Shown: in pieces, positions 1-64,000 of the stretch
Numbering within the stretch: the first letter of the stretch is position 1
Layout: each line of letters opens with the position of its first letter
Assembly: GCF_006385575.1 (NCBI RefSeq)
Contig: NZ_CP041040.1
Location: 124,001-188,000 of the forward strand
Reading direction: 5' to 3'
DNA length: 64,000 nucleotides
DNA from: Microbacterium foliorum
GTDB lineage: Bacteria; Actinomycetota; Actinomycetes; Actinomycetales; Microbacteriaceae
Notes under the pieces: model-generated
Databases searched by the model: none
The model's input: only the letters and a program-made list of their open reading frames with translations
What the model was told of the DNA's origin: nothing
Position numbers and translations under genes: made by a program

Positions 1-514
1 GAACTCGGTCGTGCTGGTGATCGGCACCGGCATCGCGGGCGCGCTGCTCGTGGGCGGAGAGCCCTACACGGCGGGCGGCTATGCGGGCGAGATCGGTCAT
101 TCGCCGATCGCCGACGGACCCGTGTGCGCGTGCGGCGCCCGAGGCTGCCTCGAGGTCGTCGCGTCGGCCGGTGCCATCGCGCGCCGTTATCGCGAGGCGA
201 CCGGCATCACCCCCGACGGCGCCAAAGACGTGATCGCCCGCGCCGCTGCCGGCGATCGGATCGCCTCGGAGATCTGGAACTCGGCGCTCGACGCCCTCAC
301 TCTGTCGCTCGCGCAGCTCACCGCGGTCATCGCACCCGAGGCGATCGTGATCGGCGGGGGGCTCTCCCGCGCCGGCGGAGCGCTCTTCGACGAGCTGCGA
401 GCCCGACTGGCTGAGCGGCTCAGCTTCCATCGCCTCCCCGAGCTCGTGCCCGCCGAGCTCTCGGGCAACGCCGGCATCCTGGGCGCGGCACTGCGCGCGA
501 GGGAGCTCGCATGA
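1..514 (+). CDS. ROK-family sugar kinase, C-terminal part (cut by window edge)
   Basis: The reading frame is open from base 2 to the stop at 512-514, so the N-terminus lies outside the window. What remains is the second half of a ROK kinase: a glycine-rich nucleotide-binding stretch (IGTGIAGALLVGG), the EIGH segment with the catalytic-zone histidine, and the family zinc-site pattern CACGARGCLE. ROK proteins phosphorylate glucose, N-acetylglucosamine, N-acetylmannosamine or related sugars in the cytoplasm; some relatives are repressors, but those carry an N-terminal HTH that cannot be checked here. Its stop overlaps the next start (ATGA), so it is the first visible gene of a translationally coupled sugar-phosphate operon. 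The substrate is unknown; an amino sugar or hexose is likely. Confidence 0.85.
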   Translation, partial: NSVVLVIGTGIAGALLVGGEPYTAGGYAGEIGHSPIADGPVCACGARGCLEVVASAGAIARRYREATGITPDGAKDVIARAAAGDRIASEIWNSALDALTLSLAQLTAVIAPEAIVIGGGLSRAGGALFDELRARLAERLSFHRLPELVPAELSGNAGILGAALRARELA

Positions 515-1452
515 TCCTCACCGTCACCCCGAACCCCGCCCTCGACCTCACCTGGCACGTCGAGCGACTCACTCTCGGCGAGACGCACAGAGCGGATGCC
601 GGTGCGGTGCGCGCCGGCGGCAAGGGGCTCAACGTCGCCAGGGTCGCGCACGCTCAGGGCGCCTCGGTGCTCGCGGTGTCGACTGCCGGTGGCCGCAGCG
701 GCGTCGAGCTCGCGGCTGAGCTCGGTGCCAGCGGGGTGCCTCACCGACTCGTGCCTGTGGTGGGAGCGACTCGGCAGAGCATCGCCCTGGTCGACGAGGC
801 GCTCGGAGACACCACGGTCGTCAACGAGCGGGGTATGAACCCGACCGATCCCGAGTGGGCCGCGCTGCTCGGCGAGGTCGTCGACGCTCTGCCCGGCGCG
901 CAGGTGCTGGTGATCTCGGGCAGCCTTCCGCCCGGGGCGCCCGAGACGCTGCTCCCTCTGCTGATCGGCACGGCGCGAGACGCGGGCGTGCCGGTGATCG
1001 TCGACACGTCCGGTCCTGCGATGTTGCACGCGGCGGATGCCGGAGCATCCGTGCTCAAACCCAACGCCGCCGAGCTCGTCGAGGCGACCGGCATCACCGA
1101 TCCGGTCGAGGGCGCCCGCTCGCTGATCGAGCGCGGCGTCGACCTCGTGCTGCTGTCGCTCGGCGCCGAGGGGATGCTCGCGGTCACGGCATCCGAGGTG
1201 CTGCACGCCCGCCTCGACGCTCCGCTCGCCGGCAACCCGACCGGTGCCGGTGACGCCGGAGTGGCCGCCTGCGCGGTGCTCTATGCCGACGGCATCCGTG
1301 ACCCGGCAGCCATTCTGCGACGCGCGACCGCCTGGTCGGCTGCCGCTGTGCTCATGCCGCTCGCCGGCGAGATCTCCGACGAGTGGGAGGCGCTCGAGCA
1401 GCGTCTGCTCGTCGCCCCCTACGACCCCACCGTTCGAGAGGACCCTCTGTGA
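511..1452 (+). CDS. PfkB-family hexose-phosphate kinase (1-phosphofructokinase / tagatose-6-phosphate kinase type)
   Basis: This is a 313-residue ribokinase-fold enzyme of usual length. It has the substrate motif GGKGLNVARVA at residues 36-46 and the C-terminal PfkB signature NPTGAGDAG at about 242-250, with D248 as the expected catalytic base. In the FruK/LacC subgroup such kinases make fructose-1,6- or tagatose-1,6-bisphosphate in the cytoplasm. The neighbours fit: a ROK kinase upstream (4-base overlap) and a class II bisphosphate aldolase downstream (overlapping stop/start), then a DeoR regulator. Sequence alone does not separate a fructose-1-phosphate from a tagatose-6-phosphate enzyme; the aldolase partner mildly favours the tagatose/galactosamine type of pathway. 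Confidence 0.85.
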   Translation: MILTVTPNPALDLTWHVERLTLGETHRADAGAVRAGGKGLNVARVAHAQGASVLAVSTAGGRSGVELAAELGASGVPHRLVPVVGATRQSIALVDEALGDTTVVNERGMNPTDPEWAALLGEVVDALPGAQVLVISGSLPPGAPETLLPLLIGTARDAGVPVIVDTSGPAMLHAADAGASVLKPNAAELVEATGITDPVEGARSLIERGVDLVLLSLGAEGMLAVTASEVLHARLDAPLAGNPTGAGDAGVAACAVLYADGIRDPAAILRRATAWSAAAVLMPLAGEISDEWEALEQRLLVAPYDPTVREDPL

Positions 1453-2312
1453 CCCTGGTCTCCGCCCGCGAACTGGTGACGGATGCCGCAGCACGCGGCA
1501 TCGGCATCGGCGCGTTCAACGTGATCCACCTCGAGACCGCCGAGGGGCTCGTGCGCGCCTCCGAGGCGGCGCACCTGCCGGTGATCCTGCAGATCTCGCA
1601 GAACTGCGCCGACTATCACGGCGGTCTCGAGCCGATCGCGCTGGCGACTCTCGCGATCGCCCGCCGGGCAGCGACGCCGGTCGCGGTGCACCTCGATCAC
1701 GCCGAGCGCCCCGAGCTCGTCGACGAGGCCATCGCCCTCGGATTCGGCTCGGTCATGTTCGACGGCGGCGCGCTGCCCTACGACGAGAACGTGGCGATCA
1801 CGGCTGCCGTCGCCGAGCGGTCCCACGCGGCCGGCGTCTACATCGAGGGCGAGCTGGGCGAGGTCGGCGGCAAAGACGGCGCCCACGCTCCCGGAGTCCG
1901 CACCGACCCCGACGAGGCGCGGGCGTTCGTGGCCGCGACCGGCGTCGACGCGCTCGCCGTGGCCGTGGGTTCGTCTCACGCGATGACCGACCGCACGGCA
2001 TCCCTCGACCTCGAGCTGATCTGCCGGCTGCGCGAGGCGCTGCCCGTGCCGCTCGTGCTGCACGGCTCGTCGGGCGTCGCGGATGCCGTGATCGCCGACG
2101 CCGTGCGCGCGGGAATGACCAAGATCAACGTCTCGACGCACCTGAACGGGTTCTTCACCCGGGCGATCCGCTCGACGCTCGACGCCGACGAGAAGCTCGT
2201 CGACTCGCGCAAGTACCTGTCGCCGGCGCGTGAGGCGCTCGCCGGGGAGGCCGCGCGGATGCTGCGGCTGTTCGCCCTCGTGCCCGCCGGAGTTGCGGGG
2301 TTACCAGCGTGA
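1449..2312 (+). CDS. Class II ketose-bisphosphate aldolase (GatY/KbaY-like)
   Basis: The GTG at 1449 overlaps the upstream stop and gives 287 residues, typical for GatY/KbaY. The zinc-enzyme motifs are present: HLDHAE with catalytic D83 and zinc ligand H84, the loop GELGEVGGKDG near 135, GSSHAM with H177, and VLHGSSG with H205. The end of the protein carries the KINVSTHLN phosphate-binding segment. The reaction would be cleavage of tagatose- or fructose-1,6-bisphosphate to glyceraldehyde-3-phosphate and dihydroxyacetone phosphate. It follows the PfkB kinase that could make its substrate and precedes a DeoR regulator. An in-frame upstream start at 1383 would add 22 residues overlapping the kinase and is less likely. 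Confidence 0.88.
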   Translation: MTLVSARELVTDAAARGIGIGAFNVIHLETAEGLVRASEAAHLPVILQISQNCADYHGGLEPIALATLAIARRAATPVAVHLDHAERPELVDEAIALGFGSVMFDGGALPYDENVAITAAVAERSHAAGVYIEGELGEVGGKDGAHAPGVRTDPDEARAFVAATGVDALAVAVGSSHAMTDRTASLDLELICRLREALPVPLVLHGSSGVADAVIADAVRAGMTKINVSTHLNGFFTRAIRSTLDADEKLVDSRKYLSPAREALAGEAARMLRLFALVPAGVAGLPA

Positions 2313-2331
2313 ACACGGGCAGGATGGTGAC

Positions 2332-3108
2332 ATGAAGCGCGCCGCCCGCCTGAATGCGATCCTCGACCTGCTGGCCGAGGACGGCGAGGTGAACGTCGAC
2401 GAGCTCGTCGAGCGCTTCGGCGCCTCGGCCGCCACCACCCGTCGCGATCTCGACTCACTCGCCGAGCAGCGTCTGCTCACCCGCACGCACGGCGGGGCGG
2501 TCGCGCACTCGGTCGCCTACGAGCTGCCGATCCGCTACAAGAGCCACCAGCGCGCGCACGAGAAGGAGAGCATCGCCCTGGCCGCCGCCGCGCTCGTCGC
2601 GCCGGGCATGGTCGTCGGGTTGTCGGGCGGAACCACCACCACGGCCATCGCCGCAGCGCTCGCCGCCCGAGACGATCTCGCGGCGGGGCCCGGCATCACG
2701 GTCGTCACCAACGCCGTGAACATCGCCGCGCAGCTCGCGACACGGCCCGACATCAAGGTCGTCGTGACCGGTGGGGTGATCCACTCGCGCAGCTACGAGC
2801 TGGTGGGCCCGTTCGTCGAGCAGCTGCTGAGGGGTGTGCGGCTCGACATCGCCTTCATCGGAGTCAACGGGATGGATGCCGCGGCCGGAGCCACCACGCA
2901 GGACGAACGCGAAGCCGCGGTGAACCGCATGATGGCCGAGCGCGCCCGCCGTGCCGTGGTCGTCACCGACAGCAGCAAGATCGGCACGGTGGCGTTCGCG
3001 GCCGTCGGCGGCTCGGAGCTGTTCCCCGTGCTCCTGACCGACGACGGGGCGGATGCCGCTGCGCTCGCCGCGTTCCGCGACGCGGGCTACGAGATCCTGA
3101 CGGCCTGA
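2332..3108 (+). CDS. DeoR/GlpR-family transcriptional regulator
   Basis: The ATG at 2332 gives 258 residues, beginning MKRAARLNAILDLLAEDG, the usual DeoR N-terminal winged HTH (residues about 5-60, with AATTRRDLDSLAEQRLL as the recognition helix and wing). The C-terminal part is the DeoR sugar-phosphate sensor: GLSGGTTTTAIA near 98-109 and TNAVNIA near 126-132 are the phosphate-binding loops, and DSSKIG appears near the end. Family members are usually repressors released by a phosphorylated sugar. As the last gene of the kinase/aldolase cluster it probably controls that cluster. A strong hairpin follows the gene. Confidence 0.9.
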   Translation: MKRAARLNAILDLLAEDGEVNVDELVERFGASAATTRRDLDSLAEQRLLTRTHGGAVAHSVAYELPIRYKSHQRAHEKESIALAAAALVAPGMVVGLSGGTTTTAIAAALAARDDLAAGPGITVVTNAVNIAAQLATRPDIKVVVTGGVIHSRSYELVGPFVEQLLRGVRLDIAFIGVNGMDAAAGATTQDEREAAVNRMMAERARRAVVVTDSSKIGTVAFAAVGGSELFPVLLTDDGADAAALAAFRDAGYEILTA

Positions 3109-3133
3109 CCTGAGACCCGTGCAGACTCCTGGT

Positions 3134-3165
3134 GGGGGTGCCGCGACCCCTCTCGCGGCACCCCC
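3134..3165 (+). terminator. Strong intrinsic-type hairpin after the sugar operon
   Basis: A perfect 13-bp inverted repeat (GGGGGTGCCGCGA and its complement) with a 6-base loop lies 26 bases after the DeoR stop. It lacks a T-run, as is common for actinobacterial terminators. The rest of the gap up to 3329 holds no gene I can recognise. Confidence 0.75.
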
Positions 3166-3329
3166 GGAGTAGATGGTGTCCTGTCGTTCCCTCACACTCC
3201 CCAGTGCACGAGGGTTTCCCCAGTTCGACTGCGCCTCCCTCGCGCTTCGTTTCCGAAGCCCTTCGCTGGCACCTTCTGGAGATAAGGAGCGAGCCACCGA
3301 TGTTCTGATACATCGAGTGGAGAAAAGAT

Positions 3330-5828
3330 TCAGAGTCCGCTTCCGTGGCACTGGAACGGCGCACTGAGTCCGGTGGATTCGGATGCCGCGGCCAGCGCGA
3401 CGGCCGGTCGTGCACCGGCCGCCAGCTCGATGTGCACGGCGCCGAGCAGCTCGCAGGCGATGTCGTCTGCCACCACCACGGGTGCGGCGATGACACAGCC
3501 GGTGCCGGCGTGCAGCCAGACCCGCGTCATGCCCAGTGCCTCCTCGCCCCAGCGCACCGATGAGCGGCCCAGCTCGCACGCCGAGAGCACCACGGTGTCG
3601 GGCGCGCGCGAGATCAGGTCGACGTCGTAGCCGAACAGGGTGCCGTCGAAGAGCTCGAAGCCTGAGAACAGGGGGTTGTCGACCGCGTGGCGGCCGTGGG
3701 CGGCGATGTGCAGCACGTCGACCTGCTCGGCGAGCTCGGTGACGGCCGACACTCGCGCGCGCTCACCGGTGAGCAGCCGGGCGTCGGTCCACGCCTCGGC
3801 AGCCCGACGCACCTCCTCTTCGGCCCGCGCGACCCGAGGGCCGGTCGCGAATCCGGCCGTCGGACTCGCCGCCGCTGCGTCCTGTGCGCGTTCGGGCGCG
3901 GCGCGCGAGGAGTCCGGCAGCGGAGACGCCGACGACGAATCGGTTCGTCGAGGCGGCTCGCCGAGCAGACGCGACACCGAGGTCGCGATCGTGAACGGCG
4001 TTCCGCGCATTCCGGGGAGCATCGCCCAGGGGATGCCGCCGAGGATGCCGGGAACCGTCAGGGCGAGACGAGCAGCCCCACCCGACGCCGCGCGGGCAGG
4101 TGCGAGGAGTGCGTCGTCGAGCCGGCGCAGCCTGTCGTCGAGCGATCGCGCCACGACGGGGGCCATCGCGCCGCCACGAGTGAGGGCGGCCACGTCGAGG
4201 TCGGCGCGGAGTCCGTCGAGAGCGGCCTCGATGTGCGGCAGCGACAGCTCGACGATCGACGAACCGGATGCCGTCACCACGACGCAGAGCAGCTCCTCGC
4301 GCGTGAAGACATAGGCGAGGATCGCCGTGTCACCGTCGAGACGAGCCCTGGCCTCGAGCAGTCCGAGGCGCTGGTGGTTTCCACCGACACCGGTCGACGA
4401 CCACTGCCGGTCACGCACCCGATCCCGCAGCTCGCGTACACGCGCATCAGTCGTCCAGTCCGACCCGGCGAGCTCTGCGCGCAGCATCCGCAGTTCGGCG
4501 AGGTCGGCCGAGAGGTCTGCGTCATGCGGCGGGCGCACCGGAGCGACCTGCTGGCTCAGATGCCTGGCGCGCTCCGACCACTCGAACAGCACCTCGGGGT
4601 CGCGCGACCGGGCGGCGGCGGCGAGCCCCGTGAACATCAGCTCGGTGCCGTGCATCGCCACGGACGCCTGCAGGTCGAGCGCGCCGAACGACTGCTGCCA
4701 CGCGGTGAGCAGGTCGAGGCCCTCGGCTGCGGCACGGCGGGCGTCGGCATCCCTGCCTGCAGACGCCGCTCGTACCGCCCGCACCTCGTGAGCGCGCAGG
4801 CGCAGCGGAGTCGGGGCGTCGGAGGTGAGCCGCGGCATCCGCCCTCCGTCCGTGAGGCGCGCGGTGAGAGACAGGGCAGTGGCCTCGGTGCGGAACCCTC
4901 CGCGGGTGAGCGCTGCGGCGGTGCGCGCGAAGTCCTCGGCATTCGGCGCGGCCTTCGGGTGGGCGAGCAGCCGGGCCTCCAGCCGCACCGCCTCGGCCCG
5001 GGCGGCCCAGCTCTCACTCCCCAGCGCGGTGAAGCGACGGGATGCGGTCGCGGCTGCCCGCTCGGCAGCAGGGGCGTCGTGCCGCAGCAGCGATCGTGCG
5101 AGGTGGAACTCGGCTTCGCCGCGCGCCTGCCGCATCCGCTGTGCACCGAACCGCACCGCGACCGTGCCGAGCAGTTCCTCGGCCTCTGTCGTCAGGCCCG
5201 CATCGCGCAGCACCTCGGCGCGGTCGAGGTCGCTGATCGCTGCTGCGAGGTCGCTCGTGGCGGCCAGAATCGGCCTCGATCGGGTCATCAGCCCGAGCGC
5301 CGTCACGAGGTCGCCACCGAGCAGTGCGGCATAGCCGAGGTTGTGGCGGGCTTCGGCGAGTGGTGCGTCTGCCCCGTGCGCCTGATACGCGGCGATCGCT
5401 CGCTGCAGATCGGCCGAGCAGTCGTCGAGCCGGTGTCGCTGCATGCTGACGATCGAGCGACTCATCAGGCAGTTGGCGCTCTCGATCGATCCCTCGTCGA
5501 GACCGTCGATCGCCTTCGTGAGAAACAGGTCGGCCTCATCCAGGCGTCCGCCGTGCATGAGGAGCGTGCCCAGCTGCCCGTTCGCGAGGGCGATCGTCTC
5601 ATCGCTGAGGCCAGGGCGCGACAGTGCTTCACGTGAGAGCCGCTCGGCCTCCGCCGGCTGACCCGTCTGGGCGAGCACGTAGGCCATGGTCCCGTCGATG
5701 CGTGCGCGCAGATCGCTGTCGTCGGTGCGCGCGGATGCGGTCGTCAGAGCACGCCGCGCCTGCGCGAACCGTCGGGAGTTGGCTGCGTCGACGCCGCGCT
5801 GATGCAGCTCGAGAGCAGACAGGGGCAC
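3330..5828 (-). CDS. TPR-CHAT domain protein (caspase/separase-like cysteine protease)
   Basis: This is an 832-residue protein. Residues about 1-330 are helical tetratricopeptide-like repeats (ALELHQRGVDAANSRRFAQA, then repeated A/L/R-rich helix pairs). A linker of mixed helices follows, and the C-terminus is a CHAT domain with H711 in IAAHGRH and C751 in LSACELGRS, the canonical His-Cys dyad. No signal peptide or membrane segment is seen, so it should act in the cytoplasm. CHAT proteases are triggered by partner domains and cleave specific host proteins; the TPR part would be the sensor or docking module. The gene follows a subtilisin, a small protein and a sigma factor on the same strand, and it also seems to have its own leaderless promoter (GTG start, CATTCT 6 bases upstream). 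The function is inferred; the target is unknown. Confidence 0.85.
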   Translation of the reverse strand: MPLSALELHQRGVDAANSRRFAQARRALTTASARTDDSDLRARIDGTMAYVLAQTGQPAEAERLSREALSRPGLSDETIALANGQLGTLLMHGGRLDEADLFLTKAIDGLDEGSIESANCLMSRSIVSMQRHRLDDCSADLQRAIAAYQAHGADAPLAEARHNLGYAALLGGDLVTALGLMTRSRPILAATSDLAAAISDLDRAEVLRDAGLTTEAEELLGTVAVRFGAQRMRQARGEAEFHLARSLLRHDAPAAERAAATASRRFTALGSESWAARAEAVRLEARLLAHPKAAPNAEDFARTAAALTRGGFRTEATALSLTARLTDGGRMPRLTSDAPTPLRLRAHEVRAVRAASAGRDADARRAAAEGLDLLTAWQQSFGALDLQASVAMHGTELMFTGLAAAARSRDPEVLFEWSERARHLSQQVAPVRPPHDADLSADLAELRMLRAELAGSDWTTDARVRELRDRVRDRQWSSTGVGGNHQRLGLLEARARLDGDTAILAYVFTREELLCVVVTASGSSIVELSLPHIEAALDGLRADLDVAALTRGGAMAPVVARSLDDRLRRLDDALLAPARAASGGAARLALTVPGILGGIPWAMLPGMRGTPFTIATSVSRLLGEPPRRTDSSSASPLPDSSRAAPERAQDAAAASPTAGFATGPRVARAEEEVRRAAEAWTDARLLTGERARVSAVTELAEQVDVLHIAAHGRHAVDNPLFSGFELFDGTLFGYDVDLISRAPDTVVLSACELGRSSVRWGEEALGMTRVWLHAGTGCVIAAPVVVADDIACELLGAVHIELAAGARPAVALAAASESTGLSAPFQCHGSGL

Positions 5829-5834
5829 TGCACC

Positions 5835-5863
5835 AGAATGCCGGTATGTCTGGTCTCGCGGAA
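5835..5863 (-). promoter_or_regulatory. Candidate leaderless promoter of the TPR-CHAT gene
   Basis: On the minus strand TTCCGC (5858-5863) and CATTCT (5835-5840) are separated by 17 bases, and the GTG start begins 6 bases after the -10 box. This geometry recurs at many genes of the window. Confidence 0.4.
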
Positions 5864-5894
5864 GTCTTGCGGCCGCATCCGGCTCCCCGACCTA

Positions 5895-6029
5895 GGCCGG
5901 ATGGCTGATCGACGCCCGGATGGCTGACCGTACTGACCCTGTTCGGCAGCCACTCGGGGGATCTTCAGCCATCCGGCCGCCGTGCCGAGCCATCCGGCTT
6001 CCGTGCCGAGCCATCCGGCTGCCGTGCCG
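5895..6029. repeat. Inverted repeat plus three 21-bp tandem repeats between CHAT and subtilisin genes
   Basis: GGCCGGATGGCTGA (5895-5908) is perfectly complementary to TCAGCCATCCGGCC (5965-5978). The right arm continues into three tandem copies of AGCCATCCGGCNNCCGTGCCG at 5967, 5988 and 6009. The GCCATCCGG core also forms the repeats at 53.7-53.9 kb. This explains most of the 230-base gap; no gene is seen in it. Confidence 0.8.
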
Positions 6030-6058
6030 TCCCGGCCGACGTGCCGAGCCGGCCGCGG

Positions 6059-7633
6059 CTACCCGCCCGCCACCGGGGAGGGCAGTGTCTTCAGCACGGC
6101 GGCGACGGCCTTGGCCGCGGCACCCGCGGTGACACCCTGCGCAGGCACCGAGCCCAGCTGTGCGGCGATGCGACCCGCGACGTACGGCGCCGCGAACGAC
6201 GTGCCGCTCCAGATCGAGAAGCCTCCGCGATAGTCGTCGGGGTCGATCGTCTCGCGGCGCAACCCGTCGACATCCGCTCTCGTGGTCGCCTGCTCGCCTC
6301 CGACGAAGGCCGGTGACGTGCTGACCACGGCGGCGCCGGGCGCGTACACCTGCACCCACGGGCCGATGTTCGAGAACAGCGCGACTGACCTGGTCGAGGG
6401 ATTCAGGGCGCCGACCGACACATGCGGGGCATCCTTGTCGCGGGGGATGCCGTTGTCGGCTCCGGGCCAGGGCCAGAGGGATGCCGGGAAGGACGGACGG
6501 TCGATCGCATCGTTGCCCGCCGAGCACACCACCACGCACCCGAGCTCACGCGCCGCCGTCAGCAGGGCGTGCAGCGTCGTGCTGAAGAAGCCGTCCTTCG
6601 GCGTCTCGTGGTAATACCCGAGTGACAGATTGAGGACGTCGATCGGATGCCCTGTCGAGGGGTCCTCGCGGTGTCGCCGCAGCAGCTCGACGACCTGCGC
6701 GACCGTCGTCAGGAACGTGCTCTCGTCGATCACGCCGAGCGCTCCGGCCATGCGGATCGACAGGATGTCGGCATCCGGGGCCGTCTGGCGGATGATTCCC
6801 GCGATGAACGTGCCGTGCCCGGCGACCGCGTCGATCTCTCCGTCGAGCTGCCCGTAGAGGTCGGGGTAGCGCTCGGGATCGGCGTCGTCAGTGAGACCGA
6901 TCGGCACGCCGTCGAGCTCGATGTGCCGGGTGACGATGTCGTCCGGCAGCCAATCGTGCACGCCGCACCCTGTGTCGAGCACCGCAACCACCGGGCGGCG
7001 ACCTCGTTTCGGGGCGGCCGTGCGCTGCGGAGCCGGCCCGAGCCACGTCACCGGCTGGCGGGCGCCTCGCCCGGGCTCGAGGTAGTCGTCGCTGCCGCCG
7101 ACTCCTCCGCCCGCGCCGCGCACCGGGTTGGTGCGGCTGAACGGGTTGGTGCGGCTGAAGGGATTCGTGCGGCTGAACGGGTTGAGCCCGACCGGATCGA
7201 TCGACAGCACGTGCTCGAGGCTGGTCCGCGGCATCGGCGTGCCCGAGCTGCGGCGGGCGCGCTGCAGCACGCGCCACGCATCGGGCGGAACCGGAGACTC
7301 GCCGCGGGTCGGCTCGTCGGGGGTGGTCAGACGGGCGCGGAGGAAGCCGGGCACTCCTGGGACCAGCGGATCGGCCGCGCGGAGAGCATCCGGAGATTCG
7401 ATCTCGAGATTCCAGCCGAACGAGCCGGCCGCGTCGCGCAGCTCGCGGATCTCCTGGTCGTAGGCCTCCTGGCCGTTCTCCTGATCCTGCGTGATCAGCA
7501 GGCGCTCCTGCAGATACGCCGTGGGGAACGCCCTGACGCCGTCGACGGGTTCGACCGACGGATCGAGAGCCGTCCCCCGCCTGATCGATCCCTCAGCTCG
7601 GTCCTGCCAACTCCACCCCTTGGGCTGCTCCAT
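6059..7633 (-). CDS. Cytoplasmic S8 (subtilisin-like) serine peptidase with NPFSRT repeats
   Basis: This is a 524-residue protein with a complete subtilase triad: D220 in VAVLDTGCG, H273 in GHGTFIAGI and S479 in SGTSFAAP, with the oxyanion asparagine N374 in SAGN. Residues 1-150 form a charged helical pro-like domain. Residues 151-169 are three exact NPFSRT repeats followed by NP, then a glycine linker before the catalytic domain. There is no signal peptide, so unlike most subtilisins it should stay in the cell. It sits between the small protein and the TPR-CHAT gene, all transcribed from the sigma factor side. I infer that it is a zymogen in a protease relay with CHAT, the repeats being either a cleavage region or a docking tag. 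Degradative housekeeping is the alternative. Confidence 0.88.
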   Translation of the reverse strand: MEQPKGWSWQDRAEGSIRRGTALDPSVEPVDGVRAFPTAYLQERLLITQDQENGQEAYDQEIRELRDAAGSFGWNLEIESPDALRAADPLVPGVPGFLRARLTTPDEPTRGESPVPPDAWRVLQRARRSSGTPMPRTSLEHVLSIDPVGLNPFSRTNPFSRTNPFSRTNPVRGAGGGVGGSDDYLEPGRGARQPVTWLGPAPQRTAAPKRGRRPVVAVLDTGCGVHDWLPDDIVTRHIELDGVPIGLTDDADPERYPDLYGQLDGEIDAVAGHGTFIAGIIRQTAPDADILSIRMAGALGVIDESTFLTTVAQVVELLRRHREDPSTGHPIDVLNLSLGYYHETPKDGFFSTTLHALLTAARELGCVVVCSAGNDAIDRPSFPASLWPWPGADNGIPRDKDAPHVSVGALNPSTRSVALFSNIGPWVQVYAPGAAVVSTSPAFVGGEQATTRADVDGLRRETIDPDDYRGGFSIWSGTSFAAPYVAGRIAAQLGSVPAQGVTAGAAAKAVAAVLKTLPSPVAGG

Positions 7634-7668
7634 CGTGGGTCCTCTCCTCGCGGGCGAAGCCGCGTCCT

Positions 7669-7794
7669 GTGCGGGAGTTCCCGCGGTGTGTGCGGGATGC
7701 CCCGCGTTCCGTGAGAGAGATCCTGCGAGCTGCGGGAGTCGCCCAGCGGGTGGTGTGCGCGGGCCGTCCCGCGATGTGCGCGGGTGGTCCCGCG
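7669..7794. repeat. Four small tandem hairpin units upstream of the subtilisin gene
   Basis: Four degenerate units of about 20 bases, each of the form TGTGCGGGA-N-TCCCGCG, lie at about 7669-7688, 7687-7707, 7753-7774 and 7774-7794. Each can fold as a short GCGGGA/TCCCGC hairpin. They fill the 166-base gap between the small protein gene and the subtilisin gene, and could attenuate read-through or be a mini-satellite. Confidence 0.6.
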
Positions 7795-7799
7795 GTGGA

Positions 7800-8282
7800 T
7801 CACAACTCGAACTGCGGGGTCGTCACGGTTTGCTCCTGATCACCGACCGTCGTGTGGAGGCGCACGAGAGTCAGTCCGTGGGGCACATCGTCGAACATGA
7901 AGCGACCGGTGTCGTCGGCCGTCGTCGTGCGGATGTGCTCGCCCTGCGCGAGTTCGATCGCACCCGATGTCGAGTCGACCCAGCCGTCGACGCGGTGCGC
8001 GCCCGTCGCGGTGCGCGTGACGTGCAACAGGATGCTGGTGGTGCCGTCGCTGAACTGCAGGGTCAGCGCGTCGGCGTCACCGCGTACGGCACCGAGCGGC
8101 TCGTCGATGAGGGTGAGCAGCGCGTACTCCTCCGACAGGCCCTCGGCCGCGACGGTCGCGATCATGCGATCGATCAGGGCGGCGGGCATCGGATCGACGT
8201 TGCGCCAGAGTGAGCGCAGCTGCGCGAACAGCTCGGCATCCTCGTGGTTGTCGCCGCCGTGGGCTCCGTCGTTCTCGCTCAT
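7800..8282 (-). CDS. Conserved small protein coupled to the sigma factor (possible anti-sigma-like regulator)
   Basis: This is a 160-residue protein whose ATG overlaps the sigma factor stop by 4 bases, so the pair is translationally coupled. Residues about 1-55 are acidic and helical (AELFAQLRSLWRNVDPMPAA). The rest is predicted beta-rich, with a pattern (TTTADDTGRFMFDDVPHGLTLVRL) like carboxypeptidase regulatory-like or transthyretin-like modules. No membrane segment and no zinc-binding anti-sigma HxxxCxxC motif is visible. Position directly after a sigma factor and before two proteases makes it a natural candidate for a sigma-binding partner or proteolytic substrate, but the sequence itself does not prove this. 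Confidence 0.7.
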   Translation of the reverse strand: MSENDGAHGGDNHEDAELFAQLRSLWRNVDPMPAALIDRMIATVAAEGLSEEYALLTLIDEPLGAVRGDADALTLQFSDGTTSILLHVTRTATGAHRVDGWVDSTSGAIELAQGEHIRTTTADDTGRFMFDDVPHGLTLVRLHTTVGDQEQTVTTPQFEL

Positions 8283-8914
8283 GAGCTGCGCTCCGTTCGT
8301 GGTGTCGACGCGTCTAGCAGGTCACGCAGCTTCGCGAGGCAGCGCTGGCGGGTGGGGCCGATGCTGCCGACAGGCATCGCGAGATCGGCGGCGAGGCGGG
8401 CGTAATCGGGTCGCTCCTCGAAGGCGATCACGCGCAGCAGTCGTTGGCATCGATCGGCGAGGCGATGCACCGCGACCCAGAGGCGCCGGTTCTCGTCTCC
8501 GACGGTGGCATGGTGCTCGGCCGACTGCTGCTCAGGAAGCAGTGCGTCGAGAGCATCCGACTCCGTGGTGTCGACCCTGTTGTGCGCCTTGCCGGCCCGC
8601 CAGGCCTCGCGGCGGGCGGTGGTGGTGAGCCAGGCCGAGACCGCCTTCGGGTCGCTGATCGAGCGGTGCCCCCGAACCAGTTGCAGCCACGTCGTCTGGA
8701 TGACGTCTTCGGCGAGCGTGCGCTCGAGTCCGTAGGCGCGCACGACATGCCAGAGCACAGGCGTCATCAGCCGCACGAGTCCGTCCATCGCGCGGCTGTC
8801 GCCGTCTCGCCATGCGTCGAAGAATTCGGCGGCTCGCCTCCAGCGAGCCGCGCCGTCGTCCGGTGCAGGATCGAGGCCGGCGCCATCGGGTGCGCCGTCG
8901 ATCATGAGTCCCAT
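8279..8914 (-). CDS. Sigma-70 family (ECF-type) RNA polymerase sigma factor
   Basis: About 211 residues. Region 2 is visible (LVRLMTPVLWHVVRAYGLE, then LAEDVIQTTWLQLVR, the -10 recognition helix). Region 4 ends the protein (YARLAADLAMPVGSIGPTRQRCLAKLRDLL, an HTH with the SIGPTRQR recognition helix). The frame extends to an ATG at 8959, but the added N-terminus is hydrophobic and unlike a sigma factor, so I prefer the ATG at 8914, or the one at 8905. It heads the set with the small protein, subtilisin and TPR-CHAT genes. It probably directs RNA polymerase to a small regulon, perhaps including this cluster, when released from a partner. Confidence 0.85.
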   Translation of the reverse strand: MGLMIDGAPDGAGLDPAPDDGAARWRRAAEFFDAWRDGDSRAMDGLVRLMTPVLWHVVRAYGLERTLAEDVIQTTWLQLVRGHRSISDPKAVSAWLTTTARREAWRAGKAHNRVDTTESDALDALLPEQQSAEHHATVGDENRRLWVAVHRLADRCQRLLRVIAFEERPDYARLAADLAMPVGSIGPTRQRCLAKLRDLLDASTPRTERSS

Positions 8915-8996
8915 TGTGATCACACCAGTCAGGAGCACGGCAAGAGCTTGCTGATACATGGACTCGGTGTTTTTTTCAGGGCGTTAGCGTGGAGGG

Positions 8997-9215
8997 GTGA
9001 TCGCTCTCTCCGTCGTGCTCTTTCTCAACGCCGCTTTCAACGTGCTGGTGTGGCCCCGCTTCTACAAGCGCGTCGCGACAGACCCGCGGGCTCGGGATGC
9101 AGACGGCAAGGCCACCACGTTCTTGAAGGTGCACGCCGTGCTGATCGCGATCGCCCTGGTGCTCGCGCTGGTCTCGGTGATCGTCGGCGTCGCGGCGCTC
9201 GCCGGAGCGCTCTGA
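8997..9215 (+). CDS. SCO4848-family small membrane protein
   Basis: This is a 72-residue protein with two hydrophobic segments (about 1-20 and 45-70) flanking a polar loop with WPRFYKRV. It resembles the short actinobacterial membrane proteins of the SCO4848 type, whose function is unknown. The GTG start lies 6 bases after TAGCGT (8985-8990), so the message is probably leaderless. It is divergent from the sigma factor gene. Confidence 0.75.
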   Translation: MIALSVVLFLNAAFNVLVWPRFYKRVATDPRARDADGKATTFLKVHAVLIAIALVLALVSVIVGVAALAGAL

Positions 9216-9248
9216 GGGGCAGGCCGAAGACGGTCAGGCCCTAGAAGG

Positions 9249-9710
9249 TCAGCTCCGGGTGACCGGCTGCTGCAGCTCGGTGATCCAGTCGGCCTGATCT
9301 TCGGATTCCGACCGCAGGTAGACCTCGCGGCACGCACCGACGGCGGTGGCGCCGCCGTCGGTGATCGCCTCGTTCAGCGCATGCCAGCTGTCGTCGATCG
9401 TCGCCATCGTGCCGAGGTGCATGGCGGTGAACGCAGAATCGACGGCCGGCAGCTCGACGATGACGAGCCCGTCGACCGCGGGGCCGTCGTAGACGAAGCC
9501 GACCGTGATGCGCACGCCGTGCTTGTTCATGCCGTACTCGGCGATGGGGAGCCCCGGGGCTCCGCCCGCGGCGATCAGGGCGTCGGCGACCCGGTCGAAC
9601 AGAGGGCCCACGACAGCCGCGACCTCGGGCTGCGAGGCGACGGTCTCGGTCAGCGACGCGAGTCGGGCGAACGGGAGTGGCTTCTCGCTGATCTCCAGGG
9701 CTGACATCAT
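9249..9710 (-). CDS. GyrI-like effector-binding domain protein
   Basis: The ATG at 9710 (after GAGGAGACG) gives 153 residues with the fold of GyrI/SRPBCC-like effector-binding domains: two repeats with the pattern GVRITVGFVYDG and LVIVELPAV, and an aspartate/glutamate-rich end. Such stand-alone domains bind small amphipathic molecules; some hydrolyse them or assist BmrR-like regulators. There is no HTH, so it is not a regulator by itself. It lies next to a MarR gene on the same strand, 57 bases downstream of it. The ligand is unknown. Confidence 0.7.
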   Translation of the reverse strand: MMSALEISEKPLPFARLASLTETVASQPEVAAVVGPLFDRVADALIAAGGAPGLPIAEYGMNKHGVRITVGFVYDGPAVDGLVIVELPAVDSAFTAMHLGTMATIDDSWHALNEAITDGGATAVGACREVYLRSESEDQADWITELQQPVTRS

Positions 9711-9767
9711 CGTCTCCTCAGGTCGTGGGTGCGTGCCGCCGATCCTACGCGCGCGCACCGACATCCG

Positions 9768-10268
9768 TCACGTGCGATCTAGCGTCGGCGGCCTCCACGC
9801 GTCATCCGGCCCGATCGCGGCCGAGACCCTCCGACTGATCACACGGAGCTGGCGTCTCTGCGCCGCGGTGAGACTCTCGAACACCAGTTCGCGCACGAGC
9901 GCATGATGCGCAGGTGTCGACTCGACGACCTTGTCGTGCCCGCTCGGCGTGAGGATTCCCAGCGTGAACCGGCCGTCTGTCGGATCGGTCTCGCGCCGGA
10001 CCCACCCCTTCGCCTCCAGGCGGGAGACCGCGCGCGAGAGTCGCGAGAGGGTGCAGCTGGCATAGCTCGCAAGGACGCTGAGACGCAGTGTGCGATCGGA
10101 AGCGGAGTCGAGCGCGAACAGGATCCCGTGCTCGAAGTGGGTCAGCCCGCTGTCGCGCTGCAGCTGCGCGTCGAGAGCGGTCGGCAGCCGTTCGAGCAGG
10201 GTGGCGACGGGCGCCCAGATCTCCAGCTCCTCCGCGCTCAGGGGGTCGTCGATCGAGTGCTCAGGCAT
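9768..10268 (-). CDS. MarR-family transcriptional regulator
   Basis: This is a 166-residue protein with a central winged HTH (LSVLASYASCTLSRLSRAVSRLEAKGWV) followed by the MarR wing DPTDGRFTLGILTPSG and helices at both ends for dimerisation. MarR proteins usually repress a neighbouring gene and are released by small aromatic or oxidising ligands. The divergent SDR gene and two matching palindromes in the shared promoter (10300-10315 and 10332-10347) are the evident targets. Confidence 0.92.
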   Translation of the reverse strand: MPEHSIDDPLSAEELEIWAPVATLLERLPTALDAQLQRDSGLTHFEHGILFALDSASDRTLRLSVLASYASCTLSRLSRAVSRLEAKGWVRRETDPTDGRFTLGILTPSGHDKVVESTPAHHALVRELVFESLTAAQRRQLRVISRRVSAAIGPDDAWRPPTLDRT

Positions 10269-10296
10269 GTCATGAGCCTACGCCATCCACGCCCGA

Positions 10297-10347
10297 TTGA
10301 CTTGCTCACGCAAGTGAAGACCCGTACAGTTACTTGCCCAAGCAAGT
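10297..10347 (+). promoter_or_regulatory. Promoter with twin MarR operators upstream of the SDR gene
   Basis: Two matching palindromes, ACTTGCTCACGCAAGT (10300-10315) and ACTTGCCCAAGCAAGT (10332-10347), differ only in the 4-base centre and are 32 bases apart. A promoter TTGCTC (10302-10307), 17 bases, TACAGT (10325-10330) lies within and between them, so a bound dimer would block transcription. Confidence 0.75.
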
Positions 10348-10384
10348 CAATGCGCGCTGAAGACCGGCGCGAGAAGGAGTGATC

Positions 10385-11176
10385 ATGGACCTGGGGCTGC
10401 AGGGCAAAACGGCGTTCATCAGCGGATCGACGCAGGGGATCGGCTATGCGATCGCGGCCGCGCTCGCCGCGGAGGGCGCCGAGGTGACGCTGAACGGGCG
10501 CGATGCCGAGCGTCTCGACGCCGCGGTCGAGCGTCTGCGCGGCGAGCACCCGGGCGCGCGAGTGGCGGGTCTCGCGGCCGACTTCTCGAGTGCCGACGAG
10601 GTGGCGCAGCTCACCGAGTCGCTGGGGGATGTGGACATCCTCGTGAACAACGTCGGACTCTTCGGCCTCGCCGACTTCGCATCCGTCGGTGATGAGGACT
10701 GGGCGCGGTACTTCGAGGTCAATGTGATGAGCGGCGTGCGGCTGTCTCGCGCGCTTCTGGGCGGAATGCTCGAGCGGGGTTCTGGCCGCATCGTCTTCAT
10801 CAGCAGCGAGTCCGGCGTCAACGTGCCGGCCGACATGGTGCACTACGGCATGACGAAGGCGGCGATGCTCGCAATCGCGAACGGTCTGGCGAAGCTCACC
10901 CGGGGCACGGCGGTCACGGTCAACACCGTCCTCGGCGGCCCCACATTCTCCGACGGAGTGGCTGCATCCGTGGCGGCGGTGGCCGAAGCGCAAGGCCTTC
11001 CCGCCGAGGCGATGAAGAGCGCGATCATCGGCCAGAACCGAACCACCCTGTTGCAGCGGTTCATCGACCCGACCGAGATCGCGAACCTGGTCGCGTACCT
11101 GTCGAGCCCGCTGTCGTCCGCGACGAACGGTGCCGCCCTGCGCGCGGACGGGGGTGTGCTCACCGGGATGCTGTGA
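10385..11176 (+). CDS. SDR-family oxidoreductase
   Basis: The ATG at 10385, preceded by AGAAGGAG, gives 263 residues. The cofactor motif ISGSTQGIG lies at 12-20, NNVG follows at about 88-91, and the catalytic Tyr-Lys pair is Y154 and K158 (HYGMTKAAM), after SSESG. It is a classical NAD(P)-dependent short-chain dehydrogenase, cytoplasmic. The substrate is not readable. Its divergent partner is a MarR regulator with operators over its promoter, so it is probably induced by a small toxic or aromatic compound. Confidence 0.88.
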   Translation: MDLGLQGKTAFISGSTQGIGYAIAAALAAEGAEVTLNGRDAERLDAAVERLRGEHPGARVAGLAADFSSADEVAQLTESLGDVDILVNNVGLFGLADFASVGDEDWARYFEVNVMSGVRLSRALLGGMLERGSGRIVFISSESGVNVPADMVHYGMTKAAMLAIANGLAKLTRGTAVTVNTVLGGPTFSDGVAASVAAVAEAQGLPAEAMKSAIIGQNRTTLLQRFIDPTEIANLVAYLSSPLSSATNGAALRADGGVLTGML

Positions 11177-11189
11177 TGGAGGACACCGC

Positions 11190-12602
11190 TCAGGCCACCT
11201 CGTACTGCTTCGCGTGCTCGGCCCACCGCGACTCGACGGGCAGAGCGCGCAGCGCGCGGTTGCCCAGTGCGAGGGCGACGGCGACGATGCAGAGCGCCGC
11301 GCACACGAGGATCGTCCATTCGCGGCCGATCCAGGTGAGGCCGAAGCCGGCGATCAGAGGCGCGAGCGGCATGGCGCCCATTCCCAGCACGCCGGCCGCG
11401 CTGTTGGCCCGACCCAGCAGCTCGGTCGGCGTCGCGACCATGAAGTAGCCCATCATCCCGGCGTTGAGCGCCGGAAGCAGCACCACCGAGGCGCCCAGCA
11501 CGATGACGATCGCCCACGGCTCTGTCACCGTCGCGAGCACCACCGTGCCGACGGCGCCGCCCGCGAGACCGGCGATCGCGAGCACTCCAGTACGAATGCG
11601 CGGCACGAGCAGCGGCGCCACGACGGCACCTGCGAGCATGACCGCACCGACTCCCGCACCGAGCGACCCGATCAGCAGCTCGGAGTATCCGGCCTGCTGG
11701 AGTGCGTACATGACGGTCGTGATCGCGGCGTTGAAGCCCAGGTTGATGATCGTGATGATGATGAGCACGCCGCCGAGGTCGGGGCGTGAGAACAGCCAGG
11801 CGAACGCCTCTCGCAGCTCGGCCCACGCGCTCGTCCTGGCCGGGGCGGTAGCTGCAACATCGGCGGCCGACTCCGTGGGGAGACCCAGACCATCCGCCGG
11901 ATCCAGGGCGAGTCCCGCCGTGACACGCCCGTCTCCGACCGGATGCTCTGAGCTTTCCGTGTCCCCGCCCGACCCCTCATCCGCCCCGGTGTCCGCGATT
12001 CCGGCGTGCCGCGCCTCTCGCCGCAGCATCCATGCCGTGACTGCGGCGACCGCGTGGCAGAGGGTCATGACGACGCCGACCAGCCAGCCGCCGACGCCGA
12101 GCAGGAGCCCGCCCAGGGGGCCGCCGGCCAGCTGCAGCGCGGCATCCCGCCCCTGGTTCGCGGCCTGAGCCCTGCCCATCGCGTCGTCGGGCACGATCTC
12201 CTTGATCGCGCTCTCGCCGGCGACGTCGAAGAGCCCGCCGCGGGCGGCGAGCAGCACGTTCGCCGCGAGCAGGGTGCCGAAGGTGAGGGCGTCTGCGAGA
12301 GCCAGCAGGGTGAATGCCGCTGCCAGCAGGATGCCGATCAGCGAGCCGATCAGCATGAGCAGGATGCGACGATGCCGGTCGGCCAGGACACCGCCGACGA
12401 GTGTGAGGACCAGCCGCGCGACCATTCCTGCGCCGCCGATGACACCCGCCTGCGCCGGGTCGTTCGTGACGATCAAGGCGAGCAGAGGGATCGCGAAAGC
12501 GAACAGTGTCGCCGCGAGACCCTTGCTCGTGTCGCTCACGAGCCAGGTCAGATACCGGGCGTTGCGCCAGAGCCGGTGGGGTGCGGTCACGGTCGTCGTC
12601 AT
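11190..12602 (-). CDS. MFS transporter
   Basis: The ATG at 12602 gives 470 residues with about twelve hydrophobic segments, the MFS loop motif GGVLADRHRRILL near 75-87 and a long charged cytoplasmic loop in the middle (about 200-275). It belongs to the MFS group of putative drug or siderophore exporters that have a DNAxxGR-like segment (here VPDDAMGRAQAANQ). It converges with the SDR gene and is divergent from an ArsR-type regulator, with a shared palindromic operator region. Export of an unknown toxic compound is the likely role. Confidence 0.85.
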   Translation of the reverse strand: MTTTVTAPHRLWRNARYLTWLVSDTSKGLAATLFAFAIPLLALIVTNDPAQAGVIGGAGMVARLVLTLVGGVLADRHRRILLMLIGSLIGILLAAAFTLLALADALTFGTLLAANVLLAARGGLFDVAGESAIKEIVPDDAMGRAQAANQGRDAALQLAGGPLGGLLLGVGGWLVGVVMTLCHAVAAVTAWMLRREARHAGIADTGADEGSGGDTESSEHPVGDGRVTAGLALDPADGLGLPTESAADVAATAPARTSAWAELREAFAWLFSRPDLGGVLIIITIINLGFNAAITTVMYALQQAGYSELLIGSLGAGVGAVMLAGAVVAPLLVPRIRTGVLAIAGLAGGAVGTVVLATVTEPWAIVIVLGASVVLLPALNAGMMGYFMVATPTELLGRANSAAGVLGMGAMPLAPLIAGFGLTWIGREWTILVCAALCIVAVALALGNRALRALPVESRWAEHAKQYEVA

Positions 12603-12611
12603 GACGTCGAG

Positions 12612-12671
12612 AGTAGTTCCGCAAGAAGAATTGCGCAACTACTCTTGCGCAATGATTCGTGCGAGTAGGAT
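12612..12671 (+). promoter_or_regulatory. Operator/promoter region between MFS and ArsR-type genes
   Basis: AGTAGTTCCGCAA (12612-12624) and TTGCGCAACTACT (12631-12643) form an inverted repeat with one mismatch, and TTGCGCAA recurs at 12645-12652. TAGGAT (12666-12671) is a -10 box 6 bases before the regulator's ATG, implying a leaderless, autoregulated transcript. Confidence 0.6.
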
Positions 12672-12677
12672 CTGAGC

Positions 12678-13259
12678 ATGGGCGACGGCACTCACGGTGA
12701 AGATCCCGTATGGATGACGACGGCCATGCTCAAGGCCTACACGCATCCGCTGCGGCGACAGATCCTTCGTCTGATCGCCCGCCGCGATCACATGCGCGCG
12801 GCCGACATCGCCGCCGAGCTCGACGTCGCCGCGAACAGCGTCAGCTTCCACATGCGCACTCTCGCTGACGCGGGCCTCATCGTCGAGGCTCCGGAGCATG
12901 CGAGAGATCGTCGCGACCGCGTCTGGGCGCCGGTGAAGGGCGCGATGAGCGTGGGCGACCCCGACCATCCGGTGGCCGACGAGGAGCTCGGCGGAGCCGT
13001 GGTGCGAGCCCTGGCCGCCGAGCATCAAGACCTTCTCCAGCGTGTGATCGCGTGGTCGCCCGCGTACTACGGGGGTCGAGCCTCGGGAATCCACGCCGTG
13101 TTCCAGCAGCGCACCACCCGGCTCACCGAGGCGGAGTTCACGGCGGTCATGGAGACCTTCGACAGGGCGATGGCAGAGGCCGAAGCCGCGCACGATGACG
13201 ACGACCCCGAGGGCCGCTTCTGGCAGATCGACCTCGTCGCCGCAGACGACACGATCTGA
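12678..13259 (+). CDS. ArsR/HTH_20-type winged-helix regulator
   Basis: This is a 193-residue protein. The N-terminal winged helix (THPLRRQILRLIARRD, then AADIAAELDVAANSVSFHMRTLADAGL) is the ArsR/HTH_20 type; the C-terminal half is helical and acidic and probably dimerises. There is no ArsR metal-binding CxC motif, so the signal is not an obvious metal. It is divergent from the MFS gene and shares the operator region. The tail converges with the FUSC gene 3 bases away. Confidence 0.85.
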   Translation: MGDGTHGEDPVWMTTAMLKAYTHPLRRQILRLIARRDHMRAADIAAELDVAANSVSFHMRTLADAGLIVEAPEHARDRRDRVWAPVKGAMSVGDPDHPVADEELGGAVVRALAAEHQDLLQRVIAWSPAYYGGRASGIHAVFQQRTTRLTEAEFTAVMETFDRAMAEAEAAHDDDDPEGRFWQIDLVAADDTI

Positions 13260-13262
13260 CTC

Positions 13263-14408
13263 CTACGCGCCCTCCGGCTCGGCGGCGGACTCGCCCTCGG
13301 TCTCCTCTTCCGGCTCCCGGTGGCCGCTGAGGATGAGGATGCGGCGCAGCTGCATGGCCGCGAGCACGCCGGGGCCCATCGACCGCCGCACATCGATCGT
13401 GCGGTCGTCGACGGTCGCGAGCAGCAGCCTGATCGCGCGGGCCGCCTCACCTCGGGCACGATGATCTGCAGGCGTGAGCGGGTCCTGCTGCGCGATGACC
13501 TCGGCGACGGCGTGGCACGCGGCCGAGAGCGGTTCGGGCAGCGCCGCATCGAGTTCGAGTCCGCCAGGGCGGTCCCAGATGGTGTCGGCGACCTCGTCGG
13601 AGATGTCGCGGATCAGGTGCGCGATGCGATCGAGTCGCGCGAGTTCCTCGTGGATGTGCCGCGTCTCTCCTCTGCGCCCGAACGCGCGCGGGTTGCCTCG
13701 TCGGCTGTCGTCGGCGTCAGACAGTGCGGTGTGAAGCTCCGACGTCGTGTCGGCCAGCGACGCCGCGTCGTTCGCCCACTGCTGTCGTTCCGGCGGCCAG
13801 GAATCCGACACGGCCGAGCCGATGTCGTGCAGATGCTCGCTCAGCTGCGTGCGGAAGGCGTCGACCTTCGCCGCGGCGGCGAGAGTGAGCGGAGCAGGGG
13901 CGATCACCAGGTTGACGATGAACCCGACGGCCACGCCGACCCCCATCTGCACCAGGTAGCCCAGCGAGTAGTCTTCGGCATCCTGGCCGCCGACGATCAG
14001 CACGAAAAGCGCAGCCATGGGCACGTACTCGCGCCCGACGCCGAACCAGCCGGTGCCCGAGACCAGCACTCCGACGCCGACGACGGCGGGGATGCTCCAC
14101 CACGTCGGGCCGACGGTGAGCACGACGACGGCGGCCAGTCCGATGCCGGTTGCGAGCCCGAGCAGGGTCTGCAGCCCCGATCGCACCGAGCCCATCAACG
14201 TCGGATACATGCTGACCAGCGCGCCGAGCGGAGCGTAGTAGGGGTACTCGTCGGTGACTCCGGGCGTGTGCGGAGCGATCAGCCACGCGAGGCCGACCGC
14301 CAGTGCGGTCTTGGCGACGAGCAGCAGTCGGGCGGGGTCGACCGCCTCGCGCAGTGAGCGCACGATGCCGGGGCGGTGCGCGCGCACTCGTGTTCTGATG
14401 TTCGTCAC
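13263..14408 (-). CDS. FUSC-type aromatic acid exporter family protein
   Basis: The GTG at 14408, after GAGAGG, gives 381 residues. Residues about 25-180 hold six hydrophobic segments with the FUSC pattern (YYAPLGALVSMYPTLMGSVRSGLQ, then TWWSIPAVVGVGVLVSG); the rest is a helical cytoplasmic domain ending in a Glu-rich tail. Relatives of AaeB/FUSC are inner-membrane proteins linked to efflux of aromatic carboxylic acids. It is a single gene, convergent with the regulator before it. Confidence 0.8.
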   Translation of the reverse strand: MTNIRTRVRAHRPGIVRSLREAVDPARLLLVAKTALAVGLAWLIAPHTPGVTDEYPYYAPLGALVSMYPTLMGSVRSGLQTLLGLATGIGLAAVVVLTVGPTWWSIPAVVGVGVLVSGTGWFGVGREYVPMAALFVLIVGGQDAEDYSLGYLVQMGVGVAVGFIVNLVIAPAPLTLAAAAKVDAFRTQLSEHLHDIGSAVSDSWPPERQQWANDAASLADTTSELHTALSDADDSRRGNPRAFGRRGETRHIHEELARLDRIAHLIRDISDEVADTIWDRPGGLELDAALPEPLSAACHAVAEVIAQQDPLTPADHRARGEAARAIRLLLATVDDRTIDVRRSMGPGVLAAMQLRRILILSGHREPEEETEGESAAEPEGA

Positions 14409-14516
14409 GGCATCCTCTCGTCGTCCTCCCCGAAAGGTGACGCTAGCCGCTCGGCATCCGTGCTCGCACCCGGTTGCATCTGGCGGTGAGGGCGGGTAGC
14501 GGTCGGAACGTGCCGA

Positions 14517-14546
14517 CGCCGGCCGCCCCGTGAGGAGCGACCGGCG
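14517..14546 (-). terminator. Hairpin after the GntR-ABC operon
   Basis: CGCCGGCCGC and GCGACCGGCG form a 10-bp stem with one mismatch and a 10-base loop, 20 bases past the permease stop on the minus strand. The rest of the 157-base gap to the FUSC gene shows only its ribosome binding site. Confidence 0.55.
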
Positions 14547-14565
14547 CCGAGTTGTGACCGAGTGG

Positions 14566-15252
14566 TCAGGGGATGGCCTTGCGGAAGGCGAGGAACGAGA
14601 TGCCCGCGAGCACCACCGTGGCGACGAGGCCCCACAGCGCGAGACCGAGAGCGCCCGCGTCGAGGATCGCCCGCCACACCTCATCCCACAGCTCGAGTCT
14701 CGTGGCGAGGAACGCCAGCCCCACGAGGATGAGGCCCAGACCGACGCTCGCGATGGTGAGCACGGTGGGTCCCCAGCTCTTGTAGATCGTTGCTCCGGTG
14801 AAGCCGACGACGAACAGGAAGAGGGCGAGGGTGAAGTAGACGGTGAACGCCCCGAGCGGACCCGCCTCCCACAGCCACGGCAGGTAGAACACGTAGCCGT
14901 TCACGCCGTAGCCGTTGGTCAGCGTCTCGATGCCGCCGCCGATCAGGAAGACGACGCCCATGAGCGCGCTTCCGAGGATGGCGGTGAGCAGTGTGCCGAA
15001 GTAGAAGTCGCGTCGGGTGATGCTCATCGCCTGAGAGAACGGGAAGGTGAGGGTCATCGCCGAGAGCCCGATGGCGAAGAAGTACCAGAGCGGGGCCTGG
15101 CCGCCGCCGCCGTACTTCGGCTGGTCGCCGGGGATCATCGCGTAGATCAGCACCGAGATGACGACGGCGGAGCCGAGGACGATCAGCGGCACCCAGATGA
15201 ATGTCTGCCGGTTGATGAGCTGCAGGCGGATGACGTTGAGTGTGCGTCGCAT
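14566..15252 (-). CDS. ABC transporter permease (ABC-2 type)
   Basis: This is a 228-residue protein with six hydrophobic segments and little else, starting MRRTLNVIRLQLINRQTF. Its ATG overlaps the stop of the ATPase gene. Together with the ATPase and the GntR/YtrA regulator it resembles the YtrA-type operons of Gram-positive bacteria, which respond to cell-envelope stress or antimicrobial peptides. The transported substrate cannot be read from the sequence. Confidence 0.85.
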   Translation of the reverse strand: MRRTLNVIRLQLINRQTFIWVPLIVLGSAVVISVLIYAMIPGDQPKYGGGGQAPLWYFFAIGLSAMTLTFPFSQAMSITRRDFYFGTLLTAILGSALMGVVFLIGGGIETLTNGYGVNGYVFYLPWLWEAGPLGAFTVYFTLALFLFVVGFTGATIYKSWGPTVLTIASVGLGLILVGLAFLATRLELWDEVWRAILDAGALGLALWGLVATVVLAGISFLAFRKAIP

Positions 15253-16169
15253 CAGCGGACCTCCTCTTTCGTGGCGGAGGCTCTGGTGGCAGAGCCCGCC
15301 TCGGCCTTCTGGGTGAGACGCACGATCAGTTGCTGCAGCGAGACCGGGGCCAGATCGAGACCGGATGCCGTGACCTCGGCGCGCTCAGCGGGCGACAGCG
15401 CTCCGAGTACGGTGACGGAGGCGACTCGGCCGAGCGCCTCGCGGTGCAGCACCTCGCGATCGGCGGCCCAGGCGTCGACCTTGCCGGCCTCGCCGACCAC
15501 GGTGACGGCACGGTCGCGCACAGCATCCGTGTCTTCGTTGAGCAGGATCTGCCCGTTGTCGATCACGATGACCTTCTCGATGAGGTTCGACACCTCGTCG
15601 ATCAGGTGTGACGACAGGATGATCGTGCGCGGGTGCTCGGCGTAGTCCTCGAGCAGCCGGTCGTAGAAGATCTGCCTGGCGACCGCGTCGAGTCCCAGGT
15701 AGGGCTCGTCGAAGAAGGTCAGCTCGGCGCGCGAGGCGAGGCCGATGATGACTCCGACGGCCGAGAGCTGTCCGCGCGAGAGCTTCTTGATCGTCTGCTT
15801 CATCGGCAGCTGGAACTGCTCGATGAGTTCGTCGGCGAGCTCCTGGCTCCAGTTGCGGAAGAACAGGCTGGCGGCCTTGAAGGCATGACGCGGGTAGGCG
15901 TCGTCCGGGTACTTCTGGCTCTCGCGAACGAAGCAGACCCGGTTGAGGACGTGCGTGTTCTCGTAGGGGTGCTCGCCGAAGACGCGCACGGTGCCCGACG
16001 ACTCGAAGTTCTGCGCGGTCAGGATCGACATGAGCGTCGTCTTGCCGGCTCCGTTGCGACCGAGCAGTCCGTAGATCGCGCCACCCTCGAGGGTGAGCGA
16101 CACGTTGTCGAGCGCGTTCTTCTCCTTGTAGTGCTTGGTGAGGTTCTGCACCTCGATGACGGCGGTCAT
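15252..16169 (-). CDS. ABC transporter ATP-binding protein
   Basis: The ATG at 16169 overlaps the GntR stop (ATGA) and gives 305 residues. Walker A is GRNGAGKTT near 39-47, the signature is the variant LSRGQLSAV, Walker B is LTFFDEPYLGLD, and the H-loop is LSSHLID. About 80 residues follow the nucleotide-binding domain. With the adjacent permease it forms a two-gene exporter. The serine-arginine signature (LSRGQ instead of LSGGQ) is a modest variant seen in this subfamily. Confidence 0.9.
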   Translation of the reverse strand: MTAVIEVQNLTKHYKEKNALDNVSLTLEGGAIYGLLGRNGAGKTTLMSILTAQNFESSGTVRVFGEHPYENTHVLNRVCFVRESQKYPDDAYPRHAFKAASLFFRNWSQELADELIEQFQLPMKQTIKKLSRGQLSAVGVIIGLASRAELTFFDEPYLGLDAVARQIFYDRLLEDYAEHPRTIILSSHLIDEVSNLIEKVIVIDNGQILLNEDTDAVRDRAVTVVGEAGKVDAWAADREVLHREALGRVASVTVLGALSPAERAEVTASGLDLAPVSLQQLIVRLTQKAEAGSATRASATKEEVR

Positions 16170-16573
16170 GCGGGGGTCGTCCCTTCTGTCTGTCGTGCCG
16201 GTGATGTCTGTGGTTCCAGGGCCGCGCGCTCGCGGAGCAGTGCGGCGAGGTCGTCGGTACCGAGCCCCAGCGTGCGGGCCTCGGTGAGGAGCGGGTCGAT
16301 GTAGCGATCGGCGAACGCCGCGCGGCGTTCGCCGAGCAGCAGGTCTTTCGCACCGGTGGCGACGAACATGCCGATGCCGCGGCGCTTGTACAGAACTCCC
16401 TTGTCGGTGAGCATGGCGACTCCCTTGGCTGCTGTTGCGGGATTGATCCGGTAGAAGCCGGCGAGCTCGTTCGTCGACGGGGCCTGTGCTTCTTCCGCGA
16501 GCGAGCCGTCGAGAATCGAGTCCTCGATCTGCTCGGCGATCTGGAGGAAGAGCGGCTTGCCTTCTTCGATCAC
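16166..16573 (-). CDS. GntR-family regulator, YtrA subfamily
   Basis: The GTG start after GGAGG gives 135 residues. The GntR winged helix occupies residues 1-75 (PLFLQIAEQIEDSILDGSL, then APSTNELAGFYRINPATAAKGVAML); only a short dimerisation tail follows, as in YtrA. It leads the operon with the ATPase and permease and probably represses it until an inducer appears. A GTTAC-8-GTAAC palindrome overlaps the operon promoter. Confidence 0.9.
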   Translation of the reverse strand: MIEEGKPLFLQIAEQIEDSILDGSLAEEAQAPSTNELAGFYRINPATAAKGVAMLTDKGVLYKRRGIGMFVATGAKDLLLGERRAAFADRYIDPLLTEARTLGLGTDDLAALLRERAALEPQTSPARQTEGTTPA

Positions 16574-16599
16574 GAGTCCTCCGCTGGGTTAGTGGGTTA

Positions 16600-16639
16600 G
16601 TTACTCGACTAGGTAACCACTGCACCTGGGATATGTCAA
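16600..16639 (-). promoter_or_regulatory. GntR operon promoter with YtrA-like operator
   Basis: On the minus strand a perfect -35 box TTGACA (16634-16639) is followed after 17-18 bases by TTACCTA. The palindrome GTTAC-8-GTAAC (16600-16617) overlaps the -10 and start site, which fits direct autorepression. Confidence 0.7.
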
Positions 16640-16679
16640 CCCGTTTCTCGGGCAGGCAGCCGTGCGGGGTGCCGGGCGC

Positions 16680-16817
16680 GTGCCGCGCCTCGCGCCGTGC
16701 CCCGTGCCGCGCCTCGCGCCGTGCCCCGCGCCGTGCGGGGCCAGTTCTGCATCCGAAAAGCCGAATTGCGGTGCGAAACTGACCCCGCCTGGCTGATGCG
16801 GTGCGGAACTGACCCCG
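16680..16817. repeat. Two short tandem repeat arrays between the ABC operons
   Basis: A 24-bp unit (GTGCCGCGCCTCGCGC plus CGTGCCCC) is repeated exactly at 16680 and 16704. Then GCGGTGCGAAACTGACCCCG (16768-16787) and GCGGTGCGGAACTGACCCCG (16798-16817) repeat with a period of 30. The second core recurs, also with period 30, at 36.8 kb. No gene is seen in this 280-base gap. Confidence 0.75.
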
Positions 16818-16855
16818 GATGGGCGGTGGCGGTGGTGGTGGCGCCGGGAACGGTG

Positions 16856-17656
16856 TCAGCCGCGCAGGTCGCGCGCGCGGAAGGCGAAGACCGACGCCGC
16901 GACGAACACGAGAGCCAGGCCCCAGGTGAGGGCGAGCCCACCGGCATCCACGCCCTCGGCGAGGGGCGGCTGACGGTACACCCAGGCGTACGGGGAGAGC
17001 GCGTTCAACCACTCGAGGTCGTCGGACTGTCGGGCGATCGCCTGCAGGACGTACCCGACCACGGCGATTCCTGCGCCGACGCCCGTCGCCCAGATGCGGC
17101 GACCCGTCGCTGCGCCGGCGAGCAGAGCGGCGGATGCCGTGAGGAACGAGAGTCCGGTGAGCGCGGCGCTCGCTCCGACGATGCGCCAGCCTTCGAGGTC
17201 GAGCTCGGCCGAGTCGTTCAACGCCCAGACGACGAGCCCCGAGAAGACGCCGAGCCACAGCAGTCGCACGAGCACGGCGAAGGCAGACTCCAGCGCATAC
17301 TGGCCGCGGCCGATGCCGTGCGCGAGGTCGAGTTCGGCCCGCCCGCTCTCTTCGGCGCCGGCGATGGCGGCCGAGCCCCAGGTGACCGCTGCGATCGTGA
17401 ACAGAAGGAAGCCGATCAGGCCGAAGAACGTGCTCTGCGCGTATCCGGCGCCGGTCGCGATCTGGTCGTACCCGAGGGTGTCGACGAGTTCCTTCGGCAG
17501 CGACGAGATGATGGCCTCGAGCTGGCCGTCGCCGGCGAGACTCGGATACAGCGGCAGATAGAGGAACAGCACCGCGGCGAGGCCGGCGGTCCATCCGAGC
17601 AGGCTTCGCCACGACTCGCGCAGGCTGCGCCGGAACACGGGCAGGATGCCGTTCAT
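16856..17656 (-). CDS. ABC exporter permease (six-TM, ABC-2 type)
   Basis: This is a 266-residue protein starting MNGILPVFRRSLRESWRSLLGW, with six hydrophobic segments and an extracytoplasmic loop after the first (LPKELVDTLGYDQIATGAGYAQ), as in actinobacterial exporter permeases annotated as polyketide antibiotic transporters, though shorter. Its start overlaps the ATPase stop. It forms an exporter with that ATPase under TetR control. The substrate is unknown; antibiotic resistance is plausible but not shown. Confidence 0.85.
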   Translation of the reverse strand: MNGILPVFRRSLRESWRSLLGWTAGLAAVLFLYLPLYPSLAGDGQLEAIISSLPKELVDTLGYDQIATGAGYAQSTFFGLIGFLLFTIAAVTWGSAAIAGAEESGRAELDLAHGIGRGQYALESAFAVLVRLLWLGVFSGLVVWALNDSAELDLEGWRIVGASAALTGLSFLTASAALLAGAATGRRIWATGVGAGIAVVGYVLQAIARQSDDLEWLNALSPYAWVYRQPPLAEGVDAGGLALTWGLALVFVAASVFAFRARDLRG

Positions 17657-18636
17657 CGCTGCTCCTCCCTGTCGCGTCGCGATCGTCGGGTCGCGGGTCG
17701 GGCGGATGCCGGAGTGGCAGAGGCGCCGTACAGACGCAGCACCGACTCCTCGAGGTCCGGTTCCTCCACGGTCAGATCGCGCACCTCGAACCGGGCGAGC
17801 ACCTTGACGAAGGGGTCGATCGCGCCGTCGACGGTGCCGGACAGGCTCAGGACGCCGTCGGCATCGTGCATCTCGACCCCGGTGAGACCGGGCACGCGGT
17901 CGAAGTCGGCGCGGGTGGATGCGGCATCCGACGTCGCGATCTCGACGCGCACCCGTCGGATCGAACCCAGCCGCAGCGAGGCGACGGCGCCGTCGGCGAC
18001 CACCCGTCCGTTCGCGAGCACCGCGACCTCGTCGGCGGTCTGCTGGATCTCGCTGAGCACGTGCGAGCTCAACAGCACGGTCTGCCCTGCATCCTTCGCC
18101 TCGCGCACCATCTGCAGGAACTCGCGCTGCACCAGCGGGTCGAGGCCGCTGGTGGGCTCGTCGAGGATCAGCAGCTCCGGGCGGTGCATGAAGGCCTGGA
18201 TCAGCCCGACCTTCTGCTTGTTGCCCTTCGACAGCGTGTGCACGGGACGCGTCAGGTCGACGCCGAGCCGGTCGGCCAGCTCGCGACCGGTGCGCAGCGT
18301 CGCCGCGGAATCGCGCTCGCCCGAGACCTGGGCGTAGAACGCCAGCATCCGGTGTCCGCTCGATCGCCCTTCGAGGTGCAGCTCGCCCGGCACGTAGCCG
18401 ATGCGGCGGCGCAGCGCTGCGCCGCCGTGCCGGGGGTTCTCGCCGAGGACGCGCACCGAGCCGGATGACGGGCGGATGACGTCGACGAGTGTGCGGAGGG
18501 TCGTCGTCTTGCCGGCCCCGTTGGGGCCGATCAGCCCGAAGACGGTGCCTGGGCGCACGTGCAGGTCGAGCTCGTGCAACGCGATGCGACTGCCGTAGCG
18601 CTTCTGCAGACGGTCGATCTCGATGGTGTCGGTCAT
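17653..18636 (-). CDS. ABC transporter ATP-binding protein
   Basis: The ATG at 18636, after GAGGAGACG, gives 327 residues. Walker A is GPNGAGKTTT near 38-47, the signature-region variant is LSKGNKQKV, Walker B is LLILDEPTSGLD and the H-loop is LLSSHVLSE. The C-terminal 90 residues form an extra beta domain, then an Arg-rich tail. The reading overlaps the TetR stop upstream and the permease start downstream by 4 bases each, so the three genes are tightly coupled. Confidence 0.92.
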   Translation of the reverse strand: MTDTIEIDRLQKRYGSRIALHELDLHVRPGTVFGLIGPNGAGKTTTLRTLVDVIRPSSGSVRVLGENPRHGGAALRRRIGYVPGELHLEGRSSGHRMLAFYAQVSGERDSAATLRTGRELADRLGVDLTRPVHTLSKGNKQKVGLIQAFMHRPELLILDEPTSGLDPLVQREFLQMVREAKDAGQTVLLSSHVLSEIQQTADEVAVLANGRVVADGAVASLRLGSIRRVRVEIATSDAASTRADFDRVPGLTGVEMHDADGVLSLSGTVDGAIDPFVKVLARFEVRDLTVEEPDLEESVLRLYGASATPASARPATRRSRRDREEQR

Positions 18637-19289
18637 GATGCGTCTCCTCTCGGGGTGTTCCCCTCGGCCGCGAGCGCGTCTCGCGCGCCGTCGAGCAGTG
18701 CGGTCGTCGAATAGATGCCGTGAGTGAGCAGTTCGAGCGTCGGCAGGGTGGTGCGCAGGAGCCCCGCCGGGCTCAGCTGGTCGGTGCCCAGTGCGCGAGC
18801 GATCTGCGCACGCATGACGACGGGGGCGAGTCCGATCAGCGTCAGCAGCATCGTCGTCATCTCGGGGTCGCTCATCGGCTCGAGCATCCCGGCCTCGCGC
18901 TGATCGGCGAGCACATCGCGGGTGTTGGCCAGGAAGCTGTCGAACAGGCGATCGGCGGCGGCCGAGCCGTCGGCGAGCATGCGCGCGAGGTAGTCGATGT
19001 AGGGTCCGTAGCGTTCGAGGTCGTTGAGGGCGGTGCGGATGCGGTCGCGAGTCGGCGCGACGATGAGGTCGTGGTCCTCGTCGATGAAGACGCCCACGAC
19101 GTAGTCGTCGCACGCCGTGCGCAGGGCGTTCTTGTCGCCGAAGTGGTGCACGATCAGCGCGGGGCTGACGCCGGCCTCCCTGGCGATCGCGCGCATGCTC
19201 GCACCGTCGTATCCGTCGCGGGCGAAGGCGGCGATGGCGGTGTCGCGGATGCGGGCGCGAGCCGTGATGTCGTCAGAAGCTGAACGCAT
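18633..19289 (-). CDS. TetR-family regulator of the adjacent ABC exporter
   Basis: The ATG at 19289 gives 218 residues starting MRSASDDITARARIRDTAIA. The TetR HTH lies at about 10-57 (AIAAFARDGYDGASMRAIAREAGVSPALIVHHFGDKNAL); the C-terminal domain is helical. The frame continues upstream to 19325, but a near-consensus promoter ends 7 bases before this ATG, so the message should be leaderless and start here. As first gene of the operon it very likely represses itself and the ABC genes. Confidence 0.9.
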   Translation of the reverse strand: MRSASDDITARARIRDTAIAAFARDGYDGASMRAIAREAGVSPALIVHHFGDKNALRTACDDYVVGVFIDEDHDLIVAPTRDRIRTALNDLERYGPYIDYLARMLADGSAAADRLFDSFLANTRDVLADQREAGMLEPMSDPEMTTMLLTLIGLAPVVMRAQIARALGTDQLSPAGLLRTTLPTLELLTHGIYSTTALLDGARDALAAEGNTPRGDAS

Positions 19290-19296
19290 GTACAGC

Positions 19297-19325
19297 ATAC
19301 TAAACACATGTTCAGTCGCTGTCAA
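19297..19325 (-). promoter_or_regulatory. Near-consensus leaderless promoter of the TetR-ABC operon
   Basis: On the minus strand TTGACA (19320-19325), a 17-base spacer and TAGTAT (19297-19302) precede the ATG by 7 bases. Direct repeats CATGTACAG (19287-19295) and CATGTTCAG (about 19307-19315) frame the -10 region and may be the TetR operator. Confidence 0.75.
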
Positions 19326-19732
19326 GAGGGGGCGCTCTCGCGTCCAAGGATGCGACGGCTCTGATCGATGCGGCTGAGGCCGTTGTCCCCACCGGGCGGA
19401 TCAGTCAAGCACTGCACGCGCTGACGATCGCCGCGCAACTCATCGATGAGAGCGACGGTGGTCCGGGGAGTGAGCGTGTCGCCGCACTGCGGGCGTGGCT
19501 GGACGCTCGCTTCCAACCGGGATCCTTCGACCATGAAGAGAGCACGGGCCTGTTTCACAGACTCACCGAAAGAGAACGAGAGGTGTCCGCGAATGTGGCG
19601 GAAGGGCTCACGAATCAGCAGATCGCGGAACGGCTGCACTTGAGCGTGCGCACGGTGGAGAACCACATCCATCGGTCGATGCGGAAGGTGGGCGCGACGA
19701 GCCGGCAACAGCTGGCCCGCATCTTCGACTGA
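19304..19732 (+). pseudogene. Truncated LuxR-family regulator (C-terminal HTH remnant)
   Basis: The frame ending at 19732 is open from 19304 but has no usable start codon before the HTH. Its last 55 residues are an intact LuxR DNA-binding domain (LTERERE, then VAEGLTNQQIAERLHLSVRTVENHI). The preceding 80 residues (including LHALTIAAQLIDES) look like the end of a helical regulator. The left end runs into the TetR promoter. I read this as a 5'-deleted regulator left behind by a rearrangement, sitting just before the surface-protein locus it might once have controlled. Confidence 0.65.
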
Positions 19733-19979
19733 GGATCGCTCACGCCACAGACGTCTCGGTCCGCCCCGATACCCTCAGGGAAATATCGGTCGACCGGCGG
19801 TTTCTCGGTCGAATGATGGGTACGTCACTCAGAGACGCCGACGCGAATACCCAATTCTCGATCCTCTACCACTCATGATCGCTCGCACCCGGCTCTTCCC
19901 TCGCCAGCCGGAGATGTCATAGACGTGTCAGCCACTCCTGGACATCGCCGCGCTACTGCGCAGTAGGGGAACTTTGAAA
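19733..19979 (+). promoter_or_regulatory. Upstream region of the surface-protein locus
   Basis: No gene is seen in these 247 bases. A perfect palindrome CTACTGCGCAGTAG (19953-19966) lies directly before the ribosome binding site AGGGGA of the beta-helix gene, and CGGTCGACCG occurs near 19790. Both could be regulatory: the first could hide the ribosome binding site in a hairpin. Confidence 0.4.
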
Positions 19980-22979
19980 ATGCGAACTCGTAGAACCGAT
20001 AGCGGACGCCGCCGGAAGGCCACCGCTGTAGGCGTGACGCTCGCCATCGCAGCGGGACTGCTCACACCCATCGCCATTGCGAATGTGGCCCAGGCAGCGA
20101 CCGAACTGTTGGTCGACTCCCTCGGTCTCGAGGCTGCTGCAGGCTCTCTCACAGACGGCATATGCGAGTCCACCGTCGGAACGTGCACTCTGCGCGCGGC
20201 CATCCAGGAATCCAACGCCATGAACGGCGCCCCCGGTGAGGTGAAGATCGGGGTCGACCCCGACTTCGCGGGTGGAAACATCGCGATCACGAACACCGCC
20301 GCCAACCGGATGGTGAGCACGAACCTCTACGCGGCGAACGGTGCGGTAGCCGGTGGCGTCGGTGGAGACAGCGGCGCCAGCTACGAGGTCACCGCGCCGG
20401 TCACGATCGATCTGGAACACAAGATCACTGTCCATCCCGCAGGAGCAGGCGACCTCGCACTCGTCCCGTTCCACCTCAACGGGCCCGACATCATCCTTCG
20501 TGCCGTCGACGATGTCTGGGGAGGCGAGACCTCCATCTACATCGGACCGATGGCCAAGCGCGTCACCCTCGACGAGATCGAGATTCAGACGGGGACCTAC
20601 TACCCCGAGCGCTTCTTCGTCGTGCGAGGGGGAGCCGAAGAGATCACGGTCTCGAACTCCACGATCGGCGGCTTCGCCTCCAACGAGAGGGATTGGAACT
20701 GGGGCGTGGTCGACGGGACCAGTGCGTCGTTCCCCGTCAAGGGGCTGACTGTCACCGGCAACACCTTCGTCGCCGGCGACGCATCCGGCGCCTGCAACGG
20801 AAGCACGGCCGCGGGATGCACCTCGACGCCGGTCGACGCCTATGAGCAGCACATCACGGACCTCGAGTTCACCGACAACGTCGTGCCGAACATCAACCGC
20901 TCCTCCTCCTCTGAGGCTCGCGCCCTCGACCTCCGGTACGCCACCGTGGGAGAGCTGAAGGTCAGCGGCAACGCGTTCACCGCCCCCTACTACCGCGCTC
21001 GGCAGGCGGTGGTCGACCTGGCATACGCCACCCTCGACAGCTTCGAGATCATCGGCAACGACTTCACGCAGATGTCGGGCAACGGCGATGTCGACGACTC
21101 TGCGGCGGCGATCGTGCTGCCCACGGACAGGCGCATCGGCTCCGCCGGCACGATCGCAGACAACCAGTTCGTCGCGACCGGAACCATGAACACCCAGGCC
21201 GTCTACTGGGACGGTCTCGAGCCGCCCGACTCCGCGACGAACCTCGCCGACTCGCGCGTCTCGATCGTGGACAACCACTTCGACGGATTCTCGACCAGCA
21301 CCTCCCGTTCCGGCATCCGGATGACTCAGACCGGCGTGGTCGAGATCGCTCGCAACACGTTCGGCGCTCGGTCCGGAAGCCAGGCCAACACCGTCCTCGA
21401 GGAGTTCACCGGCAACGGCTCTGTCGCGGCGACCCTCGTCAGCAACATGAACGCGTCCGCGAACGCGAAGCTGAACACGTGGTGGCCGACCGCGCGCACC
21501 AGTGCGAACGTCCAGACCACTCCGATCGTCGCAACCGAGTGCACGGTGCCGCTGGAAGTGGCCCCGCCCGCCGATGCGGTCAACACCACCGACTACACCG
21601 CAGGGCGCTATCCCGCCGTGCCCGTCGCGCTCGACGTCTACTGGACTCAGGGCAACGACGCGGAGGTCTACCTCGGCCGCTACGACGTCGCCGCCGACGA
21701 ACGCCAGACGCTGCAGGTCGCTCTGCCCATGCCCGGTGACGAGCTGCTCGAGACGAACAACGGCGTCGGCCCCGTCGACCCGATCTCGGGAGCGGTGACG
21801 GGAGCCCTGCGGGTGCAGACGATCGAACCGGGCACGGGCGCCGCTTCGCAGTACTCGCGAGTCGCAGTCATCGACGGCAGCTGCCGTCCGGTGCTCACCA
21901 TCGCGCAGGCCACCACGCAGAACGAAGAGACGCACGCCCGCGACCTGCACTTCACGCTCACCTCGTCGATGCAGCTCGACACGTCGACGGTGGCCAGCGA
22001 TGACTTCGTCCTCGAGGCGACGAGCGCCACGTCCGAGGGACTCGACGGTGTCATCGCCGGCATCAGCACCATCGACCCCGGCAGGCTCAACCCCCGTATC
22101 GTCTCGGTCACGGAGGTCGCCGGAAGCTCGGGAACGCAGTTCGATGTGGTCGTCCGCGTCGACGACACCGCGCAGGTGACCGTGACCATCGGCGAAGGTA
22201 CTGTCGCCATCCCCACGGGGCTTGCGAACATCAGTGCAGCGACCACCGGGAACGAGCGCGCCACCGACAACGTCGTGACGTTCGTGAACCCCATCTCCGC
22301 TCAGCCGAGCAAGTTCACGGTCGTGACCGGCGACGAACGGGGCAAGAACTTCACCTACATGCTGGCGGCCGGTGCGCCCGCTCCGACCGAGCAGCTGAAG
22401 TTCACGACGAGCATCAGCCAGCCCGCTGGAACGCCCGAGCTGTCGCTGAGCACACCGGCGCCGGTGATCAACGGCGGAGCGTCGCAGACGACTGCCATCG
22501 TGGTGACCGCTGCCGCGGGCGACGCGGAGGCCGGTACGAAGACGACGATCGCGGCGACCGTGGCGAGCGGCGACACCAACTACGACGGTCTGCTCGTGCC
22601 GGATGTGACCCCGTACCTCTACGCCACCGACCCGGTGATCAACATCGCGAAGCGCGCGTACATCGACGTCGTCGATTCGTCCTCCGTGGCGCAGATCGAG
22701 GCCACAGGTACGCCCGCTCCGCGCGACAGCCGACTCACCGACGGACAGCCCGTGTGCTTCGTCTACACCGTCAGCAACACCTGTGTAGACGACTGGGTCA
22801 CGGTTCTCCGCGACATCCAGGTCAGGGACTCTGACGAGCGGCTCGGCGATGCCGGATTCATCGGCACCGTCCCGTCGCTGGCAAGCGGTGACTCCGTGAA
22901 GCTGTTCTCCTGCGTGTCGCTCATCCCCGAGGACACCACGGCAGGCGGCCCGATCGCAGAGTCAGGTGAGGCCCCGTGA
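19980..22979 (+). CDS. Large secreted CSLREA / right-handed beta-helix surface protein
   Basis: The ATG at 19980 gives 999 residues. A long twin-charged signal peptide ends near residue 40 (PIAIANVAQAA). The segment CTLRAAIQESNA near 75-86 matches the CSLREA N-terminal motif found before parallel beta-helix repeats in secreted proteins. The middle shows helix-like beta repeats (VSGNAF, IIGNDF, IADNQF, IVDNHF, IARNTF). The C-terminal 400 residues look like Ig-type beta domains. There is no LPXTG motif and no C-terminal membrane segment. It is the first gene of an operon with SipW-type proteins (overlapping GTGA), which suggests an extracellular fibre-associated or adhesive protein. Confidence 0.75.
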   Translation: MRTRRTDSGRRRKATAVGVTLAIAAGLLTPIAIANVAQAATELLVDSLGLEAAAGSLTDGICESTVGTCTLRAAIQESNAMNGAPGEVKIGVDPDFAGGNIAITNTAANRMVSTNLYAANGAVAGGVGGDSGASYEVTAPVTIDLEHKITVHPAGAGDLALVPFHLNGPDIILRAVDDVWGGETSIYIGPMAKRVTLDEIEIQTGTYYPERFFVVRGGAEEITVSNSTIGGFASNERDWNWGVVDGTSASFPVKGLTVTGNTFVAGDASGACNGSTAAGCTSTPVDAYEQHITDLEFTDNVVPNINRSSSSEARALDLRYATVGELKVSGNAFTAPYYRARQAVVDLAYATLDSFEIIGNDFTQMSGNGDVDDSAAAIVLPTDRRIGSAGTIADNQFVATGTMNTQAVYWDGLEPPDSATNLADSRVSIVDNHFDGFSTSTSRSGIRMTQTGVVEIARNTFGARSGSQANTVLEEFTGNGSVAATLVSNMNASANAKLNTWWPTARTSANVQTTPIVATECTVPLEVAPPADAVNTTDYTAGRYPAVPVALDVYWTQGNDAEVYLGRYDVAADERQTLQVALPMPGDELLETNNGVGPVDPISGAVTGALRVQTIEPGTGAASQYSRVAVIDGSCRPVLTIAQATTQNEETHARDLHFTLTSSMQLDTSTVASDDFVLEATSATSEGLDGVIAGISTIDPGRLNPRIVSVTEVAGSSGTQFDVVVRVDDTAQVTVTIGEGTVAIPTGLANISAATTGNERATDNVVTFVNPISAQPSKFTVVTGDERGKNFTYMLAAGAPAPTEQLKFTTSISQPAGTPELSLSTPAPVINGGASQTTAIVVTAAAGDAEAGTKTTIAATVASGDTNYDGLLVPDVTPYLYATDPVINIAKRAYIDVVDSSSVAQIEATGTPAPRDSRLTDGQPVCFVYTVSNTCVDDWVTVLRDIQVRDSDERLGDAGFIGTVPSLASGDSVKLFSCVSLIPEDTTAGGPIAESGEAP

Positions 22980-23659
22980 CGACGCGCGAAAGACGCAGAC
23001 GGAGCCTTCGGCGACCGGGCTTCGCGGTCGCGGCCCCCCTCGTGGTCGGAGTGCTCATCGCCGGCGGATCGGCAGTAGGGACGTATGCCCTGTGGTCGGC
23101 CAGTACGTCGGCCAGCCTCGGCGACATCACCGGTGGCAACCTCCGGCTCGTCTCGATGGATACCACCTGGAGTCAGGTCTCTCCGGGAACCGACAACCCG
23201 GAGGAGCTCCCGCTCACCGGTACGCCCACGGACTTCCGGGTGATGCCCGGAGACGTCATCACGATCACCCAGAACGTCGAGTCGTACCTCCAGGGGGACA
23301 ACCTCAACGCGGGGCTCGCGGTCGACTACGCGAACGGGAGCGACGCCGCTCAGGACGTCGAGGACGGACTGATCGCGCTGTCGTTCCACATCGAGAACGA
23401 GGAGGGCGTTCAGGTCGCGCCAGAAAGCGGATCCGCTCCCTTCGGCACGACTCTCGCGATCGGCGGCCTGACCGGCACCGATCAAGGTGTCACGGATGAC
23501 TGGAAGGTCGTCATCTCTGCAGAGATCCTCGGCGACTACGACTGGGTCGACGGTGAGTCCCTCGACGACGCACCCGCCCAGTGGGCAGCCGGGAACATCG
23601 TCATCTCGCTCGAGCAGCTTCGCGAGGGATCCGGCTATGTCGAGGGAGGCAACCCATGA
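22976..23659 (+). CDS. SipW/TasA-type secreted protein (alternate signal peptide)
   Basis: The GTG overlaps the upstream stop; 227 residues. The N-terminus is an Arg-rich start, a hydrophobic stretch and the signature GTYALWSASTSASLGDITGGNLRL, typical of the alternate-type signal peptide removed by SipW-like peptidases in TasA, camelysin and relatives. The mature part is beta-rich and acidic. Together with two paralogous genes and a signal peptidase in the same operon, it probably forms or caps an extracellular fibre. Its stop overlaps the next start. Confidence 0.8.
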   Translation: MTTRERRRRSLRRPGFAVAAPLVVGVLIAGGSAVGTYALWSASTSASLGDITGGNLRLVSMDTTWSQVSPGTDNPEELPLTGTPTDFRVMPGDVITITQNVESYLQGDNLNAGLAVDYANGSDAAQDVEDGLIALSFHIENEEGVQVAPESGSAPFGTTLAIGGLTGTDQGVTDDWKVVISAEILGDYDWVDGESLDDAPAQWAAGNIVISLEQLREGSGYVEGGNP

Positions 23660-24645
23660 GTCGCAAGACCGACCGCGTGGCCGCAGAGCTGCGCAGGCGC
23701 GACCGCGGTCGCGCATACGCAAAAGCCGTGATCGGCGGGCTCGCTCTGGGAGCTCTCGCTGCCTCCACTGTTCCGGCGGCATACGCGCTGTGGGCGATGG
23801 ATGACTCCGTCGGCATCCCTGCGTTCAACCTCGGGCGGGTCGCCTTCGCGGCGGCGCCGACCGACGGCTCGACAGGCCTCGTCTACAGCAAGGACGGCGC
23901 CTCTGTCGAGCTCACCCTTCCGGGCGCGAAGGTGGCTGAGGTTCTCGGCCAGACGGGGCCCGACGCGGCGCCGATCATCTGGACGTTCGATGCCACCGGA
24001 TGGGCCGACGGCATCACCGGCCTCGTCTACGACGTGTCCGTCACCTCGCAGGTGGCAGGCGACGGCTCGGTGCATGACTTGAGCACCGGGGTCGGGGAAG
24101 AGAACACACTTCTCAAGTACTCCACCCTCAAGGTGTATCCCGCTGACGCCGGAGGCGGCTGCGCAGATGTGCCGGCGACTCCCGAAGCGGCCGAAGGGGA
24201 ACTGCGGAAGAACGTTGTGGTGTTCGAGGCTCAGGAGCATGAGCTCCAGGCGCCGGGCGCCGGAACCAGCGGCGGATCGAGTCAGACGTGGTGCGCGGCG
24301 ATGTCCTTCATCAACGCGCCCGATGGCAGTTATGTCAATGATGCGTACGCGCAGGGGACCGCCGAGGACGGCAAGGCCTACGGGGCTCTGGACACGTGGA
24401 ACACGTCTGTCAGCTTCCCGCCCTCGTTGCCGTTGCTGGGCACCTACCTCAACGAGGCCGAAGCCACCGGCGTCGCCGAAGACCAGACGCGACCGCGCGA
24501 CGTGGATGTCTGGAGTGCGGCGCTGTACCCGGACCCGAGCAACGAGCCGGACATCACGATCGTCCTCGACCCCGCAGTGACCAACCTCAACGCGGCAGTG
24601 CCGCAGCCCAGCGATCACTTCGCGACAACGACTTCGAACGAGTAG
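23656..24645 (+). CDS. SipW-type secreted protein, larger paralogue
   Basis: The ATG at 23656, after GGGAGGC and overlapping the preceding stop, gives 329 residues. The start is charged (MSRKTDRVAAELRRRDRG), then comes a hydrophobic segment and AAYALWAMDDSVGIPAFNLGRVAF, a variant of the ALWSA cleavage signature. The mature region contains two cysteines (GGCADVP and TWCAAM) that could form a disulphide. It is likely a secreted, fibre-associated partner of the other two paralogues rather than the main subunit. Confidence 0.75.
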   Translation: MSRKTDRVAAELRRRDRGRAYAKAVIGGLALGALAASTVPAAYALWAMDDSVGIPAFNLGRVAFAAAPTDGSTGLVYSKDGASVELTLPGAKVAEVLGQTGPDAAPIIWTFDATGWADGITGLVYDVSVTSQVAGDGSVHDLSTGVGEENTLLKYSTLKVYPADAGGGCADVPATPEAAEGELRKNVVVFEAQEHELQAPGAGTSGGSSQTWCAAMSFINAPDGSYVNDAYAQGTAEDGKAYGALDTWNTSVSFPPSLPLLGTYLNEAEATGVAEDQTRPRDVDVWSAALYPDPSNEPDITIVLDPAVTNLNAAVPQPSDHFATTTSNE

Positions 24646-24697
24646 CACCGTTCGGCACAGACCTCGACGACTACCTGGGCGTCGGGTGAACCAGTCC

Positions 24698-24716
24698 CTT
24701 GTAGAGGGGCTACAAG
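24698..24716 (+). promoter_or_regulatory. Hairpin before the third SipW-type gene
   Basis: CTTGTAG and CTACAAG form a perfect 7-bp stem with loop AGGGG, 13 bases before the next ATG. The loop itself resembles a ribosome binding site, so folding could modulate translation, or this could be an RNA processing site. Confidence 0.4.
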
Positions 24717-24729
24717 CAGAAAGAGAAAC

Positions 24730-25542
24730 ATGGACAACCACGCATCAACCATCGTTGTCACGGAGGAGCGTAAGCGTCGCCGCGGACTGGTTTGGGTCGG
24801 GCTGGGTACGGTCGCGCTCCTTGCGGGGGGCTCGACGTTCGCGCTCTGGAGCGCCAACGACGTCTTCGCCGGCGGCGAGATCACGGCCGGTGACCTCAAC
24901 CTCGTGCAGACCGCCGACACCTCGTTCTACGACGTGTCCGCCGACCGATCTGACGCGACCGACACCCTCCCGGGCACCGACGGCACTCAGCTCGGCCACC
25001 TGATCGACGACGCCTCCTGGCGCGCCGTCCCGGGTGACAAGGTCGCCGCGGCGTTCTCCGCAGACGTCACGCTCGAGGGCGACAACCTCGTCGGCAGGCT
25101 CTCCGTCGCCGGTCTGGACGCCATGATCGACGGCAACGCATCCATGACCTGGTCTTACGAGGTCTACAACGAGGGCGCACTGCTCGTCTCCGAGACCGCG
25201 GTCCCCGCGGACAGCAGCCTGTTCTACCTGTCTGCACCCGCAACCGGTCAGGCTGACGGCGTCGACGACGGCGCTCCCATGGTCGCCACCGCAGGTGGCA
25301 CTGCAGCGTCGACCGTCTTCCAGATGACGGATGCCTCTGAGGACGTCACCGTGGTCCTCTACGGCACGTTCGACAGCACCGCCGGTGACGACGGCAAGGC
25401 CACTGTCGCGGCGGACGGCAGCTACTCGGATCAGACCGACGCAGCCACGGGTACCCGCGAGGATGCCCTGACCGTCGACACCCTCGCCGAGCTGAAGCTG
25501 CAGCTCGACCAGGTCCGCGACACGGGTTCGCAGTTCAAGTAA
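24730..25542 (+). CDS. TasA/camelysin-like secreted fibre-type protein
   Basis: This is a 270-residue protein with the clearest alternate-type signal: MDNHASTIVVTEERKRRRG, a hydrophobic core, then STFALWSANDVFAGGEITAGDLNL. The mature part is a beta-sandwich-like, Asp/Thr/Ala-rich domain with few basic residues, as in TasA and CalY. It stands apart from the upstream genes by an 84-base gap with a hairpin, and is followed by a strong terminator-like hairpin, so it may be the most abundant product (the major subunit) of the locus. Confidence 0.8.
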   Translation: MDNHASTIVVTEERKRRRGLVWVGLGTVALLAGGSTFALWSANDVFAGGEITAGDLNLVQTADTSFYDVSADRSDATDTLPGTDGTQLGHLIDDASWRAVPGDKVAAAFSADVTLEGDNLVGRLSVAGLDAMIDGNASMTWSYEVYNEGALLVSETAVPADSSLFYLSAPATGQADGVDDGAPMVATAGGTAASTVFQMTDASEDVTVVLYGTFDSTAGDDGKATVAADGSYSDQTDAATGTREDALTVDTLAELKLQLDQVRDTGSQFK

Positions 25543-25555
25543 GCAGTTCCGAGCA

Positions 25556-25585
25556 GTGGGGCACCCGCGTCAGCGGGTGCCCCAC
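25556..25585 (+). terminator. Strong hairpin between the fibre gene and its signal peptidase
   Basis: GTGGGGCACCCGC and GCGGGTGCCCCAC form a perfect 13-bp stem with the tetraloop GTCA, 13 bases after the stop. No T-run follows. Partial termination here would give much more fibre subunit than peptidase. Confidence 0.7.
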
Positions 25586-25600
25586 GTCAAGGAGAAGAAA

Positions 25601-26389
25601 GTGCCTCGCAACCGAATCAGATCTCCCCGGACCCGGCCCGGCGCCGGCCTCCGTCTGGCTCGGGTGCCGGGCTCGCTCTGGCAGGCGCTCGGTGCCGTCC
25701 TGGGGGCGATCGCAGCTGGCGTCATCATCGTCGTCATCGCGACTCTGTTCCTCGTCCCTCGCATCCTCGGGGGAGACAGCCTCACCGTGCTCACCGGTTC
25801 GATGGAGCCCGGCCTCGGGCCCGGCGACGTCGTCGCGGTGCGGGGGATCGCCCCGGAGGAGGTCTGCGAAGACGTCTCGATCGGCGACATCGTGACCTAC
25901 TACCCCACCCCGAACGACCCGGCACTCATCACCCACCGTGTCATCGCCAAGACTGTCGGCAACTACGAGGACGGCACTTCCTGTCGACTCATCCTGCAGG
26001 GCGACGCCAACTCGGCCCCCGACGAGCCCGTCTCTCCCGAGCAGGTGCGTGGCCTGTTCATGTACGGCATTCCCGCCGTGGGCTGGGCGCGGAGCTGGGT
26101 CGAGGACAACAAGATCCTCGTGTTCTCGATCTTCGCCCTCGTGGCAGCGGGGGTCTACGCACTCGATCGGGCACGCCCGCGAACGCGCGTTCGCGCCATA
26201 GCAGGGGCGCTGACTGCGCCGGATACGGCTCCGCCGTCTCCTGACGGGAACCGCGAGCCCGGCGCTGACGCGTCGCTCCGGGCACGAGAACTGGACCTTC
26301 GTGAGCGAGAGCTTGCTCTTCGTGAGCGCGAGATCGCGCTTCTGGAACAGAAATTTCACTCAACTGCAACCGCTTCAACGTCTCCGTGA
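25601..26389 (+). CDS. SipW-type signal peptidase I
   Basis: The GTG at 25601, after AAGGAGAAG, gives 262 residues. A membrane segment lies at about 31-53, the catalytic serine is S67 in LTGSMEPGL, and a histidine (H112 in ITHRVI) replaces the bacterial catalytic lysine, which defines the ER/archaeal/SipW type. A second membrane segment lies near 165-185. The C-terminus has an unusual charged, heptad-like RELxLREREIAL helix. It should cleave the alternate signal peptides of the three neighbouring proteins at the outer face of the membrane. Confidence 0.88.
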   Translation: MPRNRIRSPRTRPGAGLRLARVPGSLWQALGAVLGAIAAGVIIVVIATLFLVPRILGGDSLTVLTGSMEPGLGPGDVVAVRGIAPEEVCEDVSIGDIVTYYPTPNDPALITHRVIAKTVGNYEDGTSCRLILQGDANSAPDEPVSPEQVRGLFMYGIPAVGWARSWVEDNKILVFSIFALVAAGVYALDRARPRTRVRAIAGALTAPDTAPPSPDGNREPGADASLRARELDLRERELALREREIALLEQKFHSTATASTSP

Positions 26390-26400
26390 GAGGAACACCC

Positions 26401-27381
26401 ATGAGTGCCTATATCGACGTCTCCGGCGACAGCTACTCTCTGAGGCAGCCATCGCGACTGGCGCGCGGCGCGCGATTCCTCGGCGCCATCGCCCTGGTGC
26501 TCGCTGTCCTCATCGCGCTGGGGTTGTCCATGGCCCCCGCCAGCGCCACCGTCTTCGGGACTCGCACTCCGACGGAGGAAGCTCCCGGCGGGGCTGCCGG
26601 GGCCGAGACCTACGCCACGGGAACCGCCGGCATCACATCGAGCAACGCCACCCAGGCTGACCTGGTCTCGGGCCGCTGGGATGGGCATACGGTTCACCTG
26701 GACTGGCGAGGCTCCGAATACGCGACTGCCCAGGCGAGCTTCGTGGGCGAGCGTCTGGTGTCGCCAGGAGACCACGTCTCTCGAACCCTGCATGTTCGCA
26801 ACGACGGCCCGTCCGACGGCGTCATGGCTGTCGGTCTCGTGCTGGCGGAGACCGTGCCCGCCCTGGCCGCCAACCCGGAACTCGGCGACCACGTCACGCT
26901 TTTCTGGGACATCGCCGGCGTGAGCGGCTCAGCGCCGTTCTCCGATCTGCTCGCGCTCGACGACGGACGCCCCGAACTCGTGCAGGTGCAGGTGCCGCGC
27001 GATACGGATGTTCCCGTGACGGTCGGCTTCGACGTGCCGGCGGCTCTGACCACTCAGATGAGCGCGAATGCTGAATCGACCGAGCTGCTGTTCGACGTCG
27101 TGGTCCAGCTCGAGGGTGACTCGAGCACGACACCCCCGATCCTTGCGGCGACGGGCGGCAGCGCGGCGATCGCCGCGGCGCTCGTGGCTCTCGCGCTCGG
27201 CATCGCTGCGACAGGGCTGCTCCTGCTGGCCGCTCGCCGTCGCCGTTGCGACGGGTGTGATGACGCGATCGGACGAGGCGCACCCTGGGTCGCTCGGCGC
27301 ACCGCATCCGGTGATCGAGAGACGCTGTGCATCGGATGCGCACCTGCGCCCCTTCGCGCCGCCCTTGCCCTGCCGGCCTAG
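26401..27381 (+). CDS. Surface protein with LAATG sorting-like signal and cytoplasmic Cys4 tail
   Basis: The ATG at 26401, after GAGAGG, gives 326 residues. A hydrophobic signal segment ends near 50 (APASATVFG). A beta-rich extracytoplasmic domain follows, with a segment HVSRTLHVRNDGPSDG like those of the TasA-type partners. LAATG at 248-252, a membrane helix (about 257-277) and RRRR follow, as in class E sortase substrates. Unlike usual sorting signals, about 45 residues remain after the Arg cluster, with C283, C286, C310 and C313 in two CxxC pairs, a possible zinc ribbon. It could be the anchor of the fibre, either sorted or simply membrane-held. Confidence 0.65.
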   Translation: MSAYIDVSGDSYSLRQPSRLARGARFLGAIALVLAVLIALGLSMAPASATVFGTRTPTEEAPGGAAGAETYATGTAGITSSNATQADLVSGRWDGHTVHLDWRGSEYATAQASFVGERLVSPGDHVSRTLHVRNDGPSDGVMAVGLVLAETVPALAANPELGDHVTLFWDIAGVSGSAPFSDLLALDDGRPELVQVQVPRDTDVPVTVGFDVPAALTTQMSANAESTELLFDVVVQLEGDSSTTPPILAATGGSAAIAAALVALALGIAATGLLLLAARRRRCDGCDDAIGRGAPWVARRTASGDRETLCIGCAPAPLRAALALPA

Positions 27382-27479
27382 GACCAAGTCGGTTCGGGAC
27401 GGGCCGTCGAACGGGGCGGGCACGTGCCTTGCCTTGCCTCGTTCTGGCTCGCCGGCTCGGGCGCTCCTAGTCTTGAGGG

Positions 27480-28682
27480 GTGGACTTCCCCTATAGCCGC
27501 CTGCGCCGCCGGCCCGACGTCGAGGCCGATAACCTCCAGGCCTACGACGCGACCGATCTGCTGCTCGTCGAGCGCGCGCTGTCGCTCGGGGTTGATGGGC
27601 GAGAGATCGCGGTCATCGGCGACGAGTACGGTGCGATCACGCTCGCGCTGACCTCGGCCGGACTCGACGGCATACGCGTGCACCAGGACCTGGCGACGGG
27701 GCGTCGCGCGCTCGTCCGCAATGCGGCGGAGCTCGATCTCACCGGATTCTCGTCGCACGAGCTCGATGCGACTCTGCTCGACGGTGCACGACTCGTGCTG
27801 CTGCAGCTGCCCAAGGCGCTCGCAGAGCTCGAGGAGATCGCGGATGCCGTGGCACGCTGGGCCGCGCCCGATGTCGTGCTCGTCGCGGGCGGTCGTGTGA
27901 AGCACATGACGATCGCGCAGAACGAGGTGCTCGGGCGCAGCTTCATGCAGGTGCAGGCCGAGCGCGCGGAGCGCAAGTCGCGGCTGGTCGTGGCATCCGC
28001 TCCCCGGCCGGTGCCGGCAGAGCCGCCGTTCCCTGTGACGGCGCGGCACGACGGCCTGGTGCTCGTCGCGCACGGCGGTGCCTTCGCGGGGGCGCGCCTC
28101 GACATCGGCACGCGCGTGCTGCTCGAGGTGCTCGGCCTCGCCGGTTCACAACTCAGCACGGATGAGCCGGAACGGACGGAGAATGCCCATGAATCGGCCG
28201 ATGCGGCCGATTCATGCTGCGTTGTGAACGGCGAAGAGTCGAGCCCCGCCCCGGTCGTGGTCGATCTGGGCTGTGGCACCGGCGCACTCGCCGCCACATA
28301 TGCCCTCGCGCACCCCGACGCGCGCGTGATCGCGACCGACCGATCCGCCGCAGCCGTTGCTTCGGCACAGGCCACCGTCGCCGTGAACGGTGTCGCCGAA
28401 CGCGTCACGGTCATGCACGACGACGCGGGTTCGGAGCTCGCCGACGCGAGTGCCGACATCGTGCTGCTCAACCCGCCGTTCCACCTCGGCAGCAGTGTGC
28501 ACACCGGAGCCGCGACCCGTCTGTTCGAGGCCGCCGCCCGCGTCCTCCGCCCCGGCGGCGAGCTGTTCACGGTCTTCAACTCGTCACTCGGCTACCGCGC
28601 CGAGCTGACCCGGCTCATCGGCGCGACCGAACAGGTGCATCGCACTCCGAAGTTCACGGTGACGCGCAGCATCCGTCGCTGA
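27480..28682 (+). CDS. RsmC/RlmG-like class I methyltransferase carrying a repeat-derived insert
   Basis: The GTG at 27480 lies 6 bases after TAGTCT, suggesting a leaderless message; 400 residues. The N-terminal 215 residues are a degenerate methyltransferase-like domain, as in RsmC. The C-terminal domain has motif I VVDLGCGTGALA near 261-272 and motif IV NPPFH, the signature of rRNA guanine-N2 methyltransferases, which use S-adenosylmethionine. Residues about 222-250, between the domains, are encoded by a palindromic repeat element (28144-28229) that keeps the frame. Enzyme activity is therefore plausible, since only the linker is lengthened. Confidence 0.8.
   Translation: MDFPYSRLRRRPDVEADNLQAYDATDLLLVERALSLGVDGREIAVIGDEYGAITLALTSAGLDGIRVHQDLATGRRALVRNAAELDLTGFSSHELDATLLDGARLVLLQLPKALAELEEIADAVARWAAPDVVLVAGGRVKHMTIAQNEVLGRSFMQVQAERAERKSRLVVASAPRPVPAEPPFPVTARHDGLVLVAHGGAFAGARLDIGTRVLLEVLGLAGSQLSTDEPERTENAHESADAADSCCVVNGEESSPAPVVVDLGCGTGALAATYALAHPDARVIATDRSAAAVASAQATVAVNGVAERVTVMHDDAGSELADASADIVLLNPPFHLGSSVHTGAATRLFEAAARVLRPGGELFTVFNSSLGYRAELTRLIGATEQVHRTPKFTVTRSIRR
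28144..28229. repeat. Palindromic repeat element inside the methyltransferase gene
   Basis: GTTCACAACTCAGCA (28144-28158) is complementary to TGCTGCGTTGTGAAC (28215-28229) with one mismatch, and an inner palindrome ATGAATCGGCC-5-GGCCGATTCAT (about 28189-28215) nests within. The same arms occur intergenically at 62.6 kb (perfect) and 36.7 kb. Here it has no stop in the coding frame. Confidence 0.85.
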
Positions 28683-29026
28683 CCGCATCCGCGCCACGCC
28701 CGACCGCGCACGCGCGTCCGAAACCCGCGCAATCCCCCGGTCAGCCGCCGAAACTGAACGCCGATAGAATTGCCGGATTTGCCCCTGACCGGCCATTTCG
28801 TTACGTTGGTTGATGGGCCTGACGGCCCGAAGACCAGTCCGCGATCACGTCCTTCTTTCGAATGTGCTGTGCTGCGAAGAGGCGTGGACGTACGGTCGAT
28901 GCTCTATCGCGGTGGATCCGAAATCCGCCGTCCGCGCCGCCACAGCACCATGTCGAAACGGCCGGGAGGATCACCCGGGCGTAACCGAAGCAGGCTCAGC
29001 CCCCGAAGCCGAGCCGCAGGGGAAAC
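28683..29026 (+). promoter_or_regulatory. 344-base leader of the osmolyte importer operon
   Basis: No open gene is seen. Short stems occur: GGGCC-4-GGCCC-type at 28815-28828, CCGGG/CCCGG at 28962-28978 and GGCTC/GAGCC at 28993-29015 just before the ribosome binding site AGGGG. The length suggests a regulated, possibly structured leader. I could not match it to a known riboswitch class. Confidence 0.35.
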
Positions 29027-30361
29027 GTGTCCGAAATCGCTCTTGAAGCGCGCAATCTGTACAAGGTGTTCGGGAAGAATCCGAGCAGTGCCGTCCGTCG
29101 ACTGAAGGCCGGTGAGAGCAGATCCGAGGTCGGCGACGCAGGAACCGCCGCCGTCATCGACGCCAGTTTCACCGTGAACCGGGGCGAGATCTTCGTGATC
29201 ATGGGCCTCTCGGGCTCCGGCAAATCCACCATCATCCGCATGCTCAACGGGCTGCACGAGGCGACAGACGGATCCGTCGTCGTGAACGGCGACCCGATCA
29301 CGGGCATCCCGTCGTCGCGACTGCGTGAGATCCGCCGCGATCGCATCTCGATGGTGTTCCAGCACTTCGCACTGCTGCCGCACCGCACGGTCGCCGCGAA
29401 CGTCGCGTACCCGCTCGAGCTCAAGGGCGTCGGCAAGGACGAGCGGCTGAAGAAGGCCGACGAGATCCTCTCGCTCGTGGGTCTCGAAGGGCAGGCCGAC
29501 AAGCTGCCGTCCGAGCTGTCGGGCGGAATGCAGCAGCGCGTGGGCATCGCCCGTGCGCTCGCCGCCGATTCCGACATCCTGCTCATGGACGAGGCGTTCA
29601 GCGCCCTCGACCCGCTGATCCGCCGCGAGATGCAGGAGCAGCTGCTCGAACTACAGGAGAAGCTGCAGAAGACGATCGTCTTCATCACCCACGACCTCAA
29701 TGAGGCGATGTTCCTCGGCGACCGCATCGCCGTGATGCGCGACGGTCGCATCGTGCAGATCGGCACGCCGGAGGACATCCTGATGGACCCGGCCAACGAC
29801 TACGTCGAGCAGTTCGTGCAGGATGTCGACCGCGCCCGCGTGCTCACGGCCGCGAACGTCATGGAGCGCCCGCGCCCCGTCGTCGCCGACACCGCCGGTC
29901 CGCGCACGGCGCTGCGCCAGATGCGCGACGCGTTCATGTCGGCCACCTACGTCACGGGTCGCGATCGCAAGCTGCTCGGCATCGTCACCGACCGGGATGC
30001 CGTCAAGCTGGTGCGTCAGGGCGTGTCGACGCTCGAGTCGATCATCAAGCCGGTGCCTCAGAGCGTGAGCGAGGACGAGGTCCTCATGAACCTCTTCATC
30101 CCGTCGGTGGAGTCGCCGCTGCCGCTGGCAGTGGTGGATGCCGCGGGGCGCCTGACCGGCGTGATCCCGCGCATCACCCTGCTGGCCGCCCTGGGCCCCG
30201 GCCCCGGAGCCACCGGCGAGCTCACCCTGCCGCTGCTGCCGATGCCGCAGGCCGAGATCGATGCCGTGCTCGACGACGGATGGACCGCCGACCCGCCGGT
30301 CGCTGAGCGAGGAGCGCAGCACCGAGACGAAACGCAGCAGACGACAGAGGAGGTGCGCTGA
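29027..30361 (+). CDS. opuAA: Glycine betaine/proline ABC importer, ATP-binding subunit
   Basis: The GTG at 29027, after AGGGG, gives 444 residues. The N-terminus EARNLYKVFGKNP is typical of OpuAA/ProV. Walker A GLSGSGKST lies near 60-68, the signature LSGGMQQRV near 165, and Walker B ILLMDEAFSALD near 183. From about 275 a pair of CBS modules follows, as in osmosensing OpuA systems. It energises uptake of compatible solutes. The last 25 residues are encoded by a copy of the GTTGAGCGA...GAGACGAAACG repeat family, so the tail is repeat-derived. The stop overlaps the permease ATG. Confidence 0.92.
   Translation: MSEIALEARNLYKVFGKNPSSAVRRLKAGESRSEVGDAGTAAVIDASFTVNRGEIFVIMGLSGSGKSTIIRMLNGLHEATDGSVVVNGDPITGIPSSRLREIRRDRISMVFQHFALLPHRTVAANVAYPLELKGVGKDERLKKADEILSLVGLEGQADKLPSELSGGMQQRVGIARALAADSDILLMDEAFSALDPLIRREMQEQLLELQEKLQKTIVFITHDLNEAMFLGDRIAVMRDGRIVQIGTPEDILMDPANDYVEQFVQDVDRARVLTAANVMERPRPVVADTAGPRTALRQMRDAFMSATYVTGRDRKLLGIVTDRDAVKLVRQGVSTLESIIKPVPQSVSEDEVLMNLFIPSVESPLPLAVVDAAGRLTGVIPRITLLAALGPGPGATGELTLPLLPMPQAEIDAVLDDGWTADPPVAERGAQHRDETQQTTEEVR
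30298..30337 (+). repeat. Repeat-family copy forming the 3' end of opuAA
   Basis: The stretch from about 30298 reads GGTCGCTGAGCGAGGAGC then GCAGCACCGAGACGAAACG, one clear member of the family seen at 32.4, 49.0 and 50.6 kb, here translated as VAERGAQHRDETQ in the C-terminal tail. Confidence 0.7.
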
Positions 30362-31395
30362 TGGATGGTTTCCGCATTCCCCTCGGCAGCTGGATCGCGA
30401 CAGGGGTCGACTGGATCAAGACGAACCTCGACGGCCTGCTCGACGTCATCTCGTTCGTCGTCAGCTTCCTGGTCGACGGGCTCACCCGCGCGCTGCTGAG
30501 CCCGCACTTCGTCGTCATCATCGTGATCGCCGCGTTCATCGCGTGGCTCGTGCGTTCGTGGCAGCTCGCGATCGGCACGGTCATCTCATTCGTGCTCATC
30601 GTGGCCATGGGCCTGTGGGTGCCGGCGATGCAGACGCTCGCCCTGGTGCTCGTCGCCGCGGTGATCGCTGTGCTGATCGCGGTGCCGCTCGGCATCTGGT
30701 CTGCCCGCAACGCCACCGTGCGTGCGGTGCTCAAGCCCGTGCTCGACTTCATGCAGACCATGCCGGCGTTCGTCTACCTGATTCCGGCGATCGTGTTCTT
30801 CAGCATCGGTGTGGTTCCCGGACTCGTCGCGACCGTGATCTTCGCGCTGCCCCCCGGTGTGCGACTGACCGAGCTCGGCATCCGCGGAGTCGACTCCGAG
30901 ACCGTCGAGGCGGGCCAGGCGTTCGGCGCCAAGCCGGGTCAGATCCTGCGCGGCATCCAGCTTCCGCTCGCGATGCCGACCATTCTCGCCGGCGTCAACC
31001 AGGTCATCATGCTCGCGCTGTCGATGGCGGTCATCGCCGGTATGGCGGGTGCTGACGGCCTCGGAAAGATCGTCGTCGAGGCGATCTCGACCATCAACAT
31101 CGCCAAGGGCGTCGAGGCGGGTCTGGGCGTCGTGCTCATCGCCGTCTTCCTCGACCGCGTCACGGCAGCGCTCGGCGACCTGGGCAGCAACCGCTCGTCG
31201 CTGCTCGGCCTGCTGGCGCGTCGTCGCACGCAGAAGCGCCTCGCCGCGGCATCCGCATCGGCATCGGCATCGGCCGACGCTCCGGCATCCGCTCCCGCAT
31301 CGGCTGAGGCAGCCGATGCGAAGGATGCCGCAGACGCGGCCGAGCGACTGAAGGAATCCCCACGTCGCACCGCCGTCGGCGGTGGCGTGCACTGA
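30361..31395 (+). CDS. opuAB: Glycine betaine/proline ABC importer, permease
   Basis: This is a 344-residue protein with its ATG overlapping the upstream stop. Six or more hydrophobic segments are visible, with the binding-protein-dependent permease EAA motif near ETVEAGQAFGAKPGQILRGIQLPLAMP. An N-terminal amphipathic helix (MDGFRIPLGSWIATGVDWIK) matches OpuAB/ProW. The C-terminal 45 residues are an Ala/Ser-rich low-complexity tail (ASASASADAPASAPASAEAA) absent from typical members. It forms the channel of the osmolyte importer with the preceding ATPase and the following lipoprotein. Confidence 0.92.
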   Translation: MDGFRIPLGSWIATGVDWIKTNLDGLLDVISFVVSFLVDGLTRALLSPHFVVIIVIAAFIAWLVRSWQLAIGTVISFVLIVAMGLWVPAMQTLALVLVAAVIAVLIAVPLGIWSARNATVRAVLKPVLDFMQTMPAFVYLIPAIVFFSIGVVPGLVATVIFALPPGVRLTELGIRGVDSETVEAGQAFGAKPGQILRGIQLPLAMPTILAGVNQVIMLALSMAVIAGMAGADGLGKIVVEAISTINIAKGVEAGLGVVLIAVFLDRVTAALGDLGSNRSSLLGLLARRRTQKRLAAASASASASADAPASAPASAEAADAKDAADAAERLKESPRRTAVGGGVH

Positions 31396-31475
31396 CTCAT
31401 CCCTCCCACAAGAGAACACGCAACACAGCAGTACACAGCAACACAGCACATACATACGGAACGAGAGAGATACAC

Positions 31476-32396
31476 ATGAAGAAGAAGCTCCTGACCATCG
31501 CGGCGATCGGCGCCGCAGCGACCCTGACCCTGGCCGGATGCAGCGGTGACGGCACCGGCGGCACCGGTGGCGGCTCGGGCGGCGGCGACACCGGATCGGG
31601 CGACAAGGGCACGATCACGCTGGGCTTCCTGCCCTCGTGGACCGACGGCCTGAGCACCGCCTACCTGCTGCAGGATCAGCTCGAGAAGATCGGCTACACG
31701 GTCGAGATGAAGACGCTGACCGAGGCGGGCCCGCTGTACACCGGACTCGCTCAGGGTGACGTCGACATCTACCCGTCGGCCTGGCCCGAGCTCACTCACG
31801 CCGAGTACATGAAGACCTACGGCGATGACATCGAAGACCTCGGCGCGTACTACGAGAACGCCAAGCTGACGCTCGCGGTTCCCGAGTACTCCGACCTGAA
31901 CTCGATCGAGGATCTCGCGGGCAAGGGCGCCGAGCTCGACGGCAAGATCTTCGGCATCGAGCCGGGCGCCGGCCTCACGGCGCAGACCCAGAAGATGATG
32001 CCCGAGTACGGTCTCGACGGCGAGTACGAGCTCGTCACCTCGTCGACCGCGGCGATGCTCACCGAGCTGAAGTCCGCGACCGACAAGCAGGAGGACATCG
32101 TCGTGACGCTGTGGCGTCCGTTCTGGGCCAACGACGCCTTCCCCGTGAAGGACCTCGAAGACCCCAAGGGCGCCATGGGCGAGGCCGAGGCCCTGCACTT
32201 CCTCGGCACGAAGGGCTTCGCCGAGGAGTACCCCGAGGCGGCTGAGCTGATCGAGCAGATCAAGCTCGACGACGCGCAGTACGGCTCGCTCGAAGACATG
32301 GTCGTGAACGAGTTCGGCGAGGGCAAGGAAGCGGATGCCGTCGACGCGTGGCTCGAAGAGCACGGCGACGACTTCGACTGGGTCGTCACCGAGTAA
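31476..32396 (+). CDS. opuAC: Glycine betaine-binding lipoprotein
   Basis: This is a 306-residue protein with a signal peptide and lipobox LTLAGC (C22), a Gly-rich linker, then the OpuAC-type binding domain (GTITLGFLPSWTDGLSTAYLL, with aromatic residues such as the W in YPSAWPEL and WRPFWAND that could form the betaine cage). It should sit on the outer membrane leaflet and deliver betaine or proline betaine to the permease. An AC-rich 80-base spacer separates it from the permease gene; its long start-site run ACGAGAGAGA supplies the ribosome binding site. A repeat-type terminator follows. Confidence 0.92.
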   Translation: MKKKLLTIAAIGAAATLTLAGCSGDGTGGTGGGSGGGDTGSGDKGTITLGFLPSWTDGLSTAYLLQDQLEKIGYTVEMKTLTEAGPLYTGLAQGDVDIYPSAWPELTHAEYMKTYGDDIEDLGAYYENAKLTLAVPEYSDLNSIEDLAGKGAELDGKIFGIEPGAGLTAQTQKMMPEYGLDGEYELVTSSTAAMLTELKSATDKQEDIVVTLWRPFWANDAFPVKDLEDPKGAMGEAEALHFLGTKGFAEEYPEAAELIEQIKLDDAQYGSLEDMVVNEFGEGKEADAVDAWLEEHGDDFDWVVTE

Positions 32397-32423
32397 GACA
32401 GCACTCAGCTGACCCGACCCCTC

Positions 32424-32500
32424 GGTCGTTGAGCGAAGACGACGGAGTCGACTGAGACGAAACGCGGTACCGATCGTGCATCGGTGCCGCGTTTCGTCTC
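32424..32500. repeat. Long inverted repeat of the GAGACGAAACG family, terminator-like
   Basis: GTCGTTGAGCGAAGACG begins at 32425. GAGACGAAACGCGG (from 32454) through CCGAT pairs with ATCGG through CCGCGTTTCGTCTC (32480-32500): a 21-base arm with two mismatches and a 5-base loop. It follows opuAC and probably terminates it. The rest of the gap up to 32602 shows only the promoter of the next gene. Confidence 0.8.
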
Positions 32501-32602
32501 GCTCGGCTTCGCCGGGCTCGCTCGACGAGCGCCTACGGGTGGCGACGAAGGCGGTGGCGCAACCCCCTCCGCGGCGTGGTGCCGCGAGCGTAGCCTGTGC
32601 TC

Positions 32603-34063
32603 GTGGACGGGTTCGCGGCGGTCGACTTCGGGTTCGCTCGCGAGGTCCTGCAGCGGGGCATCGCGGCGCTGTATCTCGTCGCGTTCCTCTCGACCCTGAA
32701 TCAGTTCCGTGCGCTCCTCGGCGAGCACGGACTGCTGCCGGCGCCGGTGCTGCTGGACTGGATCGGCGAGAAGAGCGAGCGGCGGCGGATGCTGCATCCG
32801 ACCCTCTTCCTCCGCATCCGATACTCCGATCGGCGACTCGCGCTGCTCTGTGGGGCAGGGATCGTCGTGTCGGCGCTGCTCGTGATCGGCGTCCCGCAGT
32901 GGGGGCCGCCGTGGGTGCCGATGCTGTGCTTCCTCGCGCTGTGGTTCGGATACATGTCGGTGGTCAGCATCGGTCAGACCTTCTATTCGTTCGGCTGGGA
33001 GATGCTGCTGCTCGAGGCGGGGTTCCTGGCCGCGTTCCTCGGCTCGAACGACCAGCCGCCGCCGACCGTCGTGATCGTGCTGTTCTGGTGGCTGCTGTTC
33101 CGGGTCGAGTTCGGCGCCGGCATGATCAAGATCCGTGGCGGGCAGGAGTGGCGCGACCTCACGGCCCTGACCTATCACCACGAGACGCAGCCGATGCCGG
33201 GTCCGCTCAGCCGTCAGGCGCATCTGCTGCCCCGGTGGTTCCACCGCGGCGAGGTCGTCGGCAACCACTTCGCGCAGCTGGTGGTGCCCTTCTTCGTGTT
33301 CGCGCCGCTGCTGTCGGCGTGGGTTCCCGGGCCGGTGCCGCAGATCATCGGGGCTGTGGCCGCCGTCATCGTGATCGCGACGCAGGTGTGGCTCGTCGCC
33401 ACCGGCAACTTCGCGTGGCTGAACTGGGTGACGATCGTCATCGCCTTCTCGGCGATCGGGATGCCGGTCGGCGAGCGAGCGGATCCGGACGGGACTCTCT
33501 GGCCCGGCATCCCGTTGTACTGGTTCGTGATCACCACCGCCGTGGGACTGCTCGTCGTGACACTGAGCTGGCCGTCCCTGCGCAATCTGTTCGCGCACCG
33601 TCAGCTGATGAACGCGAGCTTCAACAGGTGGCAGATCGGCAATGCCTACGGAGCGTTCGGCACCGTGACCAAGGAGCGCATCGAGATCGTGGTCGAGGGG
33701 TCGGTCGACGACGACGGGCTGCTGTGGCGTGAGTACGAGTTCAAGGGAAAGCCGGGTGATGTGCGCCGCGTCCCCCGCCAGTTCGCCCCGTACCACCTGC
33801 GACTCGACTGGCTGATGTGGTTCCTGCCTGTCGGGCGCTCACTCGACGACTGGTTCACGGTGTTCCTGCTGCGGCTGCTCGAGGCGGATGCCCCGACGCT
33901 CGCCCTGCTGCGCACCGACCCGTTCGACGGCGAGCAGCCTCGATGGGTGCGAGCGGTGTCGTATCGCTACCGCTTCGCGACGCGGACCGAGCGGCGCTCC
34001 GACGGTGTGGTGTGGGTGCGCACCCGGCGGCGCATCGTGCTGGGGCCGCTCGGGTTGAAGTAG
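32603..34063 (+). CDS. Lipase maturation factor (LMF1) family membrane protein
   Basis: The GTG at 32603 lies 6 bases after TAGCCT and gives 486 residues; a GTG two codons earlier is also possible. About seven hydrophobic segments are followed by a soluble C-terminal domain. LMF motifs are visible: SFGWEMLLLEAGFLAAF, RVEFGAGMIKIRGGQEWRDLTAL, TYHHETQPMPGPLS, RQFAPYHLRLDWLMWF. In animals LMF1 helps fold lipases in the ER; bacterial homologues have no established role, perhaps in assisting secreted enzymes. It is a single-gene unit. Confidence 0.85.
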   Translation: MDGFAAVDFGFAREVLQRGIAALYLVAFLSTLNQFRALLGEHGLLPAPVLLDWIGEKSERRRMLHPTLFLRIRYSDRRLALLCGAGIVVSALLVIGVPQWGPPWVPMLCFLALWFGYMSVVSIGQTFYSFGWEMLLLEAGFLAAFLGSNDQPPPTVVIVLFWWLLFRVEFGAGMIKIRGGQEWRDLTALTYHHETQPMPGPLSRQAHLLPRWFHRGEVVGNHFAQLVVPFFVFAPLLSAWVPGPVPQIIGAVAAVIVIATQVWLVATGNFAWLNWVTIVIAFSAIGMPVGERADPDGTLWPGIPLYWFVITTAVGLLVVTLSWPSLRNLFAHRQLMNASFNRWQIGNAYGAFGTVTKERIEIVVEGSVDDDGLLWREYEFKGKPGDVRRVPRQFAPYHLRLDWLMWFLPVGRSLDDWFTVFLLRLLEADAPTLALLRTDPFDGEQPRWVRAVSYRYRFATRTERRSDGVVWVRTRRRIVLGPLGLK

Positions 34064-34114
34064 GCCGGGTGGCGGCCTCTTCTGTCGGCATCCGTCACTC
34101 TGGCTCACGTCTTC

Positions 34115-34183
34115 GGGAGGAGAACTGCTCTTCGGGCGGAGCTTCCGCGCTGATTCCTCCTCCCGAGGCGCAGTTCTCCTCCC
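34115..34183. repeat. Inverted repeat at a convergent gene junction
   Basis: GGGAGGAGAACTGC (34115-34128) is perfectly complementary to GCAGTTCTCCTCCC (34170-34183), with TCCTCCTCCCGAG as a partial second copy in between. It lies between the LMF gene and the convergent ABC operon and may act as a two-way terminator. No gene is seen in the gap. Confidence 0.75.
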
Positions 34184-34274
34184 CCGGGGGCGTCCCAGAC
34201 CCGGCGCCGAGCGCGGCGAAACGCCCCGGCCGGGCGCGGGGCCCGGACGGAGCGTTCCGTCTCACTGCAGACGT

Positions 34275-35042
34275 TCAACTGACCTTCTTGCGGTAGGCGA
34301 TGATCGCGAACACGTAGGCGACGATCAGGATGCCGACGCACCAGGCGAGGGCGACCCAGATCTCGGTGCCGACCGGCTTCTCGGCGAACAGCGCCTGGAT
34401 GGTGTCGACGATCGAGGTGACCGGCTGATTCTCGGCGAACCATCGCACCGGGCCGGGCATGGTCTCGGTCGGCACGAACGCCGAGCTGATGAACGGCAGG
34501 AAGATCAGCGGATATGAGAAGGCGCTCGCCCCGTCGACCGTCTTCGCACTCAGACCGGCGATGATGGCCAGCCAGGTGAGGGCGAGGGTGAAGAGGAACA
34601 GGATGCCGATGACGGCGAGCCACGCGAGCGGGTCGGCTCCGGTGCGGAATCCCATCAGGAATCCGACGCCGAAGATGATCGCCAGCGTGATGCCGTTGGC
34701 GGTGAGCGAGGTGAGGACGTGCGCCCAGAGGACGCTCGATCGCGCGATCGGCATGGAGTGGAACCGTTCGAAGATGCCGCTCTGCAGATCGTTGAAGAGC
34801 CGGAACGCCGTGTAGGCGATGCCGGATGCGATGGCGATGAGCAGGATGCCGGGAAGCAGGTAGTTCACGTAGTTCTCGGCGCCGGTGCTCTCGCGGAGTG
34901 CGCCGCCGAAGACGTACACGAACAGCAGCATCAGGGCGATCGGCGTGACCGCCGTCGTGATGATGGTGTCGGGGCTGCGGAAGATGTGCCGCATCGAGCG
35001 GCCGGTGAGTGTCGCGGTGTCGGCGACGAAGTGCGTGCTCAT
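34275..35042 (-). CDS. DrrB-like ABC-2 exporter permease
   Basis: The ATG at 35042 overlaps the ATPase stop and gives 255 residues, with six hydrophobic segments and the ABC-2 pattern LNDLQSGIFERFHSMPIARSSVLWAHVL preceded by LLPGILLIAIASGIAYTAF, close to daunorubicin-resistance DrrB permeases. With the DrrA-like ATPase it should form a drug or lipid exporter in the cytoplasmic membrane. The whole operon begins with a PadR regulator. Confidence 0.88.
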   Translation of the reverse strand: MSTHFVADTATLTGRSMRHIFRSPDTIITTAVTPIALMLLFVYVFGGALRESTGAENYVNYLLPGILLIAIASGIAYTAFRLFNDLQSGIFERFHSMPIARSSVLWAHVLTSLTANGITLAIIFGVGFLMGFRTGADPLAWLAVIGILFLFTLALTWLAIIAGLSAKTVDGASAFSYPLIFLPFISSAFVPTETMPGPVRWFAENQPVTSIVDTIQALFAEKPVGTEIWVALAWCVGILIVAYVFAIIAYRKKVS

Positions 35043-35824
35043 GCTGCGTTCTCCTTTCCGGTTGTGGAGCCCGACTTCGGGCCGACGAGGGTGAGGAAGA
35101 TCTCCTCGAGGGTGGGCTGCTTCTCGACGTACTCGACCTTCGCCGCGGGCAGCAGGCGCTTGAGCTCTGCGAGGGTGCCGTTCGCGATGATCCGGCCCTC
35201 GTGGAGGATCGCGATGCGGTCGGCCAGCTGCTCGGCCTCGTCGAGGTACTGCGTGGTGAGCAACACCGTGGTGCCGGTGTTCGCGAGCTCCGTGATGACG
35301 TCCCACACCTCGATGCGTGACTCGGGGTCGAGTCCGGTCGTCGGTTCGTCTAGGTAGATCATCTCGGGATGTCCGACCAGGCTCATGGCGATGTCGAGGC
35401 GACGGCGCATGCCGCCCGAGTAGGTGCCGACTTTGCGAGCGCCGGCATCCGTCAGGCGGAACCGCGTAAGCAGGTCGTCCGCCACCTTCGCGGCGTCGGG
35501 CAGGTGCCGCAGCTTCGCGACCAGCACGAGGTTCTCTCGTCCGGTCAGGATCTCGTCGACCGCAGCGAACTGCCCGGTCAGGCTGATCTTCTGCCGCACG
35601 GCGAGCGGATCGGCGGCGACGTCGACTCCCTGCACGACGGCTGTGCCGGCATCCGACTTCAGCAGCGTCGAGAGGATGCGCACCACGGTGGTCTTTCCTG
35701 CGCCGTTCGAGCCGAGCAGGGCGAAGATGGATCCCTTCTCGACCTCGAAGTCGACGCCGCGCAGCACGTGAAGATCCTTATAGGACTTCTCGAGGCCGCG
35801 AACGGCAATGGCGGCGCTGGTCAT
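35039..35824 (-). CDS. DrrA-like ABC exporter ATP-binding protein
   Basis: The ATG at 35824, after AGAAGGAGA, gives 261 residues. Walker A is GSNGAGKTTV, the signature is YSGGMRRRLD, Walker B is MIYLDEPTTGLDP and the switch is LLTTQYLDEAEQLAD, which is the DrrA/CcmA-type pattern. The C-terminus has the extra regulatory segment LEEIFLTLVG. Both flanking genes overlap it by 4 bases. A drug-export role is inferred from family and PadR control. Confidence 0.92.
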   Translation of the reverse strand: MTSAAIAVRGLEKSYKDLHVLRGVDFEVEKGSIFALLGSNGAGKTTVVRILSTLLKSDAGTAVVQGVDVAADPLAVRQKISLTGQFAAVDEILTGRENLVLVAKLRHLPDAAKVADDLLTRFRLTDAGARKVGTYSGGMRRRLDIAMSLVGHPEMIYLDEPTTGLDPESRIEVWDVITELANTGTTVLLTTQYLDEAEQLADRIAILHEGRIIANGTLAELKRLLPAAKVEYVEKQPTLEEIFLTLVGPKSGSTTGKENAA

Positions 35825-36192
35825 GATCGTGTCTCCTTCTTCCTCGCGTCGTCGACCGCCTTGATCAGGCGGGCGCGCTCCTTGTCGATCCACTGGGTGC
35901 CGCCGTAAGCCCGGGCGTAGGTCTCGGCGAACTCGACCGCGTCGTCGCCGACGATGTCAGTGACCGGCGTCGCGCCGATGGCGGCGCGTTCCCACAGGTC
36001 GGCGAGGTCGACGAAGATCTGCACGAGAGTGTCGCCGTCGGTGATACCGCCGTAGTACATCGTGTAGCGGTGCTGGGCGCTGGCGACCGACCGGTAGGGT
36101 TCGGGCAGCGCGTCGATGCGCTTCTTCGCATCGCGGTACTGCTTCTTCTGTTCGAGCGATCCGGTGATCGCTTCGATCCACTTCGCGGCCAT
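35821..36192 (-). CDS. DUF1048-family protein
   Basis: This is a 123-residue protein from the ATG at 36192, soluble and helical, with the DUF1048 pattern LEQKKQYRDAKKRIDALPEPYRSV followed by the TMYYGG motif. DUF1048 proteins are often encoded beside PadR regulators and ABC exporters, exactly as here. The function is unknown; a helper of regulation or transporter assembly is possible. The stop overlaps the ATPase start, and it follows PadR by one base. Confidence 0.85.
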   Translation of the reverse strand: MAAKWIEAITGSLEQKKQYRDAKKRIDALPEPYRSVASAQHRYTMYYGGITDGDTLVQIFVDLADLWERAAIGATPVTDIVGDDAVEFAETYARAYGGTQWIDKERARLIKAVDDARKKETRS

Positions 36193-36193
36193 G

Positions 36194-36553
36194 TCAGTTC
36201 TCCTCGTTGTTCGTGTCGGTGTTGTTCTTGTCGTCGGTGCGCAGGCTGTCGATGCGTTGCGTGAGGAAGCTCCAGGTCTTCCAGAACTCCCCGAGCTCCT
36301 GCGTGCCTGCCGGGTTGAGGGAGTACACCTTGCGAGGTGGCCCCTTCTCGCTCGGCACCTTCTCGACGTCGACGAGCTTCTTCTGCTCGACGCGCACGAG
36401 CAGGGCGTAGATCGTGCCCTCGGCGATGTCGGTGAATCCGTGGTCACGCACGCGGGTCGTGATCTCGTATCCGTAGGCCGGCTGCTCGGCGAGGAGGGCC
36501 AGGACGATGCCTTCAAGAGTGCCCTTGAGCATCTCGGTCATCTGTTTGCCCAT
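36194..36553 (-). CDS. PadR-family transcriptional regulator
   Basis: This is a 119-residue protein. The winged helix is LKGTLEGIVLALLAEQPAYGYEI, then FTDIAEGTIYALLVRVEQKKLV and a wing with PPRKVYSLNPAG, the PadR family pattern. The C-terminal helix dimerises; the last 14 residues are Asn/Asp-rich. The start at 36553 has GGAGG 6 bases upstream. As first gene of the DUF1048-DrrAB operon, it probably represses it from the large palindrome at 36575-36622. Confidence 0.92.
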   Translation of the reverse strand: MGKQMTEMLKGTLEGIVLALLAEQPAYGYEITTRVRDHGFTDIAEGTIYALLVRVEQKKLVDVEKVPSEKGPPRKVYSLNPAGTQELGEFWKTWSFLTQRIDSLRTDDKNNTDTNNEEN

Positions 36554-36574
36554 GAGGGCCTCCGTTCGTTGGTT

Positions 36575-36622
36575 CAGTACTCAGTGTTGCTGGGTACCGG
36601 TACAAAGTAACACTGAGTACTG
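36575..36622 (-). promoter_or_regulatory. PadR operator region
   Basis: CAGTACTCAGTGTT (36575-36588) and AACACTGAGTACTG (36609-36622) are a perfect 14-bp inverted repeat with the palindrome GTACCGGTAC (36594-36603) in its centre. Another half-site-like TACTTAGCAACACC follows at about 36624. It lies in the 5' region of the padR operon. Confidence 0.75.
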
Positions 36623-36676
36623 GTACTTAGCAACACCGAATACTAAACTTCTTCGGAAGTGACGAGGTGGCGCCGT

Positions 36677-36762
36677 GCGCAACTCAGCACCGATTGCCCA
36701 GATCACCGCTGAGCGGGCGAAATCAGCAGGGGAACCGAGCATCCATGCTGAGTTGTGAACGC
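36677..36762. repeat. Degenerate copy of the ACTCAGCA palindrome family
   Basis: GCGCAACTCAGCA (36677-36689) and TGCTGAGTTGTGAACGC (36746-36762) are the two arms, with one partly decayed. The family is the same as at 28144-28229 and 62626-62717. Confidence 0.7.
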
Positions 36763-36821
36763 TGCTCGAGAGGGATGCTGTCCGGGGAACCTCGATTCAC
36801 CCCGCTCGGGTCGTCCCGGCC

Positions 36822-36908
36822 ATGCGGGGTCGATTTCGCATGTCCGTGGTGATGCGGGGTCGATTTCGCATCAGAAACGGGCCTGCGCGGTGCGTTTATG
36901 ACCCCGCG
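36822..36908. repeat. Period-30 repeat with GACCCCGC core
   Basis: ATGCGGGGTCGATTTCGCAT occurs exactly at 36822-36841 and 36852-36871, and a third, inverted relative reads GCGGTGCGTTTATGACCCCG (36888-36907). The core and the 30-base period match the pair at 16768-16817. Together with the copy before it, this accounts for the 398-base gap between padR and the hydrolase; no gene is seen. Confidence 0.75.
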
Positions 36909-36951
36909 TCGCCACGCGGGGCGCTGCGGGCGCCGCCGGGCGGCGAGCCGG

Positions 36952-37683
36952 TCAGCCGTTGAGGCGCGCCATCGCGACCTGCGCCTCGAGCAGCGGCAGG
37001 ATGCGGTCTCGGTCGGGCTGCGGGCAGATGTCGAGCGCGTTCGCGAGTTCGAGCGCCAGCGCGGCATGACCCGCGGCATTCGGGTGGAACGGGTCGCCCA
37101 TCAGCCCCCACGGCACTCCGCCGTTGCCGAGCTCGGTGAAGCGGGCGTGCTGGTCGACGAGGATCACATCGTCGCTCGCGGCGACCTGGCGCACGGCATC
37201 CGCGAATTCGGCGATCCTCTCGCGGCCGGGGGCGTTCGCGACGTCGATCGACGGCGGGGTCTGCAGCACCGGAACAGCGCCGGATGCGCGCACACGTGAG
37301 ACGAACTCGCGCAGCGAGGCGGCGAACGCGGCGGCCTCGACCGTGACCCGATCGGGGCCGGTCGCCATGTCGTTCGTGCCGATCATGAGGGTGACGATGT
37401 CGGGCCGCCACGTTGCGACGCGGCGATCCCAGTCGTCCAGGATGTCGGTGAGGCGGTGTCCGCTGATCGCCGTGTTGATGACGGTGTCACGTGTGCGCGC
37501 GAGCTCGCCGCGGATCAGTTCGTGCAGATGCTCGGCATAGCTGCGGCCGCCCTGCGTGTGCACGAGTCCGTGGGTGATCGAGTCGCCGGTGATGACCCAG
37601 TTCAGCGGCTCGGGGCCGGCGAGCGACGCCGCGATGCGGCTGAGATCGGATGCGGCGGAGGCGGGGGAGACTGCATTCGGCAC
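36952..37683 (-). CDS. SGNH/GDSL-family hydrolase
   Basis: This is a 243-residue protein from a GTG that lies 7 bases after TAGGCT on the minus strand (leaderless). The SGNH blocks are complete: VITGDSITHG (catalytic Ser), ISGH, IGTNDM (Asn) and DPFHPNAAGH (Asp and His). No signal peptide is present, so it should be cytoplasmic. Family members are esterases, lipases or carbohydrate deacetylases; the substrate cannot be told. Confidence 0.88.
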   Translation of the reverse strand: MPNAVSPASAASDLSRIAASLAGPEPLNWVITGDSITHGLVHTQGGRSYAEHLHELIRGELARTRDTVINTAISGHRLTDILDDWDRRVATWRPDIVTLMIGTNDMATGPDRVTVEAAAFAASLREFVSRVRASGAVPVLQTPPSIDVANAPGRERIAEFADAVRQVAASDDVILVDQHARFTELGNGGVPWGLMGDPFHPNAAGHAALALELANALDICPQPDRDRILPLLEAQVAMARLNG

Positions 37684-37724
37684 GCCCTAGAGCCTAGCGG
37701 CGGCGTGAGTGGAAGACTGGTCTC

Positions 37725-38198
37725 ATGTCCTCCCCACTGCTCGACCACCTGCTCGCCCGCATCGTCGACAGCGGCCTGCTCGATGATCCGGTCGCCGAGA
37801 ACGGTCTCGTCTACGGCCGGGCGACCATCGACGCCGCCGGTGCGGTGGTGAAGGTCAATGTCGACCCCGAGCTGGAGGACGACGAGGAGACCCTCGATGA
37901 CGACGCGCTGATCGAGGCGATCACGCGCATCCTGTCGGTGTCCGAGACGCGGTGGCGTGCGGTGATCGACGAGGTCGCCGACGACATCGACGAGGCGGTC
38001 GACGATGAGCCGGTGCTCGAGCAGATCGACCTGCGCGACGATCTCGAAGCCACCTCCGTCGTGGTGTTCGCCGACGCGGTGCTGATCGCCTTCGACGCGC
38101 CGAGGCAGTTTCCGGACTCGCGGATCCTGGTGCAGCTCGACGACGACCTCGAGGTCGCCAACATCGAGGTGCGCGACCGCGACGGTGCCGAGGTCTAG
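37725..38198 (+). CDS. Small acidic protein of unknown function
   Basis: This is a 157-residue, very acidic protein with no signal or membrane segment. I do not recognise motifs beyond a resemblance to short actinobacterial DUF2004/SCO4402-type proteins. The pattern is an N-terminal helix (SSPLLDHLLARIVDSGLL), an acidic hinge (PELEDDEETLDDDALIEAI) and a beta-rich end. AAGACT lies 6 bases before its ATG, suggesting a leaderless message. It is divergent from the SGNH gene and convergent with corA. Confidence 0.65.
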   Translation: MSSPLLDHLLARIVDSGLLDDPVAENGLVYGRATIDAAGAVVKVNVDPELEDDEETLDDDALIEAITRILSVSETRWRAVIDEVADDIDEAVDDEPVLEQIDLRDDLEATSVVVFADAVLIAFDAPRQFPDSRILVQLDDDLEVANIEVRDRDGAEV

Positions 38199-38212
38199 AC
38201 GGTCGACGACCT

Positions 38213-38248
38213 CGGCGGGCTCACCGGCGACGACCGCCGAGCCCGCCG
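38213..38248. terminator. Two-way hairpin between convergent genes
   Basis: CGGCGGGCTC (38213-38222) and GAGCCCGCCG (38239-38248) form a perfect 10-bp stem with a 16-base loop, centred between the acidic-protein gene and corA. Confidence 0.65.
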
Positions 38249-38252
38249 GGCC

Positions 38253-39254
38253 TCACAACCACTTCTTGTACTTGAACACCCCGTAGAGGGCGACCGCGAA
38301 GGCGGCCATCGCGCCGATCGCCATCGGGTACCCGTGCGCCCAGTGCAGCTCGGGCATGATCTCGAAGTTCATCCCGTAGACCGTGCCGACGAGCGTGGGC
38401 GCGAAGATGATCGCCGCCCAGGAGGAGATCTTCTTGATCTCGTCGTTCTGCGCCAGCCCTGCCTCGGTCTGCCGTCGTGCGACGAGAGCGGAATGCACGG
38501 TGAGGGCGTTCTCGAGGATCGCGCGGAAAGAATCGACCCGCTCGTTCACACGGATGACGTGGTCGAGCACATCGCGCAGCGACCGCTGCAGCTCCTCGTC
38601 GATGCGGTACTTCTCCGACCCGCGGCGCAGCCATTCCAGCATCCCGGCGAGCGGATGCACCGCCCGCTGGAAGTTGATGACCTCGCGCGAGAGCTCGTAG
38701 ATGCGGCGCGAGAGGGCGTCGTCATCGCTGTCGCCGAAGAGCTGGTCCTCGATCTCGTCGATGTCGTTGAGCAGCCCGGTGACGATCGGCTCGTACCCGT
38801 CGACCACCTCATCGAGGATCGCGTAGAACACGGCTTCGGGCCCCATCGCGAGCAGCTCGGGGTGCGCCTCCATGCGGCGGCGGACCGCTGCGAGGTCGGG
38901 AGACTCGGCGTGGCGGATCGTCACCACGAAGTCGGGGCCGACGAACAGGTGCAGCTCGCCGAATTCGATCGACTCCTGCTCGTCGCGATAGCGGGCGGGG
39001 CGCAGCACCGCGAAGAGCGTGTCGCCGTAGCGCTCGACCTTCGACCGCTGGTGGCCCGAGAGAGCGTCCTCGACGGCGAGTGGATGCAGGTCGAACTCGC
39101 GCGCGACGGAGGCGACCTCGATGGGGCTCGGTCGATACAGGCCGATCCAGGCGATGCCGCCGTGGGCGTCGAGCGACCGGTAGGTCTCGTCGAGGTTCTT
39201 CGGGGTCTCCACTCGGCGTCCGTGCACGTACACGCCGTTGTCGATGAGGGCCAT
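38253..39254 (-). CDS. corA: CorA-family magnesium/cobalt transporter
   Basis: This is a 333-residue protein. The large N-terminal cytoplasmic domain ends in a long stalk helix, then come two membrane segments at about 270-330. The pore signature YGMNFE and the following MPEL loop are present, and the C-terminus is basic (FKYKKWL). CorA forms pentameric divalent cation channels in the cytoplasmic membrane. It is a single gene; the 5' region is long but holds no leader I can identify. Confidence 0.92.
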   Translation of the reverse strand: MALIDNGVYVHGRRVETPKNLDETYRSLDAHGGIAWIGLYRPSPIEVASVAREFDLHPLAVEDALSGHQRSKVERYGDTLFAVLRPARYRDEQESIEFGELHLFVGPDFVVTIRHAESPDLAAVRRRMEAHPELLAMGPEAVFYAILDEVVDGYEPIVTGLLNDIDEIEDQLFGDSDDDALSRRIYELSREVINFQRAVHPLAGMLEWLRRGSEKYRIDEELQRSLRDVLDHVIRVNERVDSFRAILENALTVHSALVARRQTEAGLAQNDEIKKISSWAAIIFAPTLVGTVYGMNFEIMPELHWAHGYPMAIGAMAAFAVALYGVFKYKKWL

Positions 39255-39670
39255 GATGGGCTCCGTTCTCGCAGGCGCACGCCGAATCAGAGAGGGCGTG
39301 CGCAGAATTCGTCAGGGGGCGGAAGACGCCGCCGACGGCTGCGGAGCAAGACCTGCGGGTGCGGAGCCGAAGCTCAACGCACGGATGCGGTCAGACGCGA
39401 CGCAACGAAGGCGGCGTCGCAACTATCACCGGACATCGCCATCACCGCCTCTCGCGCTCTGAAGGGGTCACGTGACCCGGTGTGCCAGCATACTCCCGCC
39501 GTCTGGACGCGGGATCCATGGGTGTAGTGGCGGGACTCCGCACGATTCGAAAAAGCTCGTACCTCCGTCATCTGCGGAAAAGACGACTTTTCAGAATCCT
39601 GGTGTATTCTGAAAACCTCACGATTCCGCGCGGTGCGGATTCGCGCGATTATCAGAAGGAAGCGTCGCTG
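39255..39670. other. 416-base region between corA and the AbiE-like pair
   Basis: No gene is recognised. A perfect palindrome GGGTCACGTGACCC lies at 39465-39478. From about 39540 the base composition turns more AT-rich, which marks the likely left edge of the transferred AbiE-like module. The operator-like repeat at 39588-39615 belongs to it. Confidence 0.5.
39588..39615 (+). promoter_or_regulatory. Operator-like inverted repeat of the AbiE-like operon
   Basis: TTTTCAGAAT (39588-39597) and ATTCTGAAAA (39606-39615) are a perfect 10-bp inverted repeat with an 8-base spacer. TATTCT within it (39605-39610) could be the -10 box. Autoregulation by AbiEi binding to inverted repeats is known for type IV systems. 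Confidence 0.7.
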
Positions 39671-40750
39671 ATGAGTTCAGCACCCACCGAGAGTCAGGTA
39701 TTGCGTCTCGTCACCGAGCGGATTCGCGACAGGATGCCACCCGGCTGGACATTCGATCCGAGTGGGGCCATCGGAGAGCGTGGTGGTGCGGATGCGTTGT
39801 TCGTCTTGGTGTCACCAGATCACCGAGCGGCTGAGGTGATCATCGAGGTCAAGGCGACTGTTCCCAGTGGCCGACACGCCCTCGGCGTGCTCCAAGTGCT
39901 TCACGAGCGAGCGCGGGCTCACGGCGCCATCCCATTGCTCGTCTCGCGGTATATCCCTCCGCCCGTGCGCGAAAACCTGCAACGAGCGGGAGTGTCGTAC
40001 GCGGACGCTACCGGCAACATGATGCTGTCGGCCATCGATCCGGGGTTCTATCTCGCGGATCGGGGCGCGGATAAGGATCCCTGGCGCGCTTCTGGGCGTC
40101 CTCGTGGGACATTGAAAGGCGACCCGGCGGCGAGGGTAGTGCGGGCGCTGCTCGACTTCGCGCGCCTGTGGCGCGTGAGTGAGCTGATCGATACGTCTGG
40201 AGCGTCCACAGGCGCGACGTATCGGGTGCTCGAATATCTCGATGGCGAGGGTCTTGTCGAGCGTGAAGGTGACGGACGTTGGCGGGTGCCCTCATGGGAG
40301 CGACTACTGCGCGCGTGGGCGGTCGACTACGACCTCCTCAAGGAGAACACTGTCAGTAGATACCTCGACCCGCGAGGCATCGAGCACTTCCAGACGACCC
40401 TCCGCGACCGGGGCGACAAGTACGCCGTGACCGGAGCGGTCGCGTCGCGGGATTGGATCGCAGTCGCCCCCGCGCGATCTGTGTTCGTCTACGTCGATGA
40501 CGCGCAAAGTCAGGCGGCGGGGTGGGGGCTGCACCCCACAGAAGTGGGTGTGAACGTTGTATTGCTCGAACCACGCAAGGCTGGATCTGTGCATCTCGAT
40601 CGCACAGGAAGGCTCGAGAACGGCGTGACGCGAGTCTCGGCGGCGCAAGCTGCGGTCGATCTCCTGAACGGACCCGGGCGCGATCCCGCTGAGGCGGAGG
40701 CGCTTATCGGATGGATGAAGGAGGATGAAGGCTCTTGGCGACTGAATTGA
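39671..40750 (+). CDS. AbiEi-like antitoxin/regulator with PD-(D/E)XK-like N-domain
   Basis: The ATG at 39671 (AAGGAA upstream) gives 359 residues. Residues about 35-130 look like a restriction-endonuclease fold: D41 followed after 18 residues by E59-V-K61 (VIIEVKATV), then a helix and LLVSRYIPPPVRENLQRAGVSY. A winged helix follows at about 150-215 (RVVRALLDFARLWRVSELIDTSGASTG), then an AbiEi-type C-terminal domain. The next gene encodes an AbiEii-type nucleotidyltransferase and overlaps it. So this is probably the antitoxin and autorepressor of a type IV toxin-antitoxin or phage-defence pair. The nuclease-like residues may be active or vestigial. Confidence 0.75.
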   Translation: MSSAPTESQVLRLVTERIRDRMPPGWTFDPSGAIGERGGADALFVLVSPDHRAAEVIIEVKATVPSGRHALGVLQVLHERARAHGAIPLLVSRYIPPPVRENLQRAGVSYADATGNMMLSAIDPGFYLADRGADKDPWRASGRPRGTLKGDPAARVVRALLDFARLWRVSELIDTSGASTGATYRVLEYLDGEGLVEREGDGRWRVPSWERLLRAWAVDYDLLKENTVSRYLDPRGIEHFQTTLRDRGDKYAVTGAVASRDWIAVAPARSVFVYVDDAQSQAAGWGLHPTEVGVNVVLLEPRKAGSVHLDRTGRLENGVTRVSAAQAAVDLLNGPGRDPAEAEALIGWMKEDEGSWRLN

Positions 40751-41556
40751 ACCCGGAAACCATACTGGCGCGCTCGGGTCTGCTCGACGCTTTGCACGCG
40801 CTCGGCACCCACCGCGAATCGGTTGTTCTTGTGGGCGCGCAAGCCATCTACCTTCGAACGGGCACGGCGGCCGTCGCCCTTGCAGAGTTCACGACTGATG
40901 CGGATCTCGCTATTGATCCTCGCCGTCTCGAGTCCGCACCTCTTCTGGAAGCGGTACTGACGGAAGGTGGCCTGATGCGTGACCCCCGGAACTCGAATCC
41001 CGGCGCATGGCTCTCTGGTCGGGGTGTGCCGATTGACGTCATGGTGCCTGCCGCCGTTGCAGGCCCTGGAAGACGGAGCGTGGCCCTTCCTCCACACGAC
41101 AGCAGTGCGATGCGCAAAGCCGTCGGACTTGAGGCCGCGCTCGTCGACAACTCGATCATGACCGTTGGAGGGTACGAGGCAGGCGATAGCCGCGTCTTCG
41201 ATGTTCGGGTGGCGGGCGCTGCAGCTCTACTCGTCGCGAAGCTGCACAAGGTAGGAGAACGCCTGGATGATCCTCGTCGCAGCGACGCCAAGGACGCGCA
41301 CGACATCTTCCGCATCCTCGTTGCGACGCCGACCGGCGCACTCAAGAATGGGATTGACGGTGCGCTCAGGCACGACGTGAGTGCTGGAGTGACGTCTCGG
41401 GCACTCGTTATGCTCCAAGAGCTCTTCGCCGAGGGAGCGGGTGCGCCCGGCTCGGCGATGGCGGGGCGGGCGGAGGCAGGTATCGGCGATCCGGCTCAGA
41501 CTTCGCTCGCAGCAAGCGTTCTCGCGGCCGATCTGCTGCGATCCCTCAATGAGTGA
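40735..41556 (+). CDS. AbiEii-like nucleotidyltransferase (putative toxin)
   Basis: A TTG start at 40735, 10 bases after AAGGAGG, gives 273 residues and overlaps the antitoxin gene by 16 bases. The nucleotidyltransferase core is visible: VLVGAQAIYLRTG near 31-43 (the hG[GS] motif in variant form), then TTDADLAID with D55 and D57 as the metal-binding pair. A helical half with SDAKDAHDIFRIL, as in AbiEii relatives, follows. AbiEii/MenT toxins transfer nucleotides to tRNA or other acceptors and halt growth. The gene has no other partner nearby. Confidence 0.75.
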   Translation: MATELNPETILARSGLLDALHALGTHRESVVLVGAQAIYLRTGTAAVALAEFTTDADLAIDPRRLESAPLLEAVLTEGGLMRDPRNSNPGAWLSGRGVPIDVMVPAAVAGPGRRSVALPPHDSSAMRKAVGLEAALVDNSIMTVGGYEAGDSRVFDVRVAGAAALLVAKLHKVGERLDDPRRSDAKDAHDIFRILVATPTGALKNGIDGALRHDVSAGVTSRALVMLQELFAEGAGAPGSAMAGRAEAGIGDPAQTSLAASVLAADLLRSLNE

Positions 41557-41622
41557 TGACTCTGCGTCCAGATGTTCGCGCTTCAGCAGGTTCTGTACGC
41601 GCCATCTATGCCACCGCTCGCG

Positions 41623-42465
41623 TCAGCAGGCGTCGATACCGACGAGTTCGGCGCTCTTCTGCCACAGCGCCTCGGCGAGGGAGGCATCCTCGATGCGGGG
41701 GTTCACGCGACGTGTCAGCACTCGCTCGTCGTAGTACTCGCCCGAGATCCAGGTCTCGTCGGGCGTGCCCTCGATGAACCAGCTCAGGGTGCTGCCGCCC
41801 TTCTCGCTGGTGATCAGCAGCAGGCGCTTGAGCGGGGTGCGGTAGACGAACCGCATGAGCGTGTTCGAGTCCGAGGCGAAGTTGGTCTGCACGGTTCCGG
41901 GGTGGAAGGCGACCGACGTCACTCCCTCGTCGTGGAACTTCGTGTGCAGGCTCTTCGTGAACAGCACGTTCGCGAGCTTCGCGTCTCCGTAGGCCCGGTT
42001 CGCGCTGAAGTTCTTGCGGTTGTCGAGGTCGTCGATGTCGAGCTTTGCGAAAAGGCGGTGCGCGACGCTCGACGTGTTGATGATCGCCGCGCTGCCCGTG
42101 CGCAGCTGGGGCAGCAGCAGGTTCGTCAGCAGGAAGGGCGCGAGGTGGTTCACCTGCATGGTCTTCTCGAAGCCGTCGACCGTCGGGGTCGGGTCGCCGA
42201 AGATACCTCCCGCGTTGTTCGCGAGCACGTCGATGCCGCCGTCGCCGACGGCATCCGCGATCTTCGTCGCGAGCTCGCGCACGTCGTCGAGCCTCGCGAA
42301 GTCGGCGGTGAACCACTCGGCACCCGTGTCGGCGGCGACCGCCCGCGTCTTCTCGACAGAGCGGCCGACCAGGATCAGTCGGTGGCCGGATGCTGCGAGT
42401 TGACGCGCTGCGGCTGCGCCGATGCCGTCGGATGCTCCGGTGAGCACGACCGTCTTCGGGGTCAT
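41623..42465 (-). CDS. SDR-family oxidoreductase
   Basis: This is a 280-residue protein. The cofactor motif TGASDGIG lies at 9-16, NNAGG near 85-89, the serine in NTSSVAHRLF, and a Tyr-Lys pair in RAYGDAKLAN. The shape (long substrate region after YxxxK with TVQTNF) resembles retinol-dehydrogenase-like SDRs. The start overlaps the stop of the upstream spermidine-synthase-like gene by 4 bases, so three genes here form an operon. The substrate is unknown. Confidence 0.88.
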   Translation of the reverse strand: MTPKTVVLTGASDGIGAAAARQLAASGHRLILVGRSVEKTRAVAADTGAEWFTADFARLDDVRELATKIADAVGDGGIDVLANNAGGIFGDPTPTVDGFEKTMQVNHLAPFLLTNLLLPQLRTGSAAIINTSSVAHRLFAKLDIDDLDNRKNFSANRAYGDAKLANVLFTKSLHTKFHDEGVTSVAFHPGTVQTNFASDSNTLMRFVYRTPLKRLLLITSEKGGSTLSWFIEGTPDETWISGEYYDERVLTRRVNPRIEDASLAEALWQKSAELVGIDAC

Positions 42466-43211
42466 GAGGCTGCCTTCGGGGCAGGCTCGGCAGCCGCGTC
42501 CATCGCACGGCGACTGCGCGCGACATAGACGGTGTTCGACGATGTCCCGCCCGTGACGGCGTTCGCGAAGTCGACCACGTGGGCGATCGCATCATCGAAC
42601 ACCGCGTGCATCTCGCGCATGAAGTCGTCGTCGGGCGGATCATCCGACCACAGCGCGAAGACGCCACCGGCTGCGAGGTGCCGGTCGAGTGCGCGCAGGC
42701 CGTCTGCGGTGTAGAGGTCGGCGTGGGTGGGGTCGAGCTGGTGGCGCGGCGAGTGGTCGACGTCCAGCAGTATCGCGGAGTATCCGCGGTGGTCATCGCG
42801 CGGTGCTGCCCGAACCAGGGCGAAGAAGTCGTCTTCGACCAGAGTCGTGCGCGGGTCTTCGACGAGCTCAGCCGAGACGGGCAGCAGCAGCCTTTGATGC
42901 CAGCCGATCACCGCGCCGAGCCGGTCGACCACGGTGAGCGAGGCCACACGCTCATCGCGCAGCGCCGCGACGGCCGTGTATCCGAGCCCGAGGCCACCGA
43001 CGAGGACCGAGAGATCGTCGCCGTCGACAGCGGCCAGGCCGAGGTTCGAGAGCTCCTCCTCCGCCACCGTGAACAGGCTCGACATCAGGTATTCGTCGCC
43101 GAGCCTGACCTCGTAGACCTCCTGGCCGACAGCGGGCTCGGTGCGTCGGCGCAGTGTCAGCTCGCCGATCGGCGTCTCCTGCCAGTCGAGCTCTTCGAAT
43201 CTCGTGATCAC
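42462..43211 (-). CDS. Spermidine-synthase-like methyltransferase-fold protein
   Basis: This is a 249-residue protein with the Rossmann motif VLVGGLGLGYTAVAAL near 70-85, VVDRLGAVIGWH, then LLDVDHSP and a WSDDPPDDDFM segment, the pattern of spermidine synthase superfamily proteins seen in actinobacteria. Whether it makes polyamines is unclear. It overlaps the membrane-anchored protein gene before it and the SDR gene after it. Confidence 0.75.
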   Translation of the reverse strand: MITRFEELDWQETPIGELTLRRRTEPAVGQEVYEVRLGDEYLMSSLFTVAEEELSNLGLAAVDGDDLSVLVGGLGLGYTAVAALRDERVASLTVVDRLGAVIGWHQRLLLPVSAELVEDPRTTLVEDDFFALVRAAPRDDHRGYSAILLDVDHSPRHQLDPTHADLYTADGLRALDRHLAAGGVFALWSDDPPDDDFMREMHAVFDDAIAHVVDFANAVTGGTSSNTVYVARSRRAMDAAAEPAPKAAS

Positions 43212-44086
43212 TGCGGAGTCTCCCGGTCGTCGTCTGCGCTCGGCTGCGCGGGCTCCCCTGTTCTGGCCCGGGGCGGGGGAGCTGTCGTCGCGGAGGGCAG
43301 GACGATCCGCTCGGGCTCCGGAGCAGGCGCGTCTGCAGGGGGCGCGGGCGTCGCGTGCGCGGGCAGCTCGCGGGCCACCTGCTTCTCAAGCACCTGCACG
43401 GCTTCGTCGCTCAGCAGGATCAGCCCTTCGAGCTCGTCGCGCACACGGCGGTACGCCACGTTGCGCTCAGCCTGCGTGGCGGATTCGTCGACGGCGACCT
43501 TGAGCAGCTGCTGTGCGCGGTCGAGACGCTTGCGCTCGGGGTCGGTGAACGTCGAGTCGCGCAGTCTGCGGGCATCCTTCTCGGCGATCTCGAACGCCAC
43601 AGCATACGCGCCCACCGCGTCGAGGTACTCCGAGACCTGCCGCTCGGTGACAGTCGAGTCGGCGGACGGAGGGCGCAGTGCATCCGCTGTCTTCTTGGCC
43701 CGCAGGAACGCGGCGACCAGCGGCTGGCGGCCGTCGCTCATGGCGGGGAAGGCGATGAGCTTCGCGACGTCGAGCTCGTAGTCGAGCCAGCGGGCGGTGA
43801 TCTCGTCGTGCTCTGAGAAGAGACGCTCGAGCAGGGTGTTCGGTGCGACCGAGGCCCGTGTGTCGACGACCGCCGGGCCGATGCGCTTCGCGCGGCCGCT
43901 GCGGGCCTCGAGCTGCGCGGTCTTGATCTCCGCCTTGAGTCGCAGAGTCTCGATGCGTCGTTCATGGCGGCGCTTCGCGCTGCGCTCCCACGCCTTCGCG
44001 GCACCTCCGGCCATGCCGAGGATGGGGAAGACGAGCCACCAGTAGTTGCCCGCAAAGATCCAGAAGCCCCGGATGAACTCGTCCAT
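43208..44086 (-). CDS. Membrane-anchored coiled-coil protein of unknown function
   Basis: This is a 292-residue protein. One N-terminal membrane segment (FWIFAGNYWWLVFPILGMAGG, about 8-28) is followed by a basic coiled-coil stretch (KRRHERRIETLRLKAEIK), a helical domain with ERLFSEHDEITARWLDYELDVAKLI, and a Pro/Ala-rich tail. I know similar proteins only as conserved actinobacterial hypotheticals. It is the first gene of the three-gene operon with the spermidine-synthase-like protein and SDR. Confidence 0.7.
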   Translation of the reverse strand: MDEFIRGFWIFAGNYWWLVFPILGMAGGAAKAWERSAKRRHERRIETLRLKAEIKTAQLEARSGRAKRIGPAVVDTRASVAPNTLLERLFSEHDEITARWLDYELDVAKLIAFPAMSDGRQPLVAAFLRAKKTADALRPPSADSTVTERQVSEYLDAVGAYAVAFEIAEKDARRLRDSTFTDPERKRLDRAQQLLKVAVDESATQAERNVAYRRVRDELEGLILLSDEAVQVLEKQVARELPAHATPAPPADAPAPEPERIVLPSATTAPPPRARTGEPAQPSADDDRETPQ

Positions 44087-44255
44087 GATGTCCTCAGCCT
44101 ACTTCTCGGGTCAGGCGGCGTCGTGGCGATCGACCGGCCCGAGGTCGGGCGCGAGGTGCGAGCGCGGCTCCTGTGGCGGCGGTATCTGAGCTGATCGTTG
44201 GGCCGCGACGGCTGCCGGGGACCAGCATCATGGCATTGCCGCAATGGTGGGTCCG

Positions 44256-45905
44256 CTATCCCAGAAGATCGGTGATCTCAGGTCCGCCGTCGCTGCCGAC
44301 GAGCGTGAGACTGAGTTGGGCCCGCTCAGACAGCTGCAGGGCGCTCTCCGAACGGGCGATACGCGCGTGCGTGATTCGATCTAGTCCTGCCCCAACCAGG
44401 GGTGCGCAGGTTCGTAGCGTCGCGTCACGAGCGAGAGTGTTTGTCGAGCCCCCATGCATCACGATGTTGCGTTGGCGATAGAGCCTGCGCATTGCGCTGC
44501 GTACGTGCGCCTCGACGTCGTGCAGCGTTGGGCGCTTGGCAGACATCAGGCGGATCATGCGCGACTCCGCGGCCCGATCGGACGGTGATCGGAGAGACAG
44601 GCTTTGGCCGCTTGCAAGGGCGGACGCAACGATCGCGCTTCGCTGCTGGTTGGAGGATGCTACTGCCAATCGTTTCGACACAAGGTCCTGAGTGGCCGGA
44701 GAGTGCTTGTATGAGAGGGCCGTGAGATCAGCTCGCGGCCAAGAGCACGCCACGAGCGATGCCAGCCGGTCGGCTGCGATAGCGCCTCGACCAGCTTTCG
44801 AGTCCTCGGCGTCTTGTGATGAGACCAGGAGCGCCTCGACCGCCGCCCAACCGGATGCGATCGCGGGGCCCGGAGAGCCGAGGTTGAGGACTGACGCTAG
44901 CTCGAGGGCGTCGTCCAGGTCGGTGCGGTCGTTGACGTCGTAAAGGCGGGACTCAGCGACGAGGGACAGCACAAATGCACCGCGACTCGTCCGTTCGAGT
45001 CGAAACGGGTGCTCCGATCCCGAGACCCAGATCGATCCCTGCGGTTCGGGAGCCTCATCGCGACCGCGTGCGAGTGTCGCGCGCGACACAAGCCGATCGA
45101 CTCGCTCGGTTGCGAGCAGTGCTGCGCCGAGCGGATCGCGGCTCCGTACCCGGTAGGTGAAGCCTCCTACTTGCCGCACCCCTGAGGTGTTGCTCCCGTT
45201 GTCTGTCAGCCACTGGCTCACAACAGAAGCAGACCGCCACGTCGGTTCTCGTTGAGTCAGGGCCGTATTTGCCCGTGGCACGGAGCGGAAAGGAACCACG
45301 ACGTCATAGTCCTTCTCGGGGCGGGTAGCTAAATCCGCTGCGGACACGAGGAGGCCCTTGAGTGTCGATTGCGTCCTGATGTGTTGGTGAACCCAGCTTC
45401 GGAGGAATGGGAGGCTGTACCCCGAGTCCAGTAGATGGGCTCCGACCGCGCGCGCAAACCGCTCGATCGACGGCCGCTTGCCGCCCCGAAGCAAGCCTAA
45501 CCATCGGTCGATGTAGCCGGTGGCCGCCATCTCAGACAACTCCCGAAGGCGACGGACATGTCGGGTTCCATCCTGGAGCGAACTGCGGAGCGTCTCCGTG
45601 AGGTGTTTGCGGAACGCTGCCTCGCCGATCGCGGGATCGCGACCGGCAATCCGCTCGGCGTCTTTTGCGAGCCATGCAACCGCTCCGTCGCTCAGCACTC
45701 TTCTCGCCCGCCACTCGGTCGCTTCGATGAGTTCATCCAGCACAAGGCATGTCCCGACATCCCACAACCGTCTTTGCCATGGCGAGGTTGCTTGGAAGAA
45801 GTCGAGCAGCCGCGCCCCCACCAGGTCTGCGTACAACGAAGAACCGAACGCTTCGTCTGCTGGCGCGACGATTCCACTGGCGGTGACTGCGGCGTTGCTC
45901 ATCAT
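44256..45905 (-). CDS. Large orphan protein with C-terminal HEPN (ApeA-like) motif
   Basis: This is a 549-residue protein, soluble. The C-terminal part has the HEPN ribonuclease signature Rx4H as R479-NIVM-H484 followed by GG, in YRQRNIVMHGGS, and helices that match the ApeA-like layout. The N-terminal 300 residues are helical without a motif I recognise. The codon use is less GC-biased than the neighbours (TCG/AGT/CTT mixed in), and the gene stands alone between a core operon and a repeat-rich gap, which suggests acquisition. HEPN proteins of this kind often cleave RNA in phage defence. That role is inferred. Confidence 0.65.
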   Translation of the reverse strand: MMSNAAVTASGIVAPADEAFGSSLYADLVGARLLDFFQATSPWQRRLWDVGTCLVLDELIEATEWRARRVLSDGAVAWLAKDAERIAGRDPAIGEAAFRKHLTETLRSSLQDGTRHVRRLRELSEMAATGYIDRWLGLLRGGKRPSIERFARAVGAHLLDSGYSLPFLRSWVHQHIRTQSTLKGLLVSAADLATRPEKDYDVVVPFRSVPRANTALTQREPTWRSASVVSQWLTDNGSNTSGVRQVGGFTYRVRSRDPLGAALLATERVDRLVSRATLARGRDEAPEPQGSIWVSGSEHPFRLERTSRGAFVLSLVAESRLYDVNDRTDLDDALELASVLNLGSPGPAIASGWAAVEALLVSSQDAEDSKAGRGAIAADRLASLVACSWPRADLTALSYKHSPATQDLVSKRLAVASSNQQRSAIVASALASGQSLSLRSPSDRAAESRMIRLMSAKRPTLHDVEAHVRSAMRRLYRQRNIVMHGGSTNTLARDATLRTCAPLVGAGLDRITHARIARSESALQLSERAQLSLTLVGSDGGPEITDLLG

Positions 45906-45953
45906 GCGATCATGCCGTAAACTTCAGACAGGCGTTACCGCGCCGAAAGACTA

Positions 45954-45989
45954 AAAGTGGAGCACCGCCTTCGGGCCGTCCTCCACTTT
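45954..45989. terminator. Hairpin with UUCG-type loop upstream of the HEPN gene
   Basis: AAAGTGGAG (45954-45962) and CTCCACTTT (45981-45989) form a 9-bp stem with an inner GCC-TTCG-GGC. Both outer ends are T-rich on the relevant strand, as in a two-way intrinsic terminator, yet no gene obviously ends here. Confidence 0.5.
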
Positions 45990-46106
45990 CTTTCGTTTCA
46001 GAGAACAACGTCCGAAGTCCCATGGCGGTCTCACCCGCCCCCAGCCTTCGCGGGCGTGCCGGAAGAGGATGCCCGCGCACCAACGCTGACTCGCTAGAGG
46101 CGCCTG

Positions 46107-46220
46107 GGTTCCGAGATCGTGATCGGGATGCAGAACCGATCCCGAAGTCTGGGGTCCGAACTCGTGCCCGGGATACAGAACTCGCCCGGCGCGTCGAGTC
46201 CGGACCTGTGCCCGGCGGAC
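46107..46220. repeat. Three diverged 45-bp tandem units
   Basis: Units starting at about 46107, 46152 and 46197 share GGTCCGANNTCGTGNNCGGGAT(A/G)CAGAAC-like sequence, with the third truncated. They fill the gap between the hairpin and the next promoter; no gene is seen. Confidence 0.65.
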
Positions 46221-46241
46221 GCTCCCGGTTAGCCTGTGCGC

Positions 46242-46790
46242 ATGATCATCGACGATTTCCCGCGTGACCTGCTGATGACCGGGGTGATCTTCGGGATCGC
46301 CGCATTCGTGTGGGCGGGGTGGGCGCAGGAGCGTCCGCCGAAACACTGGATCTGGCGCGTGATCCTCGGTGTGCTCAGTCTCGGCGGCGCGGCTCTGGCC
46401 GGGATCAGTCTGCCCGCGGCGATCCGCAACTGGTCGGCGCCGACGGCGATCAGCTGGGGTGGCACGGCCTCGACCTGGTATCTGGTGGTCTTCTGGATCG
46501 AGGTTGTCGTGATCATCGTGCTCGCGATCTGGGCGACGAGACGCAAGCGCACCGACCTCATCGCCCCGCTCGTGCTGGCGGTCGTCGGCATCCACTTCAT
46601 CCCGCTCGCTTGGGTGTTCCAGCAGCCGGTCTTCGTGTTCGCCGGCGCACTCATGGCCATTGCCGCGCTGGCCGCTGCGCTGGTGCCCGACAGAGACGCC
46701 GCCCGGAGCTTCTGGTGCGGCATCGTGGCGGCGCCGATCCTGCTCATGGTAGGCACGATGTGCGCGGCGATCGCGTTCGGGAGGCTCTGA
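46242..46790 (+). CDS. Membrane protein of unknown function
   Basis: The ATG at 46242 lies 6 bases after TAGCCT (46230-46235), so the message is probably leaderless; 182 residues. Five to six hydrophobic segments cover nearly the whole protein, with the charged loop WAQERPPKHWIW after the first. No family is recognised. It is a single gene. Confidence 0.65.
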   Translation: MIIDDFPRDLLMTGVIFGIAAFVWAGWAQERPPKHWIWRVILGVLSLGGAALAGISLPAAIRNWSAPTAISWGGTASTWYLVVFWIEVVVIIVLAIWATRRKRTDLIAPLVLAVVGIHFIPLAWVFQQPVFVFAGALMAIAALAAALVPDRDAARSFWCGIVAAPILLMVGTMCAAIAFGRL

Positions 46791-46840
46791 ACCGGCATCC
46801 TGGCTCTGAGCGGACTGCAAATACTCAATTTCCGTAATTA

Positions 46841-46859
46841 CGAACTTTTGATAAGTTCG
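46841..46859 (+). promoter_or_regulatory. Palindromic operator before the ArsR-type gene
   Basis: CGAACTT-5-AAGTTCG is a perfect 7-bp inverted repeat that ends 4 bases before the ATG and overlaps the AT-rich -10 region (GATAAG). It is well placed for autoregulation. Confidence 0.6.
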
Positions 46860-46863
46860 GATC

Positions 46864-47424
46864 ATGGAACCCGACGACCAGAGCACGATCGAGCGCCGAC
46901 TGGCCGACCTCGAGCACGAGGTCGCACGGCTCTCCGCACTCGCTGGTCACTCCGCCGCATCCGCTGACGGTGCGGAAGACGGTGCGGAATTGGAGGGGAT
47001 GGATGCTGCGTCAGACCCCGCCGGCTCCGACGATCCGCTCTGGTTCGTGAACGAGCTCGGCCGTCGCGCGCCAGGTGTGGTGATGATGGCCGGTGCGGTC
47101 GAGACGCAGGCGGGGCCGGTGCGCTGGCAGTACGGGCTGCATGCAGAAGGGCTGCTCGCGCACGATTGGAGCGATCTCGCCCGTCCGCTCGAAGCCCTGG
47201 GGCACCCGGCACGCATCGAGCTCGTGCGCCAGGTGATGCGCGGAGCGCACACGACGGCCGAGCTGCTGCAGCTCGAGCACCTCGCCTCGTCGGGCCAGCT
47301 CTACCACCACCTGCGGCAGCTCGTCACTGCGGGGTGGCTCGTCTCTCCGCGCCGCGGGTACTACGAGGTGCCGGCTGCCCGCGTGGTGCCCCTTCTCGTC
47401 CTGACCATGATCGCTTCGAGCTGA
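46864..47424 (+). CDS. ArsR-type winged-helix regulator
   Basis: This is a 186-residue protein. A helical, acidic N-terminal half (IERRLADLEHEVARLSALAG, a likely coiled coil) precedes a winged helix at about 110-170 (LEALGHPARIELVRQVMRG, then TTAELLQLEHLASSGQLYHHLRQLV). There is no metal-binding cysteine pair. It probably controls the serine hydrolase gene that starts 10 bases downstream of its stop. Confidence 0.85.
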   Translation: MEPDDQSTIERRLADLEHEVARLSALAGHSAASADGAEDGAELEGMDAASDPAGSDDPLWFVNELGRRAPGVVMMAGAVETQAGPVRWQYGLHAEGLLAHDWSDLARPLEALGHPARIELVRQVMRGAHTTAELLQLEHLASSGQLYHHLRQLVTAGWLVSPRRGYYEVPAARVVPLLVLTMIASS

Positions 47425-47434
47425 GGAGCCCACC

Positions 47435-48970
47435 GTGACCACCCCCTCGATCCCTTCCCCCGACCTGCACGACCACCAGAGCGCACCGGATGCTCCGCGC
47501 CGCCGCCCCACTCGAGCGATCCTCGCCGTGATCGGCGCGGCTGCAGTCGTCGGTGTCGCGCTCGGTGCGGCGATCGGTCCGCAGCATCAGACGGTCAGCG
47601 CGTCGACCGCGGGCGATGAGGCGCTCGCCGACCGCATCCGCTCTCTGCCCGGCAGTCTCGACAGCTTCCGCGCACTCTCGGTCGCCGAGATCGGCCCCGA
47701 CGGGGCCGTCTTCGCGGGACTCGGCGATGCCGACCCGGCGGACCCCGGGGCCCCGACCGCCGACACGGTGTTCGAGCTCGGATCCATCACCAAGACCTTC
47801 ACCGGCGCGCTGTTCGCCGATGCGATCGAACGCCGCGAGGTCGACGCCGACGATCAGCTCGCCGAACATCTTCCCGAGCTCGAAGGAACGGCCGCCGGTG
47901 AGGTGACGCTCGCGTCGCTGTCGCAGCATTCCTCGGGTCTGCCCGGACTCGGCGCCACGGCTGAGGCGGAGGCACTGAGCGGCGTCCTCCTCAACGAGAA
48001 CCCCTACGCGACCACCACGACCGAGCAGCTGATCGCCGACGCCGCGGTCGCGCCGGTCGACCCCGATCAGGGTTCGGTCTATTCGAACTTCGCCGTCTCG
48101 CTGCTCGGAACGGCGCTCGTCGAGGCGGCGGATGCCGGTGACTACGCGGCGCTGCTGAGAGAGCGCATCACGGAACCGCTCGGCATGGACGACACGATCG
48201 TCGCCGCGACCGCCGACGAGGTGCCCGCCGATGCTGTGCCCGGATTCCTGGTCAACGGCGTTCCCGCTCCTCGGTGGTGGGGAGAGGGCTACCTGCCCGC
48301 CGGCGCGTCGACGTTCACCACCGCGGCAGACCTCGCGCTGTGGGCGCAGGCCAACCTCGACGGCAGCGCCCCGGGCACAGCAGCCCTCGACCCGACCGCG
48401 CCCATGGGAGAAGGGGTCGAGATCGGATGGGGATGGATCACATCGGCCGCGTTCGACGGCGACGGCCTGCAGACCTGGCACAACGGCGGAACCGGGGGAT
48501 TCCGCACCATGCTCACGCTCGACCGCGAGGACGGCACCGCCTTCCTCGCGCTGTCGAACACAGTGGCCCCGGCCGACTACATCGCCATGTCTTATGTGTC
48601 GGGCGCGCCGATTCCCGCGGTCGACGGTGCATCCGTCGGCATCGCGTGGGGCATCTTCGGGCTCGCACTGGTGCTGAGCCTGGTCGCCCTGATCCGCGCG
48701 TTCCGGGTCAAGGCGCTGCTGCCGTCGATCGGCGACCTGATCTGGGCGGCCTTCGGCCTCCTGCTGCTTTGGCACAGCGGGCCGTGGTTCTCCGTCGGCG
48801 GCTGGCTGTGGGGCATCGCGTTCGCGCCGGCGCTCGCCGCGATCGGCATCCTCGTTCTCCGGGCGTCGCGGGCTCGCCTGCCCTTCGTCCCTCGCCGCCG
48901 CGCCTGGTACTGTTGGGCGGTCGCCGTGCTCGGCGCGGTGCTCGCCGTGGGGGTCACCTTCCTCTGGTGA
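47435..48970 (+). CDS. Class C beta-lactamase / penicillin-binding-like serine hydrolase with membrane tail
   Basis: The GTG at 47435, after GAGGAG, gives 511 residues. An N-terminal membrane anchor lies at about 28-50. The serine hydrolase domain has the SxxK motif S117-ITK-120, YSN as the YxN motif, and HNGGTGG in place of KTG. Four hydrophobic segments form the C-terminus (about 395-511). The active site should face the outside. Family members act on cell-wall peptides, D-amino-acid compounds or esters; resistance to beta-lactams cannot be assumed. It is cotranscribed with the ArsR-type regulator. Confidence 0.85.
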   Translation: MTTPSIPSPDLHDHQSAPDAPRRRPTRAILAVIGAAAVVGVALGAAIGPQHQTVSASTAGDEALADRIRSLPGSLDSFRALSVAEIGPDGAVFAGLGDADPADPGAPTADTVFELGSITKTFTGALFADAIERREVDADDQLAEHLPELEGTAAGEVTLASLSQHSSGLPGLGATAEAEALSGVLLNENPYATTTTEQLIADAAVAPVDPDQGSVYSNFAVSLLGTALVEAADAGDYAALLRERITEPLGMDDTIVAATADEVPADAVPGFLVNGVPAPRWWGEGYLPAGASTFTTAADLALWAQANLDGSAPGTAALDPTAPMGEGVEIGWGWITSAAFDGDGLQTWHNGGTGGFRTMLTLDREDGTAFLALSNTVAPADYIAMSYVSGAPIPAVDGASVGIAWGIFGLALVLSLVALIRAFRVKALLPSIGDLIWAAFGLLLLWHSGPWFSVGGWLWGIAFAPALAAIGILVLRASRARLPFVPRRRAWYCWAVAVLGAVLAVGVTFLW

Positions 48971-48997
48971 CCTGGTGCCGCGCCGCCCGATCTGCCA

Positions 48998-49112
48998 GGT
49001 CGTCGGGTGAGGACGGCGGGGCCGCCCGATCTGCCCGGTCGTTGGGCGAGGACGGCGGGGCCGCCAGACCCGGTCGTTGAGCGAGGACGGCGGAGCCGCC
49101 CGAGACGAAACG
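48998..49112. repeat. Three tandem units of the GTTGAGCGA family
   Basis: Units begin GGTCGTYGRGYGAGGACGGC at 48998, 49037 and 49072; the last continues to CGAGACGAAACG. They lie between convergent genes and form GGCGG/CCGCC hairpins. This explains most of the 167-base gap. Confidence 0.75.
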
Positions 49113-49137
49113 TCGCCACTGCACCGGAGGCCCCGGC

Positions 49138-49488
49138 TCAGAGTCCGAGCTTCTCCGCGCAGGCGACGCAGTGCGTGGCGAAGGGGCGAACCTCGAGCCG
49201 TGCTTCTGGAATCGGTCGGCCGCAGTTCGCGCACATGCCGTAAGTGCCGGCATCCAGGCGAGCGATCGCATCATCGACCTGCCGGAGTTCGGATGCCGCC
49301 GCCTCGGCGAGCCCGGTCAGCCGTGACCACTCCGACGAGAGTGTGACGCCCTCGGGGTCGTGCTCGTCGTCGTCGTTCGAGCCCTCCCGGTCGTGCATCA
49401 GCTCGGCGAGGGTGGCCCCGGTCGCTGCGACTCGCTCTGCAGCCCGGGTGCGCAGCTGTTCGAGGCGAGCACGGGCATCAGGGGTCAT
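49138..49488 (-). CDS. TraR/DksA-family C4 zinc finger protein
   Basis: This is a 116-residue protein. An N-terminal helical pair (residues 1-80, with an acidic stretch EGSNDDDEHDPEG) is followed by the C4 zinc finger CANCGRPIPEARLEVRP and CVAC near the end, as in short DksA/TraR relatives. Such proteins enter the RNA polymerase secondary channel or have other regulatory roles. It is a single gene. Confidence 0.88.
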   Translation of the reverse strand: MTPDARARLEQLRTRAAERVAATGATLAELMHDREGSNDDDEHDPEGVTLSSEWSRLTGLAEAAASELRQVDDAIARLDAGTYGMCANCGRPIPEARLEVRPFATHCVACAEKLGL

Positions 49489-49545
49489 CTGCGCACTCTA
49501 AGACGGGGCTCCGACATCCGGCCCGCCCGACCATCGGCACCAGTC

Positions 49546-49567
49546 GTTCACCCAGCGTTCCGTTTCG
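49546..49567 (+). promoter_or_regulatory. PHO-box-like direct repeat before the phosphonate operon
   Basis: GTTCACCCAGC (49546-49556) followed directly by GTTCCGTTTCG (49557-49567) resembles two 11-base PhoP units as described for streptomycetes; the first is a very good match, the second partial. It lies about 90 bases before the PhnD start. Confidence 0.45.
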
Positions 49568-49658
49568 AGTACGGCGGTCTCGTAATTCCCTGTCACCTTC
49601 GCGAGTTGGAATACTCGTGTTCTCGGAATTCGGGAACATCTCCTCCCGAAAGGTCATC

Positions 49659-50561
49659 ATGCGCCGCTTCACCCTGCCCGCCGTCGGCCTCCTCGGCCTC
49701 GCCGCCCTCGCCCTCACCGGCTGCCAGAGCCCGACCGCCGAAGCGGCTCCCGCCGACCCGAACGCTCCCATCACGATCGCGACGCTCCCCGTCGGCGACG
49801 ACCCCACCGCCGAGAACCCCATCGAGGTCTTCGCCGAGCTGCTCGAAGAATCCACCGGCCGCGACGTCGAGATCACCGACGTGCCCGACTATCTGAGCGT
49901 CGTCGAGGCGATTCGCGCCGACCACGTCGACATCGGCATCATGAGCGGTTTCCCCTCGGCCCTCGCCGTCAACACGGGCGAGGTCGACGCACTCGTCGCC
50001 TTCCAGGGCGACGGCAAGCCGGTCTCGACCTGCGTCGTGCTGAATGATTCGCCGGTCCAGACGGTCGAGGACCTCGAGGGCAAGACGGTCGCGTTCGCCG
50101 ATCAGGCATCGAGCTCGGGCTACTTCATGCCGGTGTACATGCTGTTCGAGGCGGGCCTCGAACAGGGCACCGACTACGAGGCGATCTTCGCGGGCGGCCA
50201 TGAGGGCAGCTTCGCGGCCCTGCAGCAGGGACAGGTGGATGCCGCCTGCACCGCCGTCATGCTCACAGAGCTCGGTGCCCCGATGTTCCCCTTCGCCGAC
50301 GGCGAGTGGCGCGCGGTCGGCGAGAGCCCTGCCATGGACATCCAGGGTGCGGTGCTCGGCCGTCAGTCGCTCGATGACGAGACCCGCAAGGTCATCCAGG
50401 ACGGCATCGCCGAGGTCTTCTCGCCCGAGAACGCCGAGGCCCTCGGAGCCTACGGATCGTTCGCCGCGTCCGAGCAGACCGTCGACCCCGACGGCTCGTC
50501 GTTCGAGTCCTTCGCTGAGATCGCCGCGGTCGCCGGCGTCGAACTCAAGGACCTCAAGTGA
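49659..50561 (+). CDS. phnD: Phosphonate/phosphate-type ABC importer substrate-binding lipoprotein
   Basis: The ATG at 49659 (after AAAGG) gives 300 residues with a signal peptide and lipobox LALTGC (C22). The PhnD-type fold is supported by ITIATLPVGDDPTAENP, DYLSVVEAIRADHVDIGIMSGFP, then VVLNDSPVQTVEDLEGKTVAFAD and SSSGYFMPVYML. It should bind a phosphonate, phosphite or phosphate ester outside the membrane. It heads the importer operon with PhnC- and PhnE-type genes; no C-P lyase is in the window. Confidence 0.85.
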   Translation: MRRFTLPAVGLLGLAALALTGCQSPTAEAAPADPNAPITIATLPVGDDPTAENPIEVFAELLEESTGRDVEITDVPDYLSVVEAIRADHVDIGIMSGFPSALAVNTGEVDALVAFQGDGKPVSTCVVLNDSPVQTVEDLEGKTVAFADQASSSGYFMPVYMLFEAGLEQGTDYEAIFAGGHEGSFAALQQGQVDAACTAVMLTELGAPMFPFADGEWRAVGESPAMDIQGAVLGRQSLDDETRKVIQDGIAEVFSPENAEALGAYGSFAASEQTVDPDGSSFESFAEIAAVAGVELKDLK

Positions 50562-51451
50562 CGAACCCGAGCGTTTCGTCTCGCTCCGCTCGCTCAACGA
50601 GCGACGAAGTCCTGGTCGTTGAGCGACGAGCGGAGCGACGAGACGAAACGTCCTCCACCCGCACCCCTACCGCCGAGCTGCGTCAGTCACTGCCGCTCGT
50701 GTCGGTGCGCGACCTGAGCGTCGCGTACGACATCACCACGGTGCTCGACGGCGTCGACCTCGACCTGTTCCCCGGTGAGATGGTCGCGCTGCTCGGCGCT
50801 TCGGGTTCGGGCAAGTCGACGCTGATGCGCAGTCTCACCGGCTTCGCGCCCATCTCGGCCGGGTCGGTGCGCGTCGCGGGACACGATGTCACCAACCTCG
50901 CCCGGGGCGAGCTGCGCACCCTGCGGTCTGATGTCGGCCAGGTGTTCCAGCAGTTCAACCTGATCCCGCGACTCAGCGTCATGACGAATGTGCTCACCGG
51001 AGCGCTGCACGGTGCCGGTCCGATCAACATGATCGGCGGCTTCTCGGGCGCGCATCGCCGCCGCGCGCTCGAACTGCTCGACCGGGTCGGCATCGCGCAC
51101 AAGGCCAATGCCCCTGCGCGCTCGCTCTCGGGCGGCCAGCAGCAGCGCGTCGCGATCGCCCGCGCACTCATGCAGCAGCCCAAGGTCATCCTGGCCGACG
51201 AGCCGGTCGCGTCACTCGACCCCAAGCTCGCCGACTCGGTGCTCGAGCTGCTGCGCGAGATCGCGACCGAAGACGGCATCCCGGTGCTGGTCAGCCTGCA
51301 CGTGCTGCCGCTCGCGCTCGCGCACAGCGACCGCATCATCGGACTGCGGCACGGGCGGATGCTGGTCGCCGGCGCCACATCACAGCTGGATGCCGCGGCG
51401 CTGTCGCCGCTCTACGACGACGAGGAGCACGACGATGACGCTCACCACTGA
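50558..51451 (+). CDS. phnC: Phosphonate-type ABC importer ATP-binding protein
   Basis: A GTG overlapping the phnD stop gives 297 residues. Walker A is GASGSGKST near 86-94, the signature is LSGGQQQRV, and Walker B is VILADEPVASLDPK. Homology to PhnC begins only at about residue 46 (LVSVRDLSVAYD). The first 45 residues come mostly from the palindromic repeat element at 50572-50650. A GTG at 50699 could be the original start but has no ribosome binding site, so translation through the repeat is quite possible. The C-terminus is His/Asp-rich. Confidence 0.88.
   Translation: MTNPSVSSRSARSTSDEVLVVERRAERRDETSSTRTPTAELRQSLPLVSVRDLSVAYDITTVLDGVDLDLFPGEMVALLGASGSGKSTLMRSLTGFAPISAGSVRVAGHDVTNLARGELRTLRSDVGQVFQQFNLIPRLSVMTNVLTGALHGAGPINMIGGFSGAHRRRALELLDRVGIAHKANAPARSLSGGQQQRVAIARALMQQPKVILADEPVASLDPKLADSVLELLREIATEDGIPVLVSLHVLPLALAHSDRIIGLRHGRMLVAGATSQLDAAALSPLYDDEEHDDDAHH
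50572..50650. repeat. Palindromic repeat element at the phnC 5' end
   Basis: The left arm (50572-50600) starts CGTTTCGTCTCGCTC; the right arm (50616-50650) ends GCGACGAGACGAAACG. They are nearly fully complementary with a small 6-base offset. The element belongs to the GAGACGAAACG family and lies in frame in the long form of phnC. Confidence 0.85.
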
Positions 51452-52319
51452 CCCGCGTTCGACGGGCGGCCCGACCGGCAACACGGCGGGTGGCAAGGCA
51501 GACCGTCCGAACATGCGCCCCGCTCTCGATGCGGGGGAGCGGTCGCGCCTGGAGCGCGCCTTCCGCATCCCGCGTGCTCGGTTCCTGATCGGTCTGCCGA
51601 TCGCGGCGCTGCTGCTGATCTGGTCGTTCAACGGCGCCGAGTTCAACTTCATCAAGCTGGGCGACGGCGCCGTCAACATGGGCGAGTTCCTGTCGAGGCT
51701 GTTTCCGCCGGACTTCTCGAAGATCGGCACGATTCTCGCGCTGCTGCTCGAGACGTTCCAGATGGCGGTCGTCGGAACCGTGCTGGGCGCTGTGCTGTCG
51801 CTGCTCGCCGCGTTCGGAGCGTCGTCGAACATCGCACCCAAATGGGTCTACTACCCGACGCGCTGGGTGATGAACATCATCCGCTCGGTGCCCGACCTCG
51901 TCTTCGCGCTCATGTTCGTCTCGGCCGTCGGACTCGGCCCGTTCGCCGGCATCCTGGCCATGACGCTCGGATCCATCGGATCGATCGGCAAGATCTTCGC
52001 CGAGGCCATGGAGCAGGTCGACCGCGGACCCGTCGTCGCGATGGAGGCCGTCGGCGCTTCCAAGCGGCAGGTCATCCAATACGGCATCCTGCCGCAGTCC
52101 GCACCCCTGCTCACCTCGTACACACTGCTGCTGTTCGAGGGCAATGTGCGCGGAGCGACCATCCTGGGCCTCGTCGGCGCCGGTGGAATCGGCCTCGAGC
52201 TGACCACCGCGATGCGCATGTACGACTACGGCCACCTCAGCGCCATCATCATCTGCATCATCGTGCTCGTCACGGCGATCGACCAGGGCAGTGCCCTCAT
52301 CCGAAGGAGAATCACATGA
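51435..52319 (+). CDS. phnE: Phosphonate-type ABC importer permease
   Basis: The ATG at 51435 lies inside the end of phnC (17-base overlap) and gives 294 residues. Six hydrophobic segments are seen, with the permease EAA motif in VVAMEAVGASKRQVIQYGILPQ. The N-terminal 45 residues are hydrophilic and variable. Its stop overlaps the phosphatase ATG. With PhnD and PhnC it completes the importer. Confidence 0.88.
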   Translation: MTLTTDPRSTGGPTGNTAGGKADRPNMRPALDAGERSRLERAFRIPRARFLIGLPIAALLLIWSFNGAEFNFIKLGDGAVNMGEFLSRLFPPDFSKIGTILALLLETFQMAVVGTVLGAVLSLLAAFGASSNIAPKWVYYPTRWVMNIIRSVPDLVFALMFVSAVGLGPFAGILAMTLGSIGSIGKIFAEAMEQVDRGPVVAMEAVGASKRQVIQYGILPQSAPLLTSYTLLLFEGNVRGATILGLVGAGGIGLELTTAMRMYDYGHLSAIIICIIVLVTAIDQGSALIRRRIT

Positions 52320-53083
52320 CCATCGCAGACATCGACCTCGTGCTCAGCGCCCCCGTCAACCTGCGCGATCTCGGCGGAATCCCGATCGACGGCGGCGTGC
52401 TGCGCGAGGGGCTCGCCATCCGCACCGACGACCTCGCCTACGTGCCGACCGAGGTGGCTGCACAGCTGGTCGCCGCCGGGCTCACCGCGATCATCGACCT
52501 GCGCTCGCCGCTGGAGGTCTCGGTCACCGGTCGCGGACCGCTCGCCGACTACCCCGTGGCCTACCACCACCTGCCGTTGATCGCGGATGTCGGGGAGTCG
52601 ATGAAGCGGGACGCCCCCGAGCTCACCCACGACGCGATGGGGCGGATGTACCTGCGCATGGTCGAGGTCGCCGCACCACAGCTCGTCACGGCGCTGAACG
52701 TGATCGCCCACACCCCGGGAACCGCGGCGTTCCACTGCGCCGCCGGACGTGATCGCACCGGTGTCGTCGCGGCGATGCTGCTGCTCGCGCTCGGAGCGGC
52801 AGATGACGACATCGTCGCCGACTACGCCCTCACCGGCGGCAACATGGTCGCGATCATGCAGCGCACCGCTCCCGTGATGGGCGCGATGTGGAAGGCGCTC
52901 GGCTTCGACGCGGATGCCGCCGGCGCGAGCTCCGCACTGCTCGGAGGTTCGATGGAGGTGTCAATGCGCACCCTGCTCGACACTCTTCGCGAGCAGCACG
53001 GCGACGCTCTCGCTCCGCTGCGAGCGGCCGGGCTGTCGGAAGCGACGATCGCACGTCTTCGCGAGCGGGCGCTCGCCGCGTGA
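52316..53083 (+). CDS. Tyrosine-protein-phosphatase-like enzyme (PTP loop HCxAGxxR)
   Basis: The ATG at 52316, after AAGGAGA, gives 255 residues. VNLRDLGGIPIDGG near the start and the P-loop HCAAGRDRTG, with nucleophile C141 and R147, define the bacterial tyrosine phosphatase family (PtpB-like, DUF-type). Such enzymes dephosphorylate proteins, phosphoinositides or small phosphoesters. Its position directly after the phosphonate-type permease suggests it may release phosphate from an imported organophosphate. Confidence 0.85.
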   Translation: MTIADIDLVLSAPVNLRDLGGIPIDGGVLREGLAIRTDDLAYVPTEVAAQLVAAGLTAIIDLRSPLEVSVTGRGPLADYPVAYHHLPLIADVGESMKRDAPELTHDAMGRMYLRMVEVAAPQLVTALNVIAHTPGTAAFHCAAGRDRTGVVAAMLLLALGAADDDIVADYALTGGNMVAIMQRTAPVMGAMWKALGFDADAAGASSALLGGSMEVSMRTLLDTLREQHGDALAPLRAAGLSEATIARLRERALAA

Positions 53084-53715
53084 CGACCGTCGATGTGGAT
53101 GCCGGGGCGGCGGTCCGTCGTCGCCCCGGTCGTCCGCGGGATGAAGACATGGACGGCATGATCCTCGCCGCCACCCTCGAGATCATCGACGCGGGGGAGG
53201 ACGTGACGGTCAGCCGCGTGGTCGCGCGCAGCGGGGTGAGCCGGGCGGCGCTGTACCGTCGCTGGCCGTCGCTCACGACGTTGATCGCTGCGGCCCTCGA
53301 TGTCGGGCGTCTGGTGCCGCCGGAGTATCCGGACGATGTCGATCTTCGCGATGCGCTGTTCGACGGGCTGGGGCTCGGCGAGAACGGAGTGGCGCTGTCT
53401 GTCGCGGCATCCGGCTATGCAGAGGAACGTTTCCGTCAGCGCATCCGTCTGGTGATGGCCGACCGTGCCCTGCAGAAGGCGTACTGGCAGTCGCACGTGT
53501 CGCGCCGACGAGTGCCGTTGCTGAACGCGCTGCGCGCAGGGATCGCTCGCGGCGAGCTGCGGGCTGATCTCGATGTTGAGGCGTGCTTCGACGCGATCGC
53601 CGGCGCCGCGTACTACCAGATCGTCGTGCGCGGCGACCGGATGGACGACCCCGCAGTAGCCACCCGCATGCGCTCCGCTGTCGAGGTGGTCTGGCGCGGG
53701 ATGGTCATCGCCTGA
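53080..53715 (+). CDS. TetR-family regulator
   Basis: The GTG overlaps the phosphatase stop; 211 residues. The HTH is ILAATLEIIDAGEDVTVSRVVARSGVSRAALYRRWPSL at about 28-66, and the C-terminal domain is helical. As last gene of the importer/phosphatase operon it may regulate it or act elsewhere. Two long direct repeats follow the gene. Confidence 0.88.
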   Translation: MTTVDVDAGAAVRRRPGRPRDEDMDGMILAATLEIIDAGEDVTVSRVVARSGVSRAALYRRWPSLTTLIAAALDVGRLVPPEYPDDVDLRDALFDGLGLGENGVALSVAASGYAEERFRQRIRLVMADRALQKAYWQSHVSRRRVPLLNALRAGIARGELRADLDVEACFDAIAGAAYYQIVVRGDRMDDPAVATRMRSAVEVVWRGMVIA

Positions 53716-53735
53716 GCCCCGCCCCTGTGTTCCGG

Positions 53736-53946
53736 TGCGTTCGGCTGTTGGATTCCCGGATGGCGGGCGAACCGTCGTTGTCCTTCCAGCCATCCGGGAT
53801 TCGATCAGCCATCCGAACCCAGACGAAGGGCATCCGATCCGCGCCCAAGTGTGCGGGCTGGGCTGGCGGGTGCGTTCGGCTGATGGATTCCCGGATGGCG
53901 GGCGAATCGTCGTTGTCCTTCCAGCCATCCGAGATTCGATCAGCCA
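53736..53946. repeat. Two 76-80-bp direct repeats with GCCATCCGG palindromes
   Basis: Copies begin TGCGTTCGGCTG at 53736 and 53871 (135 bases apart) and share about 90% of their bases. Within each, TCCCGGATGGC pairs with GCCATCCGGGA (53754-53764 and 53789-53799 in the first copy) and GATCAGCCA follows. The family is related to the repeats at 5895-6029. No gene is seen in this 440-base gap. Confidence 0.8.
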
Positions 53947-54056
53947 ACCTGGCGTCAAGCGTCCAGCAGCCTCAGCCACCCCGCGAGCCTGTCACTCGCC
54001 CGGATGTGGGTCGCCTCGCGGGCGCCGCCGTCGAGCAACCTGAAGCCGCGCCGGCC

Positions 54057-54164
54057 GGGGTGGCGTCAGCGTACTTGCCTGCCGTGCCGCCAGCACGTTC
54101 TGCCGGGTGGCGTCGATGCGCCTTCTGGGGTGGTGTCAGGTGACCCGCGGGGGTGGCGTCAGCG
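54057..54164. repeat. Tandem GGGGTGGCGTCAGCG repeats before the MMPL gene end
   Basis: Exact copies of GGGGTGGCGTCAGCG lie at 54057-54071 and 54150-54164, with variants at 54104 and 54127. The last copy contains the MMPL stop codon at 54159-54161. Confidence 0.65.
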
Positions 54165-56699
54165 CGCCTCGGTCGTCTCCGCACTTGATACGACCTGAAC
54201 CGTGTCTGTCCGCACGCCGGGGTGGTCGCGTTCGAGCGCTGCGCCCTCCATGTCGACGTTGGGGAGGATGCGGTCGAGCCACCGCGGGAGCCACCAGGCA
54301 GACCGGCCGAGCAGATGCATCAGGGCGGGCATGAGCAGCATCCGCACGACGAAGGCGTCGAGCAGCACACCGAAGGCGAGACCGAAGCCGATCGAGCGGA
54401 TGATGGTCGACTCCGAGAAGATGAAGCCGCCGAACACCGAGACCATGATGAGCGCCGCAGCGATGACGACCGAGCGGCCGGCCCGGAAGCCTTGCGCGAC
54501 GGCATCCCGAGCCGAGGCGCCGTGCACATACGCCTCGCGCATGCCCGAGGCGAGGAACAGCTGGTAGTCCATCGCCAGCCCGAACAGGATGCCGACGAGG
54601 ATGACCGGCAGGAAGCTCAGGATCGGGCCGGTGCTGTGCAGGCCGATGATCTCGGCGCCCCAGCCCCACTGGAACACCGCGACGATGAGGCCGTACGTCG
54701 CGAAGAGCGAGAGCACGAAGCCTCCGGTCGCGATGATGGGGACGAGCAGCGAGCGGAACACGACGATCATGATGAGCAGCGACAGCCCGACGACGACCAC
54801 GAGGTAGAGCGGCAGGACGCCGGCGAGTGCCTCGGAGATGTCGATGTTGGTCGCGGCCTGCCCGGCGACGCCGAGCGTGATGCCCCCGTCGAGCTGCGGC
54901 AGAGCACGGATGTCCTGCACGAGCTTCTCGGTCGACGCGCTGTTCGGGCCCTCGGCGGGGAGCACCTGGAACGCGAGCAGGGTGTTGTCGTCGGAGGTCG
55001 CGATCGGCGCGACGGCCACGACGTCATCCTGGTCGGCGATCTTCTGGGCGACCTCGACCTGCGTGGCGAGCAGGTCGTCGTCGCTCACCGCGTCATCGAG
55101 AGTCGCGGTGACGAGCAGCGGCCCGTTGGCTCCCTGGCCGAACTGCTCGTCGACGACGTGGAACGCACGATAGCTGGTCGAGTCGGAGGGCTCGCTCGCG
55201 CCGTCGGGAAGACCGAGGCGCATCGACATCGAGGGGATCGCGACGATCAGCAGCGCGATGACGCTGACGAGCACGGTGACGACCGCGCGCAGCGTCGACA
55301 TCCGCTTCACAGGCTTGCCCGCGGCGTGCGGCTGCCCGATCGTGGCGCGAGCCTTGCCGCTGAGCAGTCGCGTTCCGACGAGCCCGAGGATCGCGGGGGC
55401 GAGCGTGATCGCGACGAGCACGGCGACGGCGACGCAGACCGCTCCGACCGTGCCCATGAGCCCGAGGAAGGGCACGCCCGTCACGTTGAGGGCCAGCAGG
55501 GCCACGATCACCGTGGTGCCCGCGAACACGACAGCGGTGCCCGAGGTGCCGGTGGCGAGGCCGATGGACTCGCGCACCGGAACGCCGTTGAGCAGCTGCT
55601 TGCGGTGCCGGTTCACGATGAAGAGCGAGTAGTCGATGCCGACGGCGAGTCCGAGCATCACACCCAGCACCGGAGTGACGGACGCCATGTCGACGACGCC
55701 CGAGAAGGCGAGGGATGCGGTCACGCCGACGCCCACGCCCACGACGGCTGTCACGATCGGGAGTGCTGCGCCGATGAGCGTGCCGAGCATCACGATCAGC
55801 ACGACGGCCGCGAACGCGAGGCCGATCGCCTCGCCGACGCCGAAGATCTCGGGAACGCCCTGGGCGATGTCGGTGCCGAAGTCGACCTCCACGCCGTCGA
55901 TCGGCGACGAGTCGAAGTGCTCGATCGTGCCCTGCTTGACCTCTTCCGAGAGCTCGAGGCGGGGGTCTTCGAACGAGACGTTGACGATCGCGGTCGAGCC
56001 GTCATCGGATACGACGCCGATGCCGTCCGTCAGATCGAGCAGCGTGGATCCGAGGTCGGCCTGCTCGGCGTTGGACTCGAGCTCGGCGCGCGAGTCGTCG
56101 ATGGTCTTCTGCTGCGCGTCGAGCTCGGTTGCCTGCGCATTCAGAGCGTCGATCTGCGCATCCAGAGCGGCGAGCTGCTCGGCGGGAGCACCGCCCGCTT
56201 CCGCCTGCGACCGCGCGGTGGTCAGCTGCTCGAGTCCGGCCTCGAGCTGGGCCCGACCGTCGTCGAGCTGCGACTGACCGGCATCCAACTGGGTGCGGCC
56301 ATCGGTGATCTGCGCCTCGCCGTCAGTGAGCTCCTGCTCCTGATCGGCCTGCTGCTGCTGGGCGTCGAACGGGTCGACGACCGAGGCCACGCCGTCGAGA
56401 TCTTCGGCGCTCGTCGCGAGGTTCGAGATCTCCTGCTTCTGCTCCTCGGTGAAGGCTGAGCCGTCGGTCGTCTGGTAGACGACGGTTCCGGTGCCGCCCG
56501 CGGTGTCGGGCAGCTTCTCGGCGAGCTGGTCGGTGACGGCTCCCGACGCGGTGCCCGGGATGTCGAAGCTGTTGCTCAGCGTGCCGCCGAGAGTGAGGAA
56601 GGCGCCGACGCCCAGTCCGAGGATGACGACCCACGAGACGATCACCGTCCACGCCTTGCGTGCAGCGAACGAACCCAGGCGGTACAGCAGTGAAGCCAA
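54159..56699 (-). CDS. MMPL-family RND-type exporter
   Basis: This is an 846-residue protein from a TTG start with a strong AAGGAGA 7 bases upstream. One N-terminal membrane segment is followed by a large outer loop with a coiled coil (about 105-215, rich in AxxxLxxG and Gln/Glu). Then come two groups of membrane segments with the MMPL signature GIDYSLFIVNRHRK near 358-371 and its repeat GLAMDYQLFLASGMRE in the second half. MMPL proteins export lipids or drugs using proton flow. A TetR regulator is divergent. Confidence 0.9.
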   Translation of the reverse strand: MASLLYRLGSFAARKAWTVIVSWVVILGLGVGAFLTLGGTLSNSFDIPGTASGAVTDQLAEKLPDTAGGTGTVVYQTTDGSAFTEEQKQEISNLATSAEDLDGVASVVDPFDAQQQQADQEQELTDGEAQITDGRTQLDAGQSQLDDGRAQLEAGLEQLTTARSQAEAGGAPAEQLAALDAQIDALNAQATELDAQQKTIDDSRAELESNAEQADLGSTLLDLTDGIGVVSDDGSTAIVNVSFEDPRLELSEEVKQGTIEHFDSSPIDGVEVDFGTDIAQGVPEIFGVGEAIGLAFAAVVLIVMLGTLIGAALPIVTAVVGVGVGVTASLAFSGVVDMASVTPVLGVMLGLAVGIDYSLFIVNRHRKQLLNGVPVRESIGLATGTSGTAVVFAGTTVIVALLALNVTGVPFLGLMGTVGAVCVAVAVLVAITLAPAILGLVGTRLLSGKARATIGQPHAAGKPVKRMSTLRAVVTVLVSVIALLIVAIPSMSMRLGLPDGASEPSDSTSYRAFHVVDEQFGQGANGPLLVTATLDDAVSDDDLLATQVEVAQKIADQDDVVAVAPIATSDDNTLLAFQVLPAEGPNSASTEKLVQDIRALPQLDGGITLGVAGQAATNIDISEALAGVLPLYLVVVVGLSLLIMIVVFRSLLVPIIATGGFVLSLFATYGLIVAVFQWGWGAEIIGLHSTGPILSFLPVILVGILFGLAMDYQLFLASGMREAYVHGASARDAVAQGFRAGRSVVIAAALIMVSVFGGFIFSESTIIRSIGFGLAFGVLLDAFVVRMLLMPALMHLLGRSAWWLPRWLDRILPNVDMEGAALERDHPGVRTDTVQVVSSAETTEAR

Positions 56700-56768
56700 A
56701 ACGATCTCCTTCAGACGGATAGATCATACGGGGCGTCTCGTCTAGTGTTCTGTGGTTATCCTGAACGT

Positions 56769-57341
56769 GTGGTGAACGAGCATCGAAGCGGCCCCGTGCG
56801 CAGCACGGCTGCCCGTGAGGCGATCCTCGACGCGACGTCTCGCCTGTTCCACAACCAGGGGTACGACCGGCTCACGATCGAGGGCATCGCGAAAGAGGCA
56901 GGGGTCGGCAAGCAGACCATCTACCGCTGGTGGCCGTCGCGCGGAGCCCTGATCGGCGAATGCCTCGCCGAAGGTCGACTCATCCCCGTCGACTTCGTCG
57001 TCCCCGACACCGGAGACCTGGCCGCGGACGTCGAGACCTGGCTTCGCAGCGTGCTGTCGATCCTCGAGGCTCCCGAGGGAGGCGCTCTGCTGCGCTCGCT
57101 CGTCGCAGCCGCGACGGAGGATGCCGGCGTCGGAGCACACCTCGGTGAGAGCCTCGGTGTCGAGAAGTACCTCACCGAGCGCATCCGCGGTGGCATCCGT
57201 GACGGACAGCTCGCTGAGGACGCGCCTGTCGAGCAGCTCGGACGAGCGATCCTCGGAGCGATCATCGTCGAGTCGCTGGGGCGCGAGCACCATGACCCCG
57301 ATTCGATCGTGCGGCTGACCCGCTTCTTCTTCTCTCGGTAG
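56769..57341 (+). CDS. TetR-family regulator divergent to MMPL
   Basis: The GTG at 56769 lies 6 bases after TATCCT (56757-56762), suggesting a leaderless message; 190 residues. The HTH is ILDATSRLFHNQGYDRLTIEGIAKEAGVGKQTIYRWW at about 20-56. The intergenic GTTC-12-GAAC palindrome (about 56747-56766) can serve as operator for both genes. It probably represses the MMPL exporter. Confidence 0.9.
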   Translation: MVNEHRSGPVRSTAAREAILDATSRLFHNQGYDRLTIEGIAKEAGVGKQTIYRWWPSRGALIGECLAEGRLIPVDFVVPDTGDLAADVETWLRSVLSILEAPEGGALLRSLVAAATEDAGVGAHLGESLGVEKYLTERIRGGIRDGQLAEDAPVEQLGRAILGAIIVESLGREHHDPDSIVRLTRFFFSR

Positions 57342-57440
57342 TCCTCCGGCGCGGGCTGCGACTCATCGCACGGCCAGCGAGTCTGGGCGCAAGGAGGCGA
57401 CGACCGGCCCTGTTCCTGGGGCTGCTGCGCATCTTCGGCC

Positions 57441-58148
57441 TCACCGAGCCACCGCCGTCTGGCTGCCCGTCTGCGCGTCCAGGCCCGATCGGTGCCCGAA
57501 CGCGAACGATGCCGCATCCGCTCCTCGCCTCGGCCGGGCAGCCTTCGTCGTCATCTCACTCACTGCGGCGTCCACGCGGCTCTGACGCGAGACGAGCACG
57601 AGTTCGGTGCCGTCGCTGCTCTGTTCGACCGCGACGCGTCGACTCTCGGCGATGCGGTTCATGACTCCCACGGCGAATCCACGGAGGAAGCCGCTGCGTG
57701 CCCGACGCCTTTCGCCCTCGCGACACTCGGCATAGAGGTCGCGGTGCGTGAGCCACCATGCGCGCATCGCGACCATGGCCTGCACCTCGAGGCTCGCGGT
57801 CAGCGTCTGCGCCTGCTGCACGTCCGACGCATGACCCACCAGATAGAGGGCGGCGACCGTCGGGAACTCCCCGACGAGAGGCCGCACGGTCTCGAGCGCT
57901 CGGGCGACTCCGATCCCGATCTCGCGCAGGTCTTTCGCGTAGACGCCGCGGAACAGCATCCGCTCGGTGATGATCTGCTCCTGTGCCTGCCCCAGGAGCC
58001 CCCGTCGTTCGTCGATCTGCGCCTGCTCGATCCCGTATTTCACGATCAGGCGCTCGGCGTGCTCGGTCAGTGCCTCGGCCTCTTCAGGCGTCGTGCTCTC
58101 GGCCTTCGCAAGCAGTTTGGCGATCAGGTCGAGTTTGGCTTCGGTCAT
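57441..58148 (-). CDS. DUF2786-domain protein
   Basis: The ATG at 58148, after AGGGGGATGCC, gives 235 residues. The N-terminal DUF2786 motif LIAKLLAKAESTTPEEAEALTEHAERLIVKYGI is clear; the rest is helical with an Arg-rich end. DUF2786 proteins are widespread in actinobacteria and phages; the function is unknown. It is a single gene. Confidence 0.85.
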   Translation of the reverse strand: MTEAKLDLIAKLLAKAESTTPEEAEALTEHAERLIVKYGIEQAQIDERRGLLGQAQEQIITERMLFRGVYAKDLREIGIGVARALETVRPLVGEFPTVAALYLVGHASDVQQAQTLTASLEVQAMVAMRAWWLTHRDLYAECREGERRRARSGFLRGFAVGVMNRIAESRRVAVEQSSDGTELVLVSRQSRVDAAVSEMTTKAARPRRGADAASFAFGHRSGLDAQTGSQTAVAR

Positions 58149-58273
58149 GGCATCCCCCTTGGATCTGTGATGCCTCGAATCCTGCGCGGGGGTGCCTACA
58201 TTCGGGCATCGGATTCCGGGCCCTGGGGATATCTCCAGACGAGTGGATGCCGGTGCAGAAGACGACGCCGCTC

Positions 58274-58308
58274 CAGATGCAGGCTCAGATCACAGATGCA
58301 GGCTCAGA
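58274..58308. repeat. Direct repeat CAGATGCAGGCTCAGA
   Basis: Exact 16-bp copies at 58274-58289 and 58293-58308 (period 19) lie in a 266-base gap. Further down, GACCTGCA and CACCTGTGACC partly pair with them. The gap also holds a decayed GAGCAGACGAAACG fragment at about 58394. No gene is seen. Confidence 0.6.
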
Positions 58309-58415
58309 ATTCGGTTTCTGGACCTGCAACTGTCATTCGGGCATGCACCTGTGACCCAGGGTGACCTGTGATCCGAGCCGGCGCGTGGCGACGGAGCAGA
58401 CGAAACGGGCAGGCC

Positions 58416-58559
58416 TCAGCCCAGGATCAGCGTGATCACGGTCGCGCCGCCGCCACCGAGGATGAGCGCGATGATGACGCTCCAGGCGATGATGCGCAGG
58501 CGACGATTGCGCTTCTCCCCGAGATCGCCGTAGTCCTCGCTCAGCCCGTCGCCGCTCAT
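58416..58559 (-). CDS. 47-residue membrane protein coupled to purL
   Basis: Starting at the ATG overlapping the purL stop (ATGA), this frame encodes a 47-residue protein: a charged N-terminus ([20 protein letters not shown]) and one membrane segment ([20 protein letters not shown]). Such a 4-base overlap, codon-normal sequence and a sensible membrane topology argue for a real small protein. The function is unknown. Confidence 0.6.
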
Positions 58560-60889
58560 GCGCTGACCGGCTCGCTGACCGTCGGGCCGAAGGCTGCGGG
58601 CAGGGTGGCCTGCGAGCGCTCGCGGATCTCGGCGACGGGAACCGTGAAGACGTCCTGCACCTCGAGCTTCGCGCCCTCGGAGTCGGTCACGCCGATGCGC
58701 ATCACCGGGTAGTCGCGGCCTTCGCAGAGCCCACGGAACTTCACGTCGTCCTCACGCGGAACCGTCACGATGACGCGACCGGTCGACTCGGAGAACAGGG
58801 CGGATGCGGCATCCACACCGTCGCGCTCGATGATCTCGTTGAGCCAGACGCGTGCGCCGACGCCGAAGCGCGAGACGCCCTCGGCGAGGGCCTGTGCGAG
58901 GCCACCCTCCGACACGTCGTGCGCCGACGAGATCAGCCACTCGTCACGAGCCGCGCCGAGCAGGCCCGCGAGGCGCTTCTCGCCCGCGAGGTCGACCTTC
59001 GGCGGCAGTCCACCGAGGTGCTGGTGCACGGTCTCGGCCCACGCCGAACCCGACAGCTCGGTCGAGGTCGTGCCGAGCAGGTAGATGTTCTGGCCCTCGT
59101 CCTGCCACCCCGAGGGGATGCGGCGCGAGACGTCGTCGATGATGCCGAGCACGCCGACGAGCGGGGTCGGGTGGATCGGCACGTCGCCGGTCTGGTTGTA
59201 GAACGAGACGTTGCCGCCGGTCACAGGGGTGCCGAGCTCGTAGCATCCGTCGGCCAGGCCGTCGACGGTCTGCCCGAACTGCCACATGACCTCGGGGTTC
59301 TCGGGAGAGCCGAAGTTCAGGCAGTCGGTGATCGCGGTCGGCACGGCGCCGGTGACGGCGACGTTGCGGTACGCCTCGGCCAGGGCCAGCTGTGCGCCCG
59401 CATACGGGTCGAGCTGGCAGTAACGGCCGTTGGCGTCGGTCGAGATCGCGAAGCCCAGGCCCGATTCCTCGTCGACCCGGATCATGCCGGCGTCGTCGGG
59501 GAACGAGAGTGCCGTGTTGCCGAGCACGTAGTAGTCGTACTGGTTGGTGATCCAGCGGGTGTCGGCGAGGTTCGGCGAAGCGACCAGGTTGAGGAACTGC
59601 TCGCGCAGCACCTCGGGGTCGTTCGACCGGGGCAGGTTCTCGGCGGCATCCGCCTGCAGTGCGTCGATCCACGTCGGGTACGCGACCGGGCGGTCGTAGA
59701 CCGGGCCGTCGACCGCGACGGTCGAGGGGTCGACGTCGACGATGCGCTCGCCCTGCCAGTCGATGATGAGGCGGCCGTCTCCGGTGACCTCGCCGAGCAC
59801 CGAGGTCTCGACGTCCCACTTATCGACGACCGCGAGGAACGCGTCGAGCTTCTCGGGGGCGACGATCGCCATCATGCGCTCCTGCGACTCCGACATGAGG
59901 ATCTCCTCAGCCGTGAGCGACGGATCGCGCAGCAGCACGTTGTCGAGCGAGACCTTCATGCCGCTGTTGCCGTTGGCCGCGAGCTCGCTGGTGGCGCACG
60001 AGATTCCTGCGGCACCGAGGTCTTGGATGGCCTCGACGAGCTCGTCGCGGTACAGCTCGAGGCAGCACTCGATGAGCACCTTCTCGGCGAACGGGTCGCC
60101 CACCTGCACCGCGGGGCGTTTGGTGGGGCCGGTGCTGTCGAACGAGTCGGATGCCAGGATGCTGGCGCCGCCGATGCCATCGCCACCCGTGCGGGCACCG
60201 AACAGCACGACCTTGTTGCCGACGCCGGTGGCGTTGGCGAGCTTGAGGTCTTCGTGACGGAGCACGCCGACCGCGAGAGCGTTCACGAGGGGGTTGGCCT
60301 GGTAGACGGAGTCGAAGACCGTCTCGCCGCCGATGTTCGGCAGGCCGAGGCAGTTGCCGTAGAAGCTGATGCCGCTGGTCACGCCGTGCACGACGCGGGC
60401 CGTGTCGGGGTGGTCGATCGCGCCGAAGCGCAGGGCGTCCATGATCGCGACCGGGCGTGCGCCCATCGAGATGATGTCGCGGACGATGCCGCCGACGCCG
60501 GTGGCCGCGCCCTGGAACGGCTCGATGAACGAGGGGTGGTTGTGCGACTCGGCCTTGAAGGTGACGGCCCAGCCCTCGCCGACGTCGATGACGCCCGCGT
60601 TCTGGCCCATGCCCACCATCAGGCGTTCCTTCATCTCGTCCGAGACCTTCTGACCGAAGCGGCGCAGGTAGTTCTTCGACGACTTGTAGGAGCAGTGCTC
60701 CGACCACATCACGGAGTACATCGCCAGCTCGCCGGAGGTCGGGCGTCGGCCCAGGATCTCCTTGATGCGGGCGTACTCGTCATCCTTGAGGCCCAGCGCT
60801 GCGTAGGGCTGTTCCTTCTTCGGAGTCGCGGCTGCGTTCTCGACGGAGTCGGGGACGTGCTTGTGGGCAGGTGCAGGGGCGGTGGTCAC
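58556..60889 (-). CDS. purL: Phosphoribosylformylglycinamidine synthase subunit PurL
   Basis: The GTG at 60889 (AGGAG 5 bases upstream) gives 777 residues, the length of the small PurL that works with separate PurQ and PurS. Typical segments are [10 protein letters not shown] near 65-74, [24 protein letters not shown] near 112-135, and two AIR-synthetase-like halves with [13 protein letters not shown]. It makes formylglycinamidine ribonucleotide in purine synthesis, in the cytoplasm, using ammonia from PurQ. A small membrane protein overlaps its end. Confidence 0.96.
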
Positions 60890-60950
60890 GCGCACTCCTA
60901 GATGAGGGGCCGGCGGGGCATGGCCAGTCTACCGGGGGATGCCGGGGCCG

Positions 60951-61128
60951 ATCGCCGGTCAGGACGCGGCGGCGAAGCGGGGTTCCCGTGTCGAGGTTCT
61001 GTGGTCGAAAAGGCGTCCTCTGCGCGGTGGGTGGTCAGAAAAGCATCCGAATCGTGGTTGAGGGATGCGTTTTTGACCACCCGAGGAGCGCTGCGCGACA
61101 TCGCCGGTCAGGATGCGGCGGCGAAGCG
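60951..61128. repeat. 29-bp direct repeat flanking an inverted repeat
   Basis: ATCGCCGGTCAGGACGCGGC, continuing GGCGAAGCG, at 60951-60979 recurs at 61100-61128 with one change; the second copy is the 3' end of the WYL gene. Between them GGGTGGTCAGAAAAGCATCC (61029-61048) pairs with GGATGCGTTTTTGACCACCC (61063-61082) with two mismatches. Confidence 0.8.
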
Positions 61129-62052
61129 CCCCGCGAGAGTGCGGGCGGCCTCTGCGAAGGCGGGCGGGCCGACGACCGTGAACGGGGCATCGAAGCGGGT
61201 GATCGAGGCGAGGATGCCGACCCACGACCACGATCCGACCGTGACGCGACACGAGGTCTCGTCGATGGGCTCGACAGTGCCGTCGCCACCGATCCACTTC
61301 GCGACCTCTCGGGCAGGCAGAGCGAGCACGAGCTCGCCGATGCAGGGCCAGCGGTCTTCGGCATCCGATCCCTTTGCCCGCGCCGCGAGGTAGGTCTGCG
61401 CGTCGGCCGAGGGCAACTCGCGCGGGGTGAAAACGGGGCCGGTCGGGATGCGCAGGGCCATGCGATCGAGTCGGAACGTGCGCCAGCCGTCGGCCTCGAG
61501 ATCCCAGGCGAGCAGGTACCACCGGCCCTCCCGGGCGACGACGGCGTGTGGTTCGGTGCGCCTGGCCGGGCGGTCGCGGCGCTCGCCGTAGTCGAAACGC
61601 AGCACTACTCGATCGCGCACAGCCGCGCTGACTGCCTCGAGTACCGCCGGATCGACCCGCGTCTCGTTCTCGGCGCCGGTGAAGCGGATGCCGTCGACCC
61701 GATGTCGCAGGCGCGACGGCATCACCTGCCGCACCGTCGCGAGCGCCCGCGCGGCGCCTTCGTTGATGTCGATCCCCGTTGCCGGCACGCTCTGCAGACC
61801 GACCGCGATGGCGACGGCCTGCTCGTCGTCGAAGAGAAGAGGAGGAAGCTCCGAGCCCGCCGCCAGCCGGTATCCGCCGTCGGGACCCTTGATCGCGCTG
61901 ATCCGGTACCCCAATTCGCGCAGCCGATCGACGTCTCGTCGCACCGTGCGGGGAGTGACATCGAGCCGGTCGGCGAGCACCTGCCCCGGCCAGTCGCGCT
62001 GCGTCTGCAGCAGCGAGAGCAGGGCGAGCATGCGCGAGGAACTGCCGGTCAT
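61108..62052 (-). CDS. WYL-domain transcriptional regulator
   Basis: This is a 314-residue protein. The N-terminal HTH_11 (SSSRMLALLSLLQTQRDWPGQVLADRLDVTPRTVRRDVDRL) is followed by a WYL domain at about 135-235 (VVLRFDYGERRD, then HAVVAREGRWYLLAWDLEADGWRTFRLDRM) and a WCX-like end. WYL regulators sense nucleic acids or small ligands; many of this type control neighbouring VOC/glyoxalase genes. The divergent VOC gene fits this. Confidence 0.9.
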   Translation of the reverse strand: MTGSSSRMLALLSLLQTQRDWPGQVLADRLDVTPRTVRRDVDRLRELGYRISAIKGPDGGYRLAAGSELPPLLFDDEQAVAIAVGLQSVPATGIDINEGAARALATVRQVMPSRLRHRVDGIRFTGAENETRVDPAVLEAVSAAVRDRVVLRFDYGERRDRPARRTEPHAVVAREGRWYLLAWDLEADGWRTFRLDRMALRIPTGPVFTPRELPSADAQTYLAARAKGSDAEDRWPCIGELVLALPAREVAKWIGGDGTVEPIDETSCRVTVGSWSWVGILASITRFDAPFTVVGPPAFAEAARTLAGRFAAAS

Positions 62053-62153
62053 ATCTTCATTCTGCGGTAAGTAGAGGACTGAAACTGTCCGCTTCTGCTG
62101 TGAGTGTGAGTCTCAACGGCATCCCCGCCGTTCGAATCCAACGAGGAGACCCC

Positions 62154-62618
62154 ATGACCATCGCAACCACCACCCACCTGAACTTCCGCGGCACCGCCCG
62201 TCAGGCGCTCGAGTTCTATCAGGGCGTCTTCGGCGGAGACGTGACAGTCGCCACCTACAGCGACGTCGGGATGCCGGCGGGCGTGCCCGGCGCAGACAAG
62301 GTCGTGTTCGGGCAGGTAGAGAACGCCGACGGCTTCCGGCTGATGGCGTATGACATCCCCGGCGCATCCGAGGACCCGGACGCGACGGCGGGCACGACCT
62401 CGCGCGAGAACGGGACGACCATCACCGACCGCACGTTCTTCCAGTCGCTGCGCGCAGACTCGCTCGATGAGATCACCGGATACTGGAACGCTCTCGCAGA
62501 CGGCGGCTCTGTCGTCGAGCCGCTCGTTTCGTCGGCCTGGTCGCCCGGATTCGGGATGCTGACCGACCGTTTCGGTGTGACCTGGGTGCTCGACGTGAAG
62601 GCGGCGTACGCGGGCTGA
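62154..62618 (+). CDS. VOC-family (PhnB/glyoxalase-like) protein
   Basis: The ATG at 62154, after ACGAGGAGA, gives 154 residues. The pattern THLNFRGTARQALEFYQGVFGG is the start of PhnB-like VOC proteins; the end is FGMLTDRFGVTWVLDV. A dimeric metal-binding or ligand-binding role is typical. It is divergent from the WYL regulator, a frequent pair in actinobacteria. Confidence 0.85.
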   Translation: MTIATTTHLNFRGTARQALEFYQGVFGGDVTVATYSDVGMPAGVPGADKVVFGQVENADGFRLMAYDIPGASEDPDATAGTTSRENGTTITDRTFFQSLRADSLDEITGYWNALADGGSVVEPLVSSAWSPGFGMLTDRFGVTWVLDVKAAYAG

Positions 62619-62625
62619 ATCGGTT

Positions 62626-62717
62626 GGCGTTCACAACTCAGCATGAACTGCGTCGAATCGGCCCGAAACCGCAGATTTCGATCCGGATCGTCAGGTTCTT
62701 GCTGAGTTGTGAACGCC
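62626..62717. repeat. Perfect copy of the ACTCAGCA palindrome element
   Basis: GGCGTTCACAACTCAGCA (62626-62643) is perfectly complementary to TGCTGAGTTGTGAACGCC (62700-62717) with 56 bases between. It lies between convergent genes and is the best-preserved member of the family also found at 28144 and 36677. Confidence 0.85.
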
Positions 62718-62750
62718 GGAGGGTGGTGCTACCCGTCGGGGAGCTGACGG

Positions 62751-64000
62751 CTAGCCCTCGCCGCCTTTGCCTTTGTCCTTCTCGCCTTTGTCGCCCTTGC
62801 CGGAATTTCCGGGGTTCCCGTTGTTCCCTGGGTTCCCGCTGTTCCCGGGGTTCCCGCTGTTCCCGGGGTTCCCGCTGTTCCCGGGGTTCTCGCTGTTCCC
62901 TGGGTTCCCGGGGTTCCCGTTGTTCGCGGAGTCCTCGGGGTCGGAGACGACCTCGACGGGGGCTGCCGGCGCTTCCGCGGGCACTTCCACGGGCGCTGGC
63001 TCGGCCGGCACTCGGACCACCGGTACAGCCGCTGTTCTCGAGAACTCGGCGGATGCGGGGGCGGTGAATGCCGTGAGCCCGGCGACGATCGCCCCCGTCG
63101 CGACCAGCCCGGCAGCGCCGGCGAGCACGCGGTTACGGGTGCGGGTGCGAGAGGCAGCGCCAGCACCGGAGCCAGCGCCGACACCGGTGACCGCCGTGGC
63201 GCTGGTGTCCGGGGTTGCCGGGAGCACGGCCGTCGCACCGGTCGGCGACGAGTCGACGGCATCCGATCGCCCTGCGTCGGATTCCGCCGCGGCGCCCGCG
63301 GTCGGGTCCGCGCCGGGATGCTCCGCGGGGGCCGCGCCCACGGTCGGATCCGCATCCGCATCCTTCGCGGGGGCCGCGCCCGCGGTCGGGTCCGCGCCGG
63401 CCGACGCGACGATGGCTGCCGCCGCCGCAGCGACCGCGGAACCGTTGGCGTCAGCGGCGTAGCCCCGGAGCAGACCGCGTGCGGCACGAGCGACCTCGGC
63501 CGCCGTCGGTCGCTCTTCGGGCTCGAGCCGCGTCATGCGGGTCAGCAGATCGCGCCACTCCTCGGGCACCGTCTCGGAGATCGCGGGCGGTTGCGCGAGT
63601 CGGGCGATCGCCGCTGCGCGTCCGGAGCCGAGCGCGGCGTACCCGGTCTCGCCGCTCAGGGCCTCCAGCACCACCAGGCCCAGCGCGAAGATGTCGACCG
63701 GAGTGCTGGGGTCGGCGTCGCGCAGCTGTTCCGGCGCCATATAAGTGAGTGTGCCGAGCACGATCCCCGGGGTCGTGAGCCGAGTGTCCTCGATCGAGCA
63801 GGCGATGCCGAAGTCGGCGAGCTTCGCGGTGACGGGGCGGCCCGAGCGCCCTCGAGCCAGCAGCACGTTCGACGGCTTGACGTCACGGTGCACGATTCCC
63901 GCGGCGTGCACTGCAGCGAGACCCTCGGCGAGGTCGCGGGTGATGCGCGCGACGTCTCGCGGCGGCAGGGGACCTTCGGCCATGCGCGTGGCGAGCGTCG
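62751..64000 (-). CDS. Ser/Thr protein kinase with one membrane segment (N-terminus outside window)
   Basis: The frame stays open past the window edge (codons TLATR before the first ATG in view), so the ATP-binding lobe is missing. Kinase motifs present: HRDVKPSNVLL (catalytic loop), DFGIACS, and MAPEQL (APE). After the kinase domain comes an Ala-rich linker with repeated GADPTxGAAPA, a membrane segment (LAGAAGLVATGAIVAGLTAF), a Pro/Val-rich stretch, and a C-terminus of GNPGNS repeats ending in Lys/Gly. It resembles PknB-type kinases with an unusual repeat-rich outer part. Confidence 0.88.
   Translation of the reverse strand, partial: TLATRMAEGPLPPRDVARITRDLAEGLAAVHAAGIVHRDVKPSNVLLARGRSGRPVTAKLADFGIACSIEDTRLTTPGIVLGTLTYMAPEQLRDADPSTPVDIFALGLVVLEALSGETGYAALGSGRAAAIARLAQPPAISETVPEEWRDLLTRMTRLEPEERPTAAEVARAARGLLRGYAADANGSAVAAAAAAIVASAGADPTAGAAPAKDADADPTVGAAPAEHPGADPTAGAAAESDAGRSDAVDSSPTGATAVLPATPDTSATAVTGVGAGSGAGAASRTRTRNRVLAGAAGLVATGAIVAGLTAFTAPASAEFSRTAAVPVVRVPAEPAPVEVPAEAPAAPVEVVSDPEDSANNGNPGNPGNSENPGNSGNPGNSGNPGNSGNPGNNGNPGNSGKGDKGEKDKGKGGEG

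Follow-up and report, generated by a model that had tools for sequence, protein, structure and literature searches.

How is a sigma factor controlled when its gene is accompanied by those of two intracellular proteases and a small partner protein? The window analysed here, a stretch of 64,000 nucleotides of the Microbacterium foliorum chromosome, carries such a set of genes. CRISPR-bound systems are known in which a TPR-CHAT protease sets a sigma factor free by proteolysis, and apparently the same logic is encoded here without CRISPR.

Organisation of the locus

Four open minus-strand reading frames follow one another in the order sigma factor, small protein, S8 peptidase and TPR-CHAT protein, as the preliminary description had it, and the locus comprises the following features:

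8279..8914, minus strand: gene for an ECF-type sigma factor of 211 aa, starting at ATG 8914; PF04542 (sigma-70 region 2) at 35.8 bits, above the Pfam cut-off, and TIGR02937 at 56.8 bits
7800..8282, minus strand: small protein gene, 160 aa, overlapping the sigma factor gene by 4 bases; structure modelled; candidate anti-sigma factor
6059..7633, minus strand: prodomain-type S8 peptidase gene (as modelled), 524 aa, catalytic residues D220/H273/S479
3330..5828, minus strand: TPR-CHAT protease gene, 832 aa; CHAT domain PF12770 at 104 bits, dyad H711/C751
8933..8957, minus strand: promoter-like motif 1, GTATCAG-N15-CTC, immediately 5' of the sigma factor gene
8073..8111, minus strand: linker within the small protein, predicted to be disordered over residues 58-70 (pLDDT <50), with R67 as candidate cleavage site
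7130..7183, minus strand: tandem array of three NPFSRT units at residues 151-168 of the S8 peptidase, separating its prodomain from the catalytic domain
3287..3311, minus strand: promoter-like motif 2, GTATCAG-N15-CTC, 19 nt 3' of the CHAT stop codon
3136..3291, minus strand: putative structured RNA, 3' of motif 2, with covariation and an RNA model (R1)

The proposed coupling of the sigma factor and small-protein genes is borne out by their stop and start codons, which share ATGA at 8279-8282. The sigma factor frame is open up to 8959; the start at 8914 is preferred because the conserved promoter-like motif overlaps the upstream ATG. By eye, the C-terminal stretch MPVGSIGPTRxRCLxKLR of the sigma factor recurs among relatives. 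A Kyte-Doolittle scan detected no hydrophobic N-terminal segment in the S8 peptidase, the small protein or the CHAT protein, in line with the claim that the S8 peptidase lacks a signal peptide.

In keeping with the stated absence of CRISPR parts, PF03787 (the RAMP family, for a Cas7-11-type effector) gave no matches in the complete 3.6 Mb genome and matched 4 of 14 control genomes. A profile search of the same genome yielded a single CHAT match. The cassette is flanked by ROK, pfkB and DeoR genes on one side and by MarR, SDR and MFS genes on the other. Among the loci compared for these flanking genes, relatives were found on one or both sides at L027-L033 and L043 and were absent at L034-L042, L044 and L045; since they occur at some loci only, the cassette occupies several chromosomal sites. 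A role in defence, the other function suggested at the outset, is possible and receives no positive support from the flanks or from PADLOC, which gave no match for the sigma factor, the small protein or CHAT and weak IetS/subtilase matches for the S8 peptidase (best 2.2e-07).

Conservation across genomes

The preliminary description had staked its proposal on the four genes staying together in related genomes. Of the 58 genomes in a relatives sample (its own included), 24 have the small protein, and they represent five genera. It was matched in 113 of 198 genomes of the genus (three of these matches, in G460, G464 and G485, being marginal and partial) and by profile in roughly one genome in five of a class-wide sample (82 of 394); its closest named relatives come from Microbacterium. 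The loci examined were the window and 63 others, namely 23 from the other relatives-sample genomes with a match and 40 places outside the genus from the class-wide sample. They were selected by small-protein matches, so that its presence is given by construction and the order of the other genes is not; the genes were placed with profiles of close relatives, by which distant S8 or CHAT proteins may be missed.

The sigma factor and small-protein genes are adjacent and co-oriented in 62 of the 64 loci, the exceptions being L114, which has no sigma factor match, and L119, where the small protein falls below the 40-bit limit. Both proteases are encoded nearby in 47 of these 62 loci, in six combinations of order and strand: 27 loci read sigma factor, small protein, S8, CHAT, another 11 have the S8 gene first (S8, sigma factor, small protein, CHAT), and nine contain an inverted member. 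At L045 the S8 gene is the only one of the four that is missing locally, and 14 pairs have neither a local S8 nor a local CHAT gene by the close-relative profiles, two of them on short contigs (L029 and L088).

CHAT was nevertheless present in all 20 genomes searched, mostly ones without a local CHAT at the sigma factor-small protein locus. Around these CHAT genes 12 loci were inspected, and in ten an S8 gene of this family adjoins CHAT, always divergently; of the other two, L149 lies at a contig end and L153 gave neither by the profiles. One of the ten, L152, also contains the sigma factor and small-protein genes and forms a second full cassette of G101, and for six (in G187, G269, G113, G197, G207 and G084) the sigma factor-small protein pair stands elsewhere in the genome, alone. 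In the class-wide sample CHAT occurs in 81 of the 82 genomes with the small protein versus 130 of the 312 without it (Fisher p 7e-25, to be taken as a guide only, the genomes being related and non-independent); the one small-protein genome without a CHAT match, G358, has a marginal partial small-protein match.

The four genes are a conserved, repeatedly reshuffled actinobacterial unit. That they are chance neighbours, as their patchy distribution within the genus might suggest, is extremely improbable, given that the association is reshuffled yet persists over many families and given the co-occurrence with CHAT among these related genomes.

The small protein and its linker

A structural model of the small protein (m7d538f2eaf1c; pLDDT 78.8, pTM 0.53, of moderate confidence) predicts helices at residues 11-29 and 34-58, disorder at 58-70 and strands from 73 to 154, that is, two helices, a disordered linker and a beta-sandwich. 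Within the linker R67 is invariant in all 102 chosen sequences, is followed by Ser or Gly in 95 and belongs to the full pattern [AG]VR|[SG] in 81; it is also kept in 19 of 19 sequences of a more distant alignment. The residue is a candidate cleavage site, and the protein a candidate anti-sigma factor. Family-model searches returned no match to known anti-sigma families; CarboxypepD_reg (PF13620) reached 14.1 bits, under the Pfam cut-off.

The invariant Arg could instead be structural, the small protein serving the proteases as scaffold or sensor, or the sigma factor as cofactor. We regard this as distinctly unlikely, as the small protein is coupled to the sigma factor even where no protease is encoded locally (L092-L101).

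Another explanation dispenses with an anti-sigma factor. In its account of ECF54, a group of ECF sigma factors with carboxypeptidase, subtilase and CHAT genes nearby, a 2022 review of ECF sigma factors (PMC8999054, citing Casas-Pastor 2021 and Huang 2015) proposes from these neighbours that the proteases degrade the sigma factor directly. The carboxypeptidase of that account is probably no enzyme and would correspond, judging from the sequence match above, to the regulatory-like beta domain that the small protein carries. With the small protein beside the sigma factor at nearly every locus, and its invariant Arg in a predicted flexible linker, direct degradation of the sigma factor seems improbable here.

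The two proteases

The CHAT domain passes the Pfam cut-off and the TPR matches on the same protein fall under it; the His/Cys dyad named in the preliminary description is kept in 48 of 49 aligned proteins, the remaining one (L107) being cut off by the contig end. The S8 peptidase matches Peptidase_S8 at 87 bits, again above the cut-off, and its Asp/His/Asn/Ser residues, which include the triad already recognised, are the same in all 49 aligned proteins (both alignments exclude matches of 60 bits or less). Because the catalytic residues are invariant, both proteases look active throughout the sample.

The S8 model places a prodomain-like beta-alpha-beta-beta-alpha-beta fold at residues 39-144, ahead of the catalytic domain, and matches to pro-subtilisin E, pro-Tk-subtilisin and PCSK9 span residues 36-524. 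The protein is thus modelled as a prodomain subtilisin, with Asp/His/Ser and an inhibitor-like N-terminal prodomain, in which the tandem array would occupy the disordered junction of a zymogen. The copies of the array are identical in residues and saturated at silent sites (pN 0.016 versus pS 0.60), and the peptide differs between S8 orthologues, its units of 5-8 residues being lineage-specific. This combination of identical residues, scrambled silent sites and differences between species is unusual and marks a site of recognition or processing that would be changing fast. As scored, Lys or Arg is present in 19 of 28 array units and lacking in nine, and the exact array is absent from the 17 distant S8 proteins of L102-L119.

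These features raise the alternative that the S8 peptidase is the real cutter, CHAT (or S8 itself) unlocking the zymogen at the array and S8 then destroying the small protein. The modelled position of the array at the junction, the residue identity of its copies and the frequent basic residues in its units are all in keeping with such a cascade. Against it, L045 retains the other three genes without a local S8, the distant S8 proteins do without an exact array, and for the units lacking Lys or Arg CHAT would need a changing specificity; we consider it somewhat unlikely.

Promoter-like motifs and a structured RNA

The motif GTATCA-N15..18-CTC lies 5' of the sigma factor gene in all 20 genus loci, the window included. 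A second copy, on the same strand and within 1.5 kb 3' of CHAT, accompanies 17 of the 19 genus cassettes that have CHAT, at up to 63 nt in 14 of them and at 264, 484 and 1507 nt in L045, L039 and L030, respectively. Among the genus cassettes checked, L040 has no copy 3' of CHAT, and in G001 a copy with its RNA is found about 7.7 kb further on (L198). Outside the genus 25 of 44 loci have a loose form of the motif within -80 to 400 nt of a gene of the cassette and in the orientation of that gene (a count with no control, in which some matches overlap coding sequence); the 19 loci lacking it near the genes include all ten of L092-L100 and L105. The motif precedes the S8 gene at L048, L049, L080-L082 and L113, six of the 11 loci that have this gene first.

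The sequence behind motif 2 seems by eye to be non-coding, with one- and two-base gaps among relatives, and open frames exist in it. It would fold into a hairpin with a CUGGGGA loop followed by a long terminator-like hairpin. Changes on both sides were seen in 11 of 23 pairs, a level reached in 0 of 500 shuffles; the set consisted of seven related sequences and the structure came from the same alignment, which leans the result toward covariation. The RNA model R1 matches the window at 146 bits, the window being one of its training sequences.

In seven genomes the strict motif gave 43 sites, 14 of them at the cassette or the RNA, and the 29 left are at control level (30 in the reversed control). 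The locus is the sole conserved target found for the motif. In the own genome a looser form left 30 sites beyond the locus versus 13 in the reversed control, so that a wider regulon with further targets is possible. We think it unlikely, and in view of these sites slightly more so, that the sigma factor mainly boosts the two cytosolic proteases of its locus and one RNA, the proteases being the output in place of a wider regulon, in a programme of growth arrest or suicide with S8 held by a lineage-specific array lock whose copies would change in concert.

A proposed proteolytic switch

Joining the facts of the locus with the CASP and CalpL precedents, we tentatively propose that the unit may well be a CRISPR-free intracellular switch in which the inhibitor of a sigma factor is cut. 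The small protein would hold the ECF sigma factor, probably via its N-terminal helices. CHAT would be activated by a signal, with the TPR part of the same protein as the probable sensor, and would cut the linker after Arg67. Cutting or self-cutting in the peptide array would unlock the S8 zymogen, which would complete or amplify the destruction of the small protein. To judge from the promoter-like motifs, the freed sigma factor would transcribe the operon that encodes it as well as the structured RNA next to it, and the switch would thereby be self-amplifying. Counting against this proposal are the lack of any anti-sigma family match for the small protein and the moderate confidence of its model, the chance that the invariant Arg is structural, the loci where one or both proteases are missing, the array units with neither Lys nor Arg, the loci outside the genus that have no loose motif near the genes, and the loose-motif sites elsewhere in the own genome. 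The relay first envisaged, in which a protease frees the sigma factor by cleaving the small protein, gains from the conserved unit, the linker Arg and the modelled S8 zymogen; the association of the genes itself has turned out to be not new, ECF54 having been described before.

Comparison with known systems

In the type III-E CASP/Craspase system, the TPR-CHAT protease Csx29 cuts the two-domain protein Csx30, which inhibits an ECF sigma factor (PMC10028731). A TPR-CHAT protein with a His/Cys dyad (here with TPR matches under the cut-off) and an ECF sigma factor are common to both, as are a two-domain inhibitor with a flexible linker (modelled here) and sigma factor motif sites in the own locus. 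The inhibitor candidate is much smaller here (160 versus 565 aa), and a second protease, S8, is present. Csx29 showed no essential residue at its cut site, which weighs against the part proposed here for the invariant Arg. Beyond the CRISPR precedent this family has the S8 peptidase, a candidate cut site that can be named and an RNA at the locus.

CalpL likewise cuts an anti-sigma factor, CalpT, to free the sigma factor CalpS (PMC11229360), as is proposed here; CalpL is a SAVED-Lon protein activated by cyclic tetra-adenylate, and the system has no CHAT or S8 component. In the type III CRISPR SAVED-CHAT system of the same source, too, a proteolytic cascade starts with CHAT, there with a SAVED sensor and CRISPR linkage, whereas here a TPR part would take the place of the sensor and a subtilisin is the second protease. 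Unlike pro-subtilisin E, pro-Tk-subtilisin and PCSK9, the S8 peptidase has no N-terminal hydrophobic segment, and its junction consists of lineage-specific identical peptides.

With ECF54 the locus shares nearby subtilase, CHAT and carboxypeptidase-like genes, membership being presumed from this neighbourhood. The neighbourhood is already published in the ECF54 section of PMC8999054; the fit of the parts is a new proposal. In place of the proteolysis of the sigma factor proposed there, a candidate anti-sigma factor with a candidate cut site, an S8 zymogen with its array and a local RNA are put forward here. New are the layout of the small protein with its linker Arg, the S8 zymogen and array as modelled, and the motif with its covarying RNA, which together turn a remark on the ECF54 neighbourhood into a testable pathway.

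Organisation of the cassette

The cassette of sigma factor, small protein, S8 peptidase and TPR-CHAT genes is not confined to a single copy in every genome: genome G101 carries two full cassettes (L104 and L152), between which the gene order differs. At three further loci (L146, L147 and L154) a tandem pair of S8 genes, belonging to the same S8 family as that of the cassette, adjoins the CHAT gene. The distance from S8 to CHAT is about 4 kb in L043 and about 1.3 kb in L028. In the window, two intergenic gaps of the cassette contain repeats:

5829-6058, gap between the S8 and CHAT genes, short direct repeats resembling CGGCACGGxxGCCGGATGGCT
7640-7799, gap between the small protein and S8 genes, many GCGGGA/TCCCGC repeats

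In one genome (L085, 9572-10552, minus strand), the sigma factor frame is disrupted by shifts, and the first part of the sigma factor runs into the frame of the small protein, which may reflect a sequencing error or a broken gene.

Region downstream of CHAT

The putative structured RNA that follows the promoter-like motif 2 (GTATCAG-N15-CTC) downstream of CHAT contains the sequence CTGGGGA repeatedly, and CUGGGGA forms the loop of its conserved hairpin:

3136-3291, minus strand, putative structured RNA

In L090 and L091, a conserved gene of 105 aa, with a weak match to PF22425, lies after motif 2, just downstream of CHAT.

Partial matches to the small protein

A piece of about 40 residues from the predicted beta domain of the small protein, a candidate anti-sigma factor, recurs within open frames that are much longer, at about 900-3000 aa. 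One such match is given here, and similar partial matches occur elsewhere:

G034:C1:658740-658865 (L026), partial beta-domain match

The recurring piece is perhaps the common carboxypeptidase-regulatory-like repeat.
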